Source of the DNA: a virus
Length of the DNA: 28,573 nt
Virus record (IMG/VR): IMGVR_UViG_3300011113_000195
Coordinates: 1 to 28,573 of that record
Direction: 5' to 3' (one strand)
Shown here: positions 1-28,573 of the stretch, one piece after another
Numbering within the stretch: the first letter of the stretch is position 1
How the letters are laid out: each line of letters begins with the position of its first letter
The notes under the pieces: model-generated
The model's database searches: none
Seen by the model: the letters and a program-made list of their open reading frames with translations, nothing else
Told to the model about the DNA's origin: nothing
Translations under genes and position numbers: made by a program

Positions 1-126
1 TGGAAGGTCAGCATAGGAATATCCGTAACCTTTTGTCTCTTTGTGAATCACCGGCACTTCTTGTTGAAATGCTGCTAAACTTTTAAATAGTGATTTTGTT
101 TCTGTTGTTTGTTCTTTGGTTTTCAT
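1..126 (-). CDS. ERF-family ssDNA-annealing recombinase, N-terminus (partial)
   Basis: The first 42 codons of a gene that runs off the left edge. After a short polar leader, the protein reads SLFKSLAAFQQEVPVIHKET followed by a GYGYSYADLP-like stretch. This matches the start of ERF-superfamily proteins, where a short helix (LAxxQxExP) leads into a K-x-x-GYxYxDL segment. ERF proteins anneal single-stranded DNA during phage recombination and genome circularisation. The ATG at 126 follows an A-rich leader (AAAACAAACAATT) typical of Bacteroidota genes. The SSB-like gene at 718-975 lies just upstream in the same direction, which fits a recombination or replication block. An HNH endonuclease gene sits between the two. 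The family call rests on a short N-terminal piece, so it is likely but not certain. Confidence 0.72.
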   Translation of the reverse strand, partial: MKTKEQTTETKSLFKSLAAFQQEVPVIHKETKGYGYSYADLP

Positions 127-138
127 AATTGTTTGTTT

Positions 139-669
139 TTAAAATGGTTGTGTTTTTAATAGATAATTAAAATATTCTAAATGTGATTCTTTTGTATCTA
201 ATAATTGATTATTATCACATCTTCTGTACATAAATCTTTCAGAATCATAAACCATGTGTCTATGCAAAAAGTTATGTTCTTTAATACTTAATTCAATAAC
301 ATCTAAAGCATGTTCAATATTATAACTCCAATGATGTAAATTAAAACCTTCTTTAGCTTTTAATTTTTTACCTAATTTAGATTTAACTAATATTTTTTCA
401 GGATATTTGTTTTTATAATTTTGTGTATGATTTTTTTTATTTTCTTTATTAGGTTTATTAATTACATAATTAAGTCTATAATATTTTTCACGCCCTCTTT
501 TTCTTTCTTTTTCAATATAATCAATATTTTGCCTTAATATATTTTCTCTTTTTTTTACATCATTTTTAGTACATGATTTACATTTATTTAAATGACCATC
601 AGGCATTTGTTTATGTTTATAAAACTCATCTAATGGTTTTTCTAAACTACATTTAAAACATTTTTTCAT
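139..669 (-). CDS. HNH-type (homing-like) endonuclease
   Basis: A 176-residue protein with an N-terminal Cys4 zinc knuckle (C4, C7, C30, C33) of the form CFKC...CKSC. A long Lys/Arg/Asn-rich middle follows, probably DNA-binding. A His-rich core comes next: LHHWSY at 111-116, then EHNFLHRH at 131-138. Zinc-knuckle plus HHW...HxxxHRH is typical of small free-standing phage HNH endonucleases, which cut DNA and often spread as homing elements. It lies between an SSB-like gene and the ERF gene, which normally work together, so it may be an inserted selfish gene. The region looks even more AT-rich and Asn/Lys-rich than its neighbours. The start is fixed because the first Cys pair begins at residue 4. 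A good -33/-7 promoter ends a few bases upstream. Confidence 0.8.
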
Positions 670-716
670 AATACAAATATAATTAAAAATATTAAAAAGG
701 CAAAATATTTTTCCAT
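666..716 (-). CDS. possible 16-residue hydrophobic peptide
   Basis: A tiny frame, [16 protein letters not shown], starts 2 bases after the stop codon of the SSB-like gene. Its TGA overlaps the ATG of the HNH gene (TTATGA). It could be a membrane peptide or a coupling leader that carries ribosomes from the SSB-like gene to the HNH gene. The same bases also contain a near-perfect Bacteroidota promoter, and AT-rich DNA readily encodes hydrophobic residues, so the frame may be accidental. Confidence 0.25.
674..705 (-). promoter_or_regulatory. putative Bacteroidota-type promoter for the HNH gene
   Basis: On the minus strand, TTTTG (705-701) is followed after exactly 19 bases by TATATTTG (681-674). 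This matches the -33 TTG and -7 TAnnTTTG elements known from Bacteroides and Flavobacterium. The start codon at 669 is only 5 bases below the -7 box, so a transcript from here would be leaderless or nearly so. Confidence 0.5.
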
Positions 717-717
717 T

Positions 718-975
718 TTAAAAAGGAAGTGAATCATCTTCTATTTTAGGAGTGTACTTTGTTTCGTTTGGATAGGTCTTTGTTTCACTATCTTTTTTAA
801 ATGGCTCCTGAAATGATGCGCTAAAATACTTAGTTCCTTTTTGGCTTTCCTTAAACCATAAAGATATTTGCATTTCTTTTCCGTTCACATTAACCGTTCC
901 TTGATAGTCAGGTTGTTTCTCATTTGTCTTTTTAGAGTTCTTGAAGATTGCTCCGCTGTTTAGTTTAGTTTCCAT
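718..975 (-). CDS. small SSB-like protein
   Basis: An 85-residue protein reading GAIFKNSKKTNEKQPDYQG, then a beta-rich stretch (VNVNGKEMQISLWFKESQKG), and ending in an acidic tail, IEDDSLPF. The body resembles the small OB-like phage proteins annotated DUF736 or similar. The tail closely resembles the DDxxPF tip by which bacterial SSB recruits SSB-interacting proteins. It probably binds single-stranded DNA during phage replication or recombination, beside the ERF recombinase. Its start overlaps the end of the preceding 81-residue HTH gene by 11 bases. The SSB call is an inference from the tail and the neighbourhood; a DUF736-type protein of unknown role is the alternative. Confidence 0.55.
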   Translation of the reverse strand: METKLNSGAIFKNSKKTNEKQPDYQGTVNVNGKEMQISLWFKESQKGTKYFSASFQEPFKKDSETKTYPNETKYTPKIEDDSLPF

Positions 976-1210
976 TTTTCTTTTGTTTTTTATTGGTGAT
1001 TGTAAATTCTTTGTAATTAACTTTTGTTTTAGGGTTCTGTTTCCAGCACTCGTTAATAGTATAACCTTTTTCTCTAATTTTAGCCAATACTTTGTGAAGG
1101 TTTAACGTACCGCAGGCACATTCTTTTTTAGTGATTGCATAGGCATTTGAGCCAGTAATCACTTGCCCACCTAATAGGGCATCGAGGATAGCTTGTTCTT
1201 GTGTTTTCAT
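965..1210 (-). CDS. small helix-turn-helix protein (HTH_39-like)
   Basis: An 81-residue protein that starts QEQAILDALLGGQVITGSNA, continues through a turn to LHKVLAKIREKGYTI, and ends with a beta-wing-like NYKEFTITNKKQKKNG. This follows the pattern of the small winged-helix domain common in phages (helix, GxxIT, helix, R/K-I-x-x-L/I-R-E-x-G-Y-x-I), often annotated helix-turn-helix domain. It probably binds DNA, either as a regulator or as a replication accessory. It is preceded by a 27-base gap that holds a possible -7 box, and it overlaps the SSB-like gene downstream. Confidence 0.6.
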   Translation of the reverse strand: MKTQEQAILDALLGGQVITGSNAYAITKKECACGTLNLHKVLAKIREKGYTINECWKQNPKTKVNYKEFTITNKKQKKNGN

Positions 1211-1224
1211 GTTTTTGATTTTTA

Positions 1225-1232
1225 CAAAATTA
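1225..1232 (-). promoter_or_regulatory. possible -7 promoter box
   Basis: The minus strand reads TAATTTTG, a match to TAnnTTTG, 14 bases above the ATG at 1210. No TTG is seen at the expected -33 distance, so this is only weak support for an internal promoter. Confidence 0.2.
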
Positions 1233-1237
1233 ATAAA

Positions 1238-1462
1238 TTATTTTTTAAGTGTATTATAAGATAAATAATTATTAGTAAATCTTTGCATCTGATTTTCAAG
1301 CAGTTGGTATTTATCCACTAAATTAGTATCTGATTCCTGAGCTTCATTTAACTGCGCTAACTTAGTTGCTACATTATACAATTCGTTTTCTGTTTCAAAG
1401 ATTTGATTCAAAAGCCTTTCCTCAACTCTCGTAAGTCCAGCTGTGTAATATTTATTTTCCAT
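1238..1462 (-). CDS. hypothetical helical protein
   Basis: A 74-residue protein I do not recognise. It is rich in Glu, Leu, Asn and Gln, and from about residue 12 to 66 it looks like one or two long amphipathic helices (VEERLLNQIFETENELYNVA and LLENQMQRF). It is probably a small coiled-coil protein. There is no signal peptide or membrane segment. Its start overlaps the end of the upstream gene by 11 bases, so it belongs to the translationally coupled string that runs down from 2207. The function is unknown; small helical proteins at this position in phages are often host-takeover or replication accessory factors, but nothing here shows it. Confidence 0.6.
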   Translation of the reverse strand: MENKYYTAGLTRVEERLLNQIFETENELYNVATKLAQLNEAQESDTNLVDKYQLLENQMQRFTNNYLSYNTLKK

Positions 1463-1661
1463 ACTTTTTAATTTTTAAGTTATAAAATTCATCTATTAAG
1501 TCAAGTAAATCGTCATTGCACTCACCTTCTTTAAATGCCTTTCCAATGGTTACTAAGCTAAAGTATTTTTTCTTTGCCATTCCATAACGTTTGAGTTTGG
1601 TATGGTCTCCATGAGTATAATACTCATCCATTTTGATTTTAATTGTTTCGGGTATTTTCAT
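1452..1661 (-). CDS. hypothetical small protein
   Basis: A 69-residue, Lys- and Tyr-rich, mixed-charge protein with no recognised motif. The N-terminal MKIPETIKIKMDEYYTHGDH is basic, the middle reads YGMAKKKYFSLVTIGKAFKE, and the C-terminus is an amphipathic helix (DLLDLIDEFYNLKIKKYG). The middle could form a short helix-turn-helix, but the fit is not convincing. It overlaps its upstream neighbour by 4 bases (ATGA type) and its downstream neighbour by 11 bases, which supports it as a translated member of this operon. Confidence 0.55.
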   Translation of the reverse strand: MKIPETIKIKMDEYYTHGDHTKLKRYGMAKKKYFSLVTIGKAFKEGECNDDLLDLIDEFYNLKIKKYGK

Positions 1662-1969
1662 ATTATTATTTGATTTTTAATATCTAAAGATTTAAACATC
1701 TTAATTAGTTCCTGGCACAGTTGGAAATTCCAGTCATTTTCATATTGATTATTACCTATGAATATTTTATGCCTTCCTACCACTTGACCCTTTTCAAAGA
1801 ACTGAAAGTAAAATTGAGTTTCTTTGTCTGTTATAAACATTTCCATTACTGTATTTTCTAAATTAACTCTGCTGATATTATTCCTATTGTAAAGGATTAA
1901 GTTAGCATCAATGAACCCGTACCAATACTCAAGGTTATTGTTTAGTTCTACATAATTAGCATTATTCAT
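1658..1969 (-). CDS. hypothetical protein
   Basis: A 103-residue protein with no recognised family. It begins MNNANYVELNNNLEYWYGFI, has several beta-like stretches rich in Phe and Tyr (METQ-like TQFYFQFFEKGQVVGRHKIF), and ends with a helix, QLCQELIKMFKSLDIKNQII. It reads as a small alpha/beta cytoplasmic protein. It overlaps both neighbours by a few bases in a coupled string, so it is very probably expressed. No catalytic residues stand out. Confidence 0.55.
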   Translation of the reverse strand: MNNANYVELNNNLEYWYGFIDANLILYNRNNISRVNLENTVMEMFITDKETQFYFQFFEKGQVVGRHKIFIGNNQYENDWNFQLCQELIKMFKSLDIKNQIII

Positions 1970-2207
1970 AAATTAATTTTTTAATTGTATTATAAACTTC
2001 GTTAAATTCTTTCTCTGTTATTTGCTCATAGCTGCATGGATATTGCAATACGTATTGAGTAACTGTAATTGAATGTTCATGGTCTCCTAAAAAAAGGCAT
2101 GTTGTTCTTGTTTCTTCTATCATGTAGTAGTGATAGGATTGTTTAGTAAAAAGTGGAAGTTGAACCTCCACTTGTACTTTTTCTTTGCGTTCGATTGTGA
2201 TTTTCAT
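1962..2207 (-). CDS. hypothetical protein, first gene of the left operon
   Basis: An 81-residue protein with no recognised family. It begins with beta-like stretches (MKITIERKEKVQVEVQLPLF), has a middle rich in Tyr and Thr (YYMIEETRTTCLFLGDHEHS), and ends in a helix (EKEFNEVYNTIKKLIYE). It is the first gene after the terminator at 2273-2306 and follows an A-rich leader (AAAAACACAAACAA). A possible -7 box lies 25 bases upstream of its ATG. It probably heads the early or replication-type operon that runs to the ERF gene. Confidence 0.55.
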   Translation of the reverse strand: MKITIERKEKVQVEVQLPLFTKQSYHYYMIEETRTTCLFLGDHEHSITVTQYVLQYPCSYEQITEKEFNEVYNTIKKLIYE

Positions 2208-2231
2208 TTGTTTGTGTTTTTAATTATAAAG

Positions 2232-2239
2232 CAAATTTA
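2232..2239 (-). promoter_or_regulatory. possible promoter -7 box for the left operon
   Basis: The minus strand reads TAAATTTG, an exact TAnnTTTG match, between the terminator at 2273-2306 and the ATG at 2207. A promoter is expected here because the terminator separates the left operon from the lysis genes. No clear TTG lies 17 to 23 bases upstream, so the box is incomplete. Confidence 0.4.
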
Positions 2240-2272
2240 AAGTAAATTTTAATTACTTTTACATTTACATAT

Positions 2273-2306
2273 AAAAAAAAAGCAACTATTTTTTAAAATA
2301 ATTGCT
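2273..2306 (-). terminator. rho-independent terminator
   Basis: On the minus strand AGCAATTATTTT pairs with AAAATAGTTGCT (2306-2295 with 2292-2281), including one G-U pair, and is followed by a run of T (2280-2273). The G-U pair works only in minus-strand RNA (the plus strand has a C-A mismatch), so the structure faces leftward transcription. It closes the lysis region and separates it from the left operon. Confidence 0.8.
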
Positions 2307-2333
2307 AACTACTTGAAAATCAATAAGAAAATT

Positions 2334-2543
2334 TTAATCCTTATTCGCTCTCTTTTTAATCTTTTTCTTTTCCCAATGGCGAATAATAGCTGCTACTAAT
2401 AAAGTAACTATTGAGCCTACTACTGAATTATCAACTCCACTGATAAATGATCCGCCACCGGTAACCTCATGGACCGCTACCGCTGTGTTAACTACTTCAC
2501 TAACTACTGTTGTTAGTGTGTCTTGTACGATTTGTAATAACAT
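2334..2543 (-). CDS. small membrane protein, holin candidate
   Basis: A 69-residue protein with one clear membrane helix (VVGSIVTLLVAAIIRHW, about 42-58) followed by a strongly basic tail (EKKKIKKRANKD). The N-terminal half (LLQIVQDTLTTVVSEVVNTA) is amphipathic or mildly hydrophobic and could form a second, weaker membrane segment. Small size, membrane segment and basic C-terminus fit phage holins, which permeabilise the inner membrane so that the endolysin can act. It sits two genes from the DUF5675 and short membrane protein genes and between two terminators, which suits a lysis role. The holin call is an inference; no family signature is visible. Confidence 0.55.
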   Translation of the reverse strand: MLLQIVQDTLTTVVSEVVNTAVAVHEVTGGGSFISGVDNSVVGSIVTLLVAAIIRHWEKKKIKKRANKD

Positions 2544-2613
2544 TTGTATATTGTTTTAAATTGTTTATATTTGCTCTTCGTTCTTTGTGATTTTCATAAA
2601 ATGTTTTTAACAC

Positions 2614-2640
2614 TAAAAGCACCCCGTAAGGTGCTTTTTT
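2614..2640 (-). terminator. rho-independent terminator after DUF5675 gene
   Basis: A perfect 9-bp stem, AAAAGCACC (2615-2623) with GGTGCTTTT (2630-2638), and a 6-base loop. On the minus strand the stem ends in TTTT, and it starts 4 bases after the stop codon of the DUF5675 gene. The other strand carries a T run as well, so it could act both ways. Confidence 0.8.
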
Positions 2641-2643
2641 GCT

Positions 2644-3069
2644 TTATATTATTTCAATGCTGTGTATTTCATGATTATGTAAAAGTAAACGGTTAACTAA
2701 GTCAGTTTCTGCCTTCGTACTTTCAAAGATTGAATTCTCGCCTTTTTTATAGCCCACTAAAATACAACCGAGTGAATGGTCTGCTGAGTTTCCACGATGC
2801 ATTAAAACTCCGTCAAATCCCTTTATATCTAAGATACGTGGTAGCATTCTTTTGAATTTAGGTGACTGATTAACGATTAATTTATAGAAGCCTGAAGGTA
2901 TTGCAGTAAGTCCGAATATCTTTTTAGTATTGATATATAAAAGGCTATCTGATTGCTTTAATCCTCTGTCCTTATCTTCTAAAGTATAACAAAAAAACTC
3001 ACCGTTTAAATATAGTGAGCCTATTGTACTTAATTCCGTTTTTATTTCACGAATTACTTTAAGCTTCAT
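2644..3069 (-). CDS. DUF5675-like protein, probable lysis enzyme
   Basis: A 141-residue protein. It begins with paired beta strands (LKVIREIKTELSTIGSLYLN, then EFFCYTLEDKDRGLKQ), passes AIPSGFYKLIVNQSPKFKRMLP, and has a core at 89-106 reading LMHRGNSADHSLGCILVG. His91, His98, Ser99 and Cys102 are spaced like the His/Ser-x-Gly-Cys motif of the DUF5675 family. That family resembles L,D-transpeptidase (YkuD) catalytic sites and is usual in Bacteroidota phages, near lysis genes. It probably acts on the host cell wall. The start overlaps the next small membrane protein gene by 11 bases, and a strong terminator follows. Family membership is fairly sure; the enzymatic role is inferred. Confidence 0.8.
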   Translation of the reverse strand: MKLKVIREIKTELSTIGSLYLNGEFFCYTLEDKDRGLKQSDSLLYINTKKIFGLTAIPSGFYKLIVNQSPKFKRMLPRILDIKGFDGVLMHRGNSADHSLGCILVGYKKGENSIFESTKAETDLVNRLLLHNHEIHSIEII

Positions 3070-3253
3070 CTTCTATTTTTTTAGGCAATACTGCTTGTTC
3101 TGGTTTCTTATAAATGTTTTGATATCGTTCACGCTCTAAACAATTATAAAGCTTCTCTTCTAAGTTTTGTACTCTTGTATGTGTATGCCATAGCCACAAA
3201 ACGAGTACCGCAGTTGCGCCATGTTTCTTTATTAGTTCTAATGCTTCTTTCAT
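3059..3253 (-). CDS. short membrane-anchored protein, holin or spanin candidate
   Basis: A 64-residue protein with one short hydrophobic stretch (GATAVLVLWLWHTHT, about 12-26). A charged, probably helical region (RVQNLEEKLYNCLERERYQN) and an acidic, Pro-containing tail follow. A membrane anchor plus a short coiled-coil ectodomain is the layout of many phage holin-like or Rz-like lysis proteins. It lies directly before the DUF5675 gene with an 11-base overlap, so the two are translated together. The role is inferred from layout and position. Confidence 0.5.
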   Translation of the reverse strand: MKEALELIKKHGATAVLVLWLWHTHTRVQNLEEKLYNCLERERYQNIYKKPEQAVLPKKIEDEA

Positions 3254-3255
3254 AA

Positions 3256-3483
3256 TTATTTATTTGGTGGGTATGGTGGGCTTGGTGGTGGTGTGTAAGG
3301 ACTTAAAGGAATATTCAATAAAGATGCGTATTCTGTTTGCGCTATATCCGCTTCATCCTGTTCACTTAAAAATAAAAAATAAATTCCATTTATATCCTGA
3401 ACAAAATTAAAAAATGTGTCGGCATCAATAAACACTCCTTGTAATTGTTCCGCTTGTTCGTTTGTTACTATTCTTCCTTGCAT
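3256..3483 (-). CDS. hypothetical protein with Pro-rich tail
   Basis: A 75-residue protein, mostly acidic (QGVFIDADTFFNFVQDINGI then FLFLSEQDEADIAQTEYASL), ending in a proline-rich tail (PLSPYTPPPSPPYPPNK). No family recognised. It lies between the fibre-like genes and the lysis genes with 2-base spacing on each side. A Pro-rich tail can serve as a flexible linker or binding segment. It could be a small tail accessory or a lysis partner; neither is shown. Confidence 0.5.
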   Translation of the reverse strand: MQGRIVTNEQAEQLQGVFIDADTFFNFVQDINGIYFLFLSEQDEADIAQTEYASLLNIPLSPYTPPPSPPYPPNK

Positions 3484-3485
3484 AA

Positions 3486-4304
3486 TTAATAAATATTTAT
3501 TCCAAAGTAAGTTAATAAAGTATTTACTCTATTGCTAAAATTTGCCGATTCTGCATCTGTTAATCCGTCCCCAATTGAAGAGAAAGCACATTGTTTTGTT
3601 GTATAATAAAGATAACCTCCACCTGTAAATAATGCGCCTATGCTTATATTAGATGGTGTTTTACTTGTTGATGTGAGAGTTCCTGTATTAGCAAATACAG
3701 AACCGTTCTTTATAATTTTAACTACACTAGATGAAGTTCTTGAAGCTATATAGAAACCTTGCGAATTGCTATCAGCTGCTGAAATATAACCTGATTGATT
3801 AATTCCACCATATGTTGTTCCAGCTGTTCTTATTTCAAGAAAACTAATAGGATTACCACCAGCATTATTAGAACCTATTTCTACTTCTGTACCATTACTA
3901 TTCGTTCTTGAATAGAAACTTAAATGATTTGAATCTAATAATCCGTTTGTATTAGGGTTAAAATATGTTTGAGCATATGCGTTTGTCGGTGTCATACCAC
4001 TACTTGAATATGTCCATCCTGTTGAAAAAGTTAAACGGTATGATGCATCTGTATTTAATGGGTTAACTAAATTCCACTTAGAAGCCGATGCACTTCCCCA
4101 AATAGGTAAGTACATTGCTTTTATCTTAGTATAAATACCATCACTTTTAAGACCTAAATAAAATGTGTTTATAGCGTTCTTATCCGCTGTACTTGTTATT
4201 GCTGTGTTAGCAGTAAAGTAAGCTAAAGCATCAGCATCGTAAGCTACAGCACCACCAGCAACTGCATAATTTTTTGTTGTTATTGCTAAATTAGTTCCAA
4301 TCAT
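3486..4304 (-). CDS. lectin-like tail protein, receptor-binding candidate
   Basis: A 272-residue protein almost free of Cys, rich in Ser, Thr, Asn, Gly and Tyr, with short alternating beta segments throughout. Its end, CAFSSIGDGLTDAESANFSN then RVNTLLTYFGINIY, is the ending of concanavalin A/LamG-like domains found in phage and prophage tail proteins, where a final F-x-IGdgLtdaE helix closes a jelly roll. Such domains bind sugars on the host surface. It is in the fibre block between the 66-residue protein and the lysis genes, with a 14-base overlap at its start. It probably forms part of the adsorption device. There is no signal peptide. Confidence 0.6.
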   Translation of the reverse strand: MIGTNLAITTKNYAVAGGAVAYDADALAYFTANTAITSTADKNAINTFYLGLKSDGIYTKIKAMYLPIWGSASASKWNLVNPLNTDASYRLTFSTGWTYSSSGMTPTNAYAQTYFNPNTNGLLDSNHLSFYSRTNSNGTEVEIGSNNAGGNPISFLEIRTAGTTYGGINQSGYISAADSNSQGFYIASRTSSSVVKIIKNGSVFANTGTLTSTSKTPSNISIGALFTGGGYLYYTTKQCAFSSIGDGLTDAESANFSNRVNTLLTYFGINIY

Positions 4305-4491
4305 ATTCGGATTTTAAAACTCCATTTTCTAAGGTACAAACTTTTTGCCCTGTTAAATATTTATTTGCTATGCTATTAAACGTGGCAATATCAGCACTCC
4401 AATTATAAAGTACCACTAAAAAATACTTTTGATAATCTTCACAATTAATTATTTCACCGTATTGGCTTAATTCTATTCTTAGCTGCTCCAT
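4291..4491 (-). CDS. hypothetical small protein in the fibre block
   Basis: A 66-residue protein, MEQLRIELSQYGEIINCEDY followed by QKYFLVVLYNWSADIATFNS and a C-terminus TLENGVLKSEYDWN. No recognised family. It has one strongly hydrophobic beta-like stretch (YFLVVLYNW) but no convincing membrane helix. It overlaps the lectin-like gene downstream by 14 bases and touches the gene upstream (shared base at 4491), so it is translated within the fibre block. It might be a small chaperone or spacer for the neighbouring adsorption proteins; this is a guess from position. Confidence 0.55.
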   Translation of the reverse strand: MEQLRIELSQYGEIINCEDYQKYFLVVLYNWSADIATFNSIANKYLTGQKVCTLENGVLKSEYDWN

Positions 4492-5099
4492 TAATAATTG
4501 ATTTTCATGTTTGGTCTTGTAGCTGAATTTCTTGTACCAAATCCAGTTGGGTAACTTGCATCTAATTGTTTATACCAACTTAAAAACTGCGCACTTGTTG
4601 AATGGCATTCAGCCCACCCGTAACCACTTTGCCAACTACCATCTTTATTCATCCAAATAATTATAAGATTGTCAAGTCCATTATAACAAAAGTTACTATC
4701 AAAGTTTATGTTGTTATAACCCGATGTAACAGTCCAATTAAACGTCTTAACTGTTTGCAAATCTTTTAAACCTGCAATGCCACTTACATCTCCATTTGAG
4801 TTTGTTATTTGAACATTAGTTCCAAATTGAGAATCTGTAATGTGCGCTAACTTTATTGTTTGATTGTTAAATGTGTAACCTGTAGAATAGCCAGCCATAT
4901 GTATCTGTAAACCCGTTATATTCTTTTGTGTTCCTAATTCACTTTGCTGTAAAATAAACATAGTGTGAGAATAGTTGTAAAGACCATAAGCAGGATAATC
5001 ACTTACATTAGTTGTGCCTTCTGTAGTAACCCAGTTAAGATTTCTTACAGAACAACACCTAACATAATTCTTTACAGATAATGGATGTAAAGGTATCAC
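4491..5099 (-). CDS. adhesin-like surface-binding protein with a Bacteroidota extracellular-type domain
   Basis: A 202-residue protein rich in Ser, Thr, Asn, Tyr and Trp. From about residue 110 it reads TFNWTVTSGYNNINFDSNFC, then YNGLDNLIIIWMNKDGSWQS, and closes SATRPNMKINY. This pattern (W...GyN.I.F...F.Y.G.dNLiI......gSw....W......Q.......YPTG.gtRn..RPNm.i.Y) is one I know from secreted or surface proteins of Bacteroidota, often those exported by the type IX system. The phage may have borrowed it for binding the host envelope. The start is GTG at 5099, in a GTGA overlap with the stop of the 93-residue gene; no better ATG lies nearby. Confidence 0.6.
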   Translation of the reverse strand: MIPLHPLSVKNYVRCCSVRNLNWVTTEGTTNVSDYPAYGLYNYSHTMFILQQSELGTQKNITGLQIHMAGYSTGYTFNNQTIKLAHITDSQFGTNVQITNSNGDVSGIAGLKDLQTVKTFNWTVTSGYNNINFDSNFCYNGLDNLIIIWMNKDGSWQSGYGWAECHSTSAQFLSWYKQLDASYPTGFGTRNSATRPNMKINY

Positions 5100-5377
5100 T
5101 CAGCGTATGCAATGATTGTTCCGCTTGTTAAAGTAAGATTAGTGAAAACAGCATCACCAGGAGCGTAAATAATAGCACCTTGTTTTAATGTTTTACCACT
5201 CAATCCTATTGAAGATAAATAGTTAGTTGTAGTATCTCCATTTAAACCACCAGTTAAAGTGCCTACTACTGTATCAGCTTGTACGATAAAACAGTAATAT
5301 TTTTTACCTGTTCTAGCTGTTGTATTATCAATATATTCACAACCTCCATTAGCTGTTAATCTTAATGCGTTTGCCAT
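5096..5377 (-). CDS. small beta-rich fibre/tail accessory protein
   Basis: A 93-residue protein: MANALRLTANGGCEYIDNTT, then YYCFIVQADTVVGTLTGGLN, and a C-terminus GDAVFTNLTLTSGTIIAYAE. The repeated short beta stretches and the AIIYAPGDAVF turn resemble small trimeric fibre-tip or head-fibre modules in Bacteroidota phages. Its likely role is as a structural add-on near the fibre. The ATG lies 22 bases below the GG of a conserved GGTACTTTA motif, an arrangement seen at several other genes here. Its stop overlaps the next gene's GTG. Confidence 0.55.
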   Translation of the reverse strand: MANALRLTANGGCEYIDNTTARTGKKYYCFIVQADTVVGTLTGGLNGDTTTNYLSSIGLSGKTLKQGAIIYAPGDAVFTNLTLTSGTIIAYAE

Positions 5378-5390
5378 GTCTTTTATTTTT

Positions 5391-5399
5391 TAAAGTACC
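5391..5399 (-). promoter_or_regulatory. GGTACTTTA motif upstream of the 93-residue gene
   Basis: The minus strand reads GGTACTTTAAAAAATAAAAG between the stop of the 55-residue gene and the ATG at 5377. It is one of seven copies found just upstream of start codons in this window. Confidence 0.5.
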
Positions 5400-5400
5400 A

Positions 5401-5568
5401 TTATTGTTGTTCAATGTAACCAAATCTAATTTCTGTTTGTGGATAAAGTAAGTCATAAGCATAAAACTCTTTCAATCCATCATACTTACCACCATAATAA
5501 TAAATGTTATATTTATTAATTATTTTACCATTTACTTCTATTGGTTCGTTTTTAATCTTATAATACAT
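5401..5568 (-). CDS. small hypothetical protein (55 aa)
   Basis: A short frame that fills the gap between the fibre gene and the 93-residue gene. It starts MYYKIKNEPIEVNGKIINKY, continues with NIYYYGGKYDGLKEFYAYDL and ends with IRFGYIEQQ. The ATG at 5568 lies just after the fibre stop codon at 5570-5572, with an A-rich leader inside the fibre end (GGATATTAAA). The Tyr-rich beta-like composition resembles the neighbouring fibre proteins. No family recognised; it may be a small fibre chaperone or a conserved short structural protein. The tight fit with both neighbours is the main support. Confidence 0.6.
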   Translation of the reverse strand: MYYKIKNEPIEVNGKIINKYNIYYYGGKYDGLKEFYAYDLLYPQTEIRFGYIEQQ

Positions 5569-5569
5569 T

Positions 5570-6715
5570 TTAATATCCTTTTATGTTAAATGAATACATT
5601 ACACTTATTGGATTTGTAACCCAATTAGGATTAGTTATTTGAATTATTAAACTATCATTTAAAGCATTAGCTAATGAGCTTCTAAAATATAACTGATTTA
5701 TTCTTTCACTATGTTTTATAGTTCCTAATGTTTGTTCTGTTGATTGAGTTATATTTTGAAGTTTAATAGTTGAATTTTCTGTACTTCCTAATGTTGTTCT
5801 AACAAATACAGTTACATAAATATCATAAATACAATTAGTCTTAATACTTTTAAAAGGTATAGTGTTAGTTGTTTCAGGTGCAAAATTATTTAAAGCACCT
5901 GAATAATAAATAGAAGCATCTGGAGGATTAACATTTGAAGTATCAGCATATAATTCAAAACTATATAATGGTGCTGGTGTATAACCTAAAACCGTAGCAA
6001 TTGATTTGTTTTCATATCTTGTTGTTCCTGAACTCCAAAAAATGCCATCATTATTTGTTGGTGTAGGTAAATAACAATCATGAAGCTCATTAATTTCATA
6101 ACCGTTATCAATCTTAACGTATATTTTCCCTTGGTTAGCATGAGCATATATAACATATCCTAAACGTACTCCATGATCTGGAGCTGTTGGTTTTACTTTT
6201 GTTATTCCTCCTGGAGTTGTAGCACTTAAAAATAAAGCATCACCATCTGCCCATGTTTCACCTTGTAAACTTCCTGTTGTATTTATTCCAGTAACCTCAC
6301 CAATAACAGTTAATTTACCACTTTGATTGTTATTTATATTTTCAAAAACAACACCAATAGTATTAGCACTATTTGAATCACTATCTGCTAAAGCATAATC
6401 AACCGCTAATCTTTGCCCTTGCGCAGTAATTACTTTTAAAACTTTATATTGAGATGCTAAAAGGTTATCAGTTGTTTTATTTACTACTGTTAAAAATAAA
6501 TTTTCAGGATAAGCACTTGCTCCACCTTCTGGCACATAGTCCAATTGTGACCATGTTTGAACTCCATCACCTATTTTAAAACGTTGTTGGTCTGTTGAGG
6601 TATAAAATAAATCACTTGTAAACGCAACCTCTCCGGCAGCTAATATCGGATTGTTTGTAGCCCAATTTGCTGCTGTATCTCTTCGTAATTGTATCTTTGC
6701 TGTTAATGTACTCAT
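5570..6715 (-). CDS. tail fibre / host-recognition protein with MTD-like N-terminus
   Basis: A 381-residue protein. Residues 5-70 (AKIQLRRDTAANWATNNPIL, AAGEVAFTSDL, FKIGDGVQTWSQLDYVPEGG) match the N-terminal domain of the major tropism determinant and many phage fibres: a qLRRgtaa.W...npiLa.GE.g.e.Dt....kiGDG...W..L pattern. Such domains trimerise and attach the fibre to the tail. Residues 90-210 look like a beta-rich shaft (VNKTTDNLLASQYKVLKVIT and onward). The C-terminal 150 residues are beta-rich and could carry the receptor-binding head. It overlaps the upstream gene by 4 bases. Confidence 0.75.
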   Translation of the reverse strand: MSTLTAKIQLRRDTAANWATNNPILAAGEVAFTSDLFYTSTDQQRFKIGDGVQTWSQLDYVPEGGASAYPENLFLTVVNKTTDNLLASQYKVLKVITAQGQRLAVDYALADSDSNSANTIGVVFENINNNQSGKLTVIGEVTGINTTGSLQGETWADGDALFLSATTPGGITKVKPTAPDHGVRLGYVIYAHANQGKIYVKIDNGYEINELHDCYLPTPTNNDGIFWSSGTTRYENKSIATVLGYTPAPLYSFELYADTSNVNPPDASIYYSGALNNFAPETTNTIPFKSIKTNCIYDIYVTVFVRTTLGSTENSTIKLQNITQSTEQTLGTIKHSERINQLYFRSSLANALNDSLIIQITNPNWVTNPISVMYSFNIKGY

Positions 6716-7314
6716 GCTTGAACTATTGTATTGCTATAAATTGTAGAACTCGAACCTCCATCTATTGTACTAACTACCAAAACTTGATAAGTTTCACCAC
6801 CTTTTAATGTAGTTATTGTGTTTCCGTTTTGATCTATAATAGTTACTAAATTTGATGTTCCTACATTGGTAATAGTTGAATCAAAAGGTATTTGGCAAGT
6901 ATCGTATTTAAATGGCTGTTTTAACTGAACATCAAAATAGTAACCTGCATCTTCATCATCAAATCTCGGCTCACTAAAAGGATTTAAAGTAATGTTATCA
7001 GTTATTAATTTCCAACCATAAATAGTAGAACTAAGTTGAGAAATAATATCTAAACATATCTGTTGAATATCGCTAAACAATTCTAACTCATTTGTCTTTC
7101 CTTTTATAAGCCTATCCATTATGTATATTCTCAGTACATAAACATAGGCATTGCCTTGTACCTGTGGAGCTTCATAATCAACCCACATTGCCGGGTAATT
7201 AGTTATTCCACTTGTTGCAAATTCTACTACACTACCATTACCAAATGAATTAATTTGATAGTGAGCGTTTGCAATGTTATTTAGGTTTTTTATTGTTTGG
7301 TTTAATGTTATCAT
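6712..7314 (-). CDS. tail-terminator-like / tail completion protein
   Basis: A 200-residue protein. Residues 1-140 read as a small alpha/beta domain with MITLNQTIKNLNNIANAHYQ, AMWVDYEAPQVQGNAYVYVL, and the helix NELELFSDIQQICLDIISQL, then PRFDDEDAGYYFDVQLKQPF. A helix of this kind between strands, with an ending DDxxGxxFxVxLxxP, fits the tail-terminator proteins of Bacteroidota siphophages. The last 50 residues (TIIDQNGNTITTLKGGETYQ) look like a small appended beta domain. It follows the connector gene, where a neck or tail-terminator gene is expected. A palindrome sits directly upstream of its ATG. Confidence 0.55.
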   Translation of the reverse strand: MITLNQTIKNLNNIANAHYQINSFGNGSVVEFATSGITNYPAMWVDYEAPQVQGNAYVYVLRIYIMDRLIKGKTNELELFSDIQQICLDIISQLSSTIYGWKLITDNITLNPFSEPRFDDEDAGYYFDVQLKQPFKYDTCQIPFDSTITNVGTSNLVTIIDQNGNTITTLKGGETYQVLVVSTIDGGSSSTIYSNTIVQA

Positions 7315-7316
7315 TC

Positions 7317-7348
7317 AAATATTGTTTCAATATTTCAATTTTATTGAA
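7317..7348. repeat. two overlapping palindromes upstream of the tail-terminator-like gene
   Basis: AAATATTG (7317-7324) and CAATATTT (7328-7335) form a perfect 8-bp stem with a 3-base loop. TTCAAT (7334-7339) and ATTGAA (7343-7348) form a second 6-bp stem. The first ends 2 bases before the ATG at 7314 on the minus strand. They fill much of the 59-base gap, with no T run after them, so they look more like an operator or an RNA structure at the start codon than a terminator. Confidence 0.4.
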
Positions 7349-7373
7349 TAGCTTATAACCGCTTTTTTTTGGT

Positions 7374-7937
7374 TTAGTAGCGTTTTCTTTTTTCAAATTT
7401 TTCTTCATAACTAATATATCTTTTGTTACGACCTAAGAAAATTCCATTATCGTAAGCATAAAGTTGAGGTACAATAGTATCAAAGCCACTGCCGGGATTA
7501 TCGTATAATGGATAGTCACTTGAATTTTCTAACAAATACTCAATTAATCTATTTGTATGATATTGCGCTTTGTCAGTAACTAAATTCATAAATTGATTTA
7601 ATTCTGAATAATCAACTCCCGTACTGTTATCACTATTTTTCCTTACAATGTTCTTATTAGTAACCTTATAAGTTAAGAATGGCGCAGCTTCAACCATAGT
7701 CCACCACTTTAAAGCAGGGATTATATAATCATCTAATAAAGTAGTATTTAAAGCTGTTAAACTTCCGCTTTGAACTTGACTTATAATTTCATTATAAAGC
7801 CCTGAACCAATATAATTACGAATGTGTATTTTTTGAGCTTCTTCAATTGAAATTCTAATATATTTTTCATCTACATTAGGATCTACAAATGTATAGTCCT
7901 TAATGTATGTTGCTGTTAATAATAATACTGTCGCCAT
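7374..7937 (-). CDS. head-tail connector / head completion protein
   Basis: A 187-residue, mostly helical protein. It begins MATVLLLTATYIKDYTFVDP, then has EEAQKIHIRNYIGSGLYNEI, LLDDYIIPALKWWTMVEAAP, and a conserved-looking end with NRLIEYLLENSSDYPLY. Helical proteins of about 180-190 residues with a Y-I-G-x-x-L-Y motif and a W-rich middle helix usually follow the portal in Bacteroidota phages and are annotated as gp6-like connectors (DUF6712-type). They bind below the portal to join head and tail. The gene touches the portal stop-start at 7937, consistent with coupled translation. Confidence 0.6.
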   Translation of the reverse strand: MATVLLLTATYIKDYTFVDPNVDEKYIRISIEEAQKIHIRNYIGSGLYNEIISQVQSGSLTALNTTLLDDYIIPALKWWTMVEAAPFLTYKVTNKNIVRKNSDNSTGVDYSELNQFMNLVTDKAQYHTNRLIEYLLENSSDYPLYDNPGSGFDTIVPQLYAYDNGIFLGRNKRYISYEEKFEKRKRY

Positions 7938-9853
7938 TATTTTTTAGTTTTTACAACGTTAGCCTGCCAAATATGTCTGCAAAATGGTGTTCGTGCTTCA
8001 CCACCTTTACGAGTCCACCAACCACCTCTAAAATTCCAAACATCCCATCCTACTATCTTACTAATTTGTTCTATTTGGGCCCTTGAATACATTTTGTTTG
8101 CATCCAAAAGTTTAACACAAAACTCTCTGCTATTTCTTTTGTTTGGTTTTACACCTGGTCTCCATTCATAAGAGTACATGATTTTAAAATCTTCGAACTC
8201 ATTACCTATTTTATTAGCTTGTCTAATTGCTGAAGATTTAGGTACACGAATAACTTTTTTCTCACCGCCACTTACTTTCTCTTTTACGCTTATTTGCTCT
8301 TCATCTACAAGGTCTTTAATTAAGTCGGCTACTCTATCTTCTTTAATTCTTAAAGTATCTGCAATTGTCTTATTTTCCATTAATGGATCTTTGTCTAACA
8401 ATGCAACTATATCTCTTTTTAAACTATTGCTTAGAGGTGAAATTTCAGCAAACTCAAATTTGCCATCTTCATTCATAAACTTTTGCTCATAAAATTCAAA
8501 TGAGTCTTTATCTTCACCAAACATTTTAAAGATTTCAATTATCTCATCAATTTCAGAAACACTTTTAAATGAATGTTCACAACAAGTATCTTCAAGTTCA
8601 GGCTCACAAAATCTATGAATAGCACTTGAAACAATCGGCTTTACTTCCTCTTCTATTGGAGGTAATCCGTACATTTCACGAACTTCGTTTTTAGTCATTA
8701 CCTTTATTTTTTCTTCAATAGGTAACTGTTCTTCTAATGGCTCAAGTTCTTTTAAATAAATACGATTTCCAAATCCTTTTAACTTTAATAAGTAATTAAA
8801 ATCCTTTTCTATTTCTCTTTGATTTGGTACTATGTAAGTTGATTTGTAAAGTTCGTAAGAATCATTTATCTGGTCTTTATTACCTAACTCTCCAGGTGTT
8901 TTAATACCTACTAACATAGGGTTTGGAATGTGATGCCCTATGATTAATTCTTGAATAACTTGGTCGTTTAATTCAGTCAATTGAGCATCTACGTTTTGAG
9001 GTGTTAAATGTTCAATTGTTGGAGCTGTTTCTCTATTGCCACTAAATGAAATTAGTAAACTATTAGCCCTATCTGTTCCGGTGAATTTCTCTTTTAAACG
9101 TGCTTCAATTTCTTCTTTCTCTTCTTCAGTTGGTCTGCCGTTTGAAAAGTTTAAAATTGTGCCTGCGTTAAAGCCACTTTTTATAGCATTTAATCTGTAA
9201 TTAGAAAGCTCAACATCAACCTCTGCATAAACTGCTGAAGCTACATAGTCAGGTAATGGATAAGCATCTAAGTCAGGTCTGTATTCTTTACTTACAAAGA
9301 TTTGTCTGCCTGTTGGTTTCTCAGGATCAAATAATGGAATATACTCTAAGTCGGTATCTTCAGGTGTTTGCTTTTGCTTACTCCAATCTTTAGAATACCA
9401 ATAACCATCGGCATCTTTTGCTTTTCTTAGGTTGTTGTAAGGAAAATGTAATATCTCAAAGTTGTTACCTGCTTTATTCCAAATAACCTCTAAATAATAA
9501 CCTCCGAATAACTTTTTATCTAATACACATTTTTTTACAATGTCTTTTAAAGTATCGAAATTAGTATTCTCTTTATTTAAAAAGTCATTTGCTCTCGCTA
9601 TATCTTCAATTGACAAACTATCACTATCAAAGCCAACACCAGCGCCACAAATGTATAAAACCTTACCGTTAATAAAAGCGTTATGCTTAGAAGAACGATT
9701 GTACAAATAAAGCAAATAAGCTGGGTAATTATTGTAATAGCCATCTCTTTCAGCTCCATAAATAATCCACTCTTTTGATTTCTCTTCTTTAAATACAGGT
9801 GTTTTATGTGCCTGTAGTTTAAGGTTAATTACATCGTATATATTATTCTCCAT
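7937..9853 (-). CDS. portal protein with a C-terminal helix-turn-helix-like and Cys/His extension
   Basis: A 638-residue protein. Residues 1-400 show portal features: a mixed N-terminus (YYNNYPAYLLYLYNRSSKHN, ANDFLNKENTNFDTLKDIVK), a middle (YRLNAIKSGFNAGTILNFSN, EEKEEIEARLKEKFTG) and a stem-like helix near IQELIIGHHIPNPMLVGIKT. The portal forms the dodecameric DNA channel of the capsid. Residues 474-525 form a winged-helix-like unit (SLKRDIVALLDKDPLMENKT then IADTLRIKEDRVADLIKDLV). Residues 575-638 hold FC (579), FRGGWW and CRHIW (625-629), like C-terminal domains of MuF-type head proteins. Its start overlaps the upstream gene by 11 bases. At 638 residues it is long for a portal. Confidence 0.8.
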   Translation of the reverse strand: MENNIYDVINLKLQAHKTPVFKEEKSKEWIIYGAERDGYYNNYPAYLLYLYNRSSKHNAFINGKVLYICGAGVGFDSDSLSIEDIARANDFLNKENTNFDTLKDIVKKCVLDKKLFGGYYLEVIWNKAGNNFEILHFPYNNLRKAKDADGYWYSKDWSKQKQTPEDTDLEYIPLFDPEKPTGRQIFVSKEYRPDLDAYPLPDYVASAVYAEVDVELSNYRLNAIKSGFNAGTILNFSNGRPTEEEKEEIEARLKEKFTGTDRANSLLISFSGNRETAPTIEHLTPQNVDAQLTELNDQVIQELIIGHHIPNPMLVGIKTPGELGNKDQINDSYELYKSTYIVPNQREIEKDFNYLLKLKGFGNRIYLKELEPLEEQLPIEEKIKVMTKNEVREMYGLPPIEEEVKPIVSSAIHRFCEPELEDTCCEHSFKSVSEIDEIIEIFKMFGEDKDSFEFYEQKFMNEDGKFEFAEISPLSNSLKRDIVALLDKDPLMENKTIADTLRIKEDRVADLIKDLVDEEQISVKEKVSGGEKKVIRVPKSSAIRQANKIGNEFEDFKIMYSYEWRPGVKPNKRNSREFCVKLLDANKMYSRAQIEQISKIVGWDVWNFRGGWWTRKGGEARTPFCRHIWQANVVKTKK

Positions 9854-10241
9854 AAGTTATAATCGTTTTACTTTGATTATCGTATTCTCTATAAATAGGC
9901 AAGTTACTTTCAACTTTTACCATTCCAATTTCTAAAAGTCCAGTCGCGTTACTAATATCTAAATTACTTGAACTTGTTTGCTCATAAATAGCATACTCAT
10001 AAAAACCCGTTTCAGGCAAAGATACAACACCACTTGTTAAATTAACTGTACCTGTTGTTTCAGTTATTAAAAACTTATTGTAACGAGTAGGAAAGCCGCT
10101 AACATCACTTGCAATAAAATTAACCGAACTCATTAATACTTGATGTTTAAATGAAAACAAGTAATAAGGATTTGTCAAAGTAACTTTTTCACTTAACGTA
10201 AATATTAAAAAGTTGTTTTGCCCTTTGTTTATTATTTGCAT
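9843..10241 (-). CDS. beta-rich structural protein, probable virion decoration
   Basis: A 132-residue protein that is mostly beta strands: NFLIFTLSEKVTLTNPYYLF, SSVNFIASDVSGFPTRYNKF, LTSGVVSLPETGFYEYAIYE, and a C-terminus KVESNLPIYREYDN. Proteins that begin with a similar EKVTLTNPYYLFxF stretch are frequent near the portal and tube genes in Bacteroidota phages, with no known role. It may be a head or tail decoration or a neck protein. It is the first gene after the terminator at 10273-10305 and its ATG is 15 bases below a GGTACTT motif. It overlaps the portal gene by 11 bases. Confidence 0.6.
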   Translation of the reverse strand: MQIINKGQNNFLIFTLSEKVTLTNPYYLFSFKHQVLMSSVNFIASDVSGFPTRYNKFLITETTGTVNLTSGVVSLPETGFYEYAIYEQTSSSNLDISNATGLLEIGMVKVESNLPIYREYDNQSKTIITYGE

Positions 10242-10245
10242 ATTT

Positions 10246-10256
10246 TATAAAGTACC
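10246..10256 (-). promoter_or_regulatory. GGTACTTTATA motif upstream of the 132-residue gene
   Basis: The minus strand reads GGTACTTTATAAAATATG, with the start codon at its end (10241). It lies about 17 bases below a terminator tail, so a promoter role would be sensible here. Confidence 0.55.
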
Positions 10257-10272
10257 TAAATTTATAACTATT

Positions 10273-10305
10273 GTAAAAACAAAAGGGCTACAATTTTGCA
10301 GCCCT
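10273..10305 (-). terminator. rho-independent terminator after the tail tube gene
   Basis: On the minus strand AGGGCTGCAA pairs with TTGTAGCCCT (10305-10296 with 10293-10284), including a G-U pair, and TTTTGTTTTT follows. The stem is better in minus-strand RNA. It sits 29 bases below the stop codon of the tail tube gene. Confidence 0.75.
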
Positions 10306-10333
10306 AATGAAATCAAAATAAACGAACAGGAAA

Positions 10334-10843
10334 TTATATGATGCCAGAAATTACACCTGAATTTACTTTGTTAGCTGGCAATGGTTCTTTGCCTGTTAAA
10401 GTTAAGGAATAACCGTTTTTGTCACCCATTGCTTTACCAGTTGAACTTGTACCTGCTGTTAAGTGCATCGCTCTTGTTTCACCTGCTAAATGATAAACAT
10501 CATCAGCATCTTGAACAATAACCATTAATCTGTTTTGTGTTAGTAATCGAACAATGTTTCTGTTTTTAGCAGTCATTTTATAAACGCTAAAAGTTAATGT
10601 TTGTTCGTAAAAAGTTGTTCCGTTTTCAATTGATACAGTTGCATTTTCATCAAATTGTGCATCTTCTAATTCTACCTCAACAGTCCAGAATTTCTTTCCT
10701 GCTGCCATTGTAATTGCACTAACTTGACCTGATGAACTTGTAATTGAAGAAACGTTTGCAAACTCTGTTAAATAAAGTTTTTTTATACCGCCGGCACCTT
10801 GCCTGCAGTCTAATGATATTCCCTCTGTAAGTAAACAAGGCAT
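10334..10843 (-). CDS. major tail tube protein
   Basis: A 169-residue protein beginning MPCLLTEGISLDCRQGAGGI then KKLYLTEFANVSSITSSSG, with ITMAAGKKFWTVEVELEDAQ, NGTTFYEQTLTFSVYKMTAK, and later VIVQDADDVYHLAGETRAMH and MGDKNGYSLTLTGKEPLPAN. This pattern (M.cLLT.g..ldCr...GGIkk.Yl.ef, then itm..GkkFw..e.e, then G..fYeqtlt) is the usual tail tube protein of Bacteroidota siphophages. Tube subunits stack around the tape measure to form the tail. It lies directly after the capsid gene and has terminators on both sides, as expected for a very abundant product. The size fits the family. Confidence 0.82.
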   Translation of the reverse strand: MPCLLTEGISLDCRQGAGGIKKLYLTEFANVSSITSSSGQVSAITMAAGKKFWTVEVELEDAQFDENATVSIENGTTFYEQTLTFSVYKMTAKNRNIVRLLTQNRLMVIVQDADDVYHLAGETRAMHLTAGTSSTGKAMGDKNGYSLTLTGKEPLPANKVNSGVISGII

Positions 10844-10849
10844 AGTTAT

Positions 10850-10881
10850 AAATTTTTAAAAGGGAGCTTTTACACTCCCTT
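10850..10881 (-). terminator. weak terminator or attenuator after the capsid gene
   Basis: On the minus strand AAGGGAG (10881-10875) and CTCCCTT (10866-10860) form a 7-bp stem with an 8-base loop. The tail is TTAAAAATTT, which is T-poor, so termination is likely partial. It lies 9 bases after the capsid stop codon. A partial stop here would let more capsid than tube RNA be made, or protect the capsid mRNA 3' end. Confidence 0.6.
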
Positions 10882-10889
10882 GATTAATA

Positions 10890-11858
10890 TTAAGCGTTAG
10901 TATATTGTACTACGTGATCGATGAACTTAACTGCACAGCCAGCTCTGAAAGCTCCAAATACCTTATATACTCGGTCATCCTGTGAGTACCATGCTTCGAT
11001 AGTATCAGTATCAGATTGTAAGTCAGTTCCGTAAACTAAGTTTGAAGCGTAAGTTGCAATAACACGATTACGTGCTGCAGTAGGTAAACTACCTGTATCG
11101 ACTGGGTTATCGTTATTTAATCCGCTAACGGCAATAACCTTCATGTTAGTACCTGGATACATTAATTCCCAATTGTTCCATACATTATCAGTAGTGTACT
11201 GAGAACCATAGATGCCATAAGTAGAAGTTATCTTAGCAGCTAATACTCTGAAAGTATCATAACCACAGAAAGCAACGATTGGTTCGTTTGCAATTGCAGC
11301 AGCTGGTACTTTTGAATAAATATCATCAAATATAGTCAACACGTTAGTTGAGTTCAATGTTGAAGCTGTTGCTGCTACTGCTGTACCTGCTACATCAATT
11401 GTTCTTAACCAGCCATTCATTTGTTTTAATACTGTTGAATTGCCGTAAGTTGTTGAGCCCTGCCAAATCATTTGTTCTACGTTACGTGCTACTTGAGCAA
11501 TTTTTCTGTCGATAATGTTTTGTGCAATTGACATTGAATCTACGTTAGCTCCTGCCGGTAAATACTTTTGTGTAAAGTACACGTTTAAGTCATTTAAACA
11601 GAATTGTTCTGCAAACTGAATACCTACAGTTGCAATTTCAATTTGATTAATTGTTGTTGTTCCTGAAGAGGTAAAAGAACAAGCAGCCGATTGAAATGGT
11701 ACTGTTGATTCTAATACTGGGATTTTTGCTGAAGATTTGATTCCTGTACGGATGTCAACTCCTAACCCTAATGTTTTAGCGCCTAAAATCGCTTTGCTAA
11801 TTAAGTCCGCCTTATTTTCTTCAATATAAGCGGTCATTGTGCCTAATGAAAATGCCAT
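10890..11858 (-). CDS. major capsid protein
   Basis: A 322-residue protein of the HK97-fold capsid type. It has an N-terminal helix and arm (YIEENKADLISKAILGAKTL), an E-loop-like region (KSSAKIPVLESTVPFQSAAC), a spine-helix region (ISIAQN-like SIAQNIIDRKIAQVARNVEQ, with MIWQGSTTYGNSTVLKQMNG), a helix before LTIFDDIYSKVPAAAIANEP, and a C-terminal strand-rich core (RVYKVFGAFRAGCAVKFIDH). This order and length are typical of Bacteroidota siphophage capsids, and the scaffold-like and protease genes come just before it. The subunits assemble into the icosahedral head. The ATG at 11858 has an A-rich leader and no GGTACTT motif. A hairpin follows the stop codon. Confidence 0.85.
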   Translation of the reverse strand: MAFSLGTMTAYIEENKADLISKAILGAKTLGLGVDIRTGIKSSAKIPVLESTVPFQSAACSFTSSGTTTINQIEIATVGIQFAEQFCLNDLNVYFTQKYLPAGANVDSMSIAQNIIDRKIAQVARNVEQMIWQGSTTYGNSTVLKQMNGWLRTIDVAGTAVAATASTLNSTNVLTIFDDIYSKVPAAAIANEPIVAFCGYDTFRVLAAKITSTYGIYGSQYTTDNVWNNWELMYPGTNMKVIAVSGLNNDNPVDTGSLPTAARNRVIATYASNLVYGTDLQSDTDTIEAWYSQDDRVYKVFGAFRAGCAVKFIDHVVQYTNA

Positions 11859-11889
11859 GATGTTTTGTTTTTAGTTTTTGTTTTAATTA

Positions 11890-12486
11890 TTATTTGAATA
11901 CTTGTTTTCTAAATTCTTCTAATGAAGTCGTTGTGTTTACTTTTTTAAAGTTTTCTTTTGAAGTTGATTTTGGCTCTACACTTGGAGCGTCTGCAACCTT
12001 TTCAATCAAAGAAAATAACTTTCTATTTAAATCGTTTTGTGCTACGATTTGAGCGTTTGCAGCTTCTAAAGCAGTATTTGAAATTCCTAAAGCAGCTTCT
12101 AATTTTGAAAGTCTTTCATTTAATTCGTTAAACTTAGTTTCAAATTCTTGATTGCTGTTCATTTCTTCCATTACTGGCTCTTCTTCCATAACTTCAGGTT
12201 CTAAGCCTTTTACAACTCCGTTTTCAACGTAAACTTTCATTGGTTGCTCATTTACCATGATAACCATTTCAGTTACTTCAACAGGTACATCCATAACTCC
12301 ATCTGGTGTTATTACTTGTAACTTTGAACCTACTGCTATCTCTTCTGTATCTGTTCTAATGATTGTACCATCTGCTGCTTTGTAGTCAGCAAATTTTAAA
12401 TCTTTGATTTCATCTTGAAAAATATCTTTGAACAAATCTTTCATATCTGAAAACACTTCTTTAAACGTTTGTTTTTTATTTTCCAT
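11890..12486 (-). CDS. scaffold-like head assembly protein
   Basis: An acidic protein of 198 residues. It begins MENKKQTFKEVFSDMKDLFK, contains a beta part (ADGTIIRTDTEEIAVGSKLQ then VYVENGVVKGLEPEVMEEEP) and ends in a coiled-coil stretch (KFNELNERLSKLEAALGIS, about 121-139). Very acidic, coiled-coil proteins next to the major capsid gene act as scaffolds in head assembly, and this small beta domain with GSKLQVITPDG is common in Bacteroidota phages just before the capsid gene. I chose ATG 12486 over an in-frame ATG at 12519 because the longer start would lie inside the protease stop codon, and a GTACTT motif stands between it and this one. Confidence 0.65.
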   Translation of the reverse strand: MENKKQTFKEVFSDMKDLFKDIFQDEIKDLKFADYKAADGTIIRTDTEEIAVGSKLQVITPDGVMDVPVEVTEMVIMVNEQPMKVYVENGVVKGLEPEVMEEEPVMEEMNSNQEFETKFNELNERLSKLEAALGISNTALEAANAQIVAQNDLNRKLFSLIEKVADAPSVEPKSTSKENFKKVNTTTSLEEFRKQVFK

Positions 12487-12498
12487 TGCTCTTTTTTT

Positions 12499-12509
12499 TA
12501 TAAAGTACA
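12499..12509 (-). promoter_or_regulatory. GTACTTTATAA motif upstream of the scaffold-like gene
   Basis: The minus strand reads TGTACTTTATAAAAAAAAG, 23 bases before the ATG at 12486. It differs from the other copies by T in place of the first G. Confidence 0.5.
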
Positions 12510-12515
12510 TTAAAT

Positions 12516-13574
12516 TCATTTAGTTGCAATCTCAGCCACTTTTTTTCTCAAGTTGTGTATTCTATCAGCCAATGATTCGATAATGTCAACAGGCGCATCT
12601 TTTAGCTTTCTTTGAGCAAAAGCACCCTCAACACTAAAACCTTTAAAGACTCCTGTTTTTATAAAATCGTTCCAAACTTCGTTGTTATCTACTTTAAAAG
12701 TTCCGAACCATGATCCCTCTGTTAATGTAGGGTAGCCTTCCGGTGTTTTGATTCCACGCTCTTTATCAATGATAAAAGATTCAACCATGTAAACACCGTT
12801 TACTTGTCTTTCAGCATCGTGCATCATATTTACGTTATGAGTATAACCCTTTTTAAAGAAACGTTGTGCAATCTTTTCGATTTGCTCTTTATCGAATACT
12901 ACATAATACTCACCGCTTTCGTCTTTGCGGTATATTGGAAGGTCAGCAATCATTAATGCTCCGCTAATCATTCTTTTTTCTTTATTAGCAAAGAATTTGA
13001 ATTGAGCGTTCATTCCTTTATTTTCCCATTTGCTATAACATATAGCAGCTGCCTGGTCTTGTTCTATTCCATTTCCTACTTCAACAGAGATGCAACGAGA
13101 TACAAATTCATCTTTACTTTCACCTGCACGTGGATTAACTACCATTTCTTGTTTATCTATTTGCTCAAGTTTTCTTTGCGCCCATTCAATACCTGCATCT
13201 CCACCCCATGCTAACCACATTAAGCGACCACATCCATCACCTAAAGCCTTTTGACTGTTTTGTCTATGCCTTTCAAATCCTGCCATTCTCGCAATGGTTT
13301 CTCTGCTTATAGGTTCACCATTAGCCAACTGATTGGCTCGTGCTTTTCCTACTGGAGTTCCGCAATCACCCCATCCGTTTTCTTCTGCCCATCTTAAAGC
13401 TATCTTTGCATTCTCACTCGCTTGTTTTGGATAGTCATCATAGCTTTCAAAGTTATGTTCTTTAAAAGCGTGCCAGTTAGTTTCTATGGCAGGCGCGTCT
13501 ACCAAAGCTATGTATTCTACACCAAGTTCATCATTGTCATCAATTACTAATTTATACACCGGTAAATTTTCCAT
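12516..13574 (-). CDS. XkdF-like prohead protease with inserted domains
   Basis: A 352-residue protein. Residues 1-35 (YKLVIDDNDELGVEYIALVD, APAIETNW) start the XkdF-type fold. Residues 205-320 continue it, with HNVNMMHDAE (candidate catalytic His252), EGSWFGTFKVDNNEVW and KGFSVEGAF (candidate Ser314). Between them, residues 45-140 carry a domain with WGDCGTPVGKARANQLANGE, ISRETIARMAGFERHR and LAWGGDAGIEWAQRKL, and residues 147-185 carry a second unit (ESKDEFVSRCISVEV, CYSKWENKG). Both units are familiar from other phage head proteins. The protease trims scaffold and capsid proteins during head maturation. It follows the tape measure gene after 1 base and precedes the scaffold-like and capsid genes. 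Confidence 0.72.
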   Translation of the reverse strand: MENLPVYKLVIDDNDELGVEYIALVDAPAIETNWHAFKEHNFESYDDYPKQASENAKIALRWAEENGWGDCGTPVGKARANQLANGEPISRETIARMAGFERHRQNSQKALGDGCGRLMWLAWGGDAGIEWAQRKLEQIDKQEMVVNPRAGESKDEFVSRCISVEVGNGIEQDQAAAICYSKWENKGMNAQFKFFANKEKRMISGALMIADLPIYRKDESGEYYVVFDKEQIEKIAQRFFKKGYTHNVNMMHDAERQVNGVYMVESFIIDKERGIKTPEGYPTLTEGSWFGTFKVDNNEVWNDFIKTGVFKGFSVEGAFAQRKLKDAPVDIIESLADRIHNLRKKVAEIATK

Positions 13575-13575
13575 G

Positions 13576-15477
13576 TTATCCTATTTTTGAATTATTACTT
13601 AATTTGTTTACTCTTTCTGTTACTGCTCTACTTTCACTTTCTACTACATACGCTTTCATAGGAGCTGCCTGTCTTTGTCCTTGACTTGCTACTGTGCCAT
13701 CTGGATTAATTTGCGTTACTGTATTTTGTGCAGTTAATCCTTGAGGTGGTTGTCCGCCACCGCCTTGAGTGAATGTACCTAAATTACCACCACCACCTCC
13801 ACCACCTGCACTTTCACTACTTGGCTCAAATTTAGTTTGTGCTATTTTATTAATATTTGCTAATGCTGTAACTCCTGCAATTGCAGCAGCTACATATCTT
13901 GCTGGACCAACTAATGTTGGATCTGCCAATACATTTTGTACAGCTTGAACACCATTAACAGTAGCTTGAGCTAATTGTAATGCTTTATTTATTTTAAAAG
14001 ACCTACGAGCATTTTTTTCTTGAGTAGCTGGGTAACTTTCATTTAATGCTATTAATGCTCCAATAGCATCTGATGTCATTTTGAAATTAGCATTTATTTC
14101 TGCTTGTCTTGCTACTCTTGCTTTTTCTTCAGCTTCTTTTTGTTTTTTTCTTTTTTCTTCTTCTAATTTAAACTCTTCATCAGCTAATTTTTCAGCATAG
14201 GCAACTGCATCCGCAAATTCTTTTTCCCTTGCATCCTTTTCATCTTTTTTTCTTTTATCTTCTGCATCAATAAATTTGTTTTCTATATCTGCCCTATCAT
14301 TAAAATATTTTAAATCTAATGCTAATAATAAGTCATTATTTGCACCTTTAGATTTTAATTCCGCTTTTTCTCTATTGTAAGCAAGTTCAAGTATTTTTAA
14401 TTCTTTATCTTGAGCATCTAATATATTTTGCGCGTTTAAATCTTCTAATCTTTTTTGTAAATCTTTTTGATCTTGTATATATTTATCATGAGCTTCTTTT
14501 CGTTTTTGTTCAGTTTCTTTATTTGCATCTGTTTCTAATTTAGCTTCTGCAACTTTTAAACCTTGTTGAATAGATAATCGTTCATTAGCTAACTTTTTCA
14601 TTTCCTCTAATGACTTACTGTTAGCTTCTTGAAGTTTTTTTAGTTCTTCACCATCTCTAAACTTCATCAAAGCTGAACGTTCAACAATTTCTTGTTTTAA
14701 CGCTTGCACTCTTTTATCAATGCTTTTTATTTCAGATTGAGCATTTTGTTCATTTAATGCTGCTAATTCTTTTGCACTCTTACCTTGCGCAGCTGCTAAA
14801 TCTAACCTAAACTTATTTTCGTTTTTAAGTTTTTCAGCAGCTTCATTCATCAATTCAAGTTCTTTTTCTCTTTGCTTAATTGATTCTTCCATTGCTTCTG
14901 TTTCATCTCCCATTGCATTTACTACCAATGCAATCACACCAACTAAAGCTGTAAGTCCTGCAATTAACCAACCTATTGGATTATCTTTTAATGCTAAATT
15001 GTAAAGTTTTTGCGCTGCTGTTAATAAATAAGTTCCAACAGTTGTTGATTTTAACATAGCCCCAACAACCTTTAAGCTATCACCCATCCCTGCAAGTCCT
15101 TGAATGCCTTGAGCTAAAGCCATTGTAGATTGTACTTTTGCTAATGATTCGTTTAATGCTTCGGATTCACTTCCAAATAATTGTGCTGCTCCCTGTGCTG
15201 CTGCAAATCCACTCGCTATACCAGCTCCTAAGTTTGCAAATGCCTGAAATTTAGCTTCAGGCTTTAACATATCAATTGACTCGTTTAAATCGTCAATTTT
15301 TTCTTTAGTGCCCGCTAATTGATTTCTAATAGCTTCAAATTCCTTAGTCCCCTGTTTACCTGCTGCTGCGAGTTCAAACATCTTATCTTCTAAAATGTTA
15401 AATTGCTCTCTTAGGTCTTTTGCTGATGCAACCGCCCCTGCGGTTTCTATATCTATTTCAAAAACTGTTTTTGCCAT
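13576..15477 (-). CDS. tape measure protein
   Basis: A 633-residue protein with a typical tape-measure layout: an N-terminal helical region, an Ala/Gly-rich stretch (NLGAGIASGFAAAQGAAQLF, about 82-101), a membrane segment (NPIGWLIAGLTALVGVIALV, about 166-185), and a long Lys/Glu coiled coil (about 195-455). The C-terminal part has a Gly run (ESAGGGGGGGNLGTFTQGGG) and QINPDGTVASQGQRQAAPM. The tape measure sets tail length and is ejected with the DNA. At roughly 0.15 nm per residue (the usual ratio), this length would suit a tail of about 90-100 nm. The ATG at 15477 is 15 bases below a GGTACTT motif. It comes after the tail-tip genes, the reverse of the common order. Confidence 0.82.
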   Translation of the reverse strand: MAKTVFEIDIETAGAVASAKDLREQFNILEDKMFELAAAGKQGTKEFEAIRNQLAGTKEKIDDLNESIDMLKPEAKFQAFANLGAGIASGFAAAQGAAQLFGSESEALNESLAKVQSTMALAQGIQGLAGMGDSLKVVGAMLKSTTVGTYLLTAAQKLYNLALKDNPIGWLIAGLTALVGVIALVVNAMGDETEAMEESIKQREKELELMNEAAEKLKNENKFRLDLAAAQGKSAKELAALNEQNAQSEIKSIDKRVQALKQEIVERSALMKFRDGEELKKLQEANSKSLEEMKKLANERLSIQQGLKVAEAKLETDANKETEQKRKEAHDKYIQDQKDLQKRLEDLNAQNILDAQDKELKILELAYNREKAELKSKGANNDLLLALDLKYFNDRADIENKFIDAEDKRKKDEKDAREKEFADAVAYAEKLADEEFKLEEEKRKKQKEAEEKARVARQAEINANFKMTSDAIGALIALNESYPATQEKNARRSFKINKALQLAQATVNGVQAVQNVLADPTLVGPARYVAAAIAGVTALANINKIAQTKFEPSSESAGGGGGGGNLGTFTQGGGGQPPQGLTAQNTVTQINPDGTVASQGQRQAAPMKAYVVESESRAVTERVNKLSNNSKIG

Positions 15478-15483
15478 TTCTTA

Positions 15484-15492
15484 TTAAGTACC
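15484..15492 (-). promoter_or_regulatory. GGTACTTAA motif upstream of the tape measure gene
   Basis: The minus strand reads GGTACTTAATAAGAAATG, ending in the tape measure start codon at 15477. It stands in the 17-base gap after the tail-tip gene. Confidence 0.55.
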
Positions 15493-15494
15493 AA

Positions 15495-18443
15495 TTATGA
15501 ATAAACTCGTATTTCTAATGATGTACTTCTCAAAACATCATCTGCACCTGTCCCTGCATTATTTCTTGTTTGTATTTTAATTATATTATCATTATGTCTA
15601 AAAACAGAAGCAATATAATCACTTGTTGAGCTAACAACAGCTTTATAATTTATAAAAGTTTTATTTTCTATAAATTCACCAGTTAACTCACCTTCATAAT
15701 CACCTGCCCCTGTTCTAGTCCATGTTATGCCACTACTTAAAGTATTTTCTAAAACATAAACAGTCGGGTTATTAGTTGTTTCTTGATTTATTAAAGCTAT
15801 ATAATGTTTATAAGAAACATTGTTTAATGTCTTAATACCATTGTTATAAGTTACATTTGATTCTGTTACTGTTATTCCGCTGCTATTAGTTACTGATACG
15901 TTTGAAACACCGCTTAAAACAGTAACACCCGTACTTGTTGTTACAGATACATTGTTAGAACTTGGGTAAACAGTAACACCACTTGAAGATAGTATTGAAA
16001 CGTTTTGATTATTGTTACCTACAAAGTTTGCATTCCCTATTATTATAACTCCATTGCCTGAAAGTACTGTGTTATTTTTACCACTTACTACTGCTCCCTC
16101 TGTTACTACATTATCATTGTAATAGGTATTTCTTTGTGTTGGTGAAATATCAACACCATCTAAAACACCTCCGTTTGTATCAAATCCATTATCATCTTCG
16201 TATGGAGGTAGTGTTTTAAGTTTTATAAACTCACATTTAGTAGGTTGGTTGTTTATCCTATCGTAATCAATTATTTTATTTAATCTCCAATAATCGTTTT
16301 CAAAAAAGAATGTATTTCTAAAATCCAATTCTTGAATATCCCACTCATTAACTAAAAAATATCCAACGAATAGTTTAGAATCTTTATCAGCTATTTGCTC
16401 TATGTAATCTTTCCAATATTTGTTATAAAGATTATTTAAAGTATATTTTTCTAATGAGTAATATACTTGTTTAGGTACTTCAAAATTTAAGTCAATTGTA
16501 GGATTATCTACATCATCTAAATGACCACAATAAGCATATTGGTTATTTATAAATTGCCCACCACTTCCTGTGATATGTTTCCATGGATAATCGGTATCTT
16601 TTAAACCACCGTAGTAAAGTATTCTAATATTAGATTGACAAGTTTTTATAGTTCCATTACTATCTAACTGATATATTTTAGGTATTACCCTATCATGACC
16701 TATTGTGTTTACTAATGGTGTTGGGCTAAATATTAATTCAGTTTTTACTTCACCTTTTAGAAAATCATTTTCAATATCGTATTTTTTCTGCCCATAAACC
16801 TCTGTATAATTATTAAAATAATTACTATTAAAATAATCATTGTCTTGTTTATATGTAAATAAATAAGTTTTATTATTTAGCTCACCCATTGGCACTATTT
16901 TAGTTTCCTTTGAGTAATCTAATTTATCAGACCAATCTTTTGTAGTTGCAGTATTGTAAAATGTAGGTCTCGGTTCAATTATTAATTTGTTAGCATTTGT
17001 TTTATCTACTTCAACAAATAAGTTAAACATTTTAATTATTGAATTAAAAAATTCACTTTGTTTGATTTTATCTGGTAGTACATTAGATAAAACAATTGTA
17101 TCTGATTCACTTATTGTTGTATCTTCTAATAAAGAATAAAATACTGAATCTGTTAAAATATTTACAGTAGGGTATGAGCTTGATTGACTTTGAAAAGTAG
17201 ATGATCCTGATGTTGCTTTATAACACCTACCAAAACCTTGTGCAAATATAACTTGTGCTACATCATTTTCAAACATGTATAAATTACCTTCTAATAAACC
17301 ACCTACTGTTGATGTTGTAGCACCTTGTGTTACTGTTTGACTTGCACCTGCCGAAACATTTAATGAATCTGCAACATTTGGAAAACTATCACTTGGTTTT
17401 AAAACAACTGGTATTGATGCAATACCGTTTGAATAAGATATTATATAAATAGTTCCTAAACTATAATAAGTAGGTATATAAGCTGTTGGTGTGCTACAAT
17501 TATGTGTTACATTTAATTGAAATTGAAACTTTAATTTATATGTACCACTCTTTGATGCTTGAAATGTAGTATTAAATTGAAATACATTACTTGTATCATA
17601 ATTTGGAGGTGTTGTTTCATCTTGAAATGTAATAACTTTATTATAAGGTATAGAAGGTAATCCTGATTCATTTGTGTAATTAGCATTTATATTAATGCTT
17701 TGATTACTTGTTTTACTTACTCTAAATGTTCTATCTTTTATTTGTTGTTCAGTTAATTGTAAAGTAGAACCGCCTGAATAAGGTATTATTAACCTTTTAA
17801 ATAATTCTGTATTGAAAAAGTTTGATTGATAGCTAAAGTTAGCTTCACTAAACATTTTGTCAATAATAGTTTTAACATAAACAGATGGAAACATCTCTGT
17901 TACCTTAAATTCAGAATTTATCCTATATCCATAATCAATCATTGGGTAAACATAACCAATGCCTATTGGAGCAGTCCAACTTGTTACTTGATTATCTCTA
18001 TTATAAGTATGGTTGTATTCGCTTAAATCTAAATCCCTTAAATATCCATTTGTGAAATCTTGATAAACATTTTGAAGCTCACCAAAGAATGCCACTTCAT
18101 ATTGTATCTCATATTTATCCGTTACATTTACATTTAATAATTGACAAATACCTTTGAACTGTGTTGCTTCGTTATAGGTTATTTCTGCAACTGCTTTTAA
18201 GTTCGGGTTAAAATTCGGACTAAAGTTAGTAGTGCCTGTACTATTGATGACTGCATTAACGTTCCATATATTTGAAAACAATTGATTGTTAAATGTAGTG
18301 CCAGGTAATATAACCGTTTTGCTCCATGTTGTAGAACGTTTCTCAGGTTCACGTATATCTGCAATATTAAAGTTAAGAGGTATTGATACCTCATCCGTTA
18401 AATCTATTTGCTCGTTATTGATATAAATCTTAGTTAAAATCAT
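15495..18443 (-). CDS. large tail-tip protein (tail-associated, Bacteroidota type)
   Basis: A 982-residue protein. The N-terminus (TKIYINNEQIDLTDEVSIPL then ADIREPEKRSTTWSKTVILP, GTTFNNQLFSNIWNV) is the hallmark of a large tail-tip protein of Bacteroidota phages that takes the place of the baseplate/tail-lysin proteins of others. A long beta-rich body follows. Residues around 795-870 hold repeats (SSSGVTVYPSSNNVSVTTST, GVTVLSGVSNVSVTNSSGIT) that look like beta-helix turns. The last 110 residues (HYIALINQETTNNPTVYVLE then NTLSSGITWTRTGAGDYEGE) form a module I associate with phage fibre ends. It probably contacts the host and triggers DNA release. It overlaps the upstream gene by 4 bases. Confidence 0.72.
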   Translation of the reverse strand: MILTKIYINNEQIDLTDEVSIPLNFNIADIREPEKRSTTWSKTVILPGTTFNNQLFSNIWNVNAVINSTGTTNFSPNFNPNLKAVAEITYNEATQFKGICQLLNVNVTDKYEIQYEVAFFGELQNVYQDFTNGYLRDLDLSEYNHTYNRDNQVTSWTAPIGIGYVYPMIDYGYRINSEFKVTEMFPSVYVKTIIDKMFSEANFSYQSNFFNTELFKRLIIPYSGGSTLQLTEQQIKDRTFRVSKTSNQSININANYTNESGLPSIPYNKVITFQDETTPPNYDTSNVFQFNTTFQASKSGTYKLKFQFQLNVTHNCSTPTAYIPTYYSLGTIYIISYSNGIASIPVVLKPSDSFPNVADSLNVSAGASQTVTQGATTSTVGGLLEGNLYMFENDVAQVIFAQGFGRCYKATSGSSTFQSQSSSYPTVNILTDSVFYSLLEDTTISESDTIVLSNVLPDKIKQSEFFNSIIKMFNLFVEVDKTNANKLIIEPRPTFYNTATTKDWSDKLDYSKETKIVPMGELNNKTYLFTYKQDNDYFNSNYFNNYTEVYGQKKYDIENDFLKGEVKTELIFSPTPLVNTIGHDRVIPKIYQLDSNGTIKTCQSNIRILYYGGLKDTDYPWKHITGSGGQFINNQYAYCGHLDDVDNPTIDLNFEVPKQVYYSLEKYTLNNLYNKYWKDYIEQIADKDSKLFVGYFLVNEWDIQELDFRNTFFFENDYWRLNKIIDYDRINNQPTKCEFIKLKTLPPYEDDNGFDTNGGVLDGVDISPTQRNTYYNDNVVTEGAVVSGKNNTVLSGNGVIIIGNANFVGNNNQNVSILSSSGVTVYPSSNNVSVTTSTGVTVLSGVSNVSVTNSSGITVTESNVTYNNGIKTLNNVSYKHYIALINQETTNNPTVYVLENTLSSGITWTRTGAGDYEGELTGEFIENKTFINYKAVVSSTSDYIASVFRHNDNIIKIQTRNNAGTGADDVLRSTSLEIRVYS
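15845..16025 (-). repeat. beta-helix-like coding repeats in the tail-tip gene
   Basis: Within the tail-tip gene, several turns of a repeat of about 16-18 residues, with NVSV/GVTV/SGIT at matching spots (SSGVTVYPSSNNVSV, STGVTVLSGVSNVSV, SSGITVTESNVTY). The DNA copies are diverged, so recombination between them looks unlikely, but the unit can change in number. Confidence 0.55.
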
Positions 18444-19657
18444 CTGCGTTGTCTTTTTCTGTTTTGTGAATAGGTAAATGAAATAACTAAATTAAATAGC
18501 TGTTGACTGGCTTCGTATTTTGTCTCATAGTTGGCATTCGTGATATTTACTGAAACTAAATTGCTGCCTGCATAAATGTAAACATCTGGACTTGTTACAA
18601 GCTGTTCTAACCATTCGCTTTCAGCTTCAGTAATCCAATCACTATTAATTGTGATAGTATCGTCTAATACAGTTTCGTATTGACTTAATCCTCTGCTCAT
18701 TCTTGAATAATTGTAATTAACTCCACTCCATTCGTTTGGATTGCTTTTGTAAGTATTACGTTTTATATTCGTGCTTTTTGTCTTTGCTCCGGTGAAAGTG
18801 TAATAATCATACTTACCATAGTTATTCATAAATTTAAAACGAATAGGATCATATTTGCTGCATATTTCACCTGGATATATTCTAATCGTTTCACTTACTA
18901 CTGTACCAGCGCTATTCTTTATTTTAACTTCGTAATATTCCCAATTAGTAACAAATATCGGTGTGCTACCAAATGAAAGGTCTGCATTTACTAAACTATT
19001 AATCCAGTCATAATCAACTCTAACGTTTATAGACCTATCAGCTCTATTACTCAATGCAGCGTAAGGATTTTGCACCCTAACTGTATTAAACACCGTACCT
19101 TCATCATAGTAAGTTACTATCTCTAAATTATAGCCTTCATTTGCAGCATCAGTCATAAAACCTAAAGCCAATTTCTCGCCTGTTATCGTTTTAAAAGTTG
19201 GCTGGTCGGTTAAGAATTGACTTGAGCTGTTTTGTAACACATAAATATTTACTGCATAATCTAAAAAGCTATTTGCATCAAAAACTCCATTAAAAGCATA
19301 ACCACTACTTGATGTTAGGTTAGTGTAGTTGGTTATTCCACTACTTGGCCCGTATTGTTCACCAAACTGCACGTTGTAAGATGCTATTGAGTTTCCACAT
19401 TGTTTAAATGTAGTTGTGTTATCGTCAGCATCCCTTGTAAGAAAGTTTTGTACTATTCCGCTTATATCAAAAACACCTGAACTGTTAGTCGGATTCTTTC
19501 CTACTTCTAAACGTGTATATTCTGATGAACCATTTACATAAATATCTGCTATGTATCTGAAATTTGATTGAGCTACATTAGTAGAACTCAATGTAAATAT
19601 CATTTGATTGTAAGCAGGTGCGTAAGTTACTGGTGTATTATAAATTGTTAGTGCCAT
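18440..19657 (-). CDS. tail-tip / distal tail protein
   Basis: A 405-residue, beta-rich protein. The N-terminus reads MALTIYNTPVTYAPAYNQMI then FTLSSTNVAQSNFRYIADIY, VNGSSEYTRLEVGKNPTNSS and DISGIVQNFLTRD. The C-terminus reads ITINSDWITEAESEWLEQLV, TSPDVYIYAGSNLVSVNITN, and a basic end, YSQNRKRQRR. This pattern (y.P....yaP.yN.m.f.l.S......Fry..dvyv.g) is one I know from Bacteroidota phage tail tips, next to the large protein that begins with the IREPEKRST motif. It probably forms the ring or base of the tail tip. It overlaps the 982-residue gene by 4 bases and the completion gene by 1. Confidence 0.65.
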   Translation of the reverse strand: MALTIYNTPVTYAPAYNQMIFTLSSTNVAQSNFRYIADIYVNGSSEYTRLEVGKNPTNSSGVFDISGIVQNFLTRDADDNTTTFKQCGNSIASYNVQFGEQYGPSSGITNYTNLTSSSGYAFNGVFDANSFLDYAVNIYVLQNSSSQFLTDQPTFKTITGEKLALGFMTDAANEGYNLEIVTYYDEGTVFNTVRVQNPYAALSNRADRSINVRVDYDWINSLVNADLSFGSTPIFVTNWEYYEVKIKNSAGTVVSETIRIYPGEICSKYDPIRFKFMNNYGKYDYYTFTGAKTKSTNIKRNTYKSNPNEWSGVNYNYSRMSRGLSQYETVLDDTITINSDWITEAESEWLEQLVTSPDVYIYAGSNLVSVNITNANYETKYEASQQLFNLVISFTYSQNRKRQRR

Positions 19658-20163
19658 TATGGTTGATAATCGTTTGCTATATCTTTTTCTAATTGTGGTA
19701 TCTCTATTGTTAGGAATTTCTTTCCTTTATATCCAAAACGTTTAATCGTTCCGTTCTTTAAAATGTTAGTTGCTATTGCATAACTCAAAGACCTTCTTTC
19801 ATCCTGTGTTTTTGCTATTTTTTGTAATGCTGGTTTATAATTAATCCAATCTAATATTTTAGGTTGTAGTGCTTTTCTTTTTTCTTTTGTATATCCTTTT
19901 GGTGCAGTTCCTTTTTCTAAGTCCTCCCAATAATCTTCAATCTCAATTATTATCTTAACTATGTTTCCATTTCTTACGCTTGGTCTTGGTGTTATTGATT
20001 GTGTTAAATTACCACTTGCATCAAATCCAAACTTAACTATGTTATCTTGAACTCTTTTGATAAATTTTAAAACAGATTGATCAACTGTTCCACCATCTTC
20101 AATCTTATTTATAAAATCATCTAATACTTTAGACGCTTCATCATTTAAAACACCTATTGCCAT
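19657..20163 (-). CDS. HK97-gp10-like tail completion protein
   Basis: A 168-residue protein. It has an N-terminal helix (VLDDFINKIEDGGTVDQSVL), a middle of beta strands (FDASGNLTQSITPRPSVRNG then NIVKIIIEIEDYWEDLEKGT), and an end (TIKRFGYKGKKFLTIEIPQL). The layout of helix, strands and the phrase YWEDLEKGTAPKG, where a Y.....lE.GT loop leads to the last helix, is like HK97 gp10-type completion proteins (neck or tail-terminator). Such proteins usually lie near the connector; here it sits between the chaperone frameshift pair and the tail-tip gene. It overlaps the chaperone extension by 10 bases. Confidence 0.5.
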   Translation of the reverse strand: MAIGVLNDEASKVLDDFINKIEDGGTVDQSVLKFIKRVQDNIVKFGFDASGNLTQSITPRPSVRNGNIVKIIIEIEDYWEDLEKGTAPKGYTKEKRKALQPKILDWINYKPALQKIAKTQDERRSLSYAIATNILKNGTIKRFGYKGKKFLTIEIPQLEKDIANDYQP

Positions 20164-20420
20164 TTATTCCTATCTTTAATATAACTTAAATAGTTTAAGA
20201 AAGCTACTACATTCATATTTAAAAAGTAATCCCATTTTGTCCTATCCTTACCGCTTAAATTATCTAGTGTAACATACCAACTCCAATAATCTAAGTGTTT
20301 TTGCTGTTCTGTTCTTTCAACTCTCTCTGTATCGTCTCCCTCGCTTCTTTCATTTGATTTACCAAATAATCCTCGATAGTTGGATATAAATTCTCTATAA
20401 GTTTGCAAAAAAAAACACAC
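20154..20420 (-). CDS. -1-frame extension of the tail-assembly chaperone
   Basis: A -1 frame that overlaps the end of the 204-residue gene by 130 bases. It reads LQTYREFISNYRGLFGKSNE from the slip site and then DYWSWYVTLDNLSGKDRTKW and DYFLNMNVVAFLNYLSYIKD. Its only upstream start is a GTG directly before the U9 run with no plausible leader, so it is better read as a frameshift extension than as a gene. Slippage at U_UUU_UUU would join residue 166 of the first frame to 84 residues of this one, giving a 250-residue protein. This resembles the T domain of lambda gpGT, which links the chaperone to the tail tube. Confidence 0.65.
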   Translation of the reverse strand: MCFFLQTYREFISNYRGLFGKSNERSEGDDTERVERTEQQKHLDYWSWYVTLDNLSGKDRTKWDYFLNMNVVAFLNYLSYIKDRNKWQ

Positions 20421-20905
20421 AAAGGATAAACGATTCCTACATTCATTGACTTTATATGCTCAACTCTTTGTTTGTAATCCATTTCAACCTCTTTGTATTT
20501 TAACCAACTTAACTTGTAAGGCTTAACAAATATTGCTACTAATTGTGGCAAATTTGCAATTATACTTTCTTCGCTTTCTGTTAACTTAGCTAAACTTATA
20601 AAGTCACCTGCATTTAATTTAGTAATATCGAAATTCACAATCCAACGGTAGTTATTGTGTTTAAATACCTCAACAGCTTTTGGGAACTCCATTTGAAAAA
20701 TAAAGTTAACCGACTTAATTAACTCTTTCAGTTGGTCTATTCTTATTCTTTCAACTTCATGGACTGGTATATCAGCAATAATTGATATTACTCGAATTTC
20801 ACGATCTATTGCATCTATTTCTTTGTCACGTACAATATCGTATATCAAAGGAAACTTATCTATTGATATTTCGTGCCAGGTGTTTGGAATTGTAATTGTC
20901 ATCAT
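20291..20905 (-). CDS. tail-assembly chaperone (G-like)
   Basis: A 204-residue, mostly helical protein: MMTITIPNTWHEISIDKFPL, IREIRVISIIADIP-like IDREIRVISIIADIPVHEVE, then FDITKLNAGDFISLAKLTES and a last helix QMKEARETIQRELKEQNSKN. Its gene ends inside a longer -1 frame and carries a U9 run near its end, which is the layout of tail-assembly chaperones. In lambda these are gpG and gpGT. It would coat the tape measure before the tube assembles. The 5' end has two ATGs, at 20905 and 20902; I used the first, 13 bases below a GGTACTT motif. The product is unusual only in its position directly after the terminase. Confidence 0.65.
   Translation of the reverse strand: MMTITIPNTWHEISIDKFPLIYDIVRDKEIDAIDREIRVISIIADIPVHEVERIRIDQLKELIKSVNFIFQMEFPKAVEVFKHNNYRWIVNFDITKLNAGDFISLAKLTESEESIIANLPQLVAIFVKPYKLSWLKYKEVEMDYKQRVEHIKSMNVGIVYPLCVFFCKLIENLYPTIEDYLVNQMKEARETIQRELKEQNSKNT
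20408..20414 (-). other. programmed -1 frameshift slippery site (U UUU UUU)
   Basis: The minus strand has nine T (20415-20407) in the chaperone gene, read as GTT TTT TTT TGC in its frame. U_UUU_UUU is a recognised -1 slippery heptamer. A slip gives TTG CAA ACT in the -1 frame, which stays open to 20154. Slippage of RNA polymerase on the same run is another route to the same product. No obvious downstream pseudoknot was seen. Confidence 0.6.
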
Positions 20906-20918
20906 TTTAAAAAGTACC
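20906..20918 (-). promoter_or_regulatory. GGTACTTTTTAAA motif upstream of the chaperone gene
   Basis: The minus strand reads GGTACTTTTTAAAATG, with the chaperone start codon at its end. It stands in the 19-base gap below the terminase stop codon. Confidence 0.55.
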
Positions 20919-20924
20919 TTTAAT

Positions 20925-22130
20925 TTACATTAGTGTGTATCGTCCTGTTTTATATTTTGAGTAAGCGTGGAATCCTAAACATGAAGCCATAACACCATCA
21001 TCATGGAATCCATTTGGAGCTGAGTATTTAATAACTCTGCTTTTAGGATTGTATTCATAAGTAAACATTTCTAATTCTTTATCTAACCAGTCCACGTTTA
21101 AGAATCTTACCTCTTTATTTTGATTGGCTACAATTAAACTTTCAACTATTTCTTTTTTACTTTGATTTGTAGTAACAAATGGTTCTATTGTGCAGTAACT
21201 TGCACATTCCTTTTGTAACATTTCAAATATCACATCACCAATTGAATTAACCTCAACCAATGCAGTTTGGACATTATTTGTCCTTAATCCTTGAGCTATA
21301 TTCTTTACAATACTTTGCCAGTCAGTATGTCTCCATCGTTCAATGTAGAATTGTTCACCTTTTTCATTGAATAAAGACAGTACAGAGTAATCGTCTGCCC
21401 TTCCTAAGTCAATCCCGGCAAATGCTCTGCCATTTGCTTTATTATCACTTAACTGCCTATTATTGAATAGTGTTGCAGTACCATCTACAAACTCGGCTAA
21501 GTATTCCTGTCTAAATACCATATCTGGCAAAGTCAATTTAGCATCATCAATCTCTTTTGGATTAATCATTGGATTGTGGTACGAAGTCATTGTAAAGGAC
21601 TTGTACTGCTCATTAATACCATCTAATTGGTACATCTTATAAAAATGGTTTTTACCTTTTGGAGTTGAAATTAAAAGAACCTTTTTACCTTTTACCAATA
21701 CAGTTGCCCTTAATACCTCAGTCCATGCCTTTTCATCCATAAAGGCAAACTCATCACAAACCAGGTAATCGAATGTAAAACCTCGAATGTTATCATAACG
21801 CTCTGCACTAAAGAATTGAATTGTTGATCCTGTTATGTATTCGAGTACCAACTCAGATTGATTAACCTTTCTGTATATTTCAGGTCTTTTGGCAAATGCC
21901 TTAAAGCAATCGTCAAATACTTTCTTTGATTGTTTATAAATAGGACTTACCCATGCTATCCTAATTGACTTATTGTTTAAAGCCCAAAATAACATTTGAT
22001 TAATAGCTAATAAAGTTTTCCCAAACTGCCTACCTATGTTGATAACGTAGTACTTATGGTTTTCTTTATTTATGCTATCATGTATTTTCTTCTGATTCGG
22101 ATGTGGATTGTATAGTATTGCTTTCGCCAA
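20925..22130 (-). CDS. terL: terminase large subunit
   Basis: A 401-residue protein. Walker A is GRQFGKT at 33-39, and Walker B is YLVCDEFAFM with Asp126 and Glu127. The C-terminal nuclease has AGIDLGRADDYSVLSLF at about 235-250 and FHDDGVMASCLGFHAY at about 380-395, with Asp residues that would bind metal. It packages the phage genome into the prohead with energy from ATP and cuts the concatemer. The length fits the family. The start is TTG at 22130, inside the small-subunit gene, because the frame upstream is closed by a TGA and there is no Met before residue 46. It overlaps the small subunit by 53 bases. Confidence 0.92.
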   Translation of the reverse strand: MAKAILYNPHPNQKKIHDSINKENHKYYVINIGRQFGKTLLAINQMLFWALNNKSIRIAWVSPIYKQSKKVFDDCFKAFAKRPEIYRKVNQSELVLEYITGSTIQFFSAERYDNIRGFTFDYLVCDEFAFMDEKAWTEVLRATVLVKGKKVLLISTPKGKNHFYKMYQLDGINEQYKSFTMTSYHNPMINPKEIDDAKLTLPDMVFRQEYLAEFVDGTATLFNNRQLSDNKANGRAFAGIDLGRADDYSVLSLFNEKGEQFYIERWRHTDWQSIVKNIAQGLRTNNVQTALVEVNSIGDVIFEMLQKECASYCTIEPFVTTNQSKKEIVESLIVANQNKEVRFLNVDWLDKELEMFTYEYNPKSRVIKYSAPNGFHDDGVMASCLGFHAYSKYKTGRYTLM

Positions 22131-22455
22131 AGTCTGCTGTGAATTTCATATTACCGGTAACCTTAACATCTTGTTGTTCAATGTACCCTCTTTTCTTTGC
22201 TTTACACTTTAAATAAAACATTGTACTAAGTGGATTGCCTTTTTTAATCTGTTGGTGCAATGCTGACTCCGCAAAGTCTAAAGCTACATTGTCAATCTCT
22301 TTAACTTTACGTTTATACTCTTTATCTTTCTTTAACCAGTCATAGTGTGTATCACGATTAATACCAACCTCTTTACATGCGCTTGAAACCACATTTAAGT
22401 GTTTTTCTAATGCAAGTAACATCCTTTCTTTTAATATGTCGGAATTTGACGCCAT
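22078..22455 (-). CDS. terS: terminase small subunit-like protein
   Basis: A 125-residue protein with a helix-turn-helix at about 15-50 (LALEKHLNVVSSACKEVGIN, RDTHYDWLKKDKEYKRKVKE), then helices (DNVALDFAESALHQQIKKGN then PLSTMFYLKCKAKKRGYIEQ), and an acidic or polar tail. This HTH plus oligomerising helices is the layout of phage small terminase subunits, and the gene stands directly before the large-subunit gene with a 53-base overlap. It recognises the packaging site on phage DNA. The ATG at 22455 is 37 bases below a GGTACTT motif that contains the stop codon of the DUF3310 gene. Confidence 0.8.
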   Translation of the reverse strand: MASNSDILKERMLLALEKHLNVVSSACKEVGINRDTHYDWLKKDKEYKRKVKEIDNVALDFAESALHQQIKKGNPLSTMFYLKCKAKKRGYIEQQDVKVTGNMKFTADFGESNTIQSTSESEENT

Positions 22456-22480
22456 TTTATGCGATTTAAACTACTTTCTT

Positions 22481-22492
22481 TTATAAAGTACC
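22481..22492 (-). promoter_or_regulatory. GGTACTTTATAA motif upstream of the small terminase gene
   Basis: The minus strand reads GGTACTTTATAA; its TAA is the stop codon of the DUF3310 gene. The distance to the small-subunit ATG (37 bases) is the longest among the seven copies. Confidence 0.5.
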
Positions 22493-22684
22493 AATATATC
22501 TCTCTAAATACCATTTAGCCTTTAAAAGGTCTTCTTTTGTCTTTGTGAGGTCTTTTTTACCTGCTCTGCTAATATACTTAACTACGTTACCCAAATGAAA
22601 GTTTAGTTCCCAAGCTTCTATTACTTTAATAGCTTCATAGGTTGTATCTCCTCCATAGTGTTTTGGGTTATTTACTGCTTCCAT
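22481..22684 (-). CDS. DUF3310 family protein
   Basis: A 67-residue protein, MEAVNNPKHYGGDTTYEAIK, then VIEAWELNFHLGNVVKYISR, AGKKDLTKTKEDLLKAKWYL, ERYIG. It is an almost textbook DUF3310: NPxHY, a Glu-Ala-Ile motif, F-x-L-G-N-V-v-K-Y-i-s-R-a-g-k and a KA..YL..y helix. DUF3310 proteins are common phage proteins and are often called nucleotide kinase-like, but their role is not established. It has a TAATG overlap with the upstream gene. Its last codons (ggt act tta taa on the coding strand) contain the motif noted for the small terminase gene. Confidence 0.9.
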   Translation of the reverse strand: MEAVNNPKHYGGDTTYEAIKVIEAWELNFHLGNVVKYISRAGKKDLTKTKEDLLKAKWYLERYIGTL

Positions 22685-22866
22685 TACATTATAACAGTTT
22701 GATTTGTTTCTAAATTAGTAATTGACATATTTTCTTTTTCCATTCCCATAATTATAATAACTTTTTCAGTATTATATGCTTTACATATATTATCTTTTAA
22801 ACTTTTATATTCTTTTAAAGGCAATATATGTTTTAAAAATAAAGTTATTGATAATTTATTTTCCAT
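22684..22866 (-). CDS. hypothetical small protein
   Basis: A protein of 60 residues with no recognised family. It starts MENKLSITLFLKHILPLKEY and includes ICKAYNTEKVIIIMGMEKEN and ITNLETNQTVIM. The middle looks like a hydrophobic strand (VIIIMGM), the rest mixed. I chose ATG 22866 over the TTG at 22881 because it is the first ATG and overlaps the upstream stop codon by 11 bases, as other genes here do. It ends in a TAATG overlap with the DUF3310 gene. Its function is unknown. Confidence 0.5.
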   Translation of the reverse strand: MENKLSITLFLKHILPLKEYKSLKDNICKAYNTEKVIIIMGMEKENMSITNLETNQTVIM

Positions 22867-23050
22867 CTTTAATAACTGCAAGTAAGTATTCTAATAGTTG
22901 TTTTCTGCAATCCCCACATCCTAAGTTAAAAGGTTTGTTTCCACATTTTATAGCTAATTCATTAAGTTCAGTCCAATTAAATGTAGGTGAGTAATTTTTC
23001 CCCATCTGCTCCCACTTCAATAATTGTTCTTTTATGTTCTCAGGAATCAT
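22856..23050 (-). CDS. hypothetical small protein with a CGDC motif
   Basis: A 64-residue protein, MIPENIKEQLLKWEQMGKNY, then TELNELAIKCGNKPFNLGCG and DCRKQLLEYLLAVIKDGK. It has CxxxxxxxxxCGxC-type Cys residues (C46, C55, C58 by eye) that might bind zinc in a small zinc-finger-like domain. It overlaps the CPxC membrane protein gene by 4 bases and follows a GGTACTTATT motif whose tail forms the start codon. No family recognised. Confidence 0.5.
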   Translation of the reverse strand: MIPENIKEQLLKWEQMGKNYSPTFNWTELNELAIKCGNKPFNLGCGDCRKQLLEYLLAVIKDGK

Positions 23051-23271
23051 AATAAGTACCTATCATTTATCTGTTCAATTAGTGATGCCAATAAAGCAAA
23101 GGTAAAAGGAATAGTCAATAAATCAAAATATGTGGTAAAGTTTATTATCTGATAAATTAAGAAACTCCAATAAGTTAAGCAAAGCGGACACGTAAATGGT
23201 TTTCTCATTAACAATTTAGGCTTAGGTATGTATTTTGCTATTATGTAAGTAGTTGCTAAAAGTTGTAACAT
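23047..23271 (-). CDS. small membrane protein with CPLC motif (DUF1360-like)
   Basis: A 74-residue protein with the motif KPFTCPLCLTYWSF at about 24-37, then hydrophobic stretches (LIYQIINFTTYFDLLTIPFT, FALLASLIEQIN) that form one or two membrane helices. The CPxCxxxW motif before membrane helices is like DUF1360 proteins, which are small membrane proteins found in phages and bacteria, with no known role. It ends the glycosylation operon and overlaps the next gene by 4 bases. A small membrane protein in a sugar operon may help move lipid-linked sugars, but this is only a guess. Confidence 0.6.
   Translation of the reverse strand: MLQLLATTYIIAKYIPKPKLLMRKPFTCPLCLTYWSFLIYQIINFTTYFDLLTIPFTFALLASLIEQINDRYLL
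23051..23060 (-). promoter_or_regulatory. GGTACTTATT motif upstream of the 64-residue gene
   Basis: The minus strand reads GGTACTTATTATG, with the ATG of the CGDC gene at its end. It is the shortest spacing among the seven copies and lies inside the end of the CPLC gene. Confidence 0.5.
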
Positions 23272-23272
23272 T

Positions 23273-23968
23273 TTAATTTATTCCTTGAGCTTTAAATACT
23301 ATTGTTTCATTTAATGGTTCATCTTCTGGTGCTGCATATTGTAGAATTGTATTCCCTGAATGATATTTCATTCGTAATTGATTAGCTATTATACTTCCGC
23401 AAGTCATATCGTGCCTATGACCTTTGCACCTTTCATCTTCACTTTCTGTTTTATCGTTATTATTCCATTTACCGATAAATATTCCATCTTTTGATGCTTG
23501 ATGCCATTTGTTAAAAAATTCTTTAGCTATTTGATTATCAAAATTTAACCCTAATAAACCAGCATTTCCATACATTAACATTTTCATGGCTTCATCTCTA
23601 TTTATATTAAAATAGTTTAAGCATTTATCATTTGCCCATGTACCTACATAATGTCCTGCTTCCTGCATTAAATATCCATCTTTCTCAATTAACTCAAATA
23701 TATGATCTATATTCTTAATTAAATAAACAGATGAATCTAACCAAAGTATTTTTTTATAACCTAAATTTTTTACTCTTTCAAATATAAAAGTTTTAAATGC
23801 GTAAGGGTTTTGTGTATGTAATGGGCAAGGTACTTGCTCTTCATCTGTAAATATAAAGAGTTCGCCTTTAAAGTTATGTTCTTGCGCTGTTCTTTTTAAT
23901 CTTGCTGCTCCATTTGAATAGCTACTATTCGCAAAGCAAATAATTGCACATTCAGTAAAGTTTATCAT
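23273..23968 (-). CDS. glycosyltransferase-like protein (GT-A, GT8-like)
   Basis: A protein of about 231 residues from ATG 23968. It opens INFTECAIICFANSSYSNGA, has KKILWLDSSVYLIKNIDHIF with LDSS at about 77-80, then YVGTWANDKCLNYFNINRDE and CKGHRHDMTCGSIIANQLR. A beta strand ending in a D-S-S or D-x-D-like motif, then a hydrophobic helix with a W-N-D-x-C loop, resembles GT-A transferases such as GT8 and related families of unknown fold detail. It likely transfers a sugar from a nucleotide sugar. I used ATG 23968 rather than the TTG at 23974. It overlaps the preceding GT2 gene by 17 bases. Confidence 0.6.
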   Translation of the reverse strand: MINFTECAIICFANSSYSNGAARLKRTAQEHNFKGELFIFTDEEQVPCPLHTQNPYAFKTFIFERVKNLGYKKILWLDSSVYLIKNIDHIFELIEKDGYLMQEAGHYVGTWANDKCLNYFNINRDEAMKMLMYGNAGLLGLNFDNQIAKEFFNKWHQASKDGIFIGKWNNNDKTESEDERCKGHRHDMTCGSIIANQLRMKYHSGNTILQYAAPEDEPLNETIVFKAQGIN

Positions 23969-24533
23969 AGTCAATATATCTGTAATGGTAAATAGGTTCT
24001 TTTATTTCTACTTCCGTTTTTATTAAATTAAACTTTTTCAGTTCCATGCAGAAAGCATAATCCTCAAAGTTACTCTTATCTTCAAACTTAATACTTTTTG
24101 CTATTTCTCTTTTAATTGGAGTTATGTGATTGGTTGATCTTAAATAAACTTCTTGTCCACTTGAGTAATCTGTTATGTAAGGATGATCTTTAGAAATATA
24201 CCAGGAGCGTTTATTTCTTCCATTTGTAGTCATAAATCCATTTATAGCTAAAGCATCAGGTTCTTTTTCCAATGCTGCTAAAACTAAACTAACTGCATTT
24301 GGTAATATCATATCATCATCATCAATAAACCAAACGTAGTCACCGTTAGCTGCATTTAGTAAATCATTTCTTTTTTTTCCGGTAGTCTTTGATCCAACTG
24401 GAGCACAATCACTTATAACCTCAACAAGCCCAAAAGCATTACACATCTCTAACTGATTATTTATTTCAGTATGTAATTCTAAAAATAAATTAGCTCTTTG
24501 TGGTACTGTTGGTATAAGTATTGAAAGTATCAT
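23952..24533 (-). CDS. glycosyltransferase family 2 protein
   Basis: A 193-residue protein that begins MILSILIPTVPQRANLFLEL, then NGDYVWFIDDDDMILPNAVS with DDDD at 71-74, LVLAALEKEPDALAING, and later KSNFEDYAFCMELKKFNLIK. This is a GT2 (GT-A) enzyme: N-terminal nucleotide-binding strand, DxD metal motif, and an ED motif near the active site. It transfers a sugar from a nucleotide sugar to an acceptor, possibly a glycan. It is short for GT2 (typically 230-320). It overlaps its neighbours by 4 and 17 bases, within the sugar operon. Confidence 0.78.
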   Translation of the reverse strand: MILSILIPTVPQRANLFLELHTEINNQLEMCNAFGLVEVISDCAPVGSKTTGKKRNDLLNAANGDYVWFIDDDDMILPNAVSLVLAALEKEPDALAINGFMTTNGRNKRSWYISKDHPYITDYSSGQEVYLRSTNHITPIKREIAKSIKFEDKSNFEDYAFCMELKKFNLIKTEVEIKEPIYHYRYIDYDKLY

Positions 24534-25111
24534 GAAGTATAGAATGATAATTTTTTAAAGTTAGTTAAAGTCATAAATTTATCCTGAGTTTTACGAAGTA
24601 CACAATAAACATTCCATCCATCTGTAGTATTATTCATTGCAGGGTGTTCTCCGATTTCTAATATCTCATAACCGTTAGCTTCGGCTAATTGTTTATAGAA
24701 ATCAATATCTACATAATTAAAACCATGACCTGGCCAATTACCTGTTTTTGGATTCTCACTAATTATAATACCACCGACCTCGCAGGCATTATGTTTATTT
24801 AACCAACAATTATAAAATGCTTTAGGATTATATTTTCCATTTATACCAACATGTTCACTTGTACCAAAGTCAGTTACTATATCAAATTTATCTAAACTTA
24901 GTTTAGTCGCTAAATCAAGTTCTAAGGCATTATTTTCTTTGTTTAAATCTAAACAAGTATATTGACATCCTTTTTTATTATAATACTTATCAGCATAGGG
25001 TACGCCTTCCCATTCCCATGAATATAAATTTTGCGCTCCAAGTTCTAAAACTTTGCTATTTTCTTTAACATACTTATTTAAAAGTGTTAAACTAAAATCT
25101 GTTATTCCCAT
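24530..25111 (-). CDS. SAM-dependent methyltransferase (class I)
   Basis: A 193-residue protein. Motif I is NSKVLELGAQNLYSWE at 18-33, the acidic residue ending strand 2 is in YTCLDLNKEN (51-60), and motif II/III is FDIVTDFGTSEHV at 76-88. A later strand pair reads GIIISENPKTGNWPGHGFNY and YEILEIGEHPAM. This is a class I Rossmann methyltransferase that takes its methyl group from SAM. Its substrate is unknown; because it is among glycosyltransferases and FkbM, a sugar or glycan is likely. It overlaps both neighbours by a few bases. Confidence 0.75.
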   Translation of the reverse strand: MGITDFSLTLLNKYVKENSKVLELGAQNLYSWEWEGVPYADKYYNKKGCQYTCLDLNKENNALELDLATKLSLDKFDIVTDFGTSEHVGINGKYNPKAFYNCWLNKHNACEVGGIIISENPKTGNWPGHGFNYVDIDFYKQLAEANGYEILEIGEHPAMNNTTDGWNVYCVLRKTQDKFMTLTNFKKLSFYTS

Positions 25112-25704
25112 ACTGATATTAAATTTTCGTTATTTACTAATAATGTTTTCATATTATACCTTCTTAATTCACGCATAATATCGTTATACTGATGCCCGTT
25201 ATGTTCAATACATAAACATTTACATCCTAACTCTTTTAAGTCCATTTGTTTTAAAATGCTTAAATCATAACCTTCAGCATCTATGTTTATAAAATCATAA
25301 ATTTGCCAATTGTAAAAATCTAAAAACTTAAGTGATTGTACTTTACTTTCTAAATATACAGTTGAGTTTTCCCATTTCTTTTTGTCAACTATTGAAAGAG
25401 TAGAAAGTAAGTCACTATCTCCATTACCTACATGTTCACCACTTGAATAAAATGTAAGTTCACCTCTTGAATCTGATATTGCTATATTATGTAGCTTAAC
25501 CTTTTTATTGTCTTTATATAATTCTTTTAATTTATTAAATGGTTTTTCTGCTGGTTCTATAAGTTCACCACTCCATCCAAGTTCTAAAAGTTTTCTACTA
25601 TTTGAGAAAGTAATTCCGTCGTTAGCTCCAATATCTAATAAGTTGCCTATTTTGTTTCCAAAAAAGCTAACTATTACCTCTTCTTCATTGTTTTGGCTAT
25701 ACAT
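25102..25704 (-). CDS. FkbM-family methyltransferase
   Basis: A 200-residue protein. It has LLDIGANDGITFSNSRKLLE with DIGANDG at 24-30, ELIEPAEKPFNKLK at 47-60, and the FkbM signature FINIDAEGYDLSIL at 138-151, then CKCLCIEHNG. FkbM enzymes are SAM-dependent O-methyltransferases that often act on sugars in lipopolysaccharide, capsule or glycoprotein. Here it would cap or modify a glycan made by the neighbouring transferases. It overlaps the next gene by 10 bases and the preceding one by 8 bases, which points to one coupled operon. Confidence 0.85.
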   Translation of the reverse strand: MYSQNNEEEVIVSFFGNKIGNLLDIGANDGITFSNSRKLLELGWSGELIEPAEKPFNKLKELYKDNKKVKLHNIAISDSRGELTFYSSGEHVGNGDSDLLSTLSIVDKKKWENSTVYLESKVQSLKFLDFYNWQIYDFINIDAEGYDLSILKQMDLKELGCKCLCIEHNGHQYNDIMRELRRYNMKTLLVNNENLISVWE

Positions 25705-26395
25705 TATAGTATTTATGTTTATTTATTATCAAATGCTTAGGTAAGAAATAATCTTCGCTTTTTCTGTATTTAAAAAGTCCATAGTCACTATTCCATAACT
25801 CCCTGCTCTCTGTTTTTCTGTATTGTTCATCGTATTCGCTTAATCCCCACGCAGGGTGCATGTGCCTAAATAGTATCTTATGGTCTCCCATGTATTTATA
25901 CTTTCCTAATAAGTGAGCTACTTCAGTAGCTTCAACATCACACCATAAAGATTTGTAGTCAGGATGATAAATATATTTGAAACGATTGTAATAGTCAAAA
26001 CCCATTATACTTAAAGTCATTATATTACCATGTTGGTTGCCATCTGAGTAATGAATAACCTGGTCATAATTTCCGTTAAAATCCTGCCTTATTATTTCAT
26101 CAAATCCTTTTATTTCAAAAGTCATGTCATCTGAAGTATTAATCAAAATATCCCAGCCTTCAAACAAATCCATATCCCTATTAATAGCATCTATTTTATT
26201 CTTTGAAGTTCCACGTACTATAAATACGTTATCATCTGGATAATTGAAACCAAACATACTTTCATCATCTTCATCAATGCTTACAAGTATTGTATAATTC
26301 ATTGAATTAGATAGCATTATGATATTTTCAATTGCTTTCTTTGCCTTTTGAGGTCTTGAGCGCGTAGCTAATTTAAAAAGTATATGTTCGTTCAC
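25697..26395 (-). CDS. glycosyltransferase-like protein (GT2-like)
   Basis: A 232-residue protein. It opens HILFKLATRSRPQKAKKAIE, has YTILVSIDEDDESMFGF, EGWDILINTSDDMTFEIKGF with SDD at 88-90, and KILFRHMHPAWGLSEYDEQY. The first strand-turn (TRSRP), the SxDD motif and the later HMHPAWG with Y-x-x-x-Y-R are like family 2-type GT-A transferases, some of which are found in phages and capsule loci. It probably transfers a sugar from a nucleotide donor. The start is GTG at 26395, in a GTGA overlap with the upstream stop codon; this overlap type recurs in this window. Confidence 0.65.
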   Translation of the reverse strand: MNEHILFKLATRSRPQKAKKAIENIIMLSNSMNYTILVSIDEDDESMFGFNYPDDNVFIVRGTSKNKIDAINRDMDLFEGWDILINTSDDMTFEIKGFDEIIRQDFNGNYDQVIHYSDGNQHGNIMTLSIMGFDYYNRFKYIYHPDYKSLWCDVEATEVAHLLGKYKYMGDHKILFRHMHPAWGLSEYDEQYRKTESRELWNSDYGLFKYRKSEDYFLPKHLIINKHKYYNV

Positions 26396-27048
26396 TTTTC
26401 AAAATTATAAAAGATTTTATCACTTTGCAATTCATTAATAAAAACTTTTCTATTTTCTTCTATTAACTTTGCTTTTTTGTATTCAGGAATACTTGACTTA
26501 TGTTCCATGTTATAATCCATAGCAAATAAATATTCTTTTGTTCGTGATAGTTGTTGATAAGGAGCGTATGTGAAACCAGCTTTATAAATTCTGTTAGAGT
26601 AACCTGCATGTTCAAATCCATACTGCCCATAATCAGAATTTAAATAACCTACTTTATCCAGTACCTCTTTTGTTAGAAACATAAACACCCCACCACAATC
26701 TTGATATATCTCTATATCGTCTTTTATGATAATTTTATTATGTTTTTTAGTTAAGTATAATAAATGATTTTGTTTTGAGTTTATGAAGTAGTCAGCCCAT
26801 CCCTCTTTTACCGGGTAACAGTCATCGTCAAACAAAAAAATGTAATCGTTATCTATCAAAGTCTTTAAATTTTGATTTTTTGAATAAGCAACTCCACGAT
26901 AATGTACATCTTCATGAATGTGTAAATGATAGTTGTTAGGCTTTACTTTTTCAAATTCTTTAAGCCATGTATCAATGTATTCACTTCTATTTGGTGTGCT
27001 TGTTACACCAATTCCAATACTAATTCTTCTTTTCGTTTCTCGGTCCAT
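26392..27048 (-). CDS. glycosyltransferase-like protein (GT2/GT7-like)
   Basis: A 218-residue protein. It opens ISIGIGVTSTPNRSEYIDTW, has DNDYIFLFDDDCYPVKEGWA with DDD at 74-76, and CGGVFMFLTKEVLDKVGYLN then SDYGQYGFEHAGYSNRI at 118-153. The D-D-D motif and the GG-V-F-M-F...D-K-V-G-Y-L...GFEhaGySNRI region resemble GT2 or galactosyltransferase (GT7 C-terminal) proteins, where the second part binds the acceptor. It probably adds a sugar to a glycan. Its start overlaps the GT4 gene by 46 bases, and its end overlaps the next gene by 4. Confidence 0.7.
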   Translation of the reverse strand: MDRETKRRISIGIGVTSTPNRSEYIDTWLKEFEKVKPNNYHLHIHEDVHYRGVAYSKNQNLKTLIDNDYIFLFDDDCYPVKEGWADYFINSKQNHLLYLTKKHNKIIIKDDIEIYQDCGGVFMFLTKEVLDKVGYLNSDYGQYGFEHAGYSNRIYKAGFTYAPYQQLSRTKEYLFAMDYNMEHKSSIPEYKKAKLIEENRKVFINELQSDKIFYNFEK

Positions 27049-28028
27049 GTGTTTAAATTATAGTTTTTATTCGTATATTCTTTTAATTTCTCTGCATAAT
27101 CCTGGCGCATCTGAGAGCTTTCAGTTAGTCGCTTTATTGCTTTATACCAACCGTTTATGTCGCTATTATCTAAAAATATTGCAGTATCTTTTGTAAATAT
27201 GTTATAAGGTTTAACGTTTGAAACTATTGCAGCATTTCCATGAGCAGCAGCTTCAAGTAGCTTAATTTCCGACTTGCCTTCCGTAAATATGTTTTTTTCT
27301 AATGGTATTAAACTAACATCAGTTAGGTTATAGGCTTTCCCATACTCATAAACGTTAATAGCATTTATTCTTAGGTAGTTACCTTGTTTCATTACTGATT
27401 CATAATATTTGTAATGATCGTTATTTGTATAACCCCCTAAAACAAATTGAGCATTGTTTACCTGCCTTGCTTTTCTTATCGGTATTTGAAGTATCTTAAC
27501 ATCCTGAACATGATGTACTCCAGCAATATAACCAAAACGAATATATTGTGAAGGCTCTTTTTTAGGCTGCCATTGCTCATCTGTTAGGTCTAAACAATTA
27601 GGATAAACCTTTACATTCTTATTAAATGGTATTATTTTGTCAGCAAGTATTTCAGTAGTGCAAGTTACAATATCAACGTGTTTTAAAATATCTTCAGTTT
27701 GCTTTACTATTTGATATTCTTTATACACTTTAAACAAAGCATGAGATTGTGGTAAATGCCAATAATCATCAATGTCAAATATTACTTTACAGCCTAACTT
27801 TTGAAACCTTTTAATTTTCTCTATTGACTTTCCGTATACATCAATTTCACGCTGATAAACAATATACTGATAGTCTTTTATTACTTCGTCTGGCATTACA
27901 TCCAAATCTTCGTAAACATCACATTTAAAGTTAGTGAGGTCTGAAACTTTTGAATAAGGCACTATTAATCGGTGATAGGATAACCCATTAAGGTTTCCCA
28001 TGTTAGCCTTTATTAAAATTTTTATCAT
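27003..28028 (-). CDS. glycosyltransferase family 4-like protein
   Basis: A 341-residue protein with two Rossmann-like halves. The first has KILIKANMGNLNGLSYHRLI, then VIFDIDDYWHLPQSHALFKV (82-101). The second has RFGYIAGVHHVQDVKILQI, FVLGGYTNNDHYKYY, DVSLIPLEKNIFTEGKSEIK and LLEAAAHGNAAIVSNVKPYN; Glu250 and Glu259 lie in the EX7E-like motif of family 4 retaining glycosyltransferases (248-270). It transfers a sugar from a nucleotide donor, as in glycan or LPS assembly. The ATG at 28028 overlaps the sigma-like gene by 26 bases. Confidence 0.82.
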   Translation of the reverse strand: MIKILIKANMGNLNGLSYHRLIVPYSKVSDLTNFKCDVYEDLDVMPDEVIKDYQYIVYQREIDVYGKSIEKIKRFQKLGCKVIFDIDDYWHLPQSHALFKVYKEYQIVKQTEDILKHVDIVTCTTEILADKIIPFNKNVKVYPNCLDLTDEQWQPKKEPSQYIRFGYIAGVHHVQDVKILQIPIRKARQVNNAQFVLGGYTNNDHYKYYESVMKQGNYLRINAINVYEYGKAYNLTDVSLIPLEKNIFTEGKSEIKLLEAAAHGNAAIVSNVKPYNIFTKDTAIFLDNSDINGWYKAIKRLTESSQMRQDYAEKLKEYTNKNYNLNTWTEKRKEELVLELV

Positions 28029-28491
28029 TGTGCTGTCGTTTTAATTTCTCTTTGATTTGTTTTATATCATTTGCAACTGTTCTGTAAGGAATCTTAGTCT
28101 TATCACTTAATTTTTTAGCATCTCCATGTTGAATATAAAGTTTTAATAGGTTCTGCTCATAAAACTCAGATTCTGTTTGTGGTGAGTAACTTAAAAAGTT
28201 AATTAAAGTTGAATAATCAATTTCATCTTCATTTTCTATTACCTCGTTTAAATTATCTACATACTGAACGAAATCAGTTAAGTATTTTTTTTTAAACTTA
28301 TTTGAGTGCCAGGTTCTCCAACAAACAGCAGAGTAAAAGTGTTTAAGGTTTCTAATTTCTGACAAGTCAAACTTTTTCTCTATTATGATTAAAACGCTTT
28401 CAAAATGTAGATCTTCCCAGAGATAGTGATTGTGGCAAACGTTACGCGTTATCTGTTTGTATATTCTGTTATTAACAAGTTCATCAATCAC
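28003..28491 (-). CDS. sigma-70-like protein (region 2 and region 4-like)
   Basis: A protein of about 162 residues. The front half (NNRIYKQITRNVCHNHYLWE, DLHFESVLIIIEK) resembles sigma region 2, which has L...i...ic.n...aEDL.qe..l.l.., and a C-terminal HTH (GDAKKLSDKTKIPYRTVAND then IKQIKEKLKRQ) resembles region 4. It may direct host RNA polymerase to phage genes. I chose GTG 28491, which overlaps the stop codon of the upstream small peptide in GTGA form; a TTG at 28509 in frame is the alternative. GTGA overlaps recur here (5099 and 26395). It is first in the sugar operon. Confidence 0.6.
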   Translation of the reverse strand: MIDELVNNRIYKQITRNVCHNHYLWEDLHFESVLIIIEKKFDLSEIRNLKHFYSAVCWRTWHSNKFKKKYLTDFVQYVDNLNEVIENEDEIDYSTLINFLSYSPQTESEFYEQNLLKLYIQHGDAKKLSDKTKIPYRTVANDIKQIKEKLKRQHNDKNFNKG

Positions 28492-28565
28492 TTTGACAAA
28501 ATTAAACAAATCAATAAGAAAGTTGCAATTAAAATAAACTGAATATCAGTTTTTTTTATTTTCAT
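28488..28565 (-). CDS. tiny membrane peptide (25 aa)
   Basis: A short frame from ATG 28565 with a basic start (MKIKKTDIQF) followed by a hydrophobic stretch (ILIATFLLICLILSK) that would span a membrane. A GGA sits 2 bases before its start codon, with AAAA before that. Its TGA forms a GTGA overlap with the likely start of the sigma-like gene, which suggests translation coupling. It is too short for most gene finders. A chance frame in AT-rich DNA is possible; the basic-then-hydrophobic layout and the overlap favour a real peptide. Confidence 0.4.
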   Translation of the reverse strand: MKIKKTDIQFILIATFLLICLILSK

Positions 28566-28573
28566 TCCTTTTA

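Follow-up and report, generated by a model that had tools for sequence, protein, structure and literature searches.

A phage portal protein with a predicted winged helix and a MuF-like C-terminal end module

The minor head proteins SPP1 gp7 and Mu gpF belong to the MuF superfamily (PF04233, PF06152, MuF3, MuF4), and the known MuF toxins terminate in toxin domains. The superfamily and its toxins are described in the available excerpts of PMC5576092, which also cite a paper that terms gp7 a DNA-binding protein in its title (Stiege 2003). According to the accessible parts of PMC6316719, SPP1 gp7 is a head protein positioned by the portal: it is bound by the portal and is thus placed inside the procapsid. 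There it supports the start of infection, and only about 25% of the virions without gp7 are infectious. For Microbacterium phages of the clusters EA3, EA5, EA8 and EB, a MuF-like function and the portal have been reported in one gene, and in other phages of the same report the MuF-like gene is fused to the capsid maturation protease (PMC7302621, main text). These portal-MuF fusions resemble our case by description, not by sequence comparison, and the words 'winged' and 'helix-turn-helix' are absent from the main text of that report. Polyvalent proteins are head proteins that bear extra domains beside MuF or portal parts (PMC5512222 and PMC9503650, as excerpted).

Here, we analysed a 28,573-base virus record (referred to as the window) that encodes a portal protein with an extended C-terminal part, for which SPP1 gp7 and Mu gpF are likely kin. 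The closest described portals are those of the Nonlabens phages P12024S and P12024L (phrog_33693), the core of which is 29% identical (residues 11-366). As in the window, the end module is fused to the portal in these phages, but the protein has 560 aa, lacks the winged helix and continues for about 40 residues after the end module. Together with L208, a Flavobacteriaceae prophage in a Pricia antarctica MAG, the Nonlabens phages are among the kin of these uncultured viruses, and judged from ORF positions and by eye from the sequence, L208 apparently has the same gene order around the portal. The relevant features of the window are the following:

7937-9853, minus strand: portal ORF, 638 aa
8711..9853, minus strand: portal core, residues 1-381 (Pfam Phage_portal, PHROG; boundary from homologue comparison)
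8567..8617, minus strand: acidic Cys/His linker (HRF...CCEHSF), residues 413-429 (Cys conservation, charge)
8444..8566, minus strand: acidic helical segment with GED...FEF, residues 430-470 (sequences, alignments; helix predicted at 432-445)
8234..8437, minus strand: predicted winged helix-turn-helix, residues 473-540 (AlphaFold2, VIA-align, HTH_24 in the relative L059)
7940..8203, minus strand: basic, putatively MuF-like end module, residues 551-638, with C579, C625 and H627 (hhalign, charge)
7374..7937, minus strand: DUF6712 gene, directly after the portal gene (PF20459, E 3.8e-23)
10890..11858, minus strand: major capsid protein (PF17236 SU10_MCP, E 9.4e-6)
12516..13574, minus strand: XkdF/S78-type prohead protease (PF14550, E 8.8e-16 at residues 197-318)
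20925..22130, minus strand: terminase large subunit, TerL (phrog_2, E 5.4e-50)

The ORF coordinates of the portal and the DUF6712 gene overlap by one base, and the product of the latter is likely to be a head-tail connector. The portal core matched PHROG portal families with a best E-value of 2.4e-38 and Pfam Phage_portal at residues 88-394 (E 4.7e-8; 33.0 bits, which is below the cutoff of 39.1). These core profiles and the surrounding head genes identify the 638-aa ORF, at the level of sequence, as a phage portal protein. Elsewhere in the window, glycosyltransferase-like genes lie past the terminase gene at 27003-28028 and 23273-23974 (Glyco_trans_1_4, E 2.7e-6; Glyco_transf_8, E 0.049), among several ORFs of about 200 aa. 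A gene at 139-669 resembles Endonuclease VII (phrog_2340, E 4e-11) and also matches Lar-like restriction alleviation proteins (phrog_5558, E 2.2e-8). For the 982-aa protein encoded at 15495-18443, neither PHROGs (searched to E 0.01) nor Pfam (searched to E 0.1) gave a match.

The C-terminal motifs listed in the initial annotation were all recovered: the acidic Cys-containing linker CEPELEDTCCEHSF at residues 416-429, EFCVK at 577-581 (C579), FRGGWW at 608-613 and CRHIW at 625-629. At least one linker Cys is conserved in all nine winged-helix representatives (9/9), and the spacing of the Cys residues varies. Metal binding by the Cys/His residues of the linker was considered and set aside because this spacing is too variable to call. 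Residues 382-473 carry a net charge of -12, and by eye residues 430-470 look like the GEDIDEDEWELID segment of other portals of the family.

The same annotation had placed a helix-turn-helix-like unit at residues 474-525. Pfam HTH_24 matched residues 477-521 of the window portal with an E-value of 0.03 and the corresponding part of L059 with an E-value of 1.8e-5, which is over the cutoff. When we modelled residues 405-638 with AlphaFold2 (43 sequences), a winged helix was present in the predicted structure, and the unit turned out to be slightly longer than proposed, with the wing reaching to about residue 540. The mean pLDDT was 73.8 for the model and about 85 for the winged helix. Helices were predicted at 473-488, 494-501 and 505-517, followed by strands at 521-528 and 531-538, and VIA-align aligned the domain with PadR, MarR and CggR proteins, with a maximum Z of 11.5. 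These data leave hardly any doubt that residues 473-540 are predicted correctly as a winged-helix fold. In phylogenetic reconstruction, the nine winged-helix portals known earlier formed one clade in a careful tree of 76 cores (support 100/100). The same was true for all 20 winged-helix rows (20/20, SH-aLRT 100) in a tree of 87 cores, which was built by a quick method, contains long branches and took 11 of the 20 core-bearing rows of a distant set of loci (L427-L446). Within this distant set, from which L447, located at a contig edge, and L448, in which core and end module are split between two ORFs, had been dropped, the layout of winged helix plus end module is retained down to about 30% identity. 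In the literature searched, mostly outside subscription journals, we found no portal that contains a winged helix or helix-turn-helix; in the excerpts of PMC10457771, the term helix-turn-helix is used of baseplate proteins.

We detected the end module in 266 ORFs of 286 sequences (285 loci plus the window), and 256 of these 266 ORFs also carry the portal core. Eight of the ten ORFs without core start at a contig edge and the remaining two (L187, L191) are separate ORFs. After two ORFs with incomplete modules had been left out, 254 portal ORFs with core and complete end module remained, and all of them (254/254) contain both the RxFC-type and the CxHx[WFY] pair; before clustering at 90%, one portal may stand under two locus ids in this survey. 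This constancy, like the retention of the layout in relatives of about 30% identity, is more than chance would produce. An additional scan gave 80 end-module ORFs, of which four begin at a contig edge and all others (76) contain the core. The separate end-module ORF of L187 and L191 starts at the end of the portal ORF, and the two ORFs overlap (351-2537 and 2518-4428 in L187). In both loci a THNHP motif lies in the insert that closes the first ORF, and the second opens with a short helical-looking stretch. MuF-type genes usually adjoin the portal gene, and here this part is fused to the portal in the window and forms the separate next ORF in L187 and L191.

To relate the end module to other head proteins, we compared profile alignments with hhalign. 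The alignment of window-type end modules (A4) matched that of P12024-type modules (A3) with a probability of 97.5% (E 5.6e-12) and an alignment of five free-standing MuF-like ORFs plus L305 (A7) with 97.4% (E 9.5e-12). A pooled profile of 38 modules (A5) matched A7 with 98.3%. For each of these comparisons, none of 100 column shuffles performed as well as the real alignment (0/100). The second step, from A7 to an alignment of 12 PF04233 proteins (A8), yielded 92.0% (E 6.7e-7) over 117 columns. When gappy columns were removed, 0/100 column shuffles were as good; with all columns kept, 2/100 shuffles scored higher than the real alignment, and we attribute the extreme outliers in this run to the gappy columns. 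Direct comparison with A8 gave 0.9% for A5, with 7/100 shuffles as good, and 0.2% for A4. PF04233 and PF06152 were also absent when C-terminal fragments were searched at E up to 10 and the full portal at E up to 1.

A search of 395 genomes of the phylum of G216 with the A5 profile returned nine matches at E <=0.01. Three of them (L291-L293) were short or contained stops and were dropped. The others were the portal of L212 and five ORFs, 292-572 aa long, that begin with a helical part and terminate in RxFC...GG(W/Y)xCxHxW. PF04233 itself matched two of ten A7-type proteins, L305 (E 1.6e-4) and L313 (E 1.6e-3), both below the cutoff, so that these two are matched by both families; L313 in addition weakly matches Phage_min_cap2 (E 0.036). 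The PHROGs matched by L288 and L289 bear the names head morphogenesis (E 0.0015) and head maturation protease (E 2e-5). The MuF-like proteins of L287 (988-2004) and L288 (1096-2091) have a C-terminal stretch of the CdiA_C type (PF18451), which scored above the cutoff in L287 (E 3.1e-7) and below it in L288 (E 0.0013), and these two proteins are candidate MuF toxins outside PF04233. Near the MuF-like gene of L323 no portal was identified; GemA-, AAA- and HTH-type genes, which look like a Mu-like element, adjoin it and a CTP synthase gene lies on the other side. A weak match to phrog_13409 (E 0.06) was dropped, since its one match in the 395 genomes (E 7.1e-4) contained internal stop codons.

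When the ORFs of the window were searched back with the A7 profile, the portal was the single match (E 2.1e-7) and no second MuF-like ORF was found. The profile alignments span just the C-terminal part of the MuF-like proteins, and in our model the winged helix and a short predicted helix (540-549) precede the end module in place of the helical N-terminal half of MuF. Taken together, these comparisons make it likely that the end module is related to MuF. The proposal of the initial annotation that portal and minor head protein are fused is thus supported through the bridge that leads from the end module via free-standing MuF-like proteins to PF04233, but a direct PF04233 match fails, Pfam gives no MuF for the portal end and the helical half of MuF is missing.

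The end module of the homologue L131, folded alone, adopted a predicted beta-alpha-alpha-beta arrangement with a pLDDT of 89, and in the window model the block means of pLDDT in this region ranged from 46 to 89. Comparison of the end module with 23 Foldseek candidates by VIA-align gave no Z >=2. In BFVD, the end module was matched by structure in the portal A0A6J7X6Q2 (E 1.5e-7) and in five proteins named XkdF (A0A6J5N616, A0A6J5M430, A0A6J5NSI2, A0A6J7WLI9 and A0A6J5PSY8; E 1.1e-5 to 0.037), which could represent fusions with the protease, or else portals that took their name from a domain shared with XkdF. The BFVD hits named 'minor capsid protein' and 'head morphogenesis' were not significant (E 5.5 and 9.2). 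Profile searches of the PDB gave no match with the alignment A1 or with the full portal and no significant match with A7 and A8. In tblastn searches of 50,697 phage records, the window end module found no match and that of P12024S found four P12024 records only.

Portals of this family vary in a slot between the core and the acidic GE...EWELID segment (a GED...FEF segment in the window). In L182 (portal ORF 5006-7177) this slot holds an ART-PolyVal domain (PF18760, E 4.9e-17). The L185 portal carries ART-PolyVal after the end module (PF18760, E 4.5e-16) and a weak acetyltransferase match before it (E 0.047). In L197 and L203 the slot contains a domain that, by eye, is shared with the N-terminal part of the window's protease, and residues 424-536 of the L446 portal match positions 36-147 of the protease-family model (E 1.1e-46). 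Thus, residues of about 46-152 of the XkdF-type protease belong to the same domain family as the insert of related portals; for this N-terminal protease domain no Pfam family was found at E up to 1. Eight of the 80 end-module ORFs match the protease-family model. We also looked for protease-end-module fusions in the collected loci and none was shown; the match in L375 concerns the N-terminal domain, not the S78 part. The cores of L182 and L157 agree at 348 of 350 positions (99.4% identity), with the ART insert present in L182 and absent from L157, and identities of 98.0% and 99.4% were calculated for the core pairs L157/L197 and L203/L193. Since cores with 97-99% identity carry ART-PolyVal, the protease-shared domain or no insert, there appears to be a swap site inside the portal gene. 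The end modules of L182 and L157 are just 62% identical, which suggests that the exchange extended into the end module. A short helical insert requires at least 12 changes on the 76-core tree (YNGAQ; this name and NAT are our own insert labels).

Several explanations of this C-terminal part have to be weighed. The initial annotation saw in the helix-turn-helix a DNA-binding-like unit that could contact packaged DNA, and in this reading the winged helix would be a true DNA-binding unit that grips packaged DNA or recognises a DNA end. Its clear fold, its best structural matches, which are DNA-binding regulators, and a wing net charge of +3 or +4 in six of nine rows of the window's own group speak for this idea, as does the view, given in the excerpts of PMC5850374, that some small terminases bind DNA via winged helices. 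However, the recognition helix, expected to be basic in a DNA-binding winged helix, has a net charge of -4 in the window portal and is negative in 14 of 20 rows (11 core-bearing rows of the distant set plus nine from the 76-core tree). Over the whole domain the values lie between -9 and +3, and the surface residues of the helix are not conserved in the alignment; all charges given here simply tally K, R, D and E residues and are no measure of electrostatics. With a mostly acidic recognition helix and a domain inherited in one clade, the DNA-binding reading finds no support and we consider it unlikely. The end module has a net charge of +9 in the window and of +7.6 on average over the representatives, being positive in 75 of 76, and the linker/slot region averages -15.1 among them. 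By these counts, the winged helix would rather contact protein, and DNA contact, if there is any, would fall to the end module. Hence, it is reasonably likely that the winged helix binds protein rather than DNA.

It might also be argued that the end module is a Cys/His domain with a convergent motif and no relation to MuF, and that the extension is a lineage-specific crown or barrel. The failure of the direct PF04233 comparison and of Pfam fits this argument, but the strong two-step profile chain with its shuffle controls, the fact that the MuF-like profile in turn detects portals, and the double matches of L305 and L313 make it improbable. Still less probable is that the C-terminal part is cargo, which is cut by the prohead protease or ejected with the DNA and acts in the host. 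Related portals do bear ART-PolyVal (L182, L185) and other inserts beside the end module, the CdiA_C stretches described above terminate some MuF-like proteins (L287, L288), and effector fusions to portal and MuF have been proposed to be injected (PMC5512222 and PMC9503650, in the excerpts at hand). On the other hand, Pfam detects no enzymatic domain in the window portal, which in this respect differs from L182, L185 and the polyvalent proteins, and the winged helix is not swapped like the slot inserts; its inheritance within one clade is more in keeping with a fixed structural part than with exchanged cargo. A bolder possibility, less likely than not, is that the portal of this family serves as an internal display platform, with a constant core and a constant MuF-derived end module on either side of an exchange site. 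ART-PolyVal, an acetyltransferase-like domain, the XkdF-shared domain or nothing would then be swapped between cores of 97-99% identity, and one clade would have fixed the winged helix immediately ahead of the end module as a structural or sensing part. An exchange site in the portal would put up to 12 effector copies at the exit channel.

The best explanation, which we favour with some reservation, is that the C-terminal piece from a minor head protein of the MuF/SPP1 gp7 type is present in cis on the portal. The crown and the C-terminal barrel of portals lie inside the head. TerL binds the portal stalk, which is located outside (PMC5850374, accessible text), and the contact with the terminase that the initial annotation had envisaged is therefore unlikely. 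By analogy, the residues after the core probably lie in the head lumen, and the chain would most likely run from the portal crown inward. If it does, each subunit, of which there are normally 12, would hold a linker, a winged helix and an end module above the DNA channel. The winged helix would most likely be a protein-protein element that touches neighbouring crown subunits, the scaffold or other inner proteins. The end module is the likelier of the two to touch DNA or the leading DNA end, and it may well make such a contact, with the odds slightly against it. It is probably metal-bound; the putative site has three invariant ligands only (F-C...C-x-H). Functionally, the end module may do the job of gp7, which the portal positions within the procapsid and which aids the start of infection, and a built-in MuF-derived end would secure this lumenal placement at every subunit.

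Fusion of portal and MuF is already known, and the added winged helix and the nearby swap site look new. If our interpretation is true, this portal would offer a way to study MuF/gp7 function, which is hard to study since gp7 is sparse in virions, at full occupancy and covalently fixed on the portal. The exchange site would mean that portals, besides MuF proteins, carry swappable cargo, and the route by which head-packaged effectors reach the host would become testable.

Follow-up and report, generated by a model that had tools for sequence, protein, structure and literature searches.

Exchangeable glycosyltransferase and methyltransferase genes in a probable virion-glycosylation locus of a small freshwater phage

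The window analyzed here, a stretch of 28,573 nucleotides of viral DNA, carries on its minus strand a block of glycan-modifying genes that probably serves, with sugar donors taken from the host, as a polymorphic locus for virion glycosylation; acceptor protein and glycan are unproven. The source is a small freshwater bacterial virus, probably of Bacteroidota (a plausible, not proven, host group), with a genome of about 35 kb, of which the cassette makes up roughly 13%. The nearest isolate match of the portal protein is in Nonlabens phage P12024S/L (tblastn E 2e-23), and a profile scan of bacterial genomes with the terminase large subunit (TerL) found three short metagenome-bin contigs, one of them in a Chitinophagaceae bin, which is weak evidence of the host.

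All seven cassette open reading frames are present at 23273–28028 on the minus strand and encode five glycosyltransferases (GTs) and two methyltransferases in one overlapping run (table 1), with overlaps, from upstream to downstream, of 46, 4, 8, 10, 4, and 23 bases. The gene of a small helix–turn–helix (HTH) protein, which is the constant first gene of the late block in relatives, overlaps the GT4 gene by 26 bases, the gene that follows the cassette starts 1 base past the last GT gene, and the same run continues into the terminase genes, TerS and TerL, approximately 0.8 kb downstream. An operon of overlapping or 1-base-apart genes ahead of the terminase genes is what the preliminary description had claimed, and this is confirmed, as is its count of five GTs and two methyltransferases, each of the seven being supported by a profile, a homolog, or a predicted fold. 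Its gene identities hold up: five are supported by sequence families, whereas the second methyltransferase and the last GT, without a sequence-family match above cut-off, are supported by predicted fold. The last GT is GT8-like in fold, as labelled, but does not belong to family GT8 by sequence (PF01501 13.7 bits, cut-off 24.3; no DxD motif).

Table 1. Features of the window, from the first gene of the late block downstream
Feature	Position	Strand	Evidence
Small protein, weak C-terminal HTH (sigma/regulator-like)	28003..28509	-	HTH_11 14.7 bits, below cut-off
GT4-type (GT-B) glycosyltransferase, constant part	27003..28028	-	PF13692 28 bits; PF13524 25.5 bits; phrog_7162 9e-46
GT2/GT7C-like glycosyltransferase, constant part	26392..27048	-	phrog_2456 1.5e-39
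GT2-like glycosyltransferase (GTx), constant part	25697..26395	-	phrog_14945 2e-15
FkbM-family methyltransferase, variable slot, type A	25102..25704	-	PF05050 57.4 bits
Class I SAM methyltransferase without sequence family	24530..25111	-	AlphaFold2 pLDDT 82; Foldseek E 7e-7, prob 1.00
GT2 glycosyltransferase, in types A and B	23952..24533	-	PF00535 38.4 bits; phrog_14775 4e-32
GT-A fold glycosyltransferase, GT6/GT8-like	23273..23974	-	AlphaFold2 pLDDT 83.5; Foldseek best E 1.4e-5
Small hydrophobic protein, conserved, directly after slot	23047..23271	-	Downstream exchange boundary; identity resumes there (A vs. B)
Terminase small subunit (TerS)	22078..22455	-	phrog_309 5e-7
Terminase large subunit (TerL)	20925..22130	-	phrog_2 5.4e-50
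Probable major capsid protein, candidate acceptor	10890..11858	-	PF17236 SU10_MCP 25.8 bits; phrog_1623
Portal protein	7937..9853	-	phrog_33693 2.4e-38
Hypervariable tail/adhesin-like protein	3486..4304	-	Adjoins tail fibre with Mtd_N; alignment

Homologs of the GT4 protein are found in phi92 (gp164 and gp163) and Klebsiella phage 05F01 (gene_135), and those of the GT7-like protein in phi92 (gp165) and mycobacteriophage Spikelee (gp101; 32% over 91% of the protein, E 4e-26). GTx is approximately 25% identical to annotated GTs of Streptomyces phages, and the GT2 protein matches Che8 gp108 (29.5% over 183 aa, 67 bits). The first methyltransferase belongs to the FkbM family (PF05050 cut-off 22.7, residues 24–184). 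The second matches no Pfam or PHROG family above cut-off in profile searches and is predicted from its model to be a class I SAM methyltransferase with a Rossmann-like class I fold. The last GT has Asp-Ser-Ser (DSS) in an allele alignment where the DxD motif usually sits, and its alleles in relatives are strongly divergent (about 34%); on the predicted structure we expect it to work like a GT-A enzyme and do not file it as GT8. Its listed start is TTG, and many aligned homologs begin at an in-frame ATG six bases further in, at 23968, which is likely the true start. When five of the cassette protein families were searched by profile against PDB sequences, nothing credible was found. None of the seven proteins has a membrane span by hydropathy or any strongly hydrophobic segment, and the GTs look soluble; the small protein encoded directly after the cassette exceeds every cassette enzyme in 19-residue hydropathy. 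The cassette genes are under purifying selection (median dN/dS 0.07–0.17, similar to the phage's other genes), which, together with a gene order conserved in dozens of contigs, indicates that the arrangement is not due to chance.

The main feature of the locus is invisible from the sequence alone: the 3' half forms a slot whose contents are exchanged for non-homologous alternatives. Among related contigs, 50 unique ones cover the slot in full; all of them (50/50) contain glycan enzymes, and we distinguished 27 of type A, to which the window belongs, 22 of type B, and 1 of type C. The flanks are constant, consisting of the first three GT genes before the slot and the small hydrophobic protein gene after it, and gene order is fixed within each type; a few genes without a family co-occur with the GT- or methyltransferase-type genes. 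The alternatives join these flanks at gene borders or close to them; since every relative is a metagenomic contig, any given join could be an assembly error. Nucleotide identity between types A and B is approximately 85–91% on both sides, drops at or near the 3' end of GTx, which varies by cassette type and lies near a recombination boundary, and is restored at the gene that follows the slot. The GT2 gene is shared by both types as alleles about 45% identical. Within type A, the position of the second methyltransferase is occupied by the unclassified class I enzyme, a TylF protein (125.8 bits), a second FkbM protein (59 bits), or nothing, which suggests that a methylated glycan matters more than any one enzyme.

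On a TerL tree of 43 contigs, the distribution of types A and B needs 13 changes, of which at least 9 are forced by well-supported branches, and shuffled labels need a mean of 14.4; A/B pairs of contigs reach 100% TerL identity. Cassette type is thus random with respect to the TerL tree and unlinked from neighboring genes, as is characteristic of an exchangeable island. Among 35 genes tested for virion genes co-varying with cassette type, none was convincing after allowing for that number. Outside the cassette, only the gene of the adhesin-like protein stood out as a candidate clue to the acceptor, and it was rejected: its nominal p = 0.002 is lost on correction for 35 genes, and the association is broken by the window, whose adhesin groups with the other type.

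Although type is exchanged freely, the cassette as a whole goes with one head–tail module and not with the early, adhesin, or tail-fibre genes. Relatives that have the same early, tail-fibre, and adhesin genes (the adhesin-like protein is shared by them too) and a diverged head–tail module are without the window's cassette. One such contig (G035) is 99.3% identical to a cassette-bearing contig (G004) over 7.9 kb, and the two part 13 bases ahead of where the late block's first gene starts. We rejected the idea that these relatives carry no glycan genes at all, since the more complete contigs (G024, G025, G028, and G030) have another cassette, of GT4, GT2, DUF5672, GT25, and methyltransferase genes, which lies between the genes for capsid and portal and shares no detectable homology with that of the window. 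The link between cassette and module is partly one of physical proximity, as block exchange would carry the cassette along.

The preliminary description had offered virion decoration and host-surface change without choosing, and the evidence now favors the virion. Under the alternative, the enzymes alter LPS or capsule sugars and block adsorption of released or competing phages, by serotype conversion or superinfection exclusion. Published authors have read similar phage GT clusters as changing the host O-chain (PMC7029224) and aquatic-phage GT cassettes as changing the host surface (PMC7029224; PMC11946311), and polymorphism would suit variable host glycans; the nominal link between the adhesin-like gene and cassette type (uncorrected p = 0.002 among 35 genes) would also suit it, but the window itself breaks that link. 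We consider this alternative unlikely, given that the cassette stays with one head–tail module and that relatives with a diverged module have an unrelated glycan cassette, that the GTs look soluble, without membrane spans by hydropathy, and no GtrA (PF04138) was found in 22 related records, and that homologs occur in Che8-like mycobacteriophages whose capsids are reportedly glycosylated, although GT homology at the 27–32% level does not fix the acceptor. In addition, nothing in the gene lists viewed points to lysogeny, and late expression may leave little time for surface remodeling.

A neutral cargo site, a metaviromic-island hotspot at which mixed-use glycan genes pile up without a common product, would account for the frequent exchange, and flexible islands including GTs have been described in Bacteroidetes phages (PMC7468147); it is improbable in that every complete slot holds GT- or methyltransferase-type genes, plus the few genes without a family that accompany them, under purifying selection and in an order fixed within each type. 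Still less credible is a function in protection from restriction, with the GTs adding sugars to modified bases of the phage DNA, a role that the preliminary description had already thought less likely and that our searches weaken further. DNA-modifying GTs are known from phages, and a C5-cytosine methylase-like gene lies upstream of the block in some relatives (PF00145 35.5 bits), but other relatives keep the cassette and lack the methylase. Moreover, 23 related records, some of them fragments, contain no match to hydroxymethylase families, either Tet/JBP dioxygenases (PF12851, for which the search is the weaker one, its control having given no above-cut-off match) or thymidylate synthase/hydroxymethylase (PF00303), and methylation of sugars or small molecules is the better fit for FkbM and TylF methyltransferases.

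Based on these observations, together with the position of the cassette inside the structural gene block, in the run that leads to TerS and TerL, we propose the following for virion glycosylation. Expression of the cassette probably accompanies that of the structural block, which its genes head. On a virion protein of this head–tail module, a short core would be assembled by the three constant GTs (GT4, GT7-like, and GT2-like), with nucleotide sugars presumably supplied by the host; consistent with this and with the preliminary description, which saw no sugar-nucleotide synthesis gene, the sugar-nucleotidyltransferase family searched is absent from 22 related records. The exchangeable enzymes, here the FkbM and class I methyltransferases, the GT2, and the GT8-like GT, may then extend and methylate the core, in that presumed order of core before slot. 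Exchange of the slot among related phages would yield particles that differ in their outer sugars, a polymorphism resembling bacterial serotypes whose selective reason may be evasion of glycan-binding or receptor-based recognition, or tuning of adsorption. More tentatively, and at somewhat less than even odds, we speculate that freshwater Bacteroidota phages own a serotype system in which non-homologous cassettes, recombining so frequently that type loses its link to neighboring genes, provide alternative virion glycans, are held near even frequency by negative frequency-dependent selection (through host glycan recognition, or grazers or defence), and were acquired independently in two head–tail modules on one chassis.

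To our knowledge, virion glycosylation of phages is known experimentally in few groups. The locus suggests that among uncultured phages it is common and varies greatly, with exchangeable GT/methyltransferase sets present in genomes of only about 35 kb. Since phages that are otherwise nearly identical differ in cassette, the locus offers a natural comparison for the role of virion glycans in adsorption, host or grazer evasion, and stability, and its GT/methyltransferase combinations could be drawn on to make methylated glycans.

The kind of system is known, and its exchangeable, module-linked organization appears new. Capsid glycans have been reported for Che8-like mycobacteriophages (PMC11256854; Freeman et al. 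2023, as cited in PMC12619734), and Che8/Rita and cluster F1 phages encode soluble GTs, as does the window. On GT homology (Spikelee gp101 to the GT7-like and Che8 gp108 to the GT2 protein) the window resembles this mycobacteriophage type in its genes; unlike it, however, those phages infect another host phylum and have fewer GTs, at the right end of the genome, and no annotated FkbM or TylF in the stretch viewed. Corndog, a cluster O mycobacteriophage, has genes for an O-methyltransferase and GTs, located between those for portal and protease, for which capsid modification was proposed (PMC4351075); by described gene content and place, both loci combine a methyltransferase and GTs within a structural operon, and Corndog differs in the portal–protease position and in having three GTs and one methyltransferase. 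The phi92-like Escherichia phage cluster (gp163–gp166) likewise has its GT4 (gp164) and GT7-like (gp165) homologs side by side, but comprises four annotated GTs with no methyltransferase in the stretch and is not beside the terminase genes. The Gtr serotype-conversion cassettes of temperate phages are comparable only in how they work, as phage-encoded, serotype-like glycan variation; the window is not a member (PF04138 is unmatched in the 22 related records, and the seven proteins are without a strongly hydrophobic segment), having neither GtrA nor a membrane GT and the virion as proposed target. Comparable in exchange behavior, with exchangeable GTs in a conserved backbone, are the hypervariable LPS/GT region of pelagimyophages (PMC7029224) and the metaviromic islands of cryoconite phages (PMC7468147); there, large regions of mixed content or lists of flexible genes are described, whereas the window combines a fixed GT core with alternative complete sets, borders at or near gene borders, and a tie to the head–tail module.

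The window is a single IMG/VR virus record of 28573 bases in which seven genes overlap on one strand, forming a glycan cassette. In order of transcription they are predicted to encode a GT4-type glycosyltransferase (GT), a GT2/GT7C-like GT, a GT2-like GT (GTx), an FkbM methyltransferase, a second methyltransferase, a GT2, and a GT8-like GT; the terminase genes lie ~0.8 kb downstream. Pfam and PHROGs back five of the seven, and give no sequence family above the cut-off for the second methyltransferase or the GT8-like GT. AlphaFold2 models of these two proteins, for which alignments of relatives were the input, match class I SAM methyltransferases and GT-A enzymes of the GT6/GT8 type, respectively. 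An alignment of alleles shows Asp-Ser-Ser in the GT8-like GT at the position usually occupied by DxD, and several of its best structural matches are GT6 enzymes, one of them a metal-independent bacterial GT6.

More than 200 relatives of the large terminase subunit (TerL) were found in IMG/VR, and across them the gene order is HTH gene, GT4, GT7-like, GTx, an exchangeable slot, a small hydrophobic gene, and the terminase genes. The slot is complete in 50 unique contig groups, of which 27 carry type A, 22 type B, and one type C. Type A consists of FkbM, then a class I methyltransferase, TylF, a second FkbM, or nothing, then GT2 and GT8-like genes; identity among its GT8-like alleles falls to ~34%, and some are fused to an additional GT2 domain. 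Type B comprises a GT2 allele and a 272-aa protein plus one of two pairs: a 234-aa protein with a weakly methyltransferase-like one of 166 aa, or a 224-aa protein with a weakly DUF4254-like one of 87 aa. None of the 272-, 234-, and 224-aa proteins matches a family, and it is their context that makes them putative glycan enzymes. Type C contains GT2, DUF5672, and methyltransferase genes. In one 4.7 kb contig (L047), GT4 and GT7 are followed directly by the post-slot gene, without GTx or any slot gene, reflecting either deletion or misassembly.

As to slot boundaries and INDEPENDENCE, window DNA is ~85–91% identical to several type B contigs on both flanks. Upstream, homology ends within the GTx gene or at its end, ~0–125 bases before the stop, and it returns at the post-slot gene; inside the slot, alignment is limited to the first part of GT2 (~70%). 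Among type A cassettes, replacement affects the methyltransferase and GT8 positions individually. TerL, TerS, and other flanking genes of type A and B contigs are up to 99–100% identical, and both types occur together in single metagenomes (e.g., 3300008448, 3300035703, 3300042335, and 3300044641). When mapped on a 43-contig TerL tree, the A/B label requires 13 changes, at least 9 of them forced by well-supported branches; shuffled labels average 14.4 changes, a test limited to whether the label is clustered on this tree. ERF annealing and NinG genes are present in relatives and could drive the exchange. The relatives are metagenomic contigs throughout, with genes called mechanically by script, and individual joins may be assembly errors, but the exchange patterns repeat across samples. 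Some of the records are incomplete, which limits the absence tests. In one contig (L203) a different TerL family lies beside a type A cassette in an otherwise similar neighborhood, so a change of terminase need not involve the cassette. About 177 bases of the window are absent from its nearest relatives, L003 and L048.

Positions of features in the window and in related contigs
Feature	Record	Position	Strand
Glycan cassette	Window	23273-28028	-
GT4	Window	27003-28028	-
GT7-like	Window	26392-27048	-
GTx	Window	25697-26395	-
Small hydrophobic gene	Window	23047-23271	
HTH gene, start of late block	Window	28003-28509	-
Stretch absent from nearest relatives	Window	~22684-22860	
Adhesin-like gene	Window	3486-4304	
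Tail fibre	Window	5570-6715	
Different TerL family	L203	3361-4560	
ParB-like protein	L328	1061-1564	
Locus upstream of late block	L014	61-720	
Locus upstream of late block	L067	2641-3453	
Locus upstream of late block	L328	1575-2438	

A scan with a conserved early gene identified contigs that share early genes (31–89% identical to those of the window), tail fibre, and adhesin with the window group but whose head-tail module is diverged: its TerL belongs to a different family (Terminase_3), and its portal, tape measure, and capsid differ as well; proteins of the two modules are at most distant homologs (~20–40%). One such contig (G035) is 99.3% identical to a type B genome (G004) across 7.9 kb, with divergence setting in 13 bases ahead of the opening gene of the G004 late block. 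The window cassette is absent from all diverged-module contigs examined, the more complete of which have a cassette of their own, situated between portal and capsid-side genes and composed of GT4 (84.5 bits), GT2-like, DUF5672 (97 bits), GT25-like, and methyltransferase-like genes and, in one contig, a hexapeptide acyltransferase; of the proteins of this cassette, DUF5672 alone has relatives in the window-type set (44–48%). Thus, two head-tail modules on one chassis each have a non-homologous glycan cassette, at different positions. Proximity could be the reason that a cassette moves with its head-tail module; it leaves unexplained that the other module has its own. A short conserved stretch that precedes the late block by ~220 bases, possibly a small gene (beginning MKT), occurs in most genomes with the window-type module and in two with the diverged one, and is likely a recombination anchor.

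Other sites also vary. Directly upstream of the late block, some relatives have a C5-cytosine methylase-like gene and others a PAPS-reductase-like gene, possibly marking a second variable, defense-related slot. Four contigs (L014, L018, L045, and L062) have an extra insert between the nucleotide-kinase-like gene and TerS that encodes a ParB-like protein and variable partners; a similar ParB-like protein in L328 matches PF02195. The tail fibre has a Major-tropism-determinant N-terminal domain (PF18454, 43 bits) and adjoins a hypervariable adhesin-like protein whose association with cassette type is nominal (p=0.002, uncorrected), with the window breaking the pattern.

Some relatives' contigs reach 33–35 kb, and several of these begin and end near the same gene, which suggests a phage genome of ~35 kb, with the cassette occupying ~13%. 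The only isolate matches to the portal are Nonlabens phages P12024S/L, whose host is a marine flavobacterium. Shine–Dalgarno-like motifs precede 4 of 39 starts (10%) versus 9% of random positions, a lack of enrichment that fits expectation for Bacteroidota, and a Chitinophagaceae bin includes a contig of 3.1 kb whose TerL is 88% identical. Together these observations make a Bacteroidota host probable, at the phylum level only.

The cassette most likely serves to glycosylate a virion protein, the glycan being short and methylated. The sugar donors would be supplied by the host, given that nucleotidyltransferases were absent from the relatives searched. That the enzymes instead modify the host surface, or glycosylate DNA, we consider less likely than glycosylation of a virion protein. 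Many other virus contigs encode homologs of the GT8-like enzyme, mostly inside permuted GT/FkbM/TylF/methyltransferase runs, which in one recurrent lineage directly precede a portal gene; this GT/methyltransferase combination is therefore widespread among uncultured phages. Among characterized phages, the mycobacteriophage Corndog has a comparable O-methyltransferase/GT group inside its structural operon (PMC4351075), and cluster F1 mycobacteriophages, for which glycans are reported on the major capsid protein (PMC11256854), encode homologs of the window's GT7-like and GT2 proteins.
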